Shown here: one piece after another, positions 1-41,340 of the stretch
How the letters are laid out: each line of letters starts with the position of its first letter
Position numbering within the stretch: the stretch's first letter is position 1
Assembly: GCA_002172625.1 (NCBI GenBank)
Contig: NHEN01000128.1
Coordinates: 6,943 to 48,282 of the forward strand
Direction of reading: 5' to 3'
Length of the DNA: 41,340 nt
Origin: Verrucomicrobiaceae bacterium TMED86
Lineage (GTDB): Bacteria > Verrucomicrobiota > Verrucomicrobiia > Verrucomicrobiales > Akkermansiaceae
Position numbers and translations under genes: made by a program
The notes under the pieces: model-generated
Databases searched by the model: none
What the model was told of the DNA's origin: nothing
What the model saw: the letters and a program-made list of their open reading frames with translations, nothing else

Positions 1-3000
1 ATAGTGGGGAACCAGGCGGCGCAGGGATCAAAGTTACGACGGAGATCGTCGAACATGGGGGCCTTCATGCTTGCGACATAGTCGCCACCTCCGACGATGA
101 ACCCTTTGTTGGCGTGAAAGCGTTCGCCGGGAGCTTCAGGGATGAAATTGACGAGCGAAGTGCCGTTCTCGGTGCGCAGAGGACGCGGCGCGTGGAAGTA
201 GGGAATGGGGTTGGGGTTTTCGTATCCCATGACAGCGAGGGTTCCTTCGTCTTCAGCGTAGAAAGTGACCTCGGCATTGGTGACGGGGCGACCCTGATGG
301 TCGGTGACTTTTCCGGAGACCAGGATTGTTTCGCCGGGACGCGTCTCCGGTTCGGCGGTGGCGAGATCAACCTTGAGACGATCTTTGGTGGGATCAATGG
401 TGAGTTCGCAATACCCCAGACGAAGCTGTGGTTCGGGATGCTTTCTTTTTGAATCCGTCGCGCCCTTGATAATGAGGACGGAGACGAAAGTGTTGGGGGC
501 GTCTTCCTCGGTGATGGGGATTTCAATGACCGGATTATCGGCTTTGAGGACGGTCTGGAAGTGCCGGATCACGCCCTTGCGTTCGATCGTGATGAGGGCC
601 TCTCCTTCGATGGGAGAGAGGACCAAAATGCGGGCAGTGTCGCCGGCCTGGTAGCGTTGTTGCTCGGGAACAAGTTTGATGCGCATGCCGGATTCGTAGG
701 CCCACGGGTATTCATTCGTTCCATAGACGTGATGGGTCGCGATGGTTTGCACGGCGCGACCGGATGCGTCTTGGGCCGTGATGGAGAAGAAGTGTCGGCC
801 GGCATCTTTTGGCGTGAATGGAATGTTGAGCTTTCCTCCGGTGACGAGATGATCGGTTTGGGAAACTGGGAGGATTTCCGTTTCATTTTTGACGACGATG
901 CGACCATTGGCGGCTTTCGATTTAGTCTGTTTATTGAACTCGCGGGTGATGGTGACTTGGACGGGAGTGTTTGCAGTGAAGGGCTCGCCTTTTGGAGTGA
1001 CCGTGACGAGTTCGAAGGGAACGACCTTGTTGACGCGTGCCAGCTGGTCCTGACGGGAAAGTCCGAGGTAGAAATCGGACGAATGAACAGTGAGGGTGTC
1101 GCGCGAGGTGAGGGTTTGGCTGTTCGCGTCGGTGACTTCCGTGGTGACGGTGACGCGGCGAGGGCTGGGGAACTTGATTTCGGGGAGTTTGAAGTTGAGC
1201 GAGAGCTTCCCGTCTTCGTCGAGTCGGGCTTCACCATCTTCATCGTGGCTGCCGGATCGGGAAGAGCTGCTGTCGTCATTGTAGCCGAAGTAGTGACTCC
1301 AGTAATAGGCATCGTAGCGGCGGTGATCACCGAAGTAGAAGTCGCGATACTTGGCGGGGTAGAAGCCGGTGGGGCTGGCCGAGAGATACCAATCGACTTT
1401 GCCTTCGGCGACGGCGGTGCCCTGGAAGTATTTGGCCTCGAGTTCGAAGGCGATCTCGCGGATTTCGGTTTCCTGAAGATCGGAGGTGAGTTCAAAAGTA
1501 TTGCGCTTGAATTCCTGAACCTGGAAGGCGTGGACGAAGCGGGCGGATTGTTTAGCTTGGTTGCCGGCCCACCAGTTTTCCATTCCCCGGGCGGCTTCGA
1601 GTTCTTCGGGCCAGCTTAAGGTGGCGGAATAACGCCCCACCGTGGTGTTGGGGAGTTTGTAGGTGAAGTCGAATGAACCCACGGGTGAGAGTTTGATCTC
1701 GGCATTGTGAACCTCACGTCCGGCGGGGTCGGTGAGGACGAGGGTGGGCGAGAGCTTGGTGGGTTGGGTTAGCTTGTCGTCCTGGAGGATGCGGACGAGG
1801 CCCTTGAGCCGCATCGTTTCGCCGGGACGGTAGAGTTGGCGGTCGGTGAAGAGGAGTGTCTTGCGCTGCTTCTCGGGAAGGTCGCGCCAAGCGTAATTGA
1901 CGGGAAAGCGCCACATCGAAACGGTGGGAAGATCGCCATCGTAAGGAAGAATGAGGGTGTCATTACCGTTGGTGGCACGGAGGTGGCGGTGTTCCGGCTT
2001 GCGGGGAAGCGTGGCGAGGCCATTGATACCGACGGCGCCTTGATGGAGAGGGCGGGCATCTTCACCGAAGAGGGAAAGTTGCACACCGGGAAGGGCTTTG
2101 CCGGTCTGGCAGGAATAGGCGTAGAGGAAGGCGGAGTCGCCGGTTAACTTCCAGGCGAGGCCGATATCGGTGAGTTGGACGAGCGCTTGAGCAACTTTTT
2201 GGGAGGACTTGGCGAGATCCGGGTGGTCGGCGGGATCTCCGGTGACAGAGAGGAAGAAGGCTCCGGTCTTTTGGTCGGCGGGGAGAAACTGATCCCACTT
2301 GATTTGGTGAGTGTATGTCGTGTCGAGGGGTGCGTTGACGGGAATAACTTCATCAAAGACGGTGGTGCCGGTGATGAGCTCGAAGGGGAGGTCGTTTCGG
2401 TTTCTGATGCGGTCGTTGTTCGGCCCATCTCCGGTGTAGCGGCGGTATCCTTGGGAGACGCGGACGAGTTCCTTGGGCGTGAGTTTTTTGATGCGGAGGT
2501 GGAGTGACTTGTTGTTGGTGGAAGTCATCTCGTAGGTGCGGGTTCCGCTCGCGAGTTGCGCTTCGTCGTGGCTGGGGAGGGAGAGGCTGGGTGTGACGCG
2601 GGTGAATTTGAGGTTTTTCTTAACGGCGGTTTGCAAAGGAAGTCCCTCATCGCTGGTGAGAGATTGATTGATGTGGATGGTGTAGACGTCCTGTTTTTTA
2701 AAGTCTCCGTGGAGGTAGAGCTTTTGTTTTCGGTAATCCGTCGTGGCTTTGAGATTTGCGACGGCGGGTTCGAAGGTGATAAACTGTAGGCAATGCTCCG
2801 GATTGAGGTGGGAGGGGAGTTTTTGGTTGAAGTAGATGCGGACCTGGCGGTCGGCGTCGGGAATGGAGACGGTGCTCACGGAGGTGGCGACGAAGGGAAC
2901 GATGTTACCGACATTGTAGGCGTTCTCTTTATTAAGGCTGGCGGTCTTTGTTTTGTTGGGAACGCCTTGGATGCGTTTCAGGGACCAGCTTGAGCCGACG

Positions 3001-3653
3001 GGAAGAGGCGTCATGGGCTCGACGACGATGGCGTGAGGGATGACGGTGTGACTTGATGGATCTTTGGGGCGGTCTTTTTTCAGAAATCGTTCCTGCCATG
3101 ATTGGGTGTAATAATAGCGGCTCCCGAAATCACCCCACTGGGCCTGTCGGGTTCGGGCGGCGACGATTAGGGCGCCTTGTTCTTTGGTTTCGGGCCGGAC
3201 GAAGTGGAAGAAGGGGGCTGCGGCGAGAGGATCAATGTCGTCGTTGAAGAAAAGGACGTAGCCTCCCGAGCGCAGTGTTCCCCGCTTGCGGGTTCGCTGG
3301 ACGCTAAATCCCTCGGTTACGAGATCATCGAAAGTAGTTTGTTCGACCTTGGTGCCGTCCTTGGCAGTGAGCTCGGAGACGGTGGAGATTTTGTAACTCA
3401 CGCCGACGGTCGGGGCTTCCTGCGGAACGAGACGGGCGATATTTTGAGCGCGCCAAAGGATTTTGGTGTTCCAGACCGGCTTGATGTTTAGGAGGTCGTT
3501 GGCCTGTTCTTTTCCGAGACGGTCTTCCGTGACCATCGGTTTGTCGAAAATGATTTCGATGGTGGATTGCGGGTTAATCGGGCGGGTGCTGGAACTCAGT
3601 CGAGGGGCTGCGTGGAGGTAGTTAAGGGAGAGGAGGAAGAGAAGAGCTTTCAT
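1..3653 (-). CDS. alpha-2-macroglobulin-like family protein (MG-domain, secreted), 3'-partial at the window edge
   Basis: Reverse-strand reading from ATG at 3653 (MKALLFLLSLNYLHAAPRLSSSTRPINPQSTIEIIFDKPMV...) stays open to base 1. It contains 'FTDRQLYRPGETMRLKGLVR', a typical A2M/YfhM MG-domain motif, and Ig-like beta-rich segments. It is missing from the ORF track because no stop lies in the window. Confidence 0.85.
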   Translation of the reverse strand, partial: MKALLFLLSLNYLHAAPRLSSSTRPINPQSTIEIIFDKPMVTEDRLGKEQANDLLNIKPVWNTKILWRAQNIARLVPQEAPTVGVSYKISTVSELTAKDGTKVEQTTFDDLVTEGFSVQRTRKRGTLRSGGYVLFFNDDIDPLAAAPFFHFVRPETKEQGALIVAARTRQAQWGDFGSRYYYTQSWQERFLKKDRPKDPSSHTVIPHAIVVEPMTPLPVGSSWSLKRIQGVPNKTKTASLNKENAYNVGNIVPFVATSVSTVSIPDADRQVRIYFNQKLPSHLNPEHCLQFITFEPAVANLKATTDYRKQKLYLHGDFKKQDVYTIHINQSLTSDEGLPLQTAVKKNLKFTRVTPSLSLPSHDEAQLASGTRTYEMTSTNNKSLHLRIKKLTPKELVRVSQGYRRYTGDGPNNDRIRNRNDLPFELITGTTVFDEVIPVNAPLDTTYTHQIKWDQFLPADQKTGAFFLSVTGDPADHPDLAKSSQKVAQALVQLTDIGLAWKLTGDSAFLYAYSCQTGKALPGVQLSLFGEDARPLHQGAVGINGLATLPRKPEHRHLRATNGNDTLILPYDGDLPTVSMWRFPVNYAWRDLPEKQRKTLLFTDRQLYRPGETMRLKGLVRILQDDKLTQPTKLSPTLVLTDPAGREVHNAEIKLSPVGSFDFTYKLPNTTVGRYSATLSWPEELEAARGMENWWAGNQAKQSARFVHAFQVQEFKRNTFELTSDLQETEIREIAFELEAKYFQGTAVAEGKVDWYLSASPTGFYPAKYRDFYFGDHRRYDAYYWSHYFGYNDDSSSSRSGSHDEDGEARLDEDGKLSLNFKLPEIKFPSPRRVTVTTEVTDANSQTLTSRDTLTVHSSDFYLGLSRQDQLARVNKVVPFELVTVTPKGEPFTANTPVQVTITREFNKQTKSKAANGRIVVKNETEILPVSQTDHLVTGGKLNIPFTPKDAGRHFFSITAQDASGRAVQTIATHHVYGTNEYPWAYESGMRIKLVPEQQRYQAGDTARILVLSPIEGEALITIERKGVIRHFQTVLKADNPVIEIPITEEDAPNTFVSVLIIKGATDSKRKHPEPQLRLGYCELTIDPTKDRLKVDLATAEPETRPGETILVSGKVTDHQGRPVTNAEVTFYAEDEGTLAVMGYENPNPIPYFHAPRPLRTENGTSLVNFIPEAPGERFHANKGFIVGGGDYVASMKAPMFDDLRRNFDPCAAWFPT

Positions 3654-3762
3654 GGTTGTTAGGTTTAACGTCACAGATACCAAATGATTCACAAAAAAGT
3701 ATCAAGAAAGGCCTTCTTTGACAGGACTCATACAAAAGGTAGGTAAGGTGGGCGCCATTGCT

Positions 3763-4623
3763 ATGATCAAAGCTCTCATCCTCGTCGTTTGTCTCAGTGC
3801 TCCGCTTCTTGCGGAAAAGTACAAACTCGGTCCGGACTCGATGGTTCAGGAAGGTGTGCCGAAGGGGAAAGTGACGCGGCATGAATGGCGGAGTGAAGTT
3901 TTCAAAGGCACGCTGCGGCAGTATTACGTCTATGTGCCGGCCCAGTATGACGGGACCAAAGAGGTCAACGTTCTCGTTTTTCAAGATGGTCATGCCTATG
4001 TCGGTCCAAAGGGGCAAATCCGGGCCTCGACCGTGATGGATAATCTCATCGCAAAGGGAGAGATTCCGCTGACGGTGGGCATTTTTTTGAACCCCGGATT
4101 GTTCACCGACAAGATCGAGGGGGTTCAGGGATGGAAGATGAAGAAGGGGAGCAATCGCAGCGTCGAGTATGACAGTCTGAATGGCGACTACGCCGAGTTT
4201 CTCGAAAAAGAGATTCTTCCCGAAGTGGGCAAGACGGTAAAATTGACTCAGGATCCCAGGAAGCGCGCGATTTGTGGCATGAGCTCGGGCGGGATTTGTG
4301 CCTTCACGGTGGCGTGGGAGCGGCCGGATCTATTTCGCAAGGTGATCAGCCACATCGGAAGTTTTACCAACATCCGGGGCGGGCATGTCTATCCGGCCTT
4401 GATTCGGAAGGGCGATAAGCGGCCGATCCGGGTCTTTTTGCAGGACGGGGACCAGGATTTGAACAATCAGCACGGAAATTGGTGGCTCTCGAACCTCCAG
4501 ATGGACAAGGCGCTCAAGTTTCGGGACTACGATTATAAGTTCGTCCCCGGAAAAGGAGGGCACAATGGCGAGCACGGTGGGGCGATTTTTCCTGATACCT
4601 TGCGCTGGATTTGGAGAGAGTAG
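3763..4623 (+). CDS. secreted putative esterase (enterochelin esterase-like, PF00756 type)
   Basis: ATG at 3763 gives signal peptide MIKALILVVCLSAPLLA. Motifs YYVYVPAQYDG, GMSSGG (nucleophile elbow) and GGHNGEHGG. The track start at 3718 is TTG and less likely. Confidence 0.8.
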   Translation: MIKALILVVCLSAPLLAEKYKLGPDSMVQEGVPKGKVTRHEWRSEVFKGTLRQYYVYVPAQYDGTKEVNVLVFQDGHAYVGPKGQIRASTVMDNLIAKGEIPLTVGIFLNPGLFTDKIEGVQGWKMKKGSNRSVEYDSLNGDYAEFLEKEILPEVGKTVKLTQDPRKRAICGMSSGGICAFTVAWERPDLFRKVISHIGSFTNIRGGHVYPALIRKGDKRPIRVFLQDGDQDLNNQHGNWWLSNLQMDKALKFRDYDYKFVPGKGGHNGEHGGAIFPDTLRWIWRE

Positions 4624-4732
4624 TCGAAAGCTGTGCTTTTGGCACCAGTGGCCGGGGTTCTTCACCAAAAGTAGAACTTTCGGCTACCCTGCTCTTGCCC
4701 GAAGGCCCGTGCCGCGCTAGACGGTGTCCGTC

Positions 4733-5962
4733 ATGGCTCGTATCAATGAAAACTTCCAGAAGCTCAAGGCCGGCTACCTCTTCCCTGAGATCGCCCGTCG
4801 TGTGAACGCATACACCGATGCAGAACCTGAATTGGCCAAGCGCCTGATCCGTTGCGGAATCGGCGACGTCACCGAACCCGTTCCTGTCGCCGCCCGAGAG
4901 GCCATGAAGAAGGCGGTCGATGAACTAGGCAATCGCGGAACGTTCCGTGGTTATGGTCCCGAGCAAGGGTATCCTTTTCTTCGTGAATCAATCGCTGACA
5001 ATGCCTACGCCGGTCTCGACATCGATGCGGGTGATATCTACGTCTCGGACGGCTCGAAGTGTGACTCAGGCAACATTCTCGATATTTTCGGAGAAGGAAA
5101 CAAGATAGCGGTGACCGACCCGGTTTATCCCGTCTACGTCGATACCAATGTCATGGCCGGAAACACCGGTGAGGCGAACGAAGCAGGGGAGTATGAAGGT
5201 CTCGTTTATCTCAAGTGCACCGCCGAGAACGGCTTTGTGCCCGCCCTTCCCGAGGAGAAGGTCGACCTGATCTATCTTTGCTATCCGAACAACCCAACGG
5301 GAACGACTGCGACTCGTGAGCAGCTCGAAACCTGGGTCGCATACGCTCTCGAGAACGACGCGGTCATTCTTTACGATGCCGCATACGAGGCCTTCGTGCA
5401 GGACGAATCAGTTCCTCGTTCGATTTATGAAATCGAAGGAGCCAAGAACTGCGCGATTGAGTTTCGCTCCTTCTCCAAGAACGGTGGATTTACCGGCGTG
5501 CGTTGTGCCTACACCGTGATTCCCGAAACGGTCACCGGTGCAACTGCTTCCGGAGAGCGGGTCCCTCTCAAGCAACTCTGGGGACGTCGTCATTCCACCA
5601 AGTTCAACGGAGCATCCTATCCCGTTCAGCGTGGAGCCGAGGCCATCTACTCCGAGGCTGGAAAAGCCGAAGTCGCGGAATTGGTGAAGCACTACATGAC
5701 CAACGCCAAGCTTCTCAAAGAAGCCTGTGAAGGACTCGGCCTGAAAGTCTGGGGCGGCGAAAACGCTCCTTACGTCTGGGTCGGTTGTCCCGAGGGTGTC
5801 GATAGCTGGGGCATGTTCCAGAAGATGCTCGAAAGCGCACAAGTCGTAGTCACTCCCGGTGCCGGATTCGGCGCAGCGGGCGAAGGATTCTTCCGGATTT
5901 CAGCCTTCAACTCGCGTGAAAACGTTGAGGAAGTCTGCCGTCGGCTTGTGGAGATGGTTTAA
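4733..5962 (+). CDS. dapL: LL-diaminopimelate aminotransferase
   Basis: [24 protein letters not shown]...[10 protein letters not shown]...YPNNPTGT...[16 protein letters not shown] is highly characteristic of DapL. Confidence 0.95.
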
Positions 5963-5980
5963 GCGGCTACTTACTTTTTC

Positions 5981-6013
5981 AGCCCGTCGGGATTCGTTCC
6001 GGCGGGCTTTTTT
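5981..6013 (+). terminator. Rho-independent terminator after dapL
   Basis: AGCCCGTCGG-GATTCGTT-CCGGCGGGCT (one G-T wobble) followed by a T run; lies between convergent genes. Confidence 0.8.
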
Positions 6014-6033
6014 AAGTAAGAGCTATTCGACTG

Positions 6034-7308
6034 TTACTTCGACATCTTGAGGCAAAGGAGCCTGTTCTGCCCCCGCATGAGAAGGTGGCCATTGGAGAGG
6101 GCCATGTTGCTCCAGTATTTCAGGTCGCGACGTTTATCGAGATTGGTCTCGAAGACGTTGGATTCGGCGAGAAGTTTGAAGCCGGAGGGATCGGGATCGA
6201 CGAGGCGGAGGACGCCACTTTCGCCATCTTGAATGATGATCATGCCATCGGCAAAGATGCTGTTGCCCCGCCCCATGAAGGGCTCGTCGCCGGTGTTCCA
6301 GAGTTCTTTTCCTTCGAGAGTGTAGCAAGCCAATCCGCCGGTCTTGCGCTTGGCCTTGACCTTGTGGTTGGAGTTTTCGTTGGCGAGGAAGTAGAGGTGG
6401 TTGTCGATGAGAAGCGGCGGGTGAACCTGGGTCCCTTTCTTGATCTCCCAGAGGGTTTCAATTTTATACTCAATCCCTTGCTTCTTAATTGAGAGCATTT
6501 TGGAGCCCCCGTCATATCCGCCCGATGCAAAGATGCGGTCCTGACCAACTTGGACTGGCACGGTGATGGGAATGCGGTTTTGGTATAGGTCGCTTTGCCA
6601 GAGTTTTTTTCCGGTTTTGGGTTCGAAGCTGCTGAGTCCGGTTCCGTCAGTGGTGAGGATGACGATCTGTTCTTCTCCGCAGAGATTCATGATGGTTGGA
6701 GAGGAATGAGTGTTGCCGAAGCCGTCACTTTTCCAAAGTTCCTTGCCGGTCTTTTTATCCCAACCGACAATGCCGGTGTCTTCACCAAAGGGGGTGATGA
6801 TGACGACATCACCGACGACAAGGACGCACTGGGCGTAGCCCCACTTCGGGGTGTCGGCATCAGGGTAGCGTTTTTTGAGAGAAACTTTCCAGTCGGGCTT
6901 GTGGGTTTTGCGGTTGATGCGGAAGACCTCTCCGAATGGTCCGATAAAGTAGACGGCGTCCTCTTCCACAGTTGGAACACTCCGGGAGCCGGGAAAGGGA
7001 GGTTCCCCCTCGGAGGGGCTTTCGTATTTCCACTGTTCCTTGCCGTCTTTCAAGCTGAGGCAGCGCAGGATGTCTTTTTCCTTGGAGACGCGATCGACAA
7101 TAAAGACCTCGTCGCCCACGACGGCGGCACCTCCGAAGCCCTCTTCGAGTTGGGCTTCCCAGAGAAGCTCAGGGCCTTCCTTGGGAAAGGATTTGAGAAG
7201 GTTTGTTTCGGTGGAGAATCCATCGCGGGTGGGCCCGAGAAAGTGAGGCCAGTCAGCGGCTATCAGGGACGAAAGGGCGAGGAATGAAAAAAGAATTGGA
7301 AGTTTCAT
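6034..7308 (-). CDS. secreted PQQ-like beta-propeller repeat protein
   Basis: ATG at 7308: MKLPILFSFLALSSLIAADWPHFLGPTRDGFS; repeated 'DKKTGKELWKSDG', 'EPKTGKKLWQSDL' propeller blades. Confidence 0.85.
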   Translation of the reverse strand: MKLPILFSFLALSSLIAADWPHFLGPTRDGFSTETNLLKSFPKEGPELLWEAQLEEGFGGAAVVGDEVFIVDRVSKEKDILRCLSLKDGKEQWKYESPSEGEPPFPGSRSVPTVEEDAVYFIGPFGEVFRINRKTHKPDWKVSLKKRYPDADTPKWGYAQCVLVVGDVVIITPFGEDTGIVGWDKKTGKELWKSDGFGNTHSSPTIMNLCGEEQIVILTTDGTGLSSFEPKTGKKLWQSDLYQNRIPITVPVQVGQDRIFASGGYDGGSKMLSIKKQGIEYKIETLWEIKKGTQVHPPLLIDNHLYFLANENSNHKVKAKRKTGGLACYTLEGKELWNTGDEPFMGRGNSIFADGMIIIQDGESGVLRLVDPDPSGFKLLAESNVFETNLDKRRDLKYWSNMALSNGHLLMRGQNRLLCLKMSK

Positions 7309-7531
7309 GTCGAGAGATGGGCTATCCTTGAAGAGAGATTCGGGGCGGCAAGTAAAAAAGGAACGCGCTCCGACAAAATTGACCAAATGATTTAACTATT
7401 AATTTCATTCATGGGGCCTTTCTCTGTGGGCAGGCGCATTCTCAGTCCCATGAAGGGAGACGTGCCTTCGCGTTTCGCTAAAAATGAATGATCGCAAGGA
7501 CGGAGTCCTCCGATTGGTGGAGCAGTAGCGT

Positions 7532-7756
7532 TTACTGGTCCGCTGTTTCCTTGATGTCAGTCAAGGCCGCGATGAAATCTCCGAGGATCTCGGCAGGCAC
7601 CATGATGGTGTCGCGATTGCCGCTGACATCTTCCGTGATTTTTACCACGCGTCCGCGTTGGTTTTCTTTGAGATCCATAAAAAAGATCTTTCGATCCGCG
7701 AGAATTTTTTCGGTATGTAAGATTTCCTGGTCCACAGCTTTCCTGAGTAATTTCAA
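7532..7756 (-). CDS. small PUR-alpha-like (PurA/DUF3276-type) nucleic-acid-binding protein, putative
   Basis: RKIFFMDLKENQRGRVVKITEDVSGNRDTIMVPAEILGDFIAAL resembles the PUR repeat (FYLDLKENxRGRFLKI...). Start is TTG 7756 or GTG 7735; uncertain. Confidence 0.6.
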   Translation of the reverse strand: MKLLRKAVDQEILHTEKILADRKIFFMDLKENQRGRVVKITEDVSGNRDTIMVPAEILGDFIAALTDIKETADQ

Positions 7757-7802
7757 TAAAGAGGGTCTCGCCTGAGACCGGTGAAGTCAATGTGAAACTT
7801 GT

Positions 7803-8834
7803 TCATCCTTCGGGAGGGAGAAATTGGGAAAATCCGCAGAAGAGCTTGGAGTTCTCCGGAGGGAGATCAGGAGCGGGTTGTTCATGATCGAGAAACTCGG
7901 TGCAGGTGCCGAAAAACTCTTCCCTCGTCTTCACCCTGCGAATGGTATGTTCGAATTCTGGGACGTGTCCCTGGGAGATGTAGATCAAGTATTTCTTCAT
8001 CTTCTGGATATGCTTGGCCTCGATAAAGTCAGGGATTTCCCGGGCCGTTTCTTCGTAAAGCAACTCGATGTATGCCTTCACCATTTTTCCGGTGACGACG
8101 GGGATTGGTTCGTCGAGAAAGGCGGCGTGGAGTTGCGGAAAGATCCAGGGGTGGCGGATAGCTCCGCGACCGATCATGAGCCCGGCGGCTTGGGTCTCCT
8201 CGAGATAAGCGAGGCCGGTGGGGAGGTTGACGACATTGCCATTGGCGATGACCGGACAGGGAAGCTCTTCGACGGCCTGGCGAATTTTCTCAGGATGAAC
8301 GGGCGTTTGGTATCGTTCTCTAACAGTTCTCCCGTGAACGGTGAGGAGATCAATGGCGTGCTTTTTAAAAACAGAGAGGAGGCCGTCGAATTCGTCGGGT
8401 GATTCGTATCCGACGCGGGTCTTTACGGTGAAGGGAAGGTCATCGCAAGCCTCGCGCAAGGCGCCGAGGAGTTCGTTAATTTTGTCTGGGTTTCTGAGAA
8501 GTCCCCCGCCGGCTTCCTTACGACAAACAACCGGAGCCGGACAGCCAAGGTTGAGATCGATTCCGGCGATGGGATGTTTCTTTAGAAGTTGGACCGTGCG
8601 AACCAATTCGCTCGCGTCTTGTCCGATCATCTGCGCGATGATCGGGCGCCCAGTGGGGTTCTCGGTGATGGAGCGGAGGATATAAGGATCGAGATTGGAA
8701 TGAATGTGGACGCGGAAGTATTCGGTGACGTAGACGTCGGCACCGCCCAACTGCGCCATGACCCGCATAAAGGGCAGGTCGGTCACATCCTGCATGGGAG
8801 CAAGAAAAAGAGCGGGTCTATCGGTGGGGAGCAT
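7803..8834 (-). CDS. dus: tRNA-dihydrouridine synthase
   Basis: LFLAPMQDVTDLPFMRVMAQLGGADVYVTEYFRVH...PIIAQMIGQD...GIDLNLGCPAPVVCRKEAGGGLL...VKTRVGY: Dus family signature. Confidence 0.92.
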   Translation of the reverse strand: MLPTDRPALFLAPMQDVTDLPFMRVMAQLGGADVYVTEYFRVHIHSNLDPYILRSITENPTGRPIIAQMIGQDASELVRTVQLLKKHPIAGIDLNLGCPAPVVCRKEAGGGLLRNPDKINELLGALREACDDLPFTVKTRVGYESPDEFDGLLSVFKKHAIDLLTVHGRTVRERYQTPVHPEKIRQAVEELPCPVIANGNVVNLPTGLAYLEETQAAGLMIGRGAIRHPWIFPQLHAAFLDEPIPVVTGKMVKAYIELLYEETAREIPDFIEAKHIQKMKKYLIYISQGHVPEFEHTIRRVKTREEFFGTCTEFLDHEQPAPDLPPENSKLFCGFSQFLPPEG

Positions 8835-10030
8835 TAATGGGAGGATTTGACCGGAGTCATTTTGAAGTTCATATCCCGCTTGCCGTAATTGTGCTGTTGA
8901 ATGTCAACGATGAGGACTTTGCGATCGGGGAGAATGTGGCTCCAGGCCGCCGGAGGCATGTCGGAAATAATGACAAGGGCATCTTCCGGGGGCGTTTCCA
9001 AAATGGTAGCAACGAGATTGTGGGCTTCGGTATCGCCGGCGCGTTGGGCACTTGCCAGGACAGTGAGCGCTTCACTCCAGGCTGAAAATTGGAAGCTGGG
9101 GAGAGATTTCCAGGCGAGGAAATCACTGGTGAGGGTGGCGGGCACGCCGATGCTGCGTAGGTGCCGCAAGGTGCCGCAGAGGAGGGAGAGTGCACGTTCG
9201 AAGAGGTCGGTGCGGATGAGGGCGCCGTCGGTGCCGAAGCTGTGGAAAATGACGGTCGCTTTGCGGGGACGAATGCCGGGTGGATCAAATTCACGCACGC
9301 GGGGAGCTCGACCACGGGCGAGGGAGCGGATGGTGGCGGGCCAGTGGAGCCGCTTGGCGGGATCGCCGGGGCGGAAGGGGCGGAGTCCTCGGGGCTCGCC
9401 CGGAGCGTTGCCGGTTTGGAATCCTTCGCCGAGCCAGGCGTCGTCGAACTCGCCGCTGGCGAAGAATTCCCGGGGTAGAAGGGCCTTGGGGAAGACAAGG
9501 ATTTCCAGCCTAATTGTAATTCGTTTTTGGTAGGTGAAAATGTTCAGCGGAAAGCCGGAGGAAAGAAGACAGGGGGGATCGCTGACCGCGCCCCGGTTGG
9601 GGATGGAGCCGCGCAACTTGGAGGTCGCCGAGGAGCCGGCCGCAGCCCATTTTACATGGGTGTGAATACGGGTGCCATTGGAAAGATCGAGTTGGATGTC
9701 GATTCCGTAGGTGTCGAAGAGGCTGCGATGGTTTTCGAGCGAGAGCCGAAAATCCATCGGAGTGTCGGCGAAAACCCGGGCGGGGGCCTGGAGGTGGAGT
9801 TTGAGATTCGAGAGATTCCAACGCCCGACGACAAAGACGATGGCGAGGACAATCAGCCCCACCAGTCCGAGGGAGATGAGCGGTCCGTCAATCCTGAGAA
9901 TGCCCGCCGAGAACAGAGCCAGGGAAGCTCCCAGAAATGCTGCGCCGCGCGGAGTTAAGCTCATTGAGGGAGTGTGTCCCGACATGTCATGAGGAGCAAG
10001 AAATGGCGGTGTGTTTTCCTCTGGCCTCAA
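8834..10030 (-). CDS. DUF58 domain-containing protein
   Basis: Two N-terminal TM helices, then 'FETGNAPGEPRGLRPFRPGDPAKRLHWPATIRSLARGRAPRVREFD'-like DUF58 motif (PGDPAKRLHW). Stop overlaps the dus start (TAATG). The true start may be the internal ATG at 9985. Confidence 0.8.
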   Translation of the reverse strand: MRPEENTPPFLAPHDMSGHTPSMSLTPRGAAFLGASLALFSAGILRIDGPLISLGLVGLIVLAIVFVVGRWNLSNLKLHLQAPARVFADTPMDFRLSLENHRSLFDTYGIDIQLDLSNGTRIHTHVKWAAAGSSATSKLRGSIPNRGAVSDPPCLLSSGFPLNIFTYQKRITIRLEILVFPKALLPREFFASGEFDDAWLGEGFQTGNAPGEPRGLRPFRPGDPAKRLHWPATIRSLARGRAPRVREFDPPGIRPRKATVIFHSFGTDGALIRTDLFERALSLLCGTLRHLRSIGVPATLTSDFLAWKSLPSFQFSAWSEALTVLASAQRAGDTEAHNLVATILETPPEDALVIISDMPPAAWSHILPDRKVLIVDIQQHNYGKRDMNFKMTPVKSSH

Positions 10031-10057
10031 GACACGCCTTCGATGAATTGTCAGTTT

Positions 10058-10075
10058 CCTTAATCAATATTAAGG
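10058..10075. repeat. perfect palindrome CCTTAAT-CAAT-ATTAAGG upstream of the DUF58 gene
   Basis: 7-bp perfect inverted repeat with 4-nt spacer, read directly. Confidence 0.6.
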
Positions 10076-10372
10076 AGATTTCCCAAGCTCAATGAGCGGA
10101 TTGTCGAATGATGGAGTCTCTTTCTCTAAAATGAATACCCCCCTATTTGGGATGGCCATGTCCTTCTCTCTTTGATCTTTGGGCGCTTCCGCGTCCATTT
10201 CAACAACTCTAGTTCCCTGCTCATCCATCGTTGATGAGCGGGGCGATGGGCTTCAGTTTTTTAGATAACACAAGCAAGATCCACAAAGCTAATGAAAGGC
10301 GGGATTCGGAAGGGTTGAGATACAAAAAAAGTCCACCCTTTGTCAGAGTGGCCTTTTGTATAGTGAGAGCGC

Positions 10373-13033
10373 TTACTTGTATTCCTTTAGGAAGGCTACG
10401 AGGTCGGCGACGTCCTGTGGGCTGAGGCCCATTTGGTCGGCGGAGAGCATTAGTGAATAGTTCATCCCGCTCTGCTTCTTGATCATTTTACGGGGAATCA
10501 ACTGGGTGACGCCTCCGGTGGAAGTGATCGTGGTGGGGTCGGTTCTGGCGAAGGCAAGCCCCTGGATTTTCTTGCCATCTTTCAGTTGAAGAGTGGTACC
10601 TTTGAATCCGTGGGAAATGTCTGCGGTTGGGTCAACGATGGCCCGGGCGATGACGTCGGCGGGTTGGCCTCCGCCCCATCCCTTAAGGTTGGGACCGTAG
10701 TTGATGCCGGCTCCGTTGAACTCATGACACATAATGCAGCGTGTCGCAGTAGTTTTGCCTTTGGCGGCATTGCCTTTGAGCTTGAGAACGTCCTCGACGG
10801 AAAACTTGGGCTTTTCCTGACGGGGAGCTTCTATCGGTAGGGCCACGACTTTGTCGGGATCGTAAATGCCGCGCTTCTTGAGATTTGCCATCAGGTCATA
10901 ATCGCGCCACTCGCCGATGGCATTTCGGAAGAGCCAGTAAGTGGCGTCCTTCTTGGTGAGAGGATTGTCGCAAAGCGTCAACATGGCGTCGGCAGCGGAG
11001 CGATGGTTGATGAAGGCGAGGGACTCGATCGCCAAGGCGCGTTGCTCGGCGGTAGGATCATTGGATTGCGCGAACTCCAAAAGATCGGGAACAGCAGCAG
11101 AGGGCCAGAGACGCCAGGTGACTTTCAGGGCGCGGTCGGACCACTCCTGGTTGCTGGCTTCCTTGAGGGCGAGCCAGATTTCGTTCTCCTTGTTGGCCGC
11201 TCCGAGTCCGAAGGCTTCGAGGGCGTTCTTGTCATCGACCTCAAGCTTCTTGGCGAGAGTGATGAATATTTCCTTCGTTTTGTCGGCGGGAAGGTCGCGC
11301 ATGGAGAGGGCGACATCTCGACGAACTCCGGTGTCGGGGTCGTTGGCGAGCTTGGCGGCGTAGGGCAGGATATCCTGTCCGGCACGGCGGAAGGAGCGGT
11401 AGGCCGCGATGCGGATTTGCGGGTCCTTTTTGTTGTTCAGGAGCATCTCGCAAGTAGCCCGGCCGGATTTGCCAAGGTGCGGAAGAACCCAGATCGCGCG
11501 GGCAGCGACAAACCTATTGGCGTTGGGTTTGCTGAGCATTTTTTGCAGGGCGGGAACGGCTTTTTCTCCGTGTTTCTTGAGTGCCATAAACCCGAGATAG
11601 CGGGTGTTGATGGCGGGTGATTTGAGAGCGGTGATCGCGCCGTCGATGGTCTTGAGGTCAAACTTGGGGACCTTGGATTTGAATCCTTTTGGCGCGATAC
11701 GGTAAATCGTCCCGGAGCAGGAATTGTCGAGGTCGGCGTGTCCGCCAACGCGTCCGTCGAACCAATCAGTGACATAGACCGCGCCGTCGGGACCAACGGT
11801 GACATCGGAGGGGCGGAACTGGTAGCGGGTCTCCTTGCTCATCTTGCGGGTGCCTCCAACAAAGTCGGAGCCGAAGAACTCATCCTTGAGGTTGGTGGTG
11901 AGGAAGCTGCCGCGGTCGAGTTTGAAGTTCGCGCCTTCCGGAGTGGGCTGGTAGTGGAAGATCGTATTCCGTCCTGGTTCGCAGGAGAGGAAGGAGCCCA
12001 CGAAGGATTCCCCGAGTGCTCCGTTCTCATACATGGTGACTCCGGTGGGAGAACCGCCGCCGTAAACATCGCCGGCGTGCATTGTTCCGGGATCGAGCTG
12101 ACGCCAGTGAGCGCTTTGGTGTTCCTGGCCGGGACGTTTGACATCGCGGTAGCCTTGCTTGCCATCGCGTGTGAAGTATCCCGCACACCCGTATTCCAGG
12201 ATGTAGGAAACACGACAAGCCGGTGGATCGTCGTTGTCGTTCTGGAAGGTGTTGCCAAAGGAACTGACGGATTGCTCGTAGGAATTTCGGTAGCCGTGTC
12301 CGGTGATTTCGGCGTTGGTGCCATCGGGATTCATGCGGACAGTGAAGCCGGACGTCCAGACGTGACCGTCATCGGATTTCTTGCCGGAGCTGGCGCGGTG
12401 ATCGACGAGAAATTCTCCGCCGCCGCCTTGATAAGTGCCGCCCATGTAGAAAGTCTTGCCGGACTTGTCTTTGAAGATCGCGCCGCAGTTTCCATTGTTG
12501 AAATAGAGTTTTCCGTCGGGTCCGCCGGTGACGGAGTGGAGCGAGTGATCGTGGTTGCGTGCGTTGAACCCGGTGAGGATAACTTCGCGTTTGTCGACCT
12601 TGGGATCGAATTTCAGGTTGTTATCGACGTCGGTGTATTTGATCAGATCGGGTGGTTGGGAGACCCAGATTTCATTTCCGAAAACGGCCACGCCAAGTGG
12701 AGCAATGAGGCCTTTTTCCTGGACGAAGGTGTGGGAGGAATCGCATTTTCCGTCGCCATTGGTGTCCTGAAGGACCGCGATGCGATCACCTCCGGGGCGT
12801 CGGCCGTTGTGGCGTCGGTAGTTGACGCCTTCGGCGACCCAGATCCGACCGGCGTGGTCGATGTCCATGTTGGTGGGGTTGTAGAGATTTGGAGTGGTGG
12901 CCCAGACTGAGACTTCGAGATCACCCATGGCTTTAAAGGCCGAGGTGTCGACGCTGACTGGAGTGTCTTTGGGTTTCCAGTCTTCTTGAGCCAGAAGAGG
13001 AGTAATTAACAGGAAGGCGAGACTTTTTCTCAT
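10373..13033 (-). CDS. PVC-type membrane-bound dehydrogenase / HEAT-repeat / c-type cytochrome fusion protein
   Basis: ATG at 13033 with signal peptide; N-terminal propeller dehydrogenase (VTVGPDGAVYVTDWFDGR), HEAT-like middle, C-terminal CIMCH heme motif with GPNLKGWG...ADVIARAIVDPTADISHGFK (TIGR02604/TIGR02603-type architecture). Confidence 0.88.
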   Translation of the reverse strand: MRKSLAFLLITPLLAQEDWKPKDTPVSVDTSAFKAMGDLEVSVWATTPNLYNPTNMDIDHAGRIWVAEGVNYRRHNGRRPGGDRIAVLQDTNGDGKCDSSHTFVQEKGLIAPLGVAVFGNEIWVSQPPDLIKYTDVDNNLKFDPKVDKREVILTGFNARNHDHSLHSVTGGPDGKLYFNNGNCGAIFKDKSGKTFYMGGTYQGGGGEFLVDHRASSGKKSDDGHVWTSGFTVRMNPDGTNAEITGHGYRNSYEQSVSSFGNTFQNDNDDPPACRVSYILEYGCAGYFTRDGKQGYRDVKRPGQEHQSAHWRQLDPGTMHAGDVYGGGSPTGVTMYENGALGESFVGSFLSCEPGRNTIFHYQPTPEGANFKLDRGSFLTTNLKDEFFGSDFVGGTRKMSKETRYQFRPSDVTVGPDGAVYVTDWFDGRVGGHADLDNSCSGTIYRIAPKGFKSKVPKFDLKTIDGAITALKSPAINTRYLGFMALKKHGEKAVPALQKMLSKPNANRFVAARAIWVLPHLGKSGRATCEMLLNNKKDPQIRIAAYRSFRRAGQDILPYAAKLANDPDTGVRRDVALSMRDLPADKTKEIFITLAKKLEVDDKNALEAFGLGAANKENEIWLALKEASNQEWSDRALKVTWRLWPSAAVPDLLEFAQSNDPTAEQRALAIESLAFINHRSAADAMLTLCDNPLTKKDATYWLFRNAIGEWRDYDLMANLKKRGIYDPDKVVALPIEAPRQEKPKFSVEDVLKLKGNAAKGKTTATRCIMCHEFNGAGINYGPNLKGWGGGQPADVIARAIVDPTADISHGFKGTTLQLKDGKKIQGLAFARTDPTTITSTGGVTQLIPRKMIKKQSGMNYSLMLSADQMGLSPQDVADLVAFLKEYK

Positions 13034-13119
13034 GAGAAAATCAATACGCCCAATTGCGCGCTCAGTATCAAGCAATTTCTCTGGTTGAAAGGAGCGCGGG
13101 TTTCGATAGGTAGGGGATC

Positions 13120-14553
13120 ATGATGTTGAAGAAATGGTGTTTGTTGGCTGCTGTGGCGGTAGTGTGGGCGCAGGCTCAGGCGAAATCGTACGTTCTTATC
13201 CTCGTGGATGATCTTGGCTACATGGATATCGGGGCATATAATCCGAAGAGTTTTTACGAAACGCCGAATATCGATGCGTTGGCGAAGTCGGGGGTGAAAT
13301 TCACTGACGGCTATGCGGCCAATCCGGTGTGCTCGCCGACGCGCTTTGGGATTCAGACAGGGCGTTATCCGACACGAAAGGATTGTACGAATTTCTTTAG
13401 CGGGAGACGCGGCGGGAAGTTCGCCTGTGCCCCTTTGCACGATCGCTTGGATCACGACGAAGTGACGATTGCCGAGGCACTGAGGGAACAGGGCTATGCG
13501 ACATTTTTTGCGGGCAAGTGGCATCTTGGACCGACGGAGGAGTTTTGGCCCAAGAAGCATGGCTACGATGTCAATGCGGGTGGCTTTGTGAAAGGCGGAC
13601 CGTATGGCGGGAAGAAGTATTTTTCGCCTTATGGAAATCCGCGCCTGAGTGACGGACCGGATGGCGAGCACTTGCCAGATCGTCTCGCGACCGAGACCTG
13701 TAACTTCATGGAAGCGAACAAAGGAAAGCCTTTCTTCGCGATGTTGTCGTTCTATTCGGTGCATACTCCCTTGATTGGTCGCCCTGACCTGGTGGAGAAG
13801 TATCGTAAGAAAGCCGCGAAGATTTCCGGACAGGAATTCGGTGAGGAGGAACAGGTCTTCGGGAAGAAGCCCCGGAAAGTCCGTATTTTGCAAAAGCATG
13901 CCGTCTACGCCGCGATGGTGGAGGCGATGGACCAAGCCGTCGGTAAGGTGATGAAGAAAGTCACCGAGTTGGGATTGGATGATGAAGTGGTGATTTGTTT
14001 CACCTCGGACAATGGCGGCCTTTCGACCTCGGAAGGCTCACCAACTTCGAACCTTCCGTTGCGTGGAGGCAAGGGATGGATTTATGAAGGAGGAATTCGT
14101 GAGCCCTTCATCGTGAAGTGGCCCGGAGTAACCAAAGCAGGCACCGTGAGCAGCGTGCCCGTCATGAGCACCGACTTCATGCCAACTTTCGTCAACGCTT
14201 CGGGAGGCAAGGTGAAGGCGAAAATCGATGGCGTGGATTTGATGCCACTGCTGAAAGGCGGCGAGCTGAAGCGCAAGGCGCTTTTCTGGCACTATCCGCA
14301 CTATAGTAATCAGGGTGGGTTTCCCTCAGGTGCGGTGAGAATGGGAGACTGGAAGCTCATCGAGCGATACGAAGACGGCCGCGTGCATCTCTACAATCTT
14401 ATGGATGATCCCGGTGAGTTGAAGGATTTGCAGAAGGGGAATGAAGCGCTCGTGAAATCAATGCGCGCGAAATTGCACGCCTGGTACAAGGAAACCGACG
14501 CGAAGTTTCTTCAACCGAAGAAGGGGCAGAAGGAAAAGCCGTGGAGGCCGTAG
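13120..14553 (+). CDS. secreted sulfatase (Cys-type, FGly motif)
   Basis: Signal peptide; VLILVDDLGYMDIG; CSPTRFGIQTGRYP (CxPxR); GKWHLGP; TSDNGG. Confidence 0.93.
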   Translation: MMLKKWCLLAAVAVVWAQAQAKSYVLILVDDLGYMDIGAYNPKSFYETPNIDALAKSGVKFTDGYAANPVCSPTRFGIQTGRYPTRKDCTNFFSGRRGGKFACAPLHDRLDHDEVTIAEALREQGYATFFAGKWHLGPTEEFWPKKHGYDVNAGGFVKGGPYGGKKYFSPYGNPRLSDGPDGEHLPDRLATETCNFMEANKGKPFFAMLSFYSVHTPLIGRPDLVEKYRKKAAKISGQEFGEEEQVFGKKPRKVRILQKHAVYAAMVEAMDQAVGKVMKKVTELGLDDEVVICFTSDNGGLSTSEGSPTSNLPLRGGKGWIYEGGIREPFIVKWPGVTKAGTVSSVPVMSTDFMPTFVNASGGKVKAKIDGVDLMPLLKGGELKRKALFWHYPHYSNQGGFPSGAVRMGDWKLIERYEDGRVHLYNLMDDPGELKDLQKGNEALVKSMRAKLHAWYKETDAKFLQPKKGQKEKPWRP

Positions 14554-14587
14554 TTGAGGGAGAGATGTTTCTTTGACGGTGACCAGA

Positions 14588-14606
14588 GGTAATAGAGCAT
14601 ATTACC
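14588..14606. repeat. palindrome GGTAATA-GAGCA-TATTACC between convergent genes
   Basis: 7-bp perfect inverted repeat, 5-nt loop; no T tract. Confidence 0.5.
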
Positions 14607-14672
14607 GAAGCGACCACATCGTAGATGGGGACGCCGGCATTTATGAACCCAAGCCGAAAAGCAGATCGGTGT

Positions 14673-15323
14673 TTAGTTCAAGTAGTTGAGCTTGTCGAAG
14701 ACCCAACCACCGCTTTTGGTGACGAGGCCGAGGGGGCCGGGGATGCGGTCTCGTTTGATGGTGAGGGTGAGGGTCGAGAGGTTGACCTTTGAGTTGAGGG
14801 AATTGAGGCGTTGGGAGAGTTGGTCGATCTCGGTCTGAAGGCGGGCCAGTTCCTTTTCAATTTTGAGAATGTCCGAGACCTCGGTGGCTTTGGCGAGGAG
14901 GCTGCGGAGCCGGGCGCGCAGGGCGGTCTTGTTTTTGAGCTCGGCGGAGAGGTCGCGGTGTTGGGCGGTGACATCGTCGCTCGAAATGTGCTTGTGGGTG
15001 ACTTTTCCTGCGGATTCCAATGTAGTGAGGAGGGGCTCGAGGTAGGTGGGATGAACTTTAATGGTGGCATCGTAGCGATTCTCGCTCATGGACGAGGAAT
15101 GGAGGTGGCCATGGTAGGTTTTTACGAGCGCGACTGATTTGTCGGCGCTGGATTTGAGGGAACGGCTTTTCATCGTCATGGAAGCCTTCTTGGTGAGTTT
15201 GCGATTCAGCGAAGCTCCGTCTGATTCTGCTGAAAGAGAACCGGAAGCTGGTGAGGAAGCCAGTTGAGAAGAGCAAGAGGTGATGATGAGAGCGGGAATG
15301 AGAAATAGGGCCTTTGTTTTCAT
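14673..15323 (-). CDS. DUF4349-type lipoprotein
   Basis: ATG at 15323: MKTKALFLIPALIITSC lipobox; coiled-coil ELAELKNKTALRARLRSLLAKATEVSDILKIEKELARLQTEIDQL...NLSTLTLTI, characteristic of DUF4349. Confidence 0.8.
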   Translation of the reverse strand: MKTKALFLIPALIITSCSSQLASSPASGSLSAESDGASLNRKLTKKASMTMKSRSLKSSADKSVALVKTYHGHLHSSSMSENRYDATIKVHPTYLEPLLTTLESAGKVTHKHISSDDVTAQHRDLSAELKNKTALRARLRSLLAKATEVSDILKIEKELARLQTEIDQLSQRLNSLNSKVNLSTLTLTIKRDRIPGPLGLVTKSGGWVFDKLNYLN

Positions 15324-15609
15324 GTGCTGGAAAAATAGCACAATTGGAAATGGAAGCAAGTCTAAGTGCTGCAAAAACTGCATAATTTGGAGGTGGGCAG
15401 GTTCTGGCCGGCTAAAAGCCGGGCACAGGGCAGAAATCCCACGCTCCTCATCTCAGGAAAGCTACAGGCTCAAACCCAATCGCTAATCGCCAGCTTGGCA
15501 AATGACGGGGCTTTCTAAATTCCCTAAGGTGCAGTTCTAAAACTCTCCTGTAAAAAAACCACTTTCGGCAGTGTATTGTCGGCTGATAGTTCGCAAACTT
15601 CACGAATCA

Positions 15610-16929
15610 ATGAGTTCAGTCGCAGATAAAAAGAAAGCCACCCGGGCGGGAAATTATTTCATTTCGAATTACCCTCCCTTTTCGTTTTGGTCGGATGATC
15701 AAAATGCCCAGGTTGAGGCCGCTTACGATCAACCCTCGAAAGAGGGAGTGCCACTGGGTCTCTATCACCACATTCCCTTCTGCCGGAGACGCTGTCATTT
15801 CTGCTACTTTCGCGTTTATACCGATAAGAGTGCGGATGAGATCAAGCACTACCTGGACTCGACGGTGACCGAACTTGAGATGATGGCTCGCAAGCCGCTC
15901 ATCGAGGGACGAAAGCCCAAGTTCATTTATTTTGGTGGAGGGACGCCCTCGTATCTCTCGGCGAAGCAGTTGGGAGAGTTGACTGACCGAATGAAAGCCA
16001 TTCTTCCATGGGACGATGCCCAGGAAGTGGCCTTTGAGTGTGAACCGGGAACCTTGAATCCGGGCAAGCTCGCGGCGATTAAAGATATCGGGGTGACGCG
16101 CTTGAGTTTGGGTATTGAAAACTTTGACGACCACATTCTCGAGATCAATGGTCGGGCGCATCGCTCGAAAGAAGTGGGCCGGGCCTACGAGCGGGCCCAG
16201 GCGGAAGGCTTTGATCAGATCAATATCGATTTGATTTCTGGCATGATCGAGGAGACCGAGGAGAACTGGCAGCGTAACATCGAAAAGACGATCGAGTATG
16301 CGCCGGACAGCGTGACGATTTACCAAATGGAGATCCCGTATAATACGACGATCTACAAGGAGATGAAGGATAACGGAAAACTCGTTGCTCCCGTGGCCGA
16401 TTGGGAAACGAAGCGTCGCTGGGTCAAGGAAGCCTTCGCGGCTCTTGAGAGCGCGGGTTACACGATTAGCTCGGGTTACACTGCAGTGAAGAATCCGGAG
16501 AAGACGAAATTTGAATATCGTGATTCCCTCTGGGGAGGCGCTGACTTGCTCGGATTGGGTGTGGCTTCCTTTTCACATGCGGCTGGAGTTCACTATCAAA
16601 ACCTCACCGAGATTGATGATTATACCAAGGCCATTGAAGCCGGCCAGATGCCGACCAAGCGGAGCTTCCGAACGACGGAAGAGCAGCGCATGATTCGTGA
16701 GTTCATTCTTCAGATGAAATTGGGCAAGGTGGACAGCTCCTACTTCGACCGGAAGTTTGGTGTCGATGTTGTCAATCGCTGGAGTGACGAGCTCGAGCAA
16801 TTGACTGACGAGGGCTTGCTCAATGTGACCGATGGCAAGATTCTCCTCGAGCGCGATGGCTTGTTGTGTGTCGACAATATCTTGCATGACTTCTTCCTGC
16901 CCGAGCATCGCACTGACCGCATTGTCTAG
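15610..16929 (+). CDS. HemN/HemW-like radical SAM protein (coproporphyrinogen III oxidase family)
   Basis: CRRRCHFCYF = CX3CX2C cluster motif preceded by YHHIPF; FIYFGGGTPSYLS; TRLSLGIENFDDHILEINGRAH; INIDLISGM; HemN C-terminal-like domain. Confidence 0.9.
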   Translation: MSSVADKKKATRAGNYFISNYPPFSFWSDDQNAQVEAAYDQPSKEGVPLGLYHHIPFCRRRCHFCYFRVYTDKSADEIKHYLDSTVTELEMMARKPLIEGRKPKFIYFGGGTPSYLSAKQLGELTDRMKAILPWDDAQEVAFECEPGTLNPGKLAAIKDIGVTRLSLGIENFDDHILEINGRAHRSKEVGRAYERAQAEGFDQINIDLISGMIEETEENWQRNIEKTIEYAPDSVTIYQMEIPYNTTIYKEMKDNGKLVAPVADWETKRRWVKEAFAALESAGYTISSGYTAVKNPEKTKFEYRDSLWGGADLLGLGVASFSHAAGVHYQNLTEIDDYTKAIEAGQMPTKRSFRTTEEQRMIREFILQMKLGKVDSSYFDRKFGVDVVNRWSDELEQLTDEGLLNVTDGKILLERDGLLCVDNILHDFFLPEHRTDRIV

Positions 16930-16931
16930 TG

Positions 16932-17459
16932 ATGGATTTCTCGCAAGAGATCACACGATTGCTGGGAGCGTCGTTGTTGAAGGAGGTCGACTTTGTTCCA
17001 GTCGAGCCGGATGATATTGAGGCGCCTTACCGCGACTTGCTGCATCATGGTCGGGATATGACCTCGACTCTGGCGAAGTTTCATGGCGGGAAGATTGCTC
17101 TGAAGGTGTTGAAGACCAGGCGGAATGAAGATAAATATCTACGCGAAGTAATTCTCTATTCAGGCGAGAAGCCCGTGGAGTATGGCTTGATCGAAGTGCA
17201 TCTGAATCATTGCCGGGATGATTTGCGCGGACGAATCCTGGCGGAAACGGAACCGCTCGGGGGCATTTTGAATGATAGCGGGATTGCCTACCAAAGTAAG
17301 CCGGTGGGATTTTTGAAAATCGCGCCGGGTGAATTTTCTCCGGATTTTTTTCCCCCGGCGGGTGGCGAATCTCTTTTTGGCCGTTATAATACCCTGTTTG
17401 ATGAAAACAACCGGGTGATTTCCCGGATTTTAGAAATTCTACCTAGAGAAAAACCATGA
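16932..17459 (+). CDS. chorismate-lyase-like (UbiC/UTRA-fold-like) protein, putative
   Basis: RDLLHHGRDMTSTLAKFHGGKIALKVL...DKYLREVILYSGEKPVEYGLIEVHLNHCRDDLRGRILAETEPLGGILNDSG resembles chorismate lyase-like proteins (LL.H..DMT.TLE.FHG...R.V.L.....VE.G.I...L......IL....PLG.IL). Confidence 0.6.
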   Translation: MDFSQEITRLLGASLLKEVDFVPVEPDDIEAPYRDLLHHGRDMTSTLAKFHGGKIALKVLKTRRNEDKYLREVILYSGEKPVEYGLIEVHLNHCRDDLRGRILAETEPLGGILNDSGIAYQSKPVGFLKIAPGEFSPDFFPPAGGESLFGRYNTLFDENNRVISRILEILPREKP

Positions 17460-18733
17460 TTTCAAAACTGAAAAACGATTGCGATGTTCTTATCATTGGA
17501 GCTGGCCCGGCCGGGTCGACGGCTGCGACGATTCTTTCAGGGGAGAAGGGAAAGAAAGTAATCGTCTTGGAGAAGGGGCATTTTCCGCGCTATCACGTGG
17601 GCGAGTCTTTGATTCCGCATTGTTATGACACGCTGGAGCGAATTGGGATGGTGGATCGTCTCAATGGGGCAGGCTTCCAAAGCAAGCAAAGCGTGCAGTT
17701 TGTGAATCCTGATGGTGAGCTTTCTGCGCCGTTCTATTTTTCCGAACACACCGATCATCCCCGGGCGAAAACCTGGCAGGTGGATCGGGCGACTTTCGAC
17801 ACCATGATGATGGAACGAGCACGCGAGGCGGGAGCCGATGTGCGGGAGGGGATCAAGGTCCTGGATTTCATAGAGGAAGATGGGGTAGTTGTTGGTGTAA
17901 CTGCGGAGGATGAGTCGGGGAAGGTTTTTGAAGTGCGGGCGTCCATGACGATGGATGCGACGGGTCGCGATGCCCTTTTTCAGCGGAAGAAGAAATGGCG
18001 GAAGCGTGATCCCAAGCTTAACAAGATCGCCATTTGGACGAACTACAAAGGAGCAAAGCGTGATCCTGGTGTGGATGAAGGCGCGACTACGGTGGCGTAT
18101 GTGCAGGGGAAAGGGTGGTTTTGGAATATCCCTCTCAAGGATGACATCGTGAGCACCGGGATCGTAGCGGAGAGGGATTACCTCTATCGCGATGGTCGTG
18201 ATCTCCATGCGATTTACCAACGTGAAATCAAGGAGAATAAGTGGGTGGAAGAGCATCTTTCGGAAGGTGAGCAGATCGGCGAGTATTGGGTTACTGGGGA
18301 GTACTCTTATCGTGCCGAAAATTGTGCCGCGGATGGCCTGTTGCTCATTGGTGATGCCTTTGCCTTTCTAGACCCAGTCTTCTCATCGGGGGTTTATTTG
18401 GCGCTGACAACAGGCTCCTTGGGGGCTGATGCTGTGGCTGATGCTCTTGAGGCTAATGATGTGAGTGCGGAAAGATTTTTGGGTTATGGTGAGCGGGTCT
18501 GCAAAGGAATCGAATGGATGCGGAAGTTGGTATACGCCTTCTATGATGAAAATTTCAGTTTCAAGGATGTCGCGATGAAGTACGCTGAAGTACGTCGGGA
18601 TCTGACCGATTGCCTGATCGGTGATTTGATCGACAAGGATTACGGAAAACTCTTCGATCGCGTGAGCGAATTTGCCGAGCTGCCGGAAGATCTTCCACAT
18701 GGGAAAACAGTGGCGGGGTCCTCCATAACTTAA
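17456..18733 (+). CDS. FAD-dependent oxidoreductase, flavin halogenase / geranylgeranyl reductase-like
   Basis: VLIIGAGPAGSTAA (GxGxxG), HVGESLIP, WFWNIP (WxWxIP), GDAFAFLDPVFSSGVYLAL. Start overlaps the upstream stop by 4 bp (ATGA). Confidence 0.88.
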   Translation: MISKLKNDCDVLIIGAGPAGSTAATILSGEKGKKVIVLEKGHFPRYHVGESLIPHCYDTLERIGMVDRLNGAGFQSKQSVQFVNPDGELSAPFYFSEHTDHPRAKTWQVDRATFDTMMMERAREAGADVREGIKVLDFIEEDGVVVGVTAEDESGKVFEVRASMTMDATGRDALFQRKKKWRKRDPKLNKIAIWTNYKGAKRDPGVDEGATTVAYVQGKGWFWNIPLKDDIVSTGIVAERDYLYRDGRDLHAIYQREIKENKWVEEHLSEGEQIGEYWVTGEYSYRAENCAADGLLLIGDAFAFLDPVFSSGVYLALTTGSLGADAVADALEANDVSAERFLGYGERVCKGIEWMRKLVYAFYDENFSFKDVAMKYAEVRRDLTDCLIGDLIDKDYGKLFDRVSEFAELPEDLPHGKTVAGSSIT

Positions 18734-18734
18734 G

Positions 18735-20006
18735 GTGAAAATCACGATCCTTACTGCCGGCACGGGGAGCTACTATTGCGGAGCCTGCATGCGGGACAAT
18801 GCGCTGGTGAAGGCTTTGAGAGCTCTTGGGCATGATGCTCATCTCGTGCCGATGTATCTGCCAATGCAGCTCGATGAAGAGCGGGCGGATGCCGAGACAC
18901 CCGTCTTTTTTGGAGGGATCAATGTATGGCTTCAGGAGAAGTATCGTATTTTTCGGAAGTTGCCGCGTTGGGTTGATCGTTTATTCAATGGGCGCGGGTT
19001 GCTTCGGGCCGTGGCGAAGAGGAGCCACATGACCTCGGCCAAGGAGCAAGGCGAGATGACTTATCTCATGCTGAATTTTGAGGAGAGCCATTTGGGCAAG
19101 GAACTCGATAAACTGGTGGAGTGGTTAGAGCGCGACGGGAAGCCTGACGTGGTTGTTCTTTCGAATGCCCTGCTGGGAGGATTGACTCGCGAACTGAAGC
19201 AGCGTTTAGGGGTGCCGGTGGTGTGCACTTTTCAGGGGGAAGATTCCTTTCTCGACGGTCTGCCTGAGCCGTGGAAGACAAAATGTTGGGATGAGATGGG
19301 GCTCCGGACGAAGGAGTGTGATGCCTTGATTTCTCCGAGTCAATTTTTCGCCAGTCTGATGGAGGAAAGACTCGGAGTGTCATCTGAAGTGGTTCCGAAT
19401 GGCATCGATCTCGAAGGATACGAAGTGGGATCGGGAGAGGGGAAGATTGGCTACTTTGCGCGGATGTATCACTACAAAGGCTTGGGCTTGTTAGTGGACG
19501 CCTTTATCCATTTGCGAACGACGTTGGGTGATAAAAAGACGAAGCTCGCGGTCGCCGGAACGATGGGCGGGGGTGACGAAGAGTATGTTGCGGGCTTGAA
19601 GAAGAAACTCGGGGAGTATGGTCTGGGGGACGAAGTGTCGTGGCATGCCAACGTGAGCAGGGAAGAGAAGGCGGCTTTTCTGGAAAGTCTCTCGGTTTTC
19701 TCGGTTCCGGCGATTTATCCGGAGGGATTCGGGCTTTATTTGGTTGAGGCAATGGCTTGTGGCGTCCCGGTGGTCATGCCGAGGGCTGCGGCTTTTACCG
19801 AGATTGTCGAGCCTGCGGAGTGTGGGATTTTGGTGGATCCCGGGAGTGCTGAAGCGCTAGCCAAGGGTTTGCAAACAATTTTGGAGGACTCGGGCTTGCG
19901 GAAATCGATGGGAGAAAAGGGTCGGATCGCGGTCGAGGATCGTTATCATGTCGGGGCAATGGCGAAGAGCTTTGAACAAATTTTGCGAAAGGTGGTGGAG
20001 AAATGA
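18735..20006 (+). CDS. family 4-type glycosyltransferase (GTG start)
   Basis: VVPNGIDLEGYEV, YFARMYHYKGLGLLVDAF, SVPAIYPEGFGLYLVEAMACGVPVVMPRAAAFTEIVE (GT-B EX7E region). Confidence 0.9.
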   Translation: MKITILTAGTGSYYCGACMRDNALVKALRALGHDAHLVPMYLPMQLDEERADAETPVFFGGINVWLQEKYRIFRKLPRWVDRLFNGRGLLRAVAKRSHMTSAKEQGEMTYLMLNFEESHLGKELDKLVEWLERDGKPDVVVLSNALLGGLTRELKQRLGVPVVCTFQGEDSFLDGLPEPWKTKCWDEMGLRTKECDALISPSQFFASLMEERLGVSSEVVPNGIDLEGYEVGSGEGKIGYFARMYHYKGLGLLVDAFIHLRTTLGDKKTKLAVAGTMGGGDEEYVAGLKKKLGEYGLGDEVSWHANVSREEKAAFLESLSVFSVPAIYPEGFGLYLVEAMACGVPVVMPRAAAFTEIVEPAECGILVDPGSAEALAKGLQTILEDSGLRKSMGEKGRIAVEDRYHVGAMAKSFEQILRKVVEK

Positions 20007-20395
20007 GCACATTTGAATGGTCTCGTCCGGTGGAGTTCTATGAAACTGACTTGGCGGGGATTACCCACTTTTCGAATTTCTATCGCTGGATGGAATCGGC
20101 CGAGCATGCCTTTCTGCGCGAGCGGGGAATCGAGTTGCACGATGGTGAGATCGGATGGCCGCGTGTGAATGCTTCCGCGGATTTTAAGAAGCCAATTAAG
20201 TTTGGTGACTTGGTGAGAGTGCGGGTTTCCGTCTCCGAAGTGCGGACTCGTTCGGTGTGTTACTCCTTTGAGTTTTTCGTGAATGACGACGACACCGTTC
20301 GCGCGACCGGTGAGATGATTTCGGTTTGCGTGAAGCTGGCGACGATGAAGGCGATGGAGATTCCCGAGGACATCCGGGCTAGGTTGGAACAATAG
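20003..20395 (+). CDS. acyl-CoA thioesterase, hotdog fold (4HBT/YbgC-like)
   Basis: RPVEFYETDLAGITHFSNFYRWMESAEHAFLRERG; overlaps the GT stop (ATGA). Confidence 0.88.
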   Translation: MSTFEWSRPVEFYETDLAGITHFSNFYRWMESAEHAFLRERGIELHDGEIGWPRVNASADFKKPIKFGDLVRVRVSVSEVRTRSVCYSFEFFVNDDDTVRATGEMISVCVKLATMKAMEIPEDIRARLEQ

Positions 20396-20443
20396 GGGTG
20401 GTCAATCGCGGGATGTTGAGGCATTCTCCGGCTTCTTAGATTA

Positions 20444-20974
20444 ATGACTAAAAAGAATTCTATGAATTGGGTAACTTTTGCGCTGATGACGGTGGCCTTC
20501 TGGGGGCTCTATGGAGTGTTCCTTCACAAAGGAGCAATGGGAATGGCTGATCCGCAATTTGGTCGGTACAAAGCGTTTTTGGTAGTGGGGATCGCCTATT
20601 TCCTGGTGGCGGTGTTGGCTCCTTTGATTCTTTTGAAAATGTCAGGGTCGGATCTCAAGTTGCCTGGCCCGGGCTTCAAGTGGTCCTTGATTGCCGGAGT
20701 GGTAGGAGCGCTCGGAGCGCTTGGGGTTCTGTTGGCTTTTGGGAAAGGCGGTCCACCTTCCGCAGTGATGTCGATTATCTTTGCGGGTGCTCCTGTGGTG
20801 AATGCTGTGGTTGCTTTGAGTATGCATCCACCGGCAGGGGGATTGGGAGCCTTGCGTTGGCAGTTCTTTGCTGGGATTGTTTTGGCCGCCGTGGGTGGCT
20901 GCCTGGTCACCATGTATAAAGACCCCAAGCCAGCCAAGGCAGCGGAAGAAAGCGCTACGGTTGCGAAACCGTAA
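20444..20974 (+). CDS. half-size DMT/EamA-like integral membrane protein
   Basis: About 5 hydrophobic helices over 176 aa; EamA-like ending 'FAGIVLAAVGGCLVTMYKD'. Confidence 0.6.
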   Translation: MTKKNSMNWVTFALMTVAFWGLYGVFLHKGAMGMADPQFGRYKAFLVVGIAYFLVAVLAPLILLKMSGSDLKLPGPGFKWSLIAGVVGALGALGVLLAFGKGGPPSAVMSIIFAGAPVVNAVVALSMHPPAGGLGALRWQFFAGIVLAAVGGCLVTMYKDPKPAKAAEESATVAKP

Positions 20975-21222
20975 GGGGTAATAGTTGTCTGAGGCGGTGA
21001 CGTTCTACCAACTTGGGTGTGGGTTTGACCGGGGTGGGTGGATTCTGAGCACTGAGAGGCAAAGAAATTAGGGTGATGATCATTGGAGTGAGTCGTTTTA
21101 TGATTCGGGAGTAAGGCCCGGAGAGGGGTTTTCCGTCTGAAGAGATTTTCTCATGTGGAGTGAAAACATCGTCTCGCCGCGGGGAGGTGCTTGTCCTATC
21201 CTGGTTTCAAGAGAGGGAGAGC

Positions 21223-22170
21223 ATGGATTTAAAAGACCTGGATAAAGAGAAGTATCAGGCCTACCAAACGAGAGGTCGGGTGGAGCTTGAAGGTCCGAGT
21301 GAGAATCTCATTGAGGGAGCGGCACAATTAGAGGAAGGATGGGCTGCTGCAGAGTCCGGATTGCCCAAATTGATGGTGATCTTAGTCATCGGAGGTTTGG
21401 TTGGGGTAGTGGTGGCGATGGTGATTTTTTATCGAATGGCTGTAAATCCAGTTGGAGAGAATCCCAAGTCCGAGCCCGAACCTGTCGTGGTTGTGGAACT
21501 CAATTTCATCGAGCGTTCGACCACAGGCGAAGTTCATCAGGCAGTTCAAGAAGCGGTGAGGGGATTTATGGAGGCGAAGTCCAATGTGGAGCGATGCCGT
21601 TATGTTCTGGATGGCGATCGTTTGAAAGAGACGATGGATGAGTTTTATTCGCGCCATGGATCGGCGAGTCAGCCGCAGGGATTTGGGGAAATGCGGAAGC
21701 CTGAGCCGGGGGCGTTCGAAGGTGAAGCCATCATGCTTGCTCTGGCGGTTGACCGGAGCGGAAAGAAGGCGTGGATGTATAGTTTGTTTCCGAGGGGAGA
21801 TGGTATGAAGATCGATTGGGAAACCTCGGTGAGTTACGGCGAGTATTCCTGGCCGCGGTTTCTTCGGGAAAAGCGGAAGGAGAAAACACAGATGCGGGTG
21901 TATTTGCAACGTCTGCCGAGTTTTAAGGCGACGAGGAAATTGCCGACCGAAGCGGATGCTTATGAAGTGACTGCCTTTGGCGAGACGCAGATCGAAGTGC
22001 TCTACGTGGCGAAGGAAAGTGAAGTGAACGAAGCCCTGCAGGCCGTCGTTCCTGAGAAGTTGAAGCACCCCGTGAATCTTTTTCTGAGTTGGAATGAGAA
22101 GGGAGAGCTGCAAGCCGACGAATTCATCCACAACTTATGGGCTGCTCCGGGACGTAAAAAAAACGAGTGA
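21223..22170 (+). CDS. uncharacterised single-pass membrane protein
   Basis: ATG 21223 preceded by GAGAGGGAGAG; one TM helix (LMVILVIGGLVGVVVAMVIFY) after an acidic N-terminus; no family recognised. Confidence 0.6.
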   Translation: MDLKDLDKEKYQAYQTRGRVELEGPSENLIEGAAQLEEGWAAAESGLPKLMVILVIGGLVGVVVAMVIFYRMAVNPVGENPKSEPEPVVVVELNFIERSTTGEVHQAVQEAVRGFMEAKSNVERCRYVLDGDRLKETMDEFYSRHGSASQPQGFGEMRKPEPGAFEGEAIMLALAVDRSGKKAWMYSLFPRGDGMKIDWETSVSYGEYSWPRFLREKRKEKTQMRVYLQRLPSFKATRKLPTEADAYEVTAFGETQIEVLYVAKESEVNEALQAVVPEKLKHPVNLFLSWNEKGELQADEFIHNLWAAPGRKKNE

Positions 22171-22187
22171 GAAATCCCCATTCGTTT
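22156..22187 (-). terminator. Rho-independent terminator (minus strand), overlapping the 3' end of the + strand CDS
   Basis: Minus strand AAACGAATG-GGGATTTCT-CACTCGTTT then TTTTT; located downstream of the 22216 stop. Confidence 0.7.
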
Positions 22188-22215
22188 AATTGAAAATTTC
22201 GTTTGGAAATCTGCT

Positions 22216-23280
22216 CTATCGTTTGCGTCTCCGGGCAGTGAGCCCGAGAGTTACCAGGGTAAGAAGCGTGGTGGATGGCTCGGGAATTAGATTGAGATCG
22301 TAACCAATGACGTCAATGGCATCGAGGTCGAGTTGACTGAGGACATTGATTTGCCCCGGAGGGTTGGCTGTGGGGTCGAAAATGCCAAGGCCAAGATTAT
22401 CCTTCCAGTGGCTGGCTTGTTGGCCGTCGCCATTGAAGCTTCCGGTTGAAAAGGGCGCAATGTTGGTAGTGCCTCCGTCGAGGGAGTAGTAGGGGGATCC
22501 TCCGGTGGCCAGGTCCAATTGTCCCGGTGCGTTGTAGCGGAAGAGATCGGCAACAGTGACAACGGCAAAGGCGTCCAAGTTCTGGGGAGAGAAGGGGCCT
22601 GCGCCATGGCTTGCGTCGACGGAATCGACACCACTTCGGAAACCCAAGGCGTGTCCGATTTCATGAACGGTGACTCCTACAAAGTCCTGAAGGCCTGCCC
22701 CGACACCGTCGGATTGATCATAATCCCAGTAAAATGAAGAGTTAAAAGCGATACCTGCGTCGTTACCAGGGCTGTTGGCGCTAATAAGGCCAAGAGCTTT
22801 GGCGTTGGCAGTGTTGACGTCGAGGAAGTTGTTGTTGTTGGAGGCGTCGTTGTCGATGATGACGTTCCCGTTATTCGTCGAGCCGGTAACGTTGGTTCGG
22901 AACGAAAGAGAGGGTCCAGTCGGGAGATTGGCGATTGCGGTGAGATCATTGGCGGAAGGAGTTGTCTCGGCAACTAAGGCGCCCCTGACTGCAGTATAAG
23001 AAGGGGTAACGAGAGATCGGCTCGTTGAGGCCAGGACGGAGGTCCCAAATGGATTGCCATTAATGTCACTGTCGTCGAAACGGATGTCCAAATTGACCTC
23101 TATATCGTTGATGATCAGTCCTTCCCAAATGGCTGTCGCGTCCTGAAAAGCCTGAAGAGCGGCGGCATTCATGCCACCCGGGGTGATGTCGTTGAGGTTG
23201 AAGGTGATGGCTTGGCTGCCAACTGGAATCAGCGCCATGGCGGAAATGACGCCGATTTTTGGGAGAAGATGACTGCGCAT
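22216..23280 (-). CDS. secreted zinc metalloprotease-like protein with PEP-CTERM sorting signal (NF038122-like)
   Basis: Signal peptide; VTVHEIGHALGFRSGVD; C-terminal IPEPSTTLLTLVTLGLTARRRKR. Confidence 0.85.
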   Translation of the reverse strand: MRSHLLPKIGVISAMALIPVGSQAITFNLNDITPGGMNAAALQAFQDATAIWEGLIINDIEVNLDIRFDDSDINGNPFGTSVLASTSRSLVTPSYTAVRGALVAETTPSANDLTAIANLPTGPSLSFRTNVTGSTNNGNVIIDNDASNNNNFLDVNTANAKALGLISANSPGNDAGIAFNSSFYWDYDQSDGVGAGLQDFVGVTVHEIGHALGFRSGVDSVDASHGAGPFSPQNLDAFAVVTVADLFRYNAPGQLDLATGGSPYYSLDGGTTNIAPFSTGSFNGDGQQASHWKDNLGLGIFDPTANPPGQINVLSQLDLDAIDVIGYDLNLIPEPSTTLLTLVTLGLTARRRKR

Positions 23281-23347
23281 CAGTGAGGCCTATAGAACTG
23301 AAAAAAGGCCTCAAGGAGAATTGTGACTAATTAACGGCGGATTTTTC

Positions 23348-24781
23348 CTAGCGCCTGTTTTTTGGGAATTTGGGGCTACCACCACCGTAGGGCTGGGCAT
23401 CGAAGTTGAAGGCCGGACCGCCGTTCCGGGGGTCCTCGGACTTTGAAAGTTCCGTAGCGAGGAGGGCTTGGTATTTCTTGAGAAGTTCGGGTTTTTTGGC
23501 CGCAATATTGTTGAGCTGATCGGGATCGGTTTTGAGATCGAACAACTCGTCGGCCGGGCGCTTGGCGAAAGAAAGATCGTAGAAGCGTTGATATTCGGGA
23601 GAGTGGTCTTTTTTGTCGATGAGGTAGGATTTGGTCGGCCCGTTGTCGGTGTCGCCATACCAGGCGTCTTTGATCGCGGCCTTCTGCCAGTTGGGAGTGC
23701 CGTTGGGCCAGCGGCCGGTTTCGTAATTGCGGATGTAGAGATACTGATGGTCGCGATAGGCGCGGGAGGGATAGCCGCCCATGTCGGGGGCCTCCTGACT
23801 CGGGACGTGGCGTTCTTTTCCGGTGAGAATGAAGGGGCGGAGTTCCATGTCGCCTCCTCCGCTGAGCGCGGGGAGGAGGTTTTTTCCGGTCATGTCTTTT
23901 GGCACGGGCACTCCGGCAGCGGCGAGGAAGGTGGGAGCGAGGTCGGTGAGGGAGGCGAAGTTTTGGAAGACCTTGCCGGGTTTAATTTTTTCGCCCCAGC
24001 GGATGGCGAGAGGAACGCGCGTGCCACTGTCGTAGAGGTTTGACTTGCAGCGTGGAAAGGGCATGCCGTGATCGCCGGTGATGACGATGATGGTGTTGTC
24101 GAGTTCACCGATCTTTTCGAGTTGGGCGATGGCCTTTGCGACGTCGGAATCGAAGCGTTGCACCTCGAAATAGTAATCCGCCACATCGCTACGGACTTCC
24201 TCGTCATTGGGGAAGTGTGGGAAGACCTTGACCTTCGAGATGTCCATGCCGGACTGTTTTCCAGATTCTTTTTTGTAGCCGCGATGCGGGTCGCTGGCAC
24301 CGAGCCAGAAGCAGAAGGGTGTGTCTTTGTTGGGTCGCTCGGCGAGGAAAGCCGGGAAGCCCTTTTTGTAAACCTTTCCCGCGGGGTGGTCCTCGAGGAA
24401 TTTTCCCTTCAGTTTTCCGGGACCGAACGACTTGCGCCATGAACCGGTGTGATAACCGGATTTTTTGAGAAGACGGGCGTAGGTTTCCACCGATTGTGGA
24501 AGGGTCCCGTAGAGATTGGCTCCGGCTCCGAGTCGCCAGTGCCATTGTCCCGTCATCAGAGAATTTCGGCAGGGAGTGCAGGAAGGTGAGGAAACGTAGG
24601 CGTTGTGGAAGAGGGCTCCTTCCCTCGCGATGCGATCAAAGCCCGGCGTCTTTACCACGGTGTCGTTGGCGTAGATCGAGGCATGTGGCCACCCCCAGTC
24701 GTCGGCGATGCAGAAGAGGATGTTAGGCCGCTTGTCAGCGTGGCAGGTGAGGGTGAGGAGAAGGAAGGTGAAAAGCTTCAT
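23348..24781 (-). CDS. secreted sulfatase (heparan N-sulfatase-like)
   Basis: Signal peptide; NILFCIADDWGW; SCTPCRNSLMTGQW (CxPxR); VITGDHGMPFPRCK. Confidence 0.92.
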   Translation of the reverse strand: MKLFTFLLLTLTCHADKRPNILFCIADDWGWPHASIYANDTVVKTPGFDRIAREGALFHNAYVSSPSCTPCRNSLMTGQWHWRLGAGANLYGTLPQSVETYARLLKKSGYHTGSWRKSFGPGKLKGKFLEDHPAGKVYKKGFPAFLAERPNKDTPFCFWLGASDPHRGYKKESGKQSGMDISKVKVFPHFPNDEEVRSDVADYYFEVQRFDSDVAKAIAQLEKIGELDNTIIVITGDHGMPFPRCKSNLYDSGTRVPLAIRWGEKIKPGKVFQNFASLTDLAPTFLAAAGVPVPKDMTGKNLLPALSGGGDMELRPFILTGKERHVPSQEAPDMGGYPSRAYRDHQYLYIRNYETGRWPNGTPNWQKAAIKDAWYGDTDNGPTKSYLIDKKDHSPEYQRFYDLSFAKRPADELFDLKTDPDQLNNIAAKKPELLKKYQALLATELSKSEDPRNGGPAFNFDAQPYGGGSPKFPKNRR

Positions 24782-24812
24782 GTCGGATCGACTTCCTACG
24801 TGCTCTGGAGCG

Positions 24813-25403
24813 TTATCCTTGCGTAGCTTTTTCGAAGAGTCTTCGCGTAAGGACTACCGCGAAGAGGGAAATAAGGGTGCCGTAAATGACATCGACGGGC
24901 CGATGTTGCCAGGTGACAACGATGGAAACGATTCCCAAGGTAAATAGGGGAAGGAGCCAGAAGAGCCGCCGGGAGTTTTGTCGGAGGAGAATGCAAAACA
25001 CGGCGATCGGGGTGATGACGTGGCCGCAGGGGACGATGCAGACCGGATTGTCGATGGAGACCATTTCGCGGTAGACATGACTTTGCCAGTTCCCGGGGAT
25101 CGGAGGCCGGATCATTTCGGTGGGATAGAAATACCAGATGCTTCCAACGACGAGGAAGGCGATGGTGATCGAGACGAGGTATTGATAAAAGTCACGTTGT
25201 TCTTTGATGAACAGAGAAAGGCAACCAGGAACGACAAGCATTCCCAGATAGGGAATTGCAAGAAGAGGCCAGAAAGGAATCCATTCCGGCATCGTGACCG
25301 GATCGTGGGCCAGGTTCTCACGATGATTGATCATGAGGTAGACCGCCATCAGAGGACCACCGACCGCCCAAAGGAGAATGATACGATAGATAATCTGAGT
25401 CAT
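24813..25403 (-). CDS. PAP2 superfamily membrane protein
   Basis: Multiple TM helices; PCGHVITPIAV and TWQHRPVDVIYG correspond to PAP2 motifs 2 and 3. Confidence 0.7.
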   Translation of the reverse strand: MTQIIYRIILLWAVGGPLMAVYLMINHRENLAHDPVTMPEWIPFWPLLAIPYLGMLVVPGCLSLFIKEQRDFYQYLVSITIAFLVVGSIWYFYPTEMIRPPIPGNWQSHVYREMVSIDNPVCIVPCGHVITPIAVFCILLRQNSRRLFWLLPLFTLGIVSIVVTWQHRPVDVIYGTLISLFAVVLTRRLFEKATQG

Positions 25404-25442
25404 AAATTACCGGCAGCGCCTACGAACAAAGCGAGATTTTAT

Positions 25443-26495
25443 TTACGACACCTCAACCGCTTTGTCTCCCGGATCGGTAAGCGTTCCGATCTCTGCCACA
25501 ATGCTGGCTCCGTTGTTGAGGAGGATTTCCTGGGCGTCGTGAAGGTCGTCTGGTTTGACGGCGAGGAGGAGGCCGCCAGAAGTTTGGGCATCGGCGAGGA
25601 GGATTTGTGTTTCTTCCGAAACGTCGTCGGCGAAGGTAGTGAATTCCTTGGCGAGTTCGAGGTTCTTGCGGCTGCCACCGGGGACGTGGCCTTCCTTGAT
25701 GAATTCCATGACAGCGGGATCGATGGCCGGAACAGCCGAAGAATCAATGCGGGCAGTCACGCCGGATTCGCGGCAAAGGTGGCTCAGGTGTCCGAGAAGC
25801 CCAAAGCCGGTCACGTCGGTACCGGCGCGCGTCATTCCTGCGGTGGCGAGGGCGGAGCCGGGGGTGTTGAGTTCGGCCATTTGCTTGGAGACTTTTGCTT
25901 CCAGCTCTGCTGAGGCGAGACCTTTGCGGATCGCGGTGGAAATGATTCCGGTCCCGAGCGGTTTGGTGAGGAGGAGGTGATCGCCGGGCTTGCCGCCGGT
26001 GTTGGCGATGGTGCGGTGAGGGTTGACCAAGCCGGTCACGGAAAGTCCGTAGAGCGGTTGGGGATTGAGCACAGTGTGGCCACCGGCGAGGGCGCATTCA
26101 GCTTCGGCCACCTTGTCGGCTCCCCCGAGGAGGATTTGGTTGATGACGTCGAGAGAGAGTTCATCGGTGGGGACGGCCACGATGTTCATCGCGGTGATCG
26201 GCTTGCCTCCCATGGCGTAGACGTCGGAGAGGGAGTTGGCGGCCGCGATTTGTCCGAAGAGGTAGGGATCATCGACGACCGGCGTGAAGAAATCGAGGGT
26301 TTGCACAATCGCGAGCTCTTCCGAGATTTTATAAACGGCGGCGTCGTCCGAGCTGGCGGAACCGATAAGGAGATTGGGGTCGGAGATATTGGTGATACCA
26401 CGCAGGACCTGCGTGAGTTCGGCTTGGCCGAGCTTGGAGGCTCATCCTCCGCAGGAGGATAATTCTGTCAGGCGTTTGATGTCTTCACGGCTCAT
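25443..26495 (-). CDS. selD: selenide, water dikinase, selenocysteine-containing (TGA = Sec at codon 18)
   Basis: Reading through TGA (complement of 26442-26444) joins [105 protein letters not shown] into one canonical SelD of 350 aa. Confidence 0.93.
26416..26434 (-). promoter_or_regulatory. candidate bacterial SECIS apical hairpin downstream of the selD UGA
   Basis: mRNA AGCUCGGC-CAA-GCCGAACU: 5-bp perfect stem extended by 2 bp past a C-A mismatch, starting 7 nt after the UGA. Confidence 0.5.
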
Positions 26496-26631
26496 GGGTG
26501 GAGGATAGACCACCTTTGGGATTTGAGAACCCCATAAGGTGAAAATGTTACAGAATGTTTTTCGATTTTCCTGATGTTTTTTCGAATCGATTTGAAACGG
26601 GTCTTTTAAGCAGCGGGCACAGGACAATATT

Positions 26632-26828
26632 ATGAAAAGAATCCAACAATTCTGTCTCCTCGCCCTGATCTCTCTGGGGTTCGTTTCCTGTGGCGATAGC
26701 CATGCCAGCCTTGCCGGTGAGGCTCTCGACCCGATATCGAAGGACTCGAAAAACTTGCCGATGGTGGTGAGGTCGCTGATGCCGTAAAAAGTCTGAAGGC
26801 GCTGAGTGAGGCCATGCCCGGCAGTTAA
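26632..26828 (+). pseudogene. small lipoprotein, probably frameshifted
   Basis: MKRIQQFCLLALISLGFVSCGDSHASLAGEALD... stops at 26785. The -1 frame continues GLEKLADGGEVADAVKSLKALSEAMPGS* to 26828 with a protein-like composition. Confidence 0.5.
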
Positions 26829-26924
26829 AGATTCGCAACAGTCTCCCGACGACATTCGATTAGATCGCTCTCCCGGGAATGGGGGTTGAGTGCGGGCGGG
26901 AATTAGGATTCACTCGTCCCCGAC

Positions 26925-27671
26925 ATGAATGAAGCTGTTTCCCCAGGCCAATTGTCGGTCATCGTGCCGATGTATAATGAAGCGGGAACGCTAAGTGAGG
27001 TGCTCGAAAAGATCCTCGCGCAGGAGATGGTGGGCGAGGTGGTTTTAGTGGACGATGGATCGTCGGACAAGACCGCGGCCATTGCGCGTGGCTGGGAAGG
27101 AAAGGAAGAGCGGGTAAGCTTTATTCAGCACACCCATAATCAGGGGAAAGGAGCGGCTTTGCGGACGGGTTTCGCCGGAGCGACCAAGCCCTACGTCATC
27201 GTGCAAGATGCCGATCTGGAATATGATCCGGTGGATTTTCAAAAAGTAATTGCGCCCATCGCGAATGATGAGGCTGATGTTGTTTATGGATCCCGGTATT
27301 TGAAAAAGGACACTCGGACGGTCTTACGATTCTGGCATACCATGGGAAATCGTTTTTTGACGTTGCTCTCCAATATGATGAGCGATTTGCACGTCACGGA
27401 CATGGAGACTTGTTACAAAGGATTTCGGCGTGAAGTGATTCAGGCCATTCCGATTGAGGAAAACCGTTTTGGTTTCGAGCCCGAGGTCACTGCGAAGCTG
27501 GCCAAGATGAAACTCCGTGTGATGGAAACTTCGGTGGCGTATTATCCGCGGAGTTACGACGAGGGGAAAAAGATCGGGTTGCGTGATGGCTTTCGCGCGG
27601 TTTGGTGCATCTTTCGTTACAATATTCTGGATCGGAACGTGACCGAATGGAAGAGCGCTGACGATGAGTGA
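26925..27671 (+). CDS. family 2 glycosyltransferase (polyprenyl-phosphate glycosyltransferase, DPM1/GtrB-like)
   Basis: LSVIVPMYNEAGTLSEVLEKI, VLVDDGSSDKT, NQGKGAALRTGFAGA, VIVQDADLEYDP, VYGSRY. Confidence 0.92.
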   Translation: MNEAVSPGQLSVIVPMYNEAGTLSEVLEKILAQEMVGEVVLVDDGSSDKTAAIARGWEGKEERVSFIQHTHNQGKGAALRTGFAGATKPYVIVQDADLEYDPVDFQKVIAPIANDEADVVYGSRYLKKDTRTVLRFWHTMGNRFLTLLSNMMSDLHVTDMETCYKGFRREVIQAIPIEENRFGFEPEVTAKLAKMKLRVMETSVAYYPRSYDEGKKIGLRDGFRAVWCIFRYNILDRNVTEWKSADDE

Positions 27672-29124
27672 TCGCACGAAGGGAGGATTGGGCCAGTGGT
27701 TTTGGGTCTGCTGGGGCGTGGCCATGGCGTGGAGTCTTTATCGGGCTCTCTTTAACGAAGCGTGGATTCTTGATGACGAGATCGCTCATTACATGATCTC
27801 GAAAGATGTCTGGAGTGATCCGCGTGAGCTTTGGCATCCGTGGAGCCGACCGGGGCGGAACATTTTGCAATTCATCCCGGCTTACTTTGGTCTCACGGCG
27901 GCGCGGCTTTGGACACTGGCCTTGGCGGGTTTTGCGATGTGGCTGACGGGTCGCGAAGGAAAGCGCCTTGGCATGGTTGGCTTGTCAATCCTACCGCTCT
28001 TGATGGGATTCCAGTGGTGGTTTCCGGAGCTGAGCTATCCTGTGCTGACGCAGACTCCCTTCATGGTGGTGTGGGTTGCCGGGGTTTTTCTCGCGATGCG
28101 TAAGAAGATGGCATGGGCCGCACTGTGCTGGGGATACCTTCCTCTGGTGCGGCATGAGGGAATCGCGTTGTCGGCTCTGTTTGGGCTTTGGATTATTTTT
28201 GCGCCGGGTGGATTCGCGCGGCATTTGCTGAAGGGGAAATGGAATGAGGCCTTGAAGGCTTTTCCGAGAGCGGCGTGGTTGGGCTTCTGCACCTTCCTGC
28301 CCTTGATTGTGATGAACGTCGCGACCGGGTTGATGCGTGGTGAGTGGCCGTTTATGATGTTCTTTGAATCGAAGCCAACAGAGTATTATGGCTCGGGGCC
28401 GATTTGGTTGTACTTAAAGCACCTCGCAACCGGCGCGGGGATTCCGGTGGTTTTGTTGATGATTTTTGGAGCCTTTCAAAAGTGGCGTCACCTCGACTGG
28501 AGCCTCTGGTTGTGGGCGACCTACCCGGCGTATTTGATCATGCATAGCTTGATCTATTGGAAGGGGCTTTTTGCTTCGGGGGGATACTATCACTTCATCA
28601 TGCCAATGGCTCCCTTTGTGGCTTTAGTGGCGCTTCGGGGGTTCAATGGGTTGTGGCAGAAGTATGGTATCAAGCCCGCTGCGGCTGCCTTGGCAGTTGT
28701 GGTGGTGACCGGACTGATGATGCCCCAACAACAGTGGGGTGTTTCTGATAATCACATTCCGGGATTGCCCGTTCTCAATGCCAGCTTGAAACCAATTGCG
28801 CCGCCGATGAAGCAGAGTCGCTTTGGTCAGGGAGTGAAGGAGGCCAGCGAGTGGGTCATTGAAAATGCCGGTGAGACCGAGGTGCTCAATCATCACGCGG
28901 CGGCTTCGTTTTGGCTCTATGAGACCGAGGTGAAAAAGCTGGAGGCCTGGGGCGGATATACTCCCGAGTCACTGGAGCTTTACTCGGGGACCTTGCTGAT
29001 TTGGGATGCCCACTACTCGGTGCAGGAAGCCTTCGGGTTTACTCCCGAGCGACTTCAAACAGCAGGCTGGGAAGTGGTCGAGACCTTCGCCTACAAATCG
29101 GTGAGGATTTACCGGAAGAAGTAA
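27664..29124 (+). CDS. polytopic membrane protein, GT-C-fold glycosyltransferase-like
   Basis: Many TM helices; early loop acidic motif AWILDDEIAHYM; overlaps the GT2 stop by 8 bp. Confidence 0.7.
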   Translation: MSDRTKGGLGQWFWVCWGVAMAWSLYRALFNEAWILDDEIAHYMISKDVWSDPRELWHPWSRPGRNILQFIPAYFGLTAARLWTLALAGFAMWLTGREGKRLGMVGLSILPLLMGFQWWFPELSYPVLTQTPFMVVWVAGVFLAMRKKMAWAALCWGYLPLVRHEGIALSALFGLWIIFAPGGFARHLLKGKWNEALKAFPRAAWLGFCTFLPLIVMNVATGLMRGEWPFMMFFESKPTEYYGSGPIWLYLKHLATGAGIPVVLLMIFGAFQKWRHLDWSLWLWATYPAYLIMHSLIYWKGLFASGGYYHFIMPMAPFVALVALRGFNGLWQKYGIKPAAAALAVVVVTGLMMPQQQWGVSDNHIPGLPVLNASLKPIAPPMKQSRFGQGVKEASEWVIENAGETEVLNHHAAASFWLYETEVKKLEAWGGYTPESLELYSGTLLIWDAHYSVQEAFGFTPERLQTAGWEVVETFAYKSVRIYRKK

Positions 29125-29128
29125 CTAC

Positions 29129-31279
29129 CTACTTTTTCTCAAACTTCGAGAAGTAGCGTTCGGCGGCGTCGGGGAAATGCTTCTTGAGTGCCAGGTCCCA
29201 TTGTTCGGGATTCTCGAGATTGAGGGAGCCATCAGATCCGGTGATATCGTCTAGGGAAATAGTGTCGGGGAGTTGGGTGGCCCAGGGGTTTTCCCAGCGG
29301 AAGGTCGCGGTGTAGTCGCCGCGATGCCAGGCCATGGCGATGCCCATGATGCCGCAGTAGGAGGTGATGTTGATTTGCGTGGCTTCCTCGTCGCGGGTTT
29401 TGAGAAGGGAGTGCCCAGGCAGCGAGGAGAAGGTGGATTCGGGATAGCCGAGGTGGTCGAGGAGCGATGGAAGGACGTCGAGGTGGGAGGCGCTGATTTG
29501 GTCGGGAGCTTCGGTGCCTTTGGGCCACTTGATCATGAGAGGAACGGCGGTTTGCTCGGGTTCGACCGATGAACAATGGAACCACGATCCGTTTTCTTGG
29601 AATTCTTCGCCGTGGTCGCCGGTGACAATGATGATGGCATCGTCATAGCGGCCCTCCTCTTTTAGGAAGTCGACGAAGCGAGAGATCTCGTGATCGGTCC
29701 AAGCGATGGCGTTGAAGTAACGACGGCGGACGCGTTCAATATCCTCATGGGTTGGATAAGCGTGAAAGCCGCCCGATGGTTCGTAGTCGCTGTATGGCGG
29801 GGTGAAGGAGTCGTGCCATGAGTAATCGAAGTGCGGCGTGTCGTAGGCGAGAAGATGGAAGTTACCGCTGGAAGGTGCGTTGCGAAGGGCCTCCATCGTT
29901 TCTTCAAGGTTCTGGCGTTCCCGTTCGGCGTAGGGGAGATTTTCGAAATCAGAACCGTTTGGTGCGCTTTTGAGAACGCCCAATTCGTGGGGCGAGCCAA
30001 AGTTGGTCGAGCCCATTCCGAGGTAGGAAAGGTCGCAGATGGTGCGGGCCTCAAGATTGAAGTTGGACTTCTTGAGGATTTCGATGAAGGGAGAGGCGGG
30101 GAGGTCTTTTCCGTCGCGAATAGTCTCCATGGCGTCACCCCAGAAGGGCGGGAGTTGTCCATTGAAGACAGAGAACCAGGAAAGGTGGGTCGCGTTGGAG
30201 CCGGCCCAGGTTTTGCCAACTTGCTGGCATTCTTGATCACGAAATTTCGTGAGGAAAGGCGCGTGCCTTTCTGAGATGGCATCGGCACGGACGGACTCGA
30301 GCATGAAAAAGAAAATGTCCGGTTGCGAAGTGGCGTGGGTTGAGATGTCTGGTCGGACCGGTTGCTTCCAGGTCGCACGATAGGAAACGACTCCAGGTTC
30401 CGGTTTGATCGGAGTGAGATGAATCTCGTAGGAATTGTGTTCCATCCGAAGAGCCTTGCGCGACTTCCAGGCGAAGCCGGAGGCCTTTTCCGCGGCGATG
30501 CCTCCCCAGGTCAGGCCGAGGGTGAATAAAATAAAGGCGGGCTTATAGCCCATCTTGGGAAAGGTCTTTTTCGAGAGACGGAAGCTGGCGTAACAAAGTC
30601 CACAGAGAACGGCTCCGAAGATGAGGAACGCGGTGATCACGACCGCCGGCGAATGATGAATGCCCCCGGCGGCGAGTTGACGGGCGATGTCGATGGGGCC
30701 GTCTTCGTCGATCTTGTTGATGACGAAGCGTAGGGAATTTTTCCAAAAGATGATGGCGAGGGCGTCGGCTCCGAGAAAGCCCGGGATGAGGGCGGGGATG
30801 ACCCAGGGGAGCATGCGAAGCTTGCGTGGTGCGGAGAGGCTGGCAATACGCGCGCCGATCCAGATTAAGGAAAGTACGATGAGTGCGGTGAGGATGCGTC
30901 CGGCGGCAGCGGAGAAAAATTCCCCGGTGCCGAGGGGCAGATTCATCAGGACGAGAATGTTGTGTATCGAATAAATGGTGAGGCTGAGAACAAACCAAAC
31001 CCAGTTGAAGGGATTGGGCGTTTTCCACCAGGAGCGTAGCGTGGAGGTTGGATTGACGCGGTTGATGAGAAACCACAACCAGCCACCCAAGGTCGCGCCG
31101 ATAAGGACGTGCCGCATCGCGATGGCGAGATTGTCCGCGAAGCGCCCGGGATCGAGAATCCACGAAGCCCGCCACTCCGGTTTGACGAAGAGAAGGAGGT
31201 AGGGGAGGAGTGCTACAAGGATTCCGCCTCCCCAGAAAAGGAAGTGACCGGGACGGTCTCTGACGTTTTTGGCTTCCAC
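29129..31279 (-). CDS. membrane-anchored sulfatase/alkaline-phosphatase superfamily enzyme (LtaS/PbgA-like)
   Basis: N-terminal TM helices; DIFFFMLESVRADAIS; SNATHLSWFSVFNG (Thr nucleophile region, no CxPxR); IIIVTGDHGEEFQENGSWFH. Confidence 0.85.
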   Translation of the reverse strand: MEAKNVRDRPGHFLFWGGGILVALLPYLLLFVKPEWRASWILDPGRFADNLAIAMRHVLIGATLGGWLWFLINRVNPTSTLRSWWKTPNPFNWVWFVLSLTIYSIHNILVLMNLPLGTGEFFSAAAGRILTALIVLSLIWIGARIASLSAPRKLRMLPWVIPALIPGFLGADALAIIFWKNSLRFVINKIDEDGPIDIARQLAAGGIHHSPAVVITAFLIFGAVLCGLCYASFRLSKKTFPKMGYKPAFILFTLGLTWGGIAAEKASGFAWKSRKALRMEHNSYEIHLTPIKPEPGVVSYRATWKQPVRPDISTHATSQPDIFFFMLESVRADAISERHAPFLTKFRDQECQQVGKTWAGSNATHLSWFSVFNGQLPPFWGDAMETIRDGKDLPASPFIEILKKSNFNLEARTICDLSYLGMGSTNFGSPHELGVLKSAPNGSDFENLPYAERERQNLEETMEALRNAPSSGNFHLLAYDTPHFDYSWHDSFTPPYSDYEPSGGFHAYPTHEDIERVRRRYFNAIAWTDHEISRFVDFLKEEGRYDDAIIIVTGDHGEEFQENGSWFHCSSVEPEQTAVPLMIKWPKGTEAPDQISASHLDVLPSLLDHLGYPESTFSSLPGHSLLKTRDEEATQINITSYCGIMGIAMAWHRGDYTATFRWENPWATQLPDTISLDDITGSDGSLNLENPEQWDLALKKHFPDAAERYFSKFEKK

Positions 31280-31488
31280 GGGCGCAAGAAAATAGGGTTA
31301 TTCCCCCTAAAATTCAACCTTTCCGGCTCGCTGAGTTTGTAATCCGCTGATGGCGGTTAGGAGTTTGAAGTGGCGGATGGTGGTATTCTTGCTTAGACCG
31401 GAGTTGGTGAATTGAGGGCATGAGGGCTCCGGACCCGTGGTATCGTATTAAGAAACGCCGGGGCGATTTTGTCGGGAAAAAATAATCA

Positions 31489-31986
31489 TTATTTCTCGAA
31501 GACGAGAAATTTCCGACAGACGAAGTTCACCATGGCTGAGGAAATGACGAAGGAGAGGTGGGCCACGGTGTTGGGGACGCCGAAGGATGCGACGAGCCAG
31601 ACGGGGAGGAGTTCTCCGATGGAGAAGCTGAGAAAGGAGATAATGGTGAAGAGGGTGACTTCCTTGGAGGTATTGTGACGACCGGGGGTGAAGACGAGCC
31701 AGCGGTTGAGGCCGTAGGCGACGAAGTTGGAGGGGAGGAAGGCAGCGAAGTGAAGGTAAGGTAGATATTTCGCACGGGTGTCCTTGGGGAGGTCGGAGCC
31801 GAGTTGATCGGGGAAGAGGGCTTCACCGGAGTAGGCTACGGCGAGGAAAACGAGAACCGAGAGGACACCGCAAACGCCGTATTTTCCGAACTGAATCAGG
31901 AAGGGCGTGTCGCGGCTGAAGAGAGTCTTCTTGAAGCCGTGTTCCCGGAAGTGGGACCAGGCTTCGCCGATCAGGCGGGCGTTCAT
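31489..31986 (-). CDS. GtrA-family membrane protein
   Basis: LIQFGKYGVCGVLSVLVFLAVAY...LPSNFVAYGLNRWLVF...VNFVCRKFLVFEK: GtrA signature. ATG 31986 overlaps the argF stop; the longer track ORF start is not supported. Confidence 0.85.
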   Translation of the reverse strand: MNARLIGEAWSHFREHGFKKTLFSRDTPFLIQFGKYGVCGVLSVLVFLAVAYSGEALFPDQLGSDLPKDTRAKYLPYLHFAAFLPSNFVAYGLNRWLVFTPGRHNTSKEVTLFTIISFLSFSIGELLPVWLVASFGVPNTVAHLSFVISSAMVNFVCRKFLVFEK

Positions 31987-32903
31987 GGGTTGGTGTGCAA
32001 GAGGGAATCGATGGGGTCGATTCGAGCGAGGACGGCCTTCTGGGCGTGGAGGCGGTTTTCGGCCTGCTGGAAGATGGTGTCGGCGTGGAGCTCGAGAATT
32101 TCCTCGGTGATTTCTTTCTCTCGGTAGGCAGGAAGGCAGTGGAGGACGATATGATCGTCGGCACAATGAGTGAGGAGTTCCGCGTTGACCTGGTAGGAGC
32201 CGAAGAGAGCTTCTTTTTCGGTTTGGCCTTCCTGTCCCATCGAAAGCCAGACGTCGGTGTTGATGACGTGGGCGTCTTTGGCTGCTTCGACCGGATCGGT
32301 AGTGAGAGTGACGTTGGGCGCGTTGAGGTGCGTCATGTAGTCTTCGGACGGGAGACAGGATTCAGGCGCAGCGACGACCAATTCGAATTCGAGATACTTG
32401 GCAGCCCACATCCACGAGCGAGACATGTTGTTGTCCCCGTCGCCGATGAAGACGATTTTCTTATCATTCCAGCCACCGAGTTTTTCACGGATGGTGAGAA
32501 GGTCGGCGAGGATCTGGCAGGGGTGCTCTTCGTCGGTGAGGGCATTGATGGTGGGAATACCGGAGAATTGGGCGAAGTCGACGACGTCCTGTTGCTCATA
32601 GGTCCGGATAACGGCTCCGTGCACCATGCTTCCCAGAACGCGTGCGGTATCTTTGATCGGTTCGCCGCGTCCGAGTTGAATGTCATTCTTGGAAAGGAAC
32701 ATGACACTGCCTCCGAGTTCGCGAATGCCGACTTCAAATGAGACCCGCGTGCGGGTGGAGGCTTTGGTGAAAATGATGGCCCAAGTTTGTCCGGCGAGAG
32801 GCTGGGATTTATGTGCCCCCCGAGTTGCTTTGAGATCCGCGGCGAGGTCGAGAAGATATTCGATCTGCTGTGCGCCGGATTGTTCGATGGAAAGGAGATT
32901 CAT
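31983..32903 (-). CDS. argF: ornithine carbamoyltransferase
   Basis: FTKASTRTRVSFEVGI, MFLSKNDIQLGRGEPIKDTARVL, HPCQILADLLTI, VFIGDGDNNMSRSW, HCLPAYREKEI. Confidence 0.95.
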   Translation of the reverse strand: MNLLSIEQSGAQQIEYLLDLAADLKATRGAHKSQPLAGQTWAIIFTKASTRTRVSFEVGIRELGGSVMFLSKNDIQLGRGEPIKDTARVLGSMVHGAVIRTYEQQDVVDFAQFSGIPTINALTDEEHPCQILADLLTIREKLGGWNDKKIVFIGDGDNNMSRSWMWAAKYLEFELVVAAPESCLPSEDYMTHLNAPNVTLTTDPVEAAKDAHVINTDVWLSMGQEGQTEKEALFGSYQVNAELLTHCADDHIVLHCLPAYREKEITEEILELHADTIFQQAENRLHAQKAVLARIDPIDSLLHTNP

Positions 32904-33058
32904 GGGAAAGGAGGGAGTTTGGGGTGGGTTTGCGAGAAATTCAAGTTTTGCTTGAACGAGATTTTGGGAGAAGTCCCATCGTAGGGAGCGCGAGAAAAAG
33001 ATGGGTTTGTTCAACCTTGATTTGTTTGCCAGAGGCGTTCTGTCGTATCGCTCGTTTT

Positions 33059-33298
33059 GGGGGGCACTCAATGGAGGGTGGTCCGACTTGTTGCCAGGTT
33101 TCGGAGGAAGAGTATGCGGGGATGGTGTTAATCCCACCTTTTGATTCGACCTATCATACAGTGAGGAGAGTGCCGATTTTCCTTGGGGATCGCTTGATGA
33201 ATTTCGATCGAATGGTGGGCATGAAGGAGCCTTTTTTGATCATGCATGGAGCGGTTGATGAGGCGATTCCGTAGGGGTATAGTGAGGAGCTTATTTGA
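33059..33298 (+). pseudogene. decayed alpha/beta-hydrolase fragment
   Basis: GHSMEGGPTCCQVSEEEYAGMVLIPPFDSTYHTVRRVPIFLGDRLMNFDRMVGMKEPFLIMHGAVDEAIP*GYSEELI*: nucleophile elbow and 'LIMHGxxDExIP' motifs with an internal TAG (33272-33274) and no start. Confidence 0.6.
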
Positions 33299-33341
33299 AC
33301 TTTCGCCTTCTGTTGAGAAGGAGTTCCTCTCGATAAACAGA

Positions 33342-33372
33342 AGACGCCACAATGATCCATTCATCGTGGCGT
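33342..33372 (-). terminator. stem-loop downstream of the SOUL gene, probable terminator
   Basis: ACGCCACAATGA-TCCAT-TCATCGTGGCGT, 12-bp stem with one mismatch; minus strand followed by a T-rich TTCTGTTT. Confidence 0.6.
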
Positions 33373-33428
33373 CCAATAAAATTTTAGCGGCCTTGGATTG
33401 ATTGGCCGCGAGGGTGGAATGAGGATGC

Positions 33429-34001
33429 TTACTTGCTTTCGAGAATCGCCTGGAGCTCGTAGGTGCGTTTTGTCTTCGGCGTTCCCGGACCATTGTATCC
33501 GAGGAGGCGGAAGGATTTTGGAGCGAGCTTCTTCTCTTTGAGCGTTACTTCGAGAGCAGCTTTGGCTTTCTCCATGTTGATGTCGTTATCGTCGCCCATC
33601 CAGGTGTAGCTGAGGACCTTCTCAGGCTTGATATCCTCGACGGCGATTTTACTGCCATCAGCTCCGATACTTCCGACTTCAGTGTTTTGGTAGAGGAAGG
33701 CCATGGAGGCGCGCTTCATCTTATCGTCCTTTTCCTCCAGGGCCATTTCGACGGGAGCAGTCATGGGGATATCTTTCTTTTTGATGTGCCCGAAGAGTCG
33801 CCAGAAGGACATGGTGTTGCCGCCTCCCTTGGTGATGGCGGCACGGTATTTTGGGTAGGATTTTTCGGCAACCTGATTGTAGGGACCAGGCTGGGGCCAG
33901 CCTTTGGGAAGGGGGGCTTCAGAGCTGTAGGAGGGAGTCACCGGGTCCTGGGCGTTGATGGCGCAGGAGGTGAGGAGCATGAAGGCGAAAAGTTTTTTCA
34001 T
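33429..34001 (-). CDS. SOUL family heme-binding-like protein
   Basis: Signal peptide; YPKYRAAITKGGGNTMSFWRLFGHIKKKDIPMTAPVEM, SOUL motif (IPMTAPV). Confidence 0.88.
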   Translation of the reverse strand: MKKLFAFMLLTSCAINAQDPVTPSYSSEAPLPKGWPQPGPYNQVAEKSYPKYRAAITKGGGNTMSFWRLFGHIKKKDIPMTAPVEMALEEKDDKMKRASMAFLYQNTEVGSIGADGSKIAVEDIKPEKVLSYTWMGDDNDINMEKAKAALEVTLKEKKLAPKSFRLLGYNGPGTPKTKRTYELQAILESK

Positions 34002-34046
34002 CGGAGCTGAGAATTAAGCACCGATTTCTTCATCCGCAAGGGGGGG

Positions 34047-34163
34047 CTATCTTTTAGGGCACTTGCAATCGCGGCCACAGGATTTGGACGATTTCTTTTT
34101 CGCGAGGAAAAGAATGATCGTGAGGATGACGACCGTGAGGGCTGCTGGAGTTTGCCAATCCAT
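34047..34163 (-). CDS. FeoB-associated Cys-rich membrane protein
   Basis: MDWQTPAALTVVILTIILFLAKKKSSKSCGRDCKCPKR; start overlaps the feoB stop (TAATG). Confidence 0.75.
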   Translation of the reverse strand: MDWQTPAALTVVILTIILFLAKKKSSKSCGRDCKCPKR

Positions 34164-36148
34164 TAGGAATAGCCGATAAGTTTGCCGATTTGGTAGACGG
34201 CCAGGGCGGCGAGGTAGGCGAAGGCCGTCATGCCTCCGAGTTGGCCAAGGGCCCATTTCCAGGAACCGGTTTCACGTTTGACCACGGCGGTGGTGGGCAG
34301 GCACTGGAGGGCGTAGATGAAGAAGGCGAGAAGCGAGAGAGCGACCAGAGGAGTGAAGAGAGGTGAGCCGTCGGGTCGTTTGGCATTGGTGACGGTTTCG
34401 CGGACCGATTCGGGTTCATCGCTGTCGGCAGAGTAGGATACGGCAAGGCTGCTGACGAAGACTTCGCGGGCGGCGAAGGAGGTGAGCATGGCGGTTCCCA
34501 TGCGGGCGTCCCAACCGAGGGGAGAGACGATGGGCTCGATGAGTTTCCCGGCGCGGCCCATTGCGGAGTTTTCCTGTTGGACCACAGGGTCATCGGAATT
34601 GCTTTTGGGATAGGTGCCAAGAAACCAGAGGAGGATACTGATGCCGAGAATGAGCGTTCCGGCTTTCTTAACGAAGGAGAAGGCGCGCTCCCAGACCTGA
34701 TGGAATACATGACTCCACTGGGGTTTTTGATAGGGAGGAAGTTCCAGGAGGAATTGTGGTGGTTCGGTAGCGCCGAGGCGGGGTTTGAGGAACTTGGCGG
34801 CAAGGAGTGCGGTGATAGTGCCGACGGCGTAAATCCCGAACATGATGGCGGTTTGAGAAAGGCTTCCGGTGACGAGGAACGGGACCAGCATGACGTAGAC
34901 CGGAAGGCGGGCTGAGCAGGAGGTCCAAGGAAGGATAAGGATGGTAGCCAGGCGTTCCTTGGCGTTGGAAATGGTACGGGTAGCCATGACGCCGGGGATG
35001 GCACAGGCGTATCCGGAGAGGAGTGGGAGAAAGGATTTTCCGGAGAGACCCACTTTGCTCATGACACGATCCATCAGGTAGGCGGCGCGGGCCATGTAGC
35101 CGCTGCTTTCGAGCAGGCTGATAAAGAAAAAGAGAAGAACGATTTGTGGAAGGAAGATGAGGACGCCGCCAACTCCGGCGATGACGCCATCGACGATGAG
35201 GCTTTGGAAATCGCCTTCGCTCATCTTGCTGGTGATCCCCTCGCCGAGCGAGCCAAAGGCTCCGTCGATCCAGTCCATCGGGATGGAGGCGAATTCGAAG
35301 ATAGTCCAAAAGACCGTAAACATGATTCCGGTGAAGAGGAACCAGCCTTTGATGGGATGAAGGGCGTGGGCGTCGATTTTGTCAGTGAGATCCTGGGCGG
35401 AGTCGTCGGGGCGTTGCAGTCCGGCTTCGACGGCGCGTTGGATGAACTCGGTGCGCTTCTTGACGATGAATTGTTCGGCTTCGGTGTCGGTATTGTCAGG
35501 GCAGGCGATACGCTGGATGCCGTGAGCTTCTGGTTTAGGTAATCCCTCTTCTTCGGCAACCTTGGTGGAGAGGGCGATGGATTCTTCCAACTCGGCGGGG
35601 CCTTTCCAAAGGCGACCGGGAGCGGATGGGAAGGGGAAGCGCAGAGCTTGTTTGAGTTGGACGATGCCGCGTTCGTTGAGCGCACTGAGCGGGACGAAAG
35701 GAACAGCGAAGTCTTCGCTCAGCGAAGTGGGGTCGATGCGGAGGCCCTGGGCTTCGGCACTATCTATTTTGTTGAGGGCAACGACAACGGAGTAGCCGAG
35801 ATCGATGACCTGGAGGAGAAGTTGAAGGTGGCGTTCGAGTTGGGTGGCATCGAGGACGCAGAGGATGAGATCGGGTGGGGTTTCGCCTTCCTGATCACCG
35901 AGGAGGAAATCGCGGGTGACTTCTTCGTCCGGGGAATTTGGGCTGAGAGAATAGCAACCGGGGAGATCGATGAGTTCGAACTGGTGTCCGTGCGGGGTGA
36001 AAAACTGGCCGGATTTTCGGGAGACGGTTGCCCCTGCGTAATTGCTGACCTTTTGGTTTTGCCCGGTGAGGGCGTTGAAAAGGGTGGTTTTTCCGGAATT
36101 GGGATTTCCGATCAGGGCGATATGGGCCTCGATGGAGGAAGAACTCAT
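34163..36148 (-). CDS. feoB: ferrous iron transport protein B
   Basis: ALIGNPNSGKTTLFNALTGQNQKVSNYAGATVSRKSG, DLPGCYSL, ALNKID, GFVP..; GYACAIPGVMATRTI; typical FeoB topology. Confidence 0.95.
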   Translation of the reverse strand: MSSSSIEAHIALIGNPNSGKTTLFNALTGQNQKVSNYAGATVSRKSGQFFTPHGHQFELIDLPGCYSLSPNSPDEEVTRDFLLGDQEGETPPDLILCVLDATQLERHLQLLLQVIDLGYSVVVALNKIDSAEAQGLRIDPTSLSEDFAVPFVPLSALNERGIVQLKQALRFPFPSAPGRLWKGPAELEESIALSTKVAEEEGLPKPEAHGIQRIACPDNTDTEAEQFIVKKRTEFIQRAVEAGLQRPDDSAQDLTDKIDAHALHPIKGWFLFTGIMFTVFWTIFEFASIPMDWIDGAFGSLGEGITSKMSEGDFQSLIVDGVIAGVGGVLIFLPQIVLLFFFISLLESSGYMARAAYLMDRVMSKVGLSGKSFLPLLSGYACAIPGVMATRTISNAKERLATILILPWTSCSARLPVYVMLVPFLVTGSLSQTAIMFGIYAVGTITALLAAKFLKPRLGATEPPQFLLELPPYQKPQWSHVFHQVWERAFSFVKKAGTLILGISILLWFLGTYPKSNSDDPVVQQENSAMGRAGKLIEPIVSPLGWDARMGTAMLTSFAAREVFVSSLAVSYSADSDEPESVRETVTNAKRPDGSPLFTPLVALSLLAFFIYALQCLPTTAVVKRETGSWKWALGQLGGMTAFAYLAALAVYQIGKLIGYS

Positions 36149-36168
36149 CGGAGAAAAAGTCGTTGAGT

Positions 36169-36417
36169 TTAGGCCGGAATGACCTGGATTTGGTCGGCGA
36201 GATCTTTGCTCAAGGCGAGGCGGGTCCCGCAAACGGTGCAGAGCATGTTGCGACCGTTGGTAAGCTTGCGGACGCGCATTTGCTCGCAAAAACCGATATC
36301 ACGTAGTTGGCGACAGGCCGGGCCATCAACGGCCCGGATCTGGAAATCACAACCCGTCGAAGCCTGACTGAGAGTCAGTGCGGAGTCACGTTCGAGATGG
36401 AGTGCGAGGTTGGACAT
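36169..36417 (-). CDS. feoA: FeoA family protein
   Basis: 82 aa; CRQLRDIGFCEQMRVRKLTNGRNMLCTVCGTRLALSKDLADQIQVIPA. Confidence 0.85.
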   Translation of the reverse strand: MSNLALHLERDSALTLSQASTGCDFQIRAVDGPACRQLRDIGFCEQMRVRKLTNGRNMLCTVCGTRLALSKDLADQIQVIPA

Positions 36418-36441
36418 GGAAGTCGTTAAAGAGAAGAAAGC

Positions 36442-36464
36442 TTATTGAGACTGCTTCGCAATAA
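36442..36464. promoter_or_regulatory. Fur-box-like palindrome upstream of feoA
   Basis: TTATTGAGACTGCTTCGCAATAA, 25 bp upstream of the feoA ATG; inner TTGAGACTGCTTCGCAA resembles the Fur consensus TTGAGAATNATTCTCAA. Confidence 0.5.
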
Positions 36465-36685
36465 AAAACGACTCTGGAATGATGATTCTTTCAGGGAATT
36501 GAATGATTTGGGAGGGAATCTGGAAGCTGGAAGCAAGAAGGGGCCTTGAAAGGACCCAGTAGAGAGGGAGCCAGAGAGCTTCCTGAAATCGCAACAATTG
36601 TGGAGCGGATTCGGAAAGCGAAATTGAAGAGGGCGTTTTCCCGGTGAAGATATGGCGTATCTGCTCGGTTTGGGGAGCAGATGAA

Positions 36686-38032
36686 CTACTCGTTCTTTAA
36701 GACACGGTAGTATTTTTTGCTCCGCGCAGAAGCCGGGCCAAGCGGGTCGCTAAATCCTGCTTCCCCGTCCTTCCAGTCGCTTGTGGTTCCCTCGCTTGGG
36801 AAAGCGGGGGTGACGTTCATCCACTCTACCATATTTGTGGAAGTTTGGATGGTGTAGGAGGCGTCGACTTCGGATGGGAAGGTCAGGGTGACTGTTGCTC
36901 CAGGACCTTTGGTGAGGGTGACGTAGGAGACTTCGTTTTCAGGTGGGCGGGCGATCAGACTCCATCCGATGTCATTAATTGCCGCAACGTCGAGATTGGT
37001 GATTTCGAACCGCTCGCCGTGAATAATCCCGGGGACGAAGTCGAGAAGGTCAGGGGACGAGGGAGGAGGTGCAGTAGGGCGGGCCTGGAAGAGGAGGGGT
37101 TGTTGGGCATCGGGGCCCACGGTGCCAATGTAATTGGGGTTGCCGCCGCTGAAGATCTTGGAGGTATAGAATCCTCTGGCGAAGTATCTTTTCTGAGGAC
37201 CTTGCAATTCCAGACTGTCGATGGCGCCGCCATTTTCGGCCTGATACATCGCGAGGGTGAATGGTCCGCGGAACTCCGAGTTAACGATGGATTTGGTCCA
37301 ATCGGTGTAAAATAGTCCGACGCCGAGAGCATGTCCAATTTCAGCCAGGGCGACTGAGTAAAAGTCTTTGGTGTCTCCGGGGACCTCTGTGGTGTGGTCG
37401 AAGTGCCATTTTCTTTCCAGGGTGTTTGGATCGGCGTCCGAATTTTCATTGGAGTTAAAAGAGATGGAGGATCCCCAAGTGGGTAGGCTGAGGTTCCCGT
37501 TGTTAAATCCGCGATTGAGAAAGCTGTCCGGATCGTTGATAACGGCGGCGTAGTTGTTGCCGATAAGTCCTGCGGTCAGGGCGTCTTCCAGAAGGTTACG
37601 ACCTCCAACATAAATGACGAAGGTATCGGCGGGAATCGAGATGCCATTGCGATATTGATTGGCAGGGGGCCTCAAGCCAGGGCTGACAAATGAGTCTGTC
37701 CCGGCGGATGCGGCCGAACTTGCTTCATAGACTTCAAAAATTGCTGTTGGATTTTCGACTCCGGCGGTGAAGTTGGACGGATCGGGGAAAGAGAGGCGAA
37801 TGTCAGCGGTGGGGTGATCGTTTACAAGGACAGGCTGAAGTGTCTGGGTGATGATTGAGCTCCAGCGGGATGCGGCGGCTTCAAGGGCGGATCTGGCCTT
37901 GGTTGCTCCGGTGGCGCCACCGGGGTTTCCAGAGGCGGAGAAGAAATTATTGGAGTCCAGACTGTAGTCTATTTGAATGGTCAGAGCATTCAAGGGGAGG
38001 CAGATGGTGAAAAGGAGAGCGGTGAAGCGCAT
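36686..38032 (-). CDS. secreted metalloprotease-like protein with degenerate zinc motif
   Basis: Signal peptide; VALAEIGHALGVGLF aligns to HEIGHALGxGH but lacks the first and third His; C-terminal beta domain YTIQTSTNMVEWMNV. Confidence 0.7.
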   Translation of the reverse strand: MRFTALLFTICLPLNALTIQIDYSLDSNNFFSASGNPGGATGATKARSALEAAASRWSSIITQTLQPVLVNDHPTADIRLSFPDPSNFTAGVENPTAIFEVYEASSAASAGTDSFVSPGLRPPANQYRNGISIPADTFVIYVGGRNLLEDALTAGLIGNNYAAVINDPDSFLNRGFNNGNLSLPTWGSSISFNSNENSDADPNTLERKWHFDHTTEVPGDTKDFYSVALAEIGHALGVGLFYTDWTKSIVNSEFRGPFTLAMYQAENGGAIDSLELQGPQKRYFARGFYTSKIFSGGNPNYIGTVGPDAQQPLLFQARPTAPPPSSPDLLDFVPGIIHGERFEITNLDVAAINDIGWSLIARPPENEVSYVTLTKGPGATVTLTFPSEVDASYTIQTSTNMVEWMNVTPAFPSEGTTSDWKDGEAGFSDPLGPASARSKKYYRVLKNE

Positions 38033-38171
38033 GGCGGAGTTGTGACAAGATCAGGGATAAGGAACAATCACGAAAACACATTCGCTGGTAGCTGAGAGTG
38101 ATTTCAGTGTCGAAATTGATAATAGCACCATTCTTTTAAAGATAAGCCGCCAAATTACGTGAGAAGAAAAT

Positions 38172-39758
38172 TTAAGCGGGTGACGGTCCGCCATAGAGAA
38201 TATCCTTGCTCGCTCCGTCCTGATAGGATCGGAAGTTCTCGATGAAAAGATCGGCGAGGTTTCGGGCATTTGCGTCGTAGTCTCCCGAATTGCTCCAGCA
38301 TTCCCTGGGGATCAAGACGCTCGAGGGCACTTCGGGGCACTCGGAGATCATCTCGAATCCGAAGACGGGATCGGTTTTCGTGGGGGCGGTAGCGAGTATG
38401 CCATTGTAGATTGCTTCAACGATAGCGCGGGAGTATTTGAGTTTGATCCGCTCTCCTTCACCATAGCCCCCGCCGATCCAACCGGTATTGACGAGCCAGA
38501 CATTGACATCGTGCTCCCTCATTTTTTCGGCGAGAAGCTCGGCATAGCGGGATGGGTGCATGACAAGAAAGGGGGCGCCAAAGCAGGCTGAAAAGGTGGC
38601 CTCTGGCTCGGTTACGCCCATTTCAGTTCCGGCAACCTTGGCGGTGTATCCGGAGATGAAGTGATACATGGCCTGGGATGGGTTGAGTTTGGCAACGGGG
38701 GGAAGGACGCCAAAGGCATCGCAGGTGAGGAAGATGAGATCCGTGGGGTGGCCGGCGAGGCATGGGAGTTGGGCGTTCTTGATGAATTCGATGGGATAGG
38801 CTCCGCGGGTATTCTGGGTGATGGAGGTGTCGTGGAAATCGACGACGTAGTTTTTATCATGGACGACATTTTCAAGGACGGCACCGTAGTGGAGGGCATG
38901 GAAAATATCGGGTTCGGTTTCCTGGCTAAGATCGATGGCTTTGGCGTAACACCCTCCTTCGATATTGAAGATGCCCTTGTTGGTCCAGACATGTTCGTCG
39001 TCACCTATAAGCTTGCGGTTCGGATCGGCGGAGAGGGTGGTTTTTCCGGTGCCGGAGAGCCCGAAGAGGACGGCGCTGCGATTTGATTCGGGGTCGGCCG
39101 TGGCCGAACAGTGCATGGAGAGGTGTCCCTTCAAGGGCATGAGGTAGTGCATCAGGGTGAAGACTCCCTTTTTCATTTCACCGGCATATTCCGTCCCCAG
39201 AATGACCATTTCCTGATCTTCGAAGCAGACATCAATGGAGGTCTTGGAGGTCATGCCTTCGGTGAGGCGGTTGGCCGGGAATCGTCCGGCATTGTAGATC
39301 GTGAAATCAGGTTCTCCAAAGTCTGCCAATTCTTCCGCTGTCGGAGTGATAAGCATGATCTGCATGAAAAGGGCATGGTAGGGTCGGGTGCAGATAACGC
39401 GCACTTTGATGCGTTCGTCGGGATCCCATCCGGCGAAGGCGTCGATGACGTAGAGGTGCTCGCAGGTATTGAGGTAATCCTTGGCTCGTTCGCGATTGAT
39501 TTCGAAAGTGTGTTCGTCGATGGGGATGTTGATGTCGCCCCACCAGACGACATTCTCCGAGGCCGCATTTTTGGTGATGCGTTTATCTTTGGGGGAGCGT
39601 CCGGTTTTTTCTCCGGAGTAAGCGATGAGTGCCCCGAGGTCTGAGAGGCTGGTGGATTTCTCGTAACGAATAGCCTCCATGTAGAGACTTGAGACTGGGG
39701 GGTTTCTGATGATGGTTGCAGATTCGATTCCGTAGGCGGATAGGTCGATCAATTCCAT
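38172..39758 (-). CDS. pckA: phosphoenolpyruvate carboxykinase (ATP)
   Basis: GALIAYSGEKTGRSPKDKRI, MHCSATADPESNRSAVLFGLSGTGKTTLSADPNRKLIGDDEHVW, EGGCYAKAIDLSQETEPDIF. Confidence 0.96.
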   Translation of the reverse strand: MELIDLSAYGIESATIIRNPPVSSLYMEAIRYEKSTSLSDLGALIAYSGEKTGRSPKDKRITKNAASENVVWWGDINIPIDEHTFEINRERAKDYLNTCEHLYVIDAFAGWDPDERIKVRVICTRPYHALFMQIMLITPTAEELADFGEPDFTIYNAGRFPANRLTEGMTSKTSIDVCFEDQEMVILGTEYAGEMKKGVFTLMHYLMPLKGHLSMHCSATADPESNRSAVLFGLSGTGKTTLSADPNRKLIGDDEHVWTNKGIFNIEGGCYAKAIDLSQETEPDIFHALHYGAVLENVVHDKNYVVDFHDTSITQNTRGAYPIEFIKNAQLPCLAGHPTDLIFLTCDAFGVLPPVAKLNPSQAMYHFISGYTAKVAGTEMGVTEPEATFSACFGAPFLVMHPSRYAELLAEKMREHDVNVWLVNTGWIGGGYGEGERIKLKYSRAIVEAIYNGILATAPTKTDPVFGFEMISECPEVPSSVLIPRECWSNSGDYDANARNLADLFIENFRSYQDGASKDILYGGPSPA

Positions 39759-39827
39759 GTGCAAGGCCTAGCATCCGGGATGCCAAGTCGGAAGGGAGAA
39801 TTCCATCCCGGGTGCTTTTGGTGTCGG

Positions 39828-40784
39828 CTATTTGATGCGAAGACTCTGGGCGCAGCGCATCAGGACGGGTTTAAATTTTTTGGTGAGGAAATCGACGTCG
39901 TGATCATCTCTCAAAGCGAAGGAAAGTTGCAGAAGGATGAAGTGCTCTCCCTGGTAGGCGGCGAACTGCATGACGCGTGCTTTGGGAGGTCCATCGTCCT
40001 GAATGTCGTAGATCGAAAAGCCTCCTTTGGTCTCGGTAAAGTCGACTTCCGCTGCGGAAATGATTTTCGTGTTTTTGGGAATGAGAAGCTTTGCCTGTTC
40101 GACCGGGGAATGCTTGGCGTATTCCTGCTCGTATAGTTGAGGAGCCACCGGGATCGCGGTGAGTGACATCGTGCAGATTCCATAGCCCGCTTTGTGCACC
40201 ACGCCGATCAGGTTGCGGGGATTCTTCATTTCCCGGGGTTTCCAGCTGCCGGGGAAAAACATAGAGAAGGTTTTTCCCCCGCTGCGTTTTTCGATGGGTT
40301 GGAGCCATCCGTCTTCGATTTCTTTGGTGGGCGTCTCGATATATTCGGGATGAAGTGAAACCAGAATGCGGAGGATGTCTGTGGGGACCAAGCCGTCTTT
40401 GACCTTGGCGTATTGTTTGGCCATGGTCTGGGCTTTTTTTTGGGTTAATGGAACGCTCAGGTCGTTCTTGGCGATTTGCTGGCGGAGATCCTGCTCAGTT
40501 TTATCCATTTTGTTGCCGAGCCGTTCACCGACCTCCTTTTTGAGGGCGGCGATAGCCGTGCCAAGGGAAGATTTTTTTTGTTCGGCGATGACTTGGTCAA
40601 CATCAGGCGCAAGTTCCGGGAATTGCCTGGCGACTGCTTTCAACGCTTCCTCTTGGACGATGACAAAATTATAGGCTTTGACCAAATCTTCGAAATAGCG
40701 CTCTTCGAGCGAGCGTTCCTTCTCCTGTCCATTCAGGAGAGAAATGGAGAGGAGGGTTAGGATGAAGAGCCGAAAGGTGAGCAT
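39828..40784 (-). CDS. secreted protein of unknown function
   Basis: ATG 40784 signal peptide MLTFRLFILTLLSISLLNG; helical N-half and a C-terminal domain (MFFPGSWKPREMKNPRNLIGVVHKAGYG); no family recognised. Confidence 0.65.
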   Translation of the reverse strand: MLTFRLFILTLLSISLLNGQEKERSLEERYFEDLVKAYNFVIVQEEALKAVARQFPELAPDVDQVIAEQKKSSLGTAIAALKKEVGERLGNKMDKTEQDLRQQIAKNDLSVPLTQKKAQTMAKQYAKVKDGLVPTDILRILVSLHPEYIETPTKEIEDGWLQPIEKRSGGKTFSMFFPGSWKPREMKNPRNLIGVVHKAGYGICTMSLTAIPVAPQLYEQEYAKHSPVEQAKLLIPKNTKIISAAEVDFTETKGGFSIYDIQDDGPPKARVMQFAAYQGEHFILLQLSFALRDDHDVDFLTKKFKPVLMRCAQSLRIK

Positions 40785-40832
40785 GATGATGAAATGTAGA
40801 TTCCATCTACCGACGGTCAAGTATCACGGCGG

Positions 40833-41340
40833 TTAGGCGTCCATTACGGCGAACTTGAGTTCTGCACTGGAGACGATTTCGCCATTTACCGAACAGGTGG
40901 CGATGGCTTGACCGATGTTACGGCGGAGCTTCGTGATTTCGGCGTCGATGAAAAGAGTGTCACCCGGAACCACTGGTTTGCGGAATTTGACGGAATCGGC
41001 GCTGAGAAAGTAGCCAATCTTCCCTTGGTTATCAGGCATGCGCATGATGAGAATGGAGGCTGTTTGTGCCATCGCTTCCAGTTGCAGGACTCCCGGCATG
41101 ACGGGGTGTCCGGGGAAGTGTCCCTGGAAGAATTCCTCGTTCATGGTGAGATTCTTGATCGCGGTGCATTTCATCTCGGAAGAGAAACCGGTGACGCGAT
41201 CGATGAGGAGGAAGGGGTAGCGGTGGGGGAGGATTTTGAGGATGTCCTTGATGTCGAGAACCGCTTCGGCCTCGGGAAGTTTGACCGGAGGAACCATCGC
41301 GCGCATCGCGGCGTAGTTTTTTTGGAGAGCCTTGGCTGCT
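40833..41340 (-). CDS. fabZ: 3-hydroxyacyl-ACP dehydratase FabZ domain, probably the C-terminus of an LpxC/FabZ fusion; 5'-partial
   Basis: LPHRYPFLLIDRV...FFQGHFPGHPVMPGVLQLEAMAQ; the frame remains open to the right edge (AAKALQKNYAAMRAMVPPVKLPEAEAVLDIKDI). Confidence 0.88.
   Translation of the reverse strand, partial: AAKALQKNYAAMRAMVPPVKLPEAEAVLDIKDILKILPHRYPFLLIDRVTGFSSEMKCTAIKNLTMNEEFFQGHFPGHPVMPGVLQLEAMAQTASILIMRMPDNQGKIGYFLSADSVKFRKPVVPGDTLFIDAEITKLRRNIGQAIATCSVNGEIVSSAELKFAVMDA

Follow-up and report, generated by a model that had tools for sequence, protein, structure and literature searches.

What is made, if anything, by a compact run of genes that joins a HemN-like radical SAM protein to a chorismate-lyase-like protein, a halogenase-like flavoprotein, a glycosyltransferase and a thioesterase? 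The run (genes A to E) lies in a window, i.e. the whole stretch of DNA analysed, of 41,340 nucleotides, and an ORF check agreed throughout with the original prediction of five plus-strand genes, both in their coordinates (Table 1) and in the letters of their junctions. From A/B to D/E, these junctions read TAGTGATG, ATGA, TAAGGTG and ATGA, with the ATGA overlaps joining B to C and D to E, a 1-bp gap separating C from a D gene that begins at GTG, and an alternative GTG start for B at 16929 that would overlap the stop of A by 1 bp. For A, the start at 15610 finds support in the alignment of Met1 and the residues next to it in 27 of 27 orthologs, without any need for the longer GTG frame that opens at 15571. 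The family labels first given to A, C, D and E were borne out, as all four proteins pass Pfam gathering scores. Across the window and 40 other neighbourhoods, A-B adjacency was counted 29 times, B-C 24, C-D 20 and D-E 16, and the arrangement of A to E is not a matter of chance, since these adjacencies recur. A boundary of five genes is nevertheless too small, in that G, which adjoins E in relatives too, is a member of the conserved block despite lying beyond 15610-20395, and related genes occur elsewhere in the genome.

Table 1. Genes of the conserved block within the window
Gene	Position	Strand	Length	Assignment
A	15610-16929	+	439 aa	HemN-like radical SAM protein; Pfam Radical_SAM and HemN_C
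B	16932-17459	+	175 aa (from ATG 16932)	Divergent chorismate-lyase-like protein, by fold and catalytic residues
C	17456-18733	+	425 aa	Flavin-dependent halogenase/monooxygenase-like; Pfam Trp_halogenase
D	18735-20006	+	423 aa (GTG start)	GT4 glycosyltransferase; Pfam Glycos_transf_1
E	20003-20395	+	130 aa	Hotdog thioesterase, 4HBT/YbgC group; Pfam 4HBT_2
G	20444-20974	+	176 aa	Small hydrophobic membrane protein, EamA-like in our own reading

The simplest account would be that A is coproporphyrinogen dehydrogenase (HemN) or the heme chaperone HemW and that the other genes are unrelated neighbours, an account that now deserves next to no credence. A does have the full HemN fold (TM 0.80), HemN being its best fold match; TIGR00538 is its top NCBIfam match and covers its full length; and no other HemN and no HemF was found in the window's genome. 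However, A reaches only 198 bits against TIGR00538, below the 325-bit cut-off, and its orthologs 165-206 bits, whereas the true HemN proteins that four genomes hold beside A score 567-604 bits. The window's genome encodes a second, HemW-like protein separate from A, and HemQ is present in the sampled genomes that have A without HemN/HemF, the window's genome included, while two genomes of the same family (G110 and G147) keep HemQ with neither A nor HemN/HemF. The low score, the coexistence with true HemN and the presence of HemQ rule out A as a heme enzyme. The HemN/HemW reading is already contradicted, and A represents a separate HemN-like subfamily; the original prediction, which would have fallen had A been the sole HemN/HemW in a housekeeping role, survives this test on the strength of the HemW-like protein and of the four genomes with both proteins. 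A resembles NocN, a class C methylase (E 8e-34). Its cluster motif, CX3CX2C, corresponds to C58-C62-C65, and these cysteines along with Y52, Y107, R164 and D207 are identical to the NocN positions and invariant in 27 orthologs, as is T236, which is similar to its NocN counterpart. The contacts for two SAM molecules are conserved, so that the criterion for a class C methylase is met in the comparison with NocN (PMC12871812). Glu170 is likewise invariant, in a position where both HemN and NocN have Gln.

The chorismate-lyase-like label of B stands on fold and catalytic residues but gains nothing from family models, given that four B sequences, three of them searched at E up to 1, had no Pfam or NCBIfam match. 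A profile search of the PDB returned only a sub-threshold DUF98 match. The AlphaFold model of B (pLDDT 92) has as its best PDB fold in Foldseek the DUF98 protein AF1396 (E 4e-7, TM up to 0.73), and it also matches E. coli chorismate lyase with bound product (1fw9, E 4e-5); the profile match to UbiC is at E 5e-5. Arg71, which lies inside the profile alignment and corresponds to UbiC Arg76, is invariant in 35 of 35 orthologs, as is Glu168, which was matched by hand to UbiC Glu155 at a C-terminal E-(L/I)-x-L-P motif just past the computed alignment. Arg76 and Glu155 (E. coli numbering) are presumed here to be the catalytic residues of UbiC. B therefore combines the fold of a chorismate lyase with the two catalytic residues of UbiC, release of hydroxybenzoate being only inferred; UTRA effector-binding domains, a caveat to the lyase reading, have the same fold. 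At two loci (L143 and L149), A is present and B undetectable.

Every flavin-halogenase motif that was checked is kept in C, namely GxGxxG, WxWxIP, FxxPxxSxG and the chamber-region lysine. WFWxIP, FLDPVFSSG and Lys77 are conserved in 28 of 28 aligned orthologs, along with the glycines of the FAD site, and Lys77 aligns with a lysine of PltA that we take to be catalytic. The best PDB matches are the halogenases 8zop, 5buk and PltA, and the PDB flavoprotein 3nix scores nearly as high. The QhpG and LodB models match C more weakly. As the same motif set occurs in related non-halogenating flavoproteins, halogenation by C is only an inference. D carries a conserved N-terminal segment, GxGxYxCGxCxRDN; in E, Asp16 is conserved and the best PDB match is annotated as a 4-hydroxybenzoyl-CoA thioesterase.

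In many loci of relatives, the block is part of a collinear series, N-M-L-K-J-A-B-C-D-E-G-F-H-I, and these neighbourhoods show it to be conserved in the absence of heme genes, in line with the original prediction. M is an EhpF-like adenylating enzyme (best PDB match EhpF, E 3e-48), and L, for which the PDB gave no match at 1e-10, is an aldehyde dehydrogenase that adjoins M in many genomes. K is an iron alcohol dehydrogenase, F a PaaK-like ligase, J a BamB/PQQ-type propeller protein and I an FtsX-type permease, and H matches LolD; H and I are absent from many loci. In the window's genus, the search turned up no extended set flanking the block; M and L sit side by side on a different contig of the window's genome. 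"Five-gene operon" was accordingly too narrow a description, the block being a fragment of a set of ~14 genes of which the co-retained M and L are often at another locus. Conserved neighbours were defined by conservation, and the protein clusters common to at least five neighbourhoods included no ketosynthase or carrier protein; likewise, the conserved neighbours yielded no UbiA-type prenyltransferase and no ring-cleavage, phenazine or aminohydroxybenzoate genes. It is very unlikely that these genes form a catabolic module that takes up and converts aromatic acids and is composed of the PaaK-like ligase, the 4HBT thioesterase, aldehyde/alcohol dehydrogenases and a sodium/solute importer. The PaaK, 4HBT, Fe-ADH and SSF families are indeed common in catabolism, but M belongs to a biosynthetic family, B has the catalytic residues of a chorismate lyase, GT4 and halogenase-like genes are ill-suited to degradation, and the conserved neighbours are without ring-cleavage genes.

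Among 286 genomes sampled from the class, A occurs in 57, and B, M and L in 56 each, the 56 with M being precisely those with L. Of the 57 genomes that have any of A, B, M and L, 55 have all four and D as well, a result that runs counter to the possibility of homologues scattered without co-occurrence. Linkage alone does not explain the pattern, because in 45 of 56 genomes M is either on a different contig from A or separated from it by more than 20 kb. Within the genus g3, A, B, M, L and D are all present in two genomes and all missing from a third, which is 98% complete. Overall, ~20% of these sampled genomes have the set, which is spread over 40 genera and 21 families that include marine, freshwater and soil lineages. 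The best 80 loci of a contig scan are mostly titled Verrucomicrobiota; a few among these listed matches are titled otherwise, and other phyla are therefore not excluded. It is unusual for the genes of a secondary metabolite to be dispersed and at the same time strictly co-retained, a pattern that would suit a cofactor or cell-envelope component as well.

What the set yields may then be a cofactor, a quinone-like redox carrier or a membrane/cell-envelope component (a glycosylated aromatic head group with a LolDE-like transporter) and not a secreted natural product, an unlikely reading though one that keeps some weight. The near-perfect joint retention, across 21 families, of genes that are often dispersed is closer to what core-like metabolism would show than to the pattern of a mobile biosynthetic cluster, and the LolD-like H, the FtsX-type I and the propeller protein J point the same way. 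Against this, C resembles halogenases of natural-product pathways, many loci are without H and I, and a UbiA-type prenyltransferase, ketosynthase and carrier protein are not among the conserved neighbours.

On balance, the genes are probably part of an undescribed Verrucomicrobiota pathway to a small, hydroxybenzoate-derived, glycosylated aromatic compound, the activities and the product being inferred. Direct observation covers which genes make up the set, how they are conserved and co-occur, and what folds and catalytic motifs their proteins have; every reaction (from enzyme families), the reaction order and the product are inferences. The original proposal of a candidate undescribed pathway to a glycosylated "aromatic or lipid-linked" metabolite is supported by block conservation and near-perfect co-occurrence; its aromatic half, read as 4-hydroxybenzoate-derived, is favoured over a polyketide or lipid one because ketosynthase and carrier protein are not among the conserved neighbours. 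Judging from its relatives, B would convert chorismate to 4-hydroxybenzoate and pyruvate, and A, with two SAM bound, might perform radical one-carbon chemistry (C-methylation or related) on an aromatic intermediate, with C predicted to halogenate or hydroxylate the ring. F could convert an acid to its CoA thioester and E hydrolyse the thioester. M would adenylate the aromatic acid and L reduce it to the aldehyde, the parallel being the action of GriC/GriD on an aminohydroxybenzoate; these enzymes reduce 3-amino-4-hydroxybenzoate to the aldehyde (PMC10179220). K may take the aldehyde on to the alcohol, D would presumably add a sugar, and putative transport of the product across membranes would fall to G, H and I.

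No description of this gene set was found in the open-licence literature. A bolder proposal, for which the case falls somewhat short of even, is that of an undescribed, widespread Verrucomicrobiota aromatic metabolite or cofactor made from chorismate. Its enzymes would include a chorismate lyase of divergent sequence and a radical SAM protein of a new HemN-like subfamily (invariant Glu for Gln), the latter acting on a phenolic substrate by a reaction as yet unknown. If true, this would mean a new reaction or substrate for HemN-like radical SAM chemistry and would also tie a metabolite to a phylum from which few natural products are known. Standard genome-mining rules probably miss the set, an inference drawn from the lack of any core polyketide/peptide synthase gene seen among the conserved neighbours. 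The all-or-none gene profile makes for a precise, testable prediction, i.e. about eight core genes, a start from 4-hydroxybenzoate, and a reduced and glycosylated product.

Several known systems bear comparison. With the class C radical SAM methylases NosN/NocN and CoeI, A shares the HemN fold, CX3CX2C and the two-SAM contacts (PMC12871812, PMC9714029); however, it has a HemN-type N-terminal segment, NYPPFSFW, that is absent in NocN, and the invariant Glu170 replaces Gln, with one-carbon transfer by A only inferred. B shares with the UbiC/DUF98 chorismate lyases the fold, the Arg76/Glu155 equivalents, and PLG and GR motifs, but it falls below every Pfam threshold, has ~15% identity to solved relatives and is set in a context with no ubiA and no link to ubiquinone. 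The PltA/CmlS-type flavin-dependent halogenases are the best PDB relatives of C and have the WxWxIP, FxxPxxSxG and Lys motifs in common with it, although C is without the long C-terminal part of CmlS and scores 192 bits against the NCBIfam CmlS model, the cut-off of which is 900 bits. Aryl polyene, flexirubin and dialkylresorcinol clusters are marked by a ketosynthase plus an acyl carrier protein, a criterion that the conserved set does not meet. The EhpF/GriC-type criterion, in contrast, is met, M being EhpF-like and its partner L occurring in the same genomes and adjacent to it in the window's genome. Like GriC/GriD of grixazone and EhpF of D-alanylgriseoluteic acid, a phenazine, M and L pair an AMP-forming activator of aromatic acids with an aldehyde dehydrogenase; they differ from these systems in their association with the genes for a chorismate-lyase-like protein and a HemN-like radical SAM protein.

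The five-gene block, put forward in the original prediction as a candidate undescribed biosynthetic pathway, belongs to a larger gene set observed in the class Verrucomicrobiia, and its five plus-strand ORFs and their junctions were matched exactly when the sequence was re-examined. Within the block, Pfam assigns A to Radical_SAM/HemN_C, C to Trp_halogenase, D to Glycos_transf_1 and E to 4HBT_2; B had no Pfam match, none of the five proteins exceeded the cut-off of an NCBIfam equivalog, and G, the small protein encoded next, matched neither Pfam nor NCBIfam. Two sulfatase-like genes, which are common in Verrucomicrobia, lie at some distance on either side. Further along, the frame of a SelD (selenide, water dikinase) gene extends beyond the 5' end of the listed ORF, reading across an in-frame TGA (the asterisk in ...ELSSCGG*ASKLGQ...) and, judged from the reading frame alone, looks like a selenocysteine-containing SelD.

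Features of the window and of related loci, with the further genes of the collinear set
Feature	Location	Coordinates	Strand	Description
A-E	window	15610-20395	+	five-gene block
G	window	20444-20974	+	after E; small hydrophobic protein
Sulfatase-like	window	13120-14553	+	
Sulfatase-like	window	23348-24781	-	
SelD	window	25443-26500	-	selenide, water dikinase
N				sodium/solute symporter
M				AMP-binding
L				aldehyde dehydrogenase
K				iron alcohol dehydrogenase
J				BamB/PQQ-type propeller
F				PaaK-like ligase
H				LolD-like ATPase
I				FtsX-like permease
Large protein	L035	7054-9177		between A and B, or adjoining B
A' locus	L204	8360-13089		A', C-like protein, 656-aa protein
A' locus	L205	8647-13273		A', C-like protein, 656-aa protein
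A with F and C	L143	6147-8743 onward		titled Acidobacteria
A with F	L149	2428-3855 onward		titled Acidobacteria

B was found in 57 of 286 genomes of the class, one of these a weak match (5e-4), and searches with A, M, L and D covered those same genomes. Once a 44% paralog of A and a weak B match had been set aside, A was present in 57 genomes, B, M and L in 56 each and D in 69; all five occurred together in 55, and 57 genomes carried at least one of A, B, M and L. Two genomes depart from the full set: one, 89% complete, lacks M and L, and in the other B was not detected. M and L are found in the same 56 genomes and, in the window's own genome, adjoin on contig C15. Linkage does not explain the co-occurrence, since M lies less than 20 kb from A in only 11 of 56 genomes. 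The Fisher p-value (~1e-59) is inflated by shared ancestry and therefore not to be taken literally. The pattern recurs within families, and in one genus two genomes carry A, B, M, L and D and a third, 98% complete, carries none of them. C orthologs (at least 50% identity) were present in all 10 A-bearing genomes checked, and two genomes of the same family without A had only C paralogs at 32-35%. Elsewhere in the phylum, A occurs in 5 further genomes (49-62% identity). That the genes are often dispersed yet strictly co-retained would also suit a cofactor or envelope component, rather than a secreted compound, as the product.

Gene order was assessed in 40 neighbourhoods extracted from the B-search genomes, with their ORFs clustered by conservation. 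Together with the window, these gave the adjacent pairs A-B (29), B-C (24), C-D (20), D-E (16), E-G (10) and G-F (9), and in many loci a longer collinear set, N-M-L-K-J-A-B-C-D-E-G-F-H-I. The same order was seen in the best 80 further loci for which an organism was listed; most come from Akkermansiaceae, Roseibacillus, Opitutaceae and Chthoniobacter-like genomes, both metagenome-assembled and from isolates. The window's genus has retained A-B-C-D-E-G, the remaining genes having been lost or moved. In five genomes (L035, L037, L040, L042 and L057) the large protein at the A-B junction or beside B looks like a right-handed beta-helix protein. L143 and L149, where B was undetectable, may be either a lyase-free variant or bins that carry the wrong label.

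The predicted structure of B (pLDDT 92) is closest in fold to AF1396 (DUF98) and E. coli chorismate lyase, and profile comparison with E. coli UbiC (E 5e-5) aligns the REV/REI, PLG and GR motifs. Arg71 and Glu168 of B, neither of which varies among 35 orthologs, are the counterparts of the catalytic residues Arg76 and Glu155 of UbiC; Arg71 lies within the computed alignment, and Glu168, just past its end, was paired manually on the C-terminal E-(L/I)-x-L-P motif. UTRA effector domains have this fold in common, as a weaker match, and would not be expected to retain these two residues.

As for A, the original prediction would have fallen had this protein proved to be the sole HemN or HemW of the genome in a housekeeping role. 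It is not a heme enzyme: it scores 198 bits against a cut-off of 325 for HemN (TIGR00538), and the genome also encodes a separate HemW-like protein. True HemN (567-604 bits) accompanies A in four genomes and HemF in three. The coproporphyrin-dependent heme route requires no HemN, and HemQ is present in those A-bearing genomes checked that lack both HemN and HemF, which therefore use that route. A is predicted to adopt the full HemN fold (pLDDT 86, TM 0.80 to 1olt), and the other PDB entry related to it in sequence is the class C methylase NocN (E 8e-34). The residues of NocN that contact two SAM molecules, Y34, Y96, R153, D196 and S225 (PMC12871812), correspond in A to Y52, Y107, R164, D207 and T236, none of which varies. 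A also has an invariant Glu170 where HemN, HemW and NocN have Gln. An aromatic substrate for A is plausible by analogy, given that sp2 carbons are the targets of class C enzymes and that an anthraquinone is methylated by CoeI (PMC9714029); HemN-type decarboxylation is not excluded. A homologue, A' (43% to A), which has the usual Gln at the Glu170 position, is paired with a C-like halogenase/flavoprotein. Next to this pair lies a 656-aa protein resembling a B12-binding radical SAM enzyme, and the locus may represent a sister pathway.

The best PDB relatives of C are the halogenases 8zop, 5buk and PltA, and the non-halogenase flavoprotein 3nix scores nearly as well. WFWxIP, FLDPVFSSG and Lys77 are present in 28 of 28 aligned orthologs. 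Halogenation by C is likely, though not shown, the alternative being hydroxylation.

These genes probably encode an aromatic-acid-derived pathway that brings known enzyme families together in a combination not previously described, no description of the set having been found in open-licence papers (subscription journals were outside the scope). The gene set itself is observed; which reactions it carries out, in what order and to what product is inference. B would convert chorismate to 4-hydroxybenzoate, A would perform a radical one-carbon transfer and C a halogenation or hydroxylation; F and E (the best PDB match of E is annotated as a 4-hydroxybenzoyl-CoA thioesterase) would carry out CoA thioester chemistry, M, L and K reduction to an aldehyde and perhaps on to an alcohol, and D glycosylation, with G, H and I serving transport. 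An aryl polyene or flexirubin cluster was rejected, as the conserved neighbours include no ketosynthase or carrier protein. M resembles EhpF (E 3e-48), an adenylating enzyme of a phenazine pathway in which EhpF-O are placed downstream of phenazine dicarboxylate formation (PMC3175449). In grixazone synthesis, 3-amino-4-hydroxybenzoate is adenylated by GriC and reduced to the aldehyde by GriD (PMC10179220), and the occurrence of M and L in one and the same set of genomes fits an adenylating and reducing pair of the GriC/GriD type.
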